A DNA stretch of 5,364 nucleotides from the NCBI GenBank assembly GCA_020432595.1, contig JAGQGA010000404.1:1-5364 (forward strand), in the 5' to 3' direction. A program made the position numbers and the translations under genes. Positions 1 to 5,364 of the stretch are shown here, in pieces. The notes under the pieces are model-generated. The model was not told the DNA's origin. It saw only the letters and a program-made list of their open reading frames with translations, and did not search any database. Origin of the DNA: Anaerolineales bacterium (lineage in GTDB: Bacteria > Chloroflexota > Anaerolineae > Promineifilales > Promineifilaceae). Position 1 is the first letter of the stretch; every line of letters begins with the position of its first letter.

Positions 1-614
1 CACGGTTGCCCCGGTGGGCTGTTCACCCCAGCCTTAACAAAAAGCTCCGTACTGATACCCGCAGGGTAAATGCCCGTCACTTTGATGCCGCTGCCAGCCA
101 CTTCCAGCTTAAGCGAATCCGTAAAACCCCGCGCTCCATATTTGCTCGCCGTATAAATTGACCACCCGCCGTTTGGCTCAACCCCCGCATTAGAAATCAC
201 ATTCACAATGTGTCCCGATGCTTGTGGTAGCATCAATTTGAGAGCCGCCTGTGCCACAAAAATAACGCCCACCAAATTGGTGTTAATCGTGCGAACAATA
301 TCCTCTGCGGAGGCCAGCGCCGTTTTCCCAGAATGCCAAACCCCCGCATTGTTAATGACCAGATCAACCTTCTCTGCTTGGGCATGAATCTGTTCAAAGC
401 AGGCCGCAACGTTTTCCGCCGAGGTGACATCACAAACGGCATACGCGCCCATGCCACCCTTGGCCGCTATATCGGCCACCACTTGCTGCAATTTCGCTTC
501 ATTTCTTGCCAAAAGCCACACAAAATAGCCTCTGGCTGCCAGCATCTGGGCCAGAACCTCACCTAAGCCATCGCTGGCTCCCGTGATGACCGCCACCTTA
601 GTTTGAACACCCAT
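1..614 (-). CDS. SDR-family NAD(P)-dependent oxidoreductase, C-terminus cut off by window
   Basis: This is a classical short-chain dehydrogenase/reductase, a cytosolic Rossmann-fold enzyme that oxidises or reduces alcohol/carbonyl substrates with NAD(P)(H). Reading the minus strand from the ATG at 614-612 gives 204 residues with no stop before the left edge, so the last part (usually about 40-60 residues) is missing. The order of motifs is complete: TGASDGLG cofactor loop (residues 11-18), CDV (61-63), NNAG (about 89-92), N113 of the NTNLVG helix, catalytic S141, Y154-T-A-S-K158, and the PAGIST turn after it (184-189). The S-Y spacing of 13 and the YxxxK motif are typical of active classical SDRs. 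The Ala-Arg-Asn after the second strand hints at NADP(H) preference (inference). An ATG lies 6 bp further upstream (620-618), but only the 614 start has a proper 7-nt spacing to the AAGGAG site. It is divergent from the deoxyribosyltransferase gene. The substrate cannot be told from sequence. Confidence 0.93.
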   Translation of the reverse strand, partial: MGVQTKVAVITGASDGLGEVLAQMLAARGYFVWLLARNEAKLQQVVADIAAKGGMGAYAVCDVTSAENVAACFEQIHAQAEKVDLVINNAGVWHSGKTALASAEDIVRTINTNLVGVIFVAQAALKLMLPQASGHIVNVISNAGVEPNGGWSIYTASKYGARGFTDSLKLEVAGSGIKVTGIYPAGISTELFVKAGVNSPPGQP

Positions 615-620
615 TGTCAT

Positions 621-628
621 ACTCCTTG
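621..628 (-). promoter_or_regulatory. Ribosome binding site of the SDR gene
   Basis: On the minus strand this reads CAAGGAGT. The GGAG core is 7 nt from the ATG at 614 but only 1 nt from the ATG at 620, so it decides in favour of the inner start. Confidence 0.75.
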
Positions 629-712
629 AAAGCAAAGTCTTGTTCTCGATTGGTTTTCGTTGATGGCAGATTGTTTTACCATCGAAAAAGTAATCAGGCT
701 ATTTTTATTCGT

Positions 713-749
713 AGTGCTGCGGCTGTCTCAAAAAGTGCTGTGGGCAGTC
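713..749. repeat. Imperfect direct repeat in the divergent intergenic region, 21-bp period
   Basis: AGTGCTGCGGCTGTC (713-727) is echoed by AGTGCTGTGGGCAGTC (734-749). The first 7 bases are identical and the rest is similar. The copies start 21 bp apart, about two helical turns, which would put two bound protein subunits on the same DNA face. It lies between two divergent genes, so an operator is possible. No known regulator motif is recognised, and chance cannot be excluded. Confidence 0.35.
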
Positions 750-780
750 ATTCGCAGCAACCATAAAGCCTTTGCCAATT

Positions 781-808
781 TTGCTGATACACTTGCCTAG
801 CTTAGAAT
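781..808 (+). promoter_or_regulatory. Weak candidate sigma-70-type promoter for the deoxyribosyltransferase gene
   Basis: TTGCTG (781-786), a 16-bp spacer and TAGAAT (803-808, five of six matches to TATAAT) lie about 40 bp before the start codon. The -35 element is poor, and the promoter consensus of this organism is unknown. It is listed because it is the best match in the leader of the plus-strand gene group. Confidence 0.25.
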
Positions 809-834
809 TGAAGGATGCACCCTAACGGAAGCAG

Positions 835-841
835 AAAGGAG
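835..841 (+). promoter_or_regulatory. Ribosome binding site of the deoxyribosyltransferase gene
   Basis: AAAGGAG ends 7 nt before the ATG at 849. A TTG at 846-848 is also in frame, but it is only 4 nt from the GGAG core, so ATG 849 is preferred. Confidence 0.8.
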
Positions 842-848
842 AAAATTG

Positions 849-1505
849 ATGAGCGAACCTTATACAATTTATTTTGCTGGCGACCTGTTCGACCACAAAC
901 ACCTAATTGGCAACGCCGTTTTGGCCGACTTTATTGAGCGGTTGTCAAACGGCCGTTACGCCTGCCGCGTTCCCCAAGATTTCGAGTTCGTCACCTCGCG
1001 TGGTGTGGACATTCGCAACATTGACCTCAAGGCCGTCATGGACTGCGATTTAGGGCTGTTCAACTTCGACGGCCCCGACCTAGATTCTGGCACAGTCGTC
1101 GAATTCATGTTCGCCAAAATGCTCGACATCCCCTCCGTCATCCTCCGCACCGACCTCCGCATATCTGGTGATGGCGACCGCGAAGATTGGAACCTCATGG
1201 CAACCCACTACCCCCGCACCAAAAACGTCAAAATCCGCGCTCTGGCCTGGTATCGTCAAGCTCAACAGCAAACCGACTCCCTCGCTACCCTCACCGATAT
1301 TTTCTACACCCGCATCGCCAGCGCCGTCATCTTCGCCCTCGACGACGTGCGCCAGCAGCCCCCTCTACCTAAACCCACCCCCATCACCCCCGACATCATC
1401 TACCAATGGGCCGTCCAATTCCCCGCCAGCGGCTTTGCTGAAGAGTGCGGGGAAGGTTTTGCTGAAAACGCGCTGGCTCGAAAACGAGCCAAAGGTTTAT
1501 TGTAA
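849..1505 (+). CDS. Nucleoside 2-deoxyribosyltransferase family protein
   Basis: The 218-residue protein belongs to the nucleoside 2-deoxyribosyltransferase family (Pfam PF05014 type), cytosolic enzymes that move a 2-deoxyribosyl group between nucleobases through a covalent glutamate intermediate, or hydrolyse N-glycosidic bonds in some members. The N-terminus has the strand motif IYFAGDLF with Y8. The key block FNFDGPDLDSGTVVEF follows at residues 71-86, with D79 and the probable nucleophile E85. D59, D79 and E85 have the same relative spacing as D72, D92 and E98 of the Lactobacillus leichmannii enzyme, as I recall it. The conserved core ends near residue 125 (WNLMATHYPRT). The protein is longer than the roughly 150-160 residues of the small family members. 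The extra C-terminal part contains a proline-rich stretch (about 171-180) and an 8-residue near-repeat (GFAEECGE/GFAENALA). It starts a plus-strand group with tenA and the kinase fusion, so nucleoside salvage or clean-up is likely. The exact substrate is unknown. Confidence 0.88.
   Translation: MSEPYTIYFAGDLFDHKHLIGNAVLADFIERLSNGRYACRVPQDFEFVTSRGVDIRNIDLKAVMDCDLGLFNFDGPDLDSGTVVEFMFAKMLDIPSVILRTDLRISGDGDREDWNLMATHYPRTKNVKIRALAWYRQAQQQTDSLATLTDIFYTRIASAVIFALDDVRQQPPLPKPTPITPDIIYQWAVQFPASGFAEECGEGFAENALARKRAKGLL
948..957. repeat. Palindromic decamer AACGGCCGTT, copy 1
   Basis: This perfect 10-bp palindrome lies inside the deoxyribosyltransferase gene, where it reads as codons AAC-GGC-CGT (Asn-Gly-Arg). 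It is one of five exact copies in the window. Confidence 0.8.
1474..1491 (+). other. Perfect 7-bp hairpin at the 3' end of the deoxyribosyltransferase gene
   Basis: TGGCTCG and CGAGCCA flank an AAAA loop, and the hairpin is followed by AAGGTTTATTG and the stop codon at 1503-1505. It could cause pausing, partial termination or mRNA end protection within the operon. The downstream tract is not a real U-run, so it is not called a terminator. Confidence 0.4.
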
Positions 1506-1511
1506 AAATAG

Positions 1512-1564
1512 TGCGTATTACGTATTGCGTAGCCTAGAAGGCTCTACGCAATATGTAATACGCA
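1512..1564. repeat. Heptamer-built inverted repeat (21-bp arms) between two genes
   Basis: The arms 1512-1532 and 1544-1564 are inverted repeats that pair along their whole length, with one G/T position (1522/1554) that would be a wobble pair in RNA. Both arms are built of 7-bp units: CGTATTA, CGTATTG, CGTA.. on the left and TACGCAA, TATGTAA, TACGCAA on the right. The 11-bp centre can fold further (CCT with AGG). The element fills most of the 76-bp gap between the deoxyribosyltransferase stop and the tenA start. It has no U-run, so it looks more like a dispersed intergenic repeat or an mRNA-processing hairpin than an intrinsic terminator. Confidence 0.8.
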
Positions 1565-1571
1565 ATACCTC

Positions 1572-1575
1572 GGAG
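1572..1575 (+). promoter_or_regulatory. Ribosome binding site that sets the tenA start
   Basis: GGAG lies 6 nt before the ATG at 1582 and outside the hairpin. The reading frame stays open upstream to 1168, but that part overlaps the deoxyribosyltransferase gene in another frame and lacks TenA similarity. Confidence 0.6.
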
Positions 1576-1581
1576 TCCCCC

Positions 1582-2259
1582 ATGTCATTTAGCCAACAAC
1601 TATTAGCCAAAGCCGAACCCTACATGCAATCCCAGGTCAAAAAGCCATTCTTGCAAGGCTTGATCAACGGCGATTTACCTGCCGCCGCCTTTCAATATTG
1701 GCTGCGTGTGGATTACCCCTACCTGCACAACTTCGTCAAAGTCTGCGCCCTCGGCATCCTCAAAGCCGATGACCCCCAAGATGTAGACGTGTTTCTGGGT
1801 CACATACACGGTATCCAAGACGAAATGCGCGACCACGAAAAACATGCCGCTGCCCAAGGCTTAACGCGGGATGATTTGCTCAACTACCCCATGGGGCCAT
1901 TGAAATACTCTTACACCCGCCACCAACTCGCCAGTGCCTATCACGGCTCATTAGGCGATGTGCAAGCCGCGATACTTGCCTGCCAATGGGGGTATGGTGA
2001 AGCCGTCCACCGCCTTTTGCAAACAAAAGCGATAGCACCAGACAACCCCTACAAAGAGTGGTTTGCCTTTCACGGCAACCCCGTCCATCGGGAAAATGCC
2101 AAAATGGCCTATGCCCTCATAGATCGGCAAGCAGCCCAAAGCACGGAACAGCAAATGGATCGCATGGCCGAGATTTTTATGACCAGTGTGCGCCACGAAA
2201 CAATGTTGTGGGACGAATATTACAACATGGCTCAGTGGGAACGGTATCCAGAACTATAA
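1582..2259 (+). CDS. TenA-family protein (thiaminase II / aminopyrimidine aminohydrolase-like)
   Basis: The 225-residue all-helical protein has the typical TenA length. TenA enzymes hydrolyse aminopyrimidine breakdown products of thiamine to hydroxymethylpyrimidine for thiamine salvage, and some cleave thiamine; they are cytosolic. Compared by memory with Bacillus subtilis TenA, D44 and Y47 of WLRVDYPYL, Y111 in YSYT, C134 in LACQWGYGE (the nucleophile position) and E206 in HETMLW are all in the expected places. One active-site tyrosine (Y163 in B. subtilis, in WIGTYGG) appears to be His164 here (WFAFHGN), so activity or substrate may differ. The start at 1582 follows a GGAG site. The stop codon is followed after one base by the ATG of the kinase fusion, which has no clear RBS, so the two are probably translationally coupled. 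No thi genes are visible nearby, and the neighbours suggest nucleoside salvage. Family membership is firm; the reaction is not. Confidence 0.88.
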   Translation: MSFSQQLLAKAEPYMQSQVKKPFLQGLINGDLPAAAFQYWLRVDYPYLHNFVKVCALGILKADDPQDVDVFLGHIHGIQDEMRDHEKHAAAQGLTRDDLLNYPMGPLKYSYTRHQLASAYHGSLGDVQAAILACQWGYGEAVHRLLQTKAIAPDNPYKEWFAFHGNPVHRENAKMAYALIDRQAAQSTEQQMDRMAEIFMTSVRHETMLWDEYYNMAQWERYPEL

Positions 2260-2260
2260 C

Positions 2261-4051
2261 ATGACAGATCTGCTCATCATCGGCGGCGCATCGCTTGATC
2301 TGCTGCATCTGGCCGATGGTTCATTTGAAAGTGCTGGTGGAGCAGGGCTGTACACCGCTCTTGCTGCCCATCGCTGTGGAGCCAGCGTTGCCTTACTCGC
2401 TCCGCGGCCTGAGCCATGCCCCCCACCCCTGCAACCTCTGGCCGACAGGCTGACCGCCTGGCATGGTTCCCCCGTTGCCCCAACCGATTTGCCCCACTTT
2501 GAGATCGCCTATCCCGAAGGGCGCACCGAATATCGCCAAGCAAAATTTGGTGTCATGCCCCAGCTTACACCTGACCTGCTGCCAGCCGACCTGAGCAGCT
2601 ATTCCCTCATCCACGTCACTCCCCTGGGCGACCCGGCGCGGCAGTTGGCCTTTTTGGAGGCGTGTCGCCAGCGTGGGGCACGGCAATTGGCGGCCGGGAC
2701 TAACTTCGTCTTTATCGAGCAACACGCGGCTATTATCCGGCAGGTCATGGCAACGGCCGATTATTTTTTTCTCAATCAACGGGAAGCCCTTGCCCTCTTT
2801 GGCACACTGGACAAGGCGCAGATCGCACCGGGCAAAGTTCTCTTCATTACCCTCGGTGACAAAGGGGTGATGGTTGTTCAGGGAGATTATGCCACCGTTA
2901 TTCCCACACAGGCGGTGGTGGCGGTTGACCCGACGGGGGCTGGTGACAGCTTCTGTGGGGCAACGCTGGCTCGATTGAGGCAAAAGCAGCACCCAATCAT
3001 GGCGGCACAGCAGGCCCTGCCTTTGGTAACCGAGATGGTTAGGCAGGTAGGGCCGGCCGCTTTGCTCTCCCATGAGCCAGTTCCGGCGATAGCTTTGGAT
3101 GGGCGGGTGCGGCTGAATGAAAGGCAGTTGGCACGGGTGGCAGAGGCTATTGCCCATTATCCGGGAACGACACCGCATGATTTTGTAACGGCCGTTCTTC
3201 CCCCCATCAACCATCCCGCCACCCTGGGCTACTTTTTCGCCGCCACCTTGCAACAGTTCAGCTTCTGGAGCATACAGGCTGGCGCGTATGATCGGCCTAT
3301 GTGGGCATCCATTAACGGTCAGCGGCACAAAGGCTCGGAATACCTGTGGGCGGCGTTTTGGCGGCAAGAATTAGCCAACCCAGGTTTTTGCACACCCCAG
3401 CAGCAAGCCGAGTTAAACCAAGACAAACTCATGCAGTTGATGCGCGACGATGCTGGCGCAAATCCATTACCCGCTCTCCCGCTCCACCTCAGCCAGGCGC
3501 AAGCCTATGGGCGCGACATGCTGGCACTACAACTGACCCCGCAAACCATCATAAACGAGGCGCAGGCTTCAGAACGGCCGTTGCAAACCTTTTTAGCGCG
3601 GCTGGATCAAATAGGTGGCTATAAAGAAGACCCACTGCGGAAGAAAAGTGCCCTGTTAGCGATCATTCTCAACCAACGGCCGGAAAAATTCCTGCCCTTT
3701 GCCGATGATGAAGATGTAACGCCTGTGCTAGATTACCACGCCATGCGTGCCTGCTTGCGGCTGGGGCTGGTTGAGATTGTGGATGAGCAGCTACAGGTAA
3801 AACTTGTGCGGCGGGAGCTGGTCACGCCCGACGAGGAATGGGCGGTGCGGCTGGCCTGCTATAGAGCCTATGAACAGCTTGTCGTTCGTTCTGGCAAGCG
3901 ATATGGGGCAGTTGGTTGGTTTCTCTTTAGCAGTATGCGCCGCTATTGCTTAGAGATGGAGGTGACGCTTTGTTCACAGTGCCATCTGGAAAAGGTGTGC
4001 GAGAAACAGCGGAAACTGTTTCAACCAGTCATACGGACGGTGTTCTATTAA
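2261..4051 (+). CDS. PfkB-type kinase fused to a queuosine-salvage (QNG1/DUF2419)-like domain with a four-cysteine cluster
   Basis: This 596-residue protein has two domains. Residues 1 to about 275 form a PfkB/ribokinase-family kinase, which phosphorylates sugars or nucleosides. It has GGAGLYTALAAHRCGA (26-41; the usual Asn of this glycine motif is absent), NQREA (172-176), TLGDKG (197-202) and VDPTGAGDSF (222-231) with catalytic base D229. Residues about 285-596 resemble the QNG1/DUF2419 family, HhH-glycosylase-like enzymes that release queuine from queuosine 5'-monophosphate. The match, made from memory of human QNG1, includes FSFWS (333-337), GSEYLWAAFWR (358-368), DPLRKKSALLA (457-467), VLDYHAMRACLRLGLV (489-504, with candidate catalytic D491) and the C-terminal IRTVFY. 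Unlike the human protein as I recall it, it carries C563, C571, C574 and C580, a C-x7-C-x2-C-x5-C pattern close to the Fe-S loop of endonuclease III. The ATG at 2261 is one base after the tenA stop; an in-frame ATG at 2186 would overlap tenA and adds nothing PfkB-like. The proposed kinase-then-glycosylase function is inference. Confidence 0.82.
   Translation: MTDLLIIGGASLDLLHLADGSFESAGGAGLYTALAAHRCGASVALLAPRPEPCPPPLQPLADRLTAWHGSPVAPTDLPHFEIAYPEGRTEYRQAKFGVMPQLTPDLLPADLSSYSLIHVTPLGDPARQLAFLEACRQRGARQLAAGTNFVFIEQHAAIIRQVMATADYFFLNQREALALFGTLDKAQIAPGKVLFITLGDKGVMVVQGDYATVIPTQAVVAVDPTGAGDSFCGATLARLRQKQHPIMAAQQALPLVTEMVRQVGPAALLSHEPVPAIALDGRVRLNERQLARVAEAIAHYPGTTPHDFVTAVLPPINHPATLGYFFAATLQQFSFWSIQAGAYDRPMWASINGQRHKGSEYLWAAFWRQELANPGFCTPQQQAELNQDKLMQLMRDDAGANPLPALPLHLSQAQAYGRDMLALQLTPQTIINEAQASERPLQTFLARLDQIGGYKEDPLRKKSALLAIILNQRPEKFLPFADDEDVTPVLDYHAMRACLRLGLVEIVDEQLQVKLVRRELVTPDEEWAVRLACYRAYEQLVVRSGKRYGAVGWFLFSSMRRYCLEMEVTLCSQCHLEKVCEKQRKLFQPVIRTVFY
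3187..3196. repeat. Palindromic decamer AACGGCCGTT, copy 2
   Basis: Exact copy within the kinase-fusion gene, read as (A)ACG-GCC-GTT (Thr-Ala-Val), a different frame from copy 1. Confidence 0.8.
3573..3582. repeat. Palindromic decamer AACGGCCGTT, copy 3
   Basis: Exact copy in the same gene, read in the third frame as GAA-CGG-CCG-TTG (Glu-Arg-Pro-Leu). Confidence 0.8.
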
Positions 4052-4078
4052 GGAATGGGGAAAGTAATATGTGTAGAG

Positions 4079-4105
4079 GAGTGGAGATTGGGCAAATCTC
4101 CACTC
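4079..4105. terminator. Stem-loop between convergent genes, possible bidirectional terminator
   Basis: An 11-bp perfect stem (4079-4089 with 4095-4105) closes a 5-nt loop (GGGCA). It sits 27 bp after the kinase-fusion stop and 12 bp beyond the stop of the convergent phosphorylase. Neither side has a proper U-run, so the mechanism may differ from classical intrinsic termination, but the position between converging genes fits a terminator. The 66-bp gap holds nothing else I can recognise. Confidence 0.55.
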
Positions 4106-4117
4106 TCCAAGATTGTT

Positions 4118-4858
4118 CTAAAATGATTCCCTGTCTCTGGCAATGAGCTTACGCAGGCCAAGAACGGCCGTTTCGCACAAATTCTCCAGCCCCGGATGCG
4201 CCGCATTAACAGCCACCATAATGCCGCCCGCCCGCTTCCGCAAAACGCTGCACAGCACAAACAATGCCGCCGCCTCCATCTCCGAACACATCACCCCCCC
4301 CACAACCCAGGCCTTCCAACGTGCTTTTAACTCATCGGCCAAAGGCATTCGGTCTGGCTCAATCTCCCCATAAAACGAATCTTTCGAGTGGGAAAGACCA
4401 ACATGATAGCCAATGCCCCGCTCCGCACAGGCCAGCCGCAGGCAATCCACCACATCCAGGTCAGCCACCGCCGGAAAAGCCATCGGCATATAGTGACTGG
4501 CCGTCCCTTCGTCGCGCACAGCTCCAGAGACAACAACTAAATCGCCATTGTTCATCGTGTCCGGCTGCATCAGGCCAGAGGTGCCGACACGAATAAAGGT
4601 ATCTGCGCCAATGCGGGCCAACTCTTCGACGGCGATGGCGGTGGAGGGGCCACCAATGCCGGTGGAGGTCACGGATACTTTGACACCATCCACCGTGCCT
4701 GTAAACGTGCGGTGTTCTCGATTGTGGGTTACTTCGTGTGCCTCATCGAAAAAAGAGGCAATCAGCGGCACTCGGCCAGGGTCGCCCGGCAGCAGCACGT
4801 AACGGCCAACATCGCCAGACCGCATATTGATGTGATATTGGAGGGGTTCTTCGTTCAT
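4118..4858 (-). CDS. Uridine-phosphorylase-type nucleoside phosphorylase
   Basis: This complete 246-residue protein belongs to the PNP/UDP phosphorylase family (NP-I), cytosolic enzymes that split nucleosides with phosphate into base and ribose 1-phosphate. It resembles E. coli Udp throughout: LPGDPGRV (23-30) and R90 in RVGTSG for phosphate, R47 in HNREH, the family signature STGIGGPSTAIAVEEL (65-80), AFPAVAD (127-133), SKDSFYG (158-164) and SEMEA (192-196) for the ribose site. The base-recognition loop reads GEIEPDRMP (164-172). Its paralogue has Gln in place of E165, which may change base preference. The ATG at 4858 has AAGGAA 7 nt upstream and follows the upstream phosphorylase stop by 4 bp, so the two form an operon. 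An 8-G run encodes part of VVGGV just before the active-site SEME. Family call is firm; 'uridine' as substrate is probable, not proven. Confidence 0.9.
   Translation of the reverse strand: MNEEPLQYHINMRSGDVGRYVLLPGDPGRVPLIASFFDEAHEVTHNREHRTFTGTVDGVKVSVTSTGIGGPSTAIAVEELARIGADTFIRVGTSGLMQPDTMNNGDLVVVSGAVRDEGTASHYMPMAFPAVADLDVVDCLRLACAERGIGYHVGLSHSKDSFYGEIEPDRMPLADELKARWKAWVVGGVMCSEMEAAALFVLCSVLRKRAGGIMVAVNAAHPGLENLCETAVLGLRKLIARDRESF
4163..4172. repeat. Palindromic decamer AACGGCCGTT, copy 4
   Basis: Exact copy in the codons for Thr-Ala-Val near the C-terminus of the downstream phosphorylase. The paralogue has the same decamer at the same place, so copies 4 and 5 may descend from one. Confidence 0.8.
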
Positions 4859-4862
4859 GAGT

Positions 4863-5364
4863 TTATTCCTTATCCCGCTCGATCAGCAGCTTAACGCCAG
4901 CAACGGCCGTTTCCAACAAGTTCGACAAATCCGCGTGCGTGCCACCATAAATCATAATGCCCCCCGCTCGGCAGCCTAGCACCCGTGACACCACAAAAAT
5001 TGTCGAGGCTTCCATTTCCGAGGCCAAGGCTCCCCCCTGCACCCAGGCCGACCAGCGATCTTGCAATTGGTGCGCCACCGGCATCCGCTGCGGCTCGTGC
5101 TGGCCGTAAAAAGAGTCCTTCGACTGGCAAATGCCCACATGATGGCGCAAGCTAGCCGTCCGCGCCGCCTGTCGCAATGCCAACGTCACCTCAGGATCTG
5201 CCACCGCCGGAAAAGCCAGCGGCTCATATTGCTGGGACGTATACTCATCTCGAATAGCTGCCCAAGCAATCACCAAATCCCCTGGCTCCATAAACTCCTG
5301 CATTTTGCCTGATGTGCCTACACGAAGGAAAGTGTCCGCCCCAATTTTGGCTAACTCCTCCACG
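4863..5364 (-). CDS. Second uridine-phosphorylase-type nucleoside phosphorylase, N-terminus cut off by window
   Basis: This is the C-terminal two-thirds (167 residues visible) of a second NP-I family phosphorylase. The visible part starts inside the family signature (VEEL) at the right edge, so the true start lies outside, roughly 75 codons upstream judging from the neighbour. It shares RVGTSG, AFPAVAD, SKDSFYG, SEMEA and the ETAV C-terminal motif with the downstream gene. By hand I count about 55-60% identity over about 165 residues, which points to an old tandem duplication. It keeps the base-recognition form GQHEPQRMP with Gln, expected for uridine phosphorylases, whereas its neighbour has Glu. 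The segment MIYGGTHADLSNL also differs from its neighbour's MVAVNAAHPGLENL. Its TAA stop lies 4 bp before the next ATG and the next gene's RBS overlaps this gene's last codons, so they are probably co-transcribed. Confidence 0.9.
   Translation of the reverse strand, partial: VEELAKIGADTFLRVGTSGKMQEFMEPGDLVIAWAAIRDEYTSQQYEPLAFPAVADPEVTLALRQAARTASLRHHVGICQSKDSFYGQHEPQRMPVAHQLQDRWSAWVQGGALASEMEASTIFVVSRVLGCRAGGIMIYGGTHADLSNLLETAVAGVKLLIERDKE
4866..4871 (-). promoter_or_regulatory. Ribosome binding site of the downstream phosphorylase
   Basis: AAGGAA on the minus strand, 7 nt from the ATG at 4858, lies inside the last codons of the upstream phosphorylase and favours translational coupling. Confidence 0.65.
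4902..4911. repeat. Palindromic decamer AACGGCCGTT, copy 5
   Basis: Exact copy in the Thr-Ala-Val codons of the second phosphorylase, homologous in position to copy 4. Confidence 0.8.

What the first reader, a model, noticed from the sequence alone, without database searches (positions are those of the whole stretch)
2261..4051. Kinase and glycosylase-like domain in one chain: a possible two-step nucleoside salvage enzyme
The PfkB half has an intact catalytic GAGD motif and the C-terminal half aligns by eye with QNG1/DUF2419 (FSFWS, GSEYLWAAFWR, the KK helix, LDYH, and the C-terminal IRTVFY). Characterised QNG1 cleaves queuosine 5'-monophosphate, not the free nucleoside, so a kinase is needed first. 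A fused kinase would supply that step and could channel the monophosphate. The surrounding deoxyribosyltransferase and phosphorylases support a nucleoside substrate. Queuosine is the obvious candidate, but a different modified nucleoside is equally possible.
Basis: partly seen in the sequence, partly recalled or inferred. Interest (0 to 1): 0.8.

Follow-up and report, generated by a model that had tools for sequence, protein, structure and literature searches.

The report
Kinase fused to queuosine-nucleosidase-like domain
This bacterial gene makes one protein that probably adds a phosphate to an unusual nucleoside and then cuts off its base, and the cutting half is a divergent relative of the enzyme that recovers the tRNA micronutrient queuine, apparently carrying a metal cluster that its known relatives lack.

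Summary

The simple queuosine reading is weakened. The domain belongs to a separate clade (B) with an invariant Cys4 loop, C-X7-C-X2-C-X5-C, where EndoIII/MutY carry a [4Fe-4S] cluster; canonical Qng1 sampled here has none. Pocket residues differ: W302 is Phe in 116 of 120, and D298 is Gly in the window's branch. Canonical Qng1 in the same class often lies beside a variant TGT (22 of 40 regions), in genomes mostly lacking QueA; B genomes mostly have QueA and a preQ1-type TGT. Window neighbours are not conserved.

Best reading: a nucleoside kinase / nucleotide N-glycosidase, possibly for a 7-deazaguanine nucleoside. Activity, metal and substrate are untested. B is enriched in genomes without the preQ0/preQ1 transporter (present in 9 of 22 against 213 of 279), uncorrected for phylogeny.

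The parts
2261..4051 (+). Fused gene, 596 aa: PfkB kinase + Qng1-like domain with Cys4 loop
2261..3100 (+). PfkB (ribokinase-family) domain, about residues 1-280
2936..2947 (+). GAGD catalytic motif of the kinase (residues 226-229)
   Evidence: sequence; invariant in the 40 aligned; GAGD string in 116 of 120
3113..4048 (+). Qng1/DUF2419-fold domain, residues 285-596
3641..3643 (+). K461, equivalent of Qng1 K199
   Evidence: K in 63 of 63 sequences of three clades
3731..3733 (+). D491, equivalent of Qng1 D231 (catalytic Asp by recall; D231N mutant in PDB titles)
   Evidence: D in 63 of 63
3914..3916 (+). G552, position of Qng1 D298; Gly in the window's branch
3926..3928 (+). F556, position of Qng1 W302
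   Evidence: F in 116 of 120 relatives and 20 of 20 B sequences; canonical W in 29 of 30, the other unread
3947..4000 (+). Cys4 loop C563-X7-C571-X2-C574-X5-C580, proposed [4Fe-4S] loop
   Evidence: four Cys invariant 120 of 120; pattern in 238 of 239 proteins
1582..2259 (+). TenA/thiaminase II-like gene, stop one base before the fused gene's ATG
   Evidence: PF03070 118 bits, TIGR04306 135.8 bits over cut-off 130; no relative of it clusters in the other regions

Best explanation
A bifunctional enzyme. The PfkB half phosphorylates a nucleoside at the 5' position with ATP; the Qng1-fold half then hydrolyses the N-glycosidic bond of that 5'-monophosphate, giving the free base and ribose 5-phosphate. 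The glycosidase half probably holds a [4Fe-4S] cluster in a loop equivalent to that of EndoIII/MutY, more likely structural than catalytic. The substrate is most likely a 7-deazaguanine-type nucleoside (queuosine, or a precursor such as preQ1-riboside). Shown here: both folds, the conserved catalytic residues, the conserved fusion and the conserved cysteines. Inferred: both reactions, their order, the metal cluster and the substrate.
Against: No activity, metal or substrate data. Three genomes of the order sample carry the Cys4 domain with no kinase match in the fetched flanks (G251, G379, G450), and G251 has no match to the fused kinase above generic PfkB level, so the two steps need not be tied. 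The kinase reaches no NCBIfam equivalog cut-off and 3kd6 ties with ribokinase by fold. D298 and W302 equivalents are changed. A passage of PMC11130926 says Qng1 cleaves Q or Q-MP, so a kinase is not strictly required. Atom positions of the four Cys were not available; a zinc site is possible.
Confidence: 0.6

Rival explanations
1. A queuosine-specific salvage enzyme: queuosine to its monophosphate to queuine, the function of Qng1 plus a queuosine kinase in one chain.
For: Closest solved fold is Qng1; D231 and K199 equivalents kept; B genomes keep TGT (21 of 22 in the order sample). In one canonical region (L155, genome G106) two PfkB-family genes (48.5 and 39.1 bits) follow qng1 and tgt directly, so a kinase can travel with queuine salvage. 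B genomes G002, G008 and G251 have a second TGT with an altered pocket (GGWPLD) whose substrate is unknown.
Against: 13 of the 16 TGT-bearing B genomes of the 66-genome panel have a TGT reading GGL[AS]VGE; the other three also carry canonical Qng1 and its variant TGT. The link of Val at that site with preQ1 use is recalled. QueA is found in 16 of 20, two of these partial. No genome of 66 passes the cut-off of TIGR04038, which I recall as the queuine lyase QueL family, though 63 have weaker radical-SAM matches. The same GGWPLD-type second TGT also occurs in three genomes without B.
Confidence: 0.3
2. A salvage enzyme that frees preQ1 (or preQ0) from its ribonucleoside for a preQ1-type TGT, partly standing in for missing preQ0 synthesis and a missing base transporter.
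For: No QueC-like protein scoring above 30.6 bits in 66 genomes; three of the best matches are NAD synthases. Transporter family PF02592 present in 9 of 22 B genomes against 213 of 279 others of the order sample, Fisher p 0.0007; in the chosen panel 10 of 20 against 19 of 20 without any Qng1-like gene. Changed pocket residues could reflect a base without the cyclopentenediol.
Against: 55 to 57 genomes of the order sample have TGT but neither PF02592 nor B, so B is not required there. Five B genomes are shared between the samples, and nothing is corrected for phylogeny or completeness. 31 of 66 genomes pass Pfam's low QueC cut-off of 22 bits; I checked three of these. Free preQ1-riboside in nature is not established to my knowledge. 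9 of 22 B genomes still have the transporter.
Confidence: 0.2
3. A disposal enzyme for another modified nucleoside from RNA turnover or damage, working like PsuK plus PsuG for pseudouridine.
For: Same logic of PfkB kinase followed by glycosidase of the 5'-monophosphate (PMC9247573, start of abstract in search listing; PsuK as a PfkB kinase is recalled). An AlkZ-related gene lies next to it in three genomes (L112 by Pfam; L114 and L115 by clustering) and an alkyltransferase-like gene in two (L003 by Pfam, L006 by clustering).
Against: Only PF00294 and PF10343 match in Pfam, no PsuG-type domain. The repair-type neighbours recur in only three and two of the regions.
Confidence: 0.3
4. The Cys4 loop is a zinc site or structural clamp and the two halves are a fusion of unlinked functions.
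For: Metal not tested; standalone Cys4 domains exist.
Against: Kinase catalytic residues stay invariant alongside the glycosidase ones in 40 aligned fusions, and the loop's spacing and place come close to those of EndoIII/MutY.
Confidence: 0.15

Closest known systems
Qng1 / QNG1 / DUF2419 queuosine 5'-monophosphate hydrolase (PF10343; PDB 7u07, 7u91, 7ulc, 7ugk)
   Different: Separate clade (support 100), Cys4 loop, W302 to Phe, D298 to Gly in the window's branch, fused kinase, sequence below the family cut-off in the window
PfkB/ribokinase family nucleoside kinases (for example 3kd6)
   Different: Reaches no NCBIfam equivalog cut-off; carries a second domain at its C-terminus
EndoIII / MutY helix-hairpin-helix glycosylases with a [4Fe-4S] loop
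   Different: C-X7-C-X2-C-X5-C instead of C-X6-C-X2-C-X5-C (latter recalled); far weaker fold match than Qng1
PsuK + PsuG pseudouridine kinase and monophosphate glycosidase
   Same: Two-step logic of kinase then glycosidase
   Different: No PsuG-type domain in the Pfam scan

Membership tests
Qng1/DUF2419 (PF10343) | Profile match above gathering score | tested here: not met
   20.3 and 23.0 bits against 25 in the window; the relative P0015 passes (27.1)
Qng1/DUF2419 (PF10343) | Qng1 fold | tested here: met
Qng1/DUF2419 (PF10343) | D231 and K199 | tested here: met
   D491 and K461
Qng1/DUF2419 (PF10343) | Active-site D298 and W302 (so named in PMC11592518, passage) | tested here: not met
   G552 and F556; Gly in P0001-P0014, 14 of 14; most other B relatives keep D298 (D in 84 of 120)
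Qng1/DUF2419 (PF10343) | Hydrolysis of queuosine 5'-monophosphate | not testable with these tools
   needs an assay
PfkB kinase family (PF00294) | Profile match above cut-off and GAGD motif | tested here: met
   62 bits against 25.8; residues 226-229
[4Fe-4S] HhH glycosylases | C-X6-C-X2-C-X5-C loop (spacing recalled) | tested here: not met
   C-X7-C-X2-C-X5-C in 235 of 239, first gap 8 in 3, pattern not found in 1
[4Fe-4S] HhH glycosylases | Bound iron-sulfur cluster | not testable with these tools
   no coordinates or spectra
PsuG | PsuG Pfam domain | tested here: not met
   only PF00294 and PF10343 found at E up to 0.01

The most novel reading that the evidence does not exclude
A new salvage route for 7-deazaguanine in bacteria: a single chain phosphorylates a 7-deazaguanine ribonucleoside (preQ1-riboside or queuosine) and releases its base through an iron-sulfur form of Qng1, feeding tRNA queuosine synthesis in bacteria that lack preQ0 synthesis and often lack the known base transporter. 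Clades B and C would also be iron-sulfur intermediates linking DNA glycosylases of the EndoIII/MutY type with Qng1.
Probability: 0.25. Interest if true: 0.75.

Novelty: new variant of a known kind. Interest (0 to 1): 0.5.

Why it matters
Qng1 is described as acting on queuosine 5'-monophosphate (passages), and the phrase 'queuosine kinase' occurs in no paper of the held library. A natural kinase-Qng1 fusion is a lead to such a kinase, or to a new nucleoside substrate. An iron-sulfur Qng1-like clade would connect a micronutrient-salvage enzyme to the iron-sulfur DNA glycosylases whose fold it shares. It also warns that PF10343-type hits in Anaerolineae cover at least three separate clades that should not all be annotated as queuosine salvage.

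Tried and rejected
Loss of TGT as evidence against queuosine: G007 first looked like a nearly single-contig genome without TGT, but its QueA runs into a stretch of N, so TGT may lie in missing sequence; I dropped the argument. QueL as the partner that would make queuine usable: TIGR04038 found no member above cut-off in 66 genomes; the link of QueL to that family is recalled, so this is weak. A PfkB kinase beside canonical qng1: a motif search found none in 40 fetched regions and the fused kinase's profile one, L155; Pfam shows two tandem PfkB genes there. The motif search missed them; a broader profile, built partly from L155, added no other region. So 1 of 40, a lower bound. Conserved neighbours of B: none wide enough to use (its printed listing was cut, the cluster list was not, and L113-L117 were printed). 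The full-length fold search showed only kinases, so the C-terminal half was folded alone. Fold families absent from those lists are not excluded. phmmer of the single C-terminal sequence against the PDB gave nothing at E 1; the profile gave 7ugk at 2.1e-6.

Papers: PMC11130926, PMC11592518, PMC11570991, PMC11493786 and PMC13421765 were seen as passages only; PMC9247573 as a search listing. The Qng1 structure paper (10.1093/nar/gkac1231) and 10.1073/pnas.1909604116 are not held. I saw no description of this fusion or of a queuosine kinase; that rests only on the listings, whose papers I mostly did not open.

Full report

The fusion is conserved. Of 1251 proteins found with E up to 1e-3 among the 7996 candidates scored, the 120 listed are 517-619 aa and cover 87-100% of the query, at 52-81% identity apart from P0001 at 100%. 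Source names, where they name an organism, are Anaerolineales, Anaerolineae, Chloroflexi/Chloroflexota or 'bacterium'. Of the eight named loci, seven are titled as Chloroflexota groups and one (L001) as Coprothermobacterota, which may be a binning error. By my count 95 of the 120 carry a precomputed PF10343 and 25 do not.

Three clades. In 298 genomes of the class of G007, PF10343 matched 57 and a profile of the window-type domain matched 25. Sequences fall into canonical Qng1 (A), the fused type (B, 13 of 298 genomes) and a standalone Cys-rich type (C, 13 of 298; G092 has both B and C). On an unrooted tree of 63 sequences each is a split, with support 100, 100 and 99. A and B coexist in G192, G245 and G079.

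Residues. Numbering Sphaerobacter Qng1, D231 = D491 and K199 = K461, conserved in 30 of 30 A, 20 of 20 B and 13 of 13 C. W302 is W in A (29 of 30, the other unread) and C (13 of 13) but F in B (20 of 20; 116 of 120). D298 is D in A and C throughout and in 18 of 20 B; among the 120 proteins it is D in 84, G in 18 and N in 18. All 14 of the window's own branch (P0001-P0014) have Gly. D298 and W302 are called active-site residues in PMC11592518 (passage).

Cys4 loop. C563, C571, C574 and C580 are invariant in 120 of 120. In 239 proteins the pattern is C-X7-C-X2-C-X5-C in 235, with a first gap of 8 in 3, and not found in 1. The four positions are Cys in B and C and not in A. EndoIII and MutY carry their [4Fe-4S] cluster in C-X6-C-X2-C-X5-C at the same end of the domain (recalled); their alignments to the model reach residues 301-306. 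I could not measure Cys distances.

Neighbours. The window has an SDR, a deoxyribosyltransferase-like protein, TenA and two uridine-phosphorylase-like genes. Against 20 other B regions (19 distinct places, as L005 and L118 are one), only the SDR clusters with anything, in L005/L118 and L116. L117 has a different PF01048 phosphorylase two genes away, which clustering did not link.

Canonical Qng1. In 40 fetched regions, a TGT gene was found with qng1 in 22 and a QrtT-like transporter in 5. Two tandem PfkB genes follow qng1 and tgt in one, L155. TGTs of canonical-Qng1 genomes read [IV]GG-SLG[KR] in 13 of 13 aligned, three of them from genomes that also have B; TGTs of 13 B genomes read GGL[AS]VGE, the preQ1-type reading by recall. 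B genomes G002, G008 and G251, and G010, G031 and G153 without B, have a second TGT reading GGWPLD, above the general TGT cut-off but just below the queuosine-TGT equivalog cut-off in the two scanned; its substrate is unknown.

Panel. QueA was found in 3 of 14 canonical-only genomes, 16 of 20 B (partial in G007 and G198) and 19 of 20 genomes with no Qng1-like gene. The 66-genome panel was chosen by me: 20 B, 13 C (one shared), 14 A, 20 without; the A and no-Qng1 groups are parts of larger sets.

Q precursor supply. For QueC, 34 of 66 genomes match at E up to 0.001 and 31 pass Pfam's cut-off of 22 bits, but the best score is 30.6 bits. Three of the best matches are NAD synthases (238.8-252.8 bits in Pfam); the two scanned score 29-32 bits against 150.3 for the QueC equivalog. 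I take QueC as absent; I did not check the rest. The preQ0/preQ1 transporter family PF02592 is in 10 of 20 B, 5 of 13 C, 5 of 14 A and 19 of 20 without. In 301 genomes of the order of G035, B is in 22 and PF02592 in 222: 9 of 22 B against 213 of 279 others, Fisher p 0.0007. TGT is in 21 of 22 B and 258 of 279 others. Against this: 55 to 57 genomes have TGT, no PF02592 and no B; five B genomes are shared between the two samples; nothing is corrected for relatedness or completeness. G251, G379 and G450 carry the domain without a kinase in the fetched flanks, and all three have PF02592.

Conclusion. The architecture supports a kinase-then-glycosidase enzyme. The data argue that it is not simply canonical Qng1 with a kinase. 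Queuosine, preQ1-riboside and another modified nucleoside all remain open; an assay decides.

Noticed in passing
L060-L071, L075, L119-L126: Clade C: standalone Qng1-like proteins (329-356 aa when complete) with the Cys4 positions plus several more Cys; the fused kinase's profile found no match in these loci. Function unknown.
   Followed up: partly
L137-L146, L147-L186: Canonical qng1 often next to a TGT with an altered pocket motif, in 5 of 40 regions also a QrtT-like transporter; looks like a queuine-salvage cassette in Anaerolineae.
   Followed up: partly
L215-L220: A second TGT reading GGWPLD in six genomes (three with B, three without); in G008 and G251 it lies within about 7 kb of the PF02592 transporter gene.
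   Followed up: partly
66 Anaerolineae genomes: No QueC match above 30.6 bits although most have TGT and QueA, so preQ0 or preQ1 probably comes from outside.
   Followed up: partly
L112 4921-5778, L114 5424-6278, L115 1855-2712: AlkZ-related gene (PF24741 in L112; the others by clustering) beside the fused gene in three genomes.
   Followed up: no
L005 1384-4033: Cytidine deaminase-like, PfkB and IF-2B-family genes directly upstream of a fused gene, resembling a nucleoside breakdown set.
   Followed up: no
L210-L214: More divergent copies of the fused gene, second copies in four of five genomes, each have another PfkB-like gene (305-318 aa) convergent to them.
   Followed up: no
G002:C174 1161-2164; G005:C6 17795-18616: Kinase-half remnants: a truncated second copy in G002 and a standalone kinase-like frame with an internal stop in G005.
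   Followed up: no
window 4118-5363, strand -: Two tandem uridine-phosphorylase-like genes (PF01048), the second cut by the window end.
   Followed up: no
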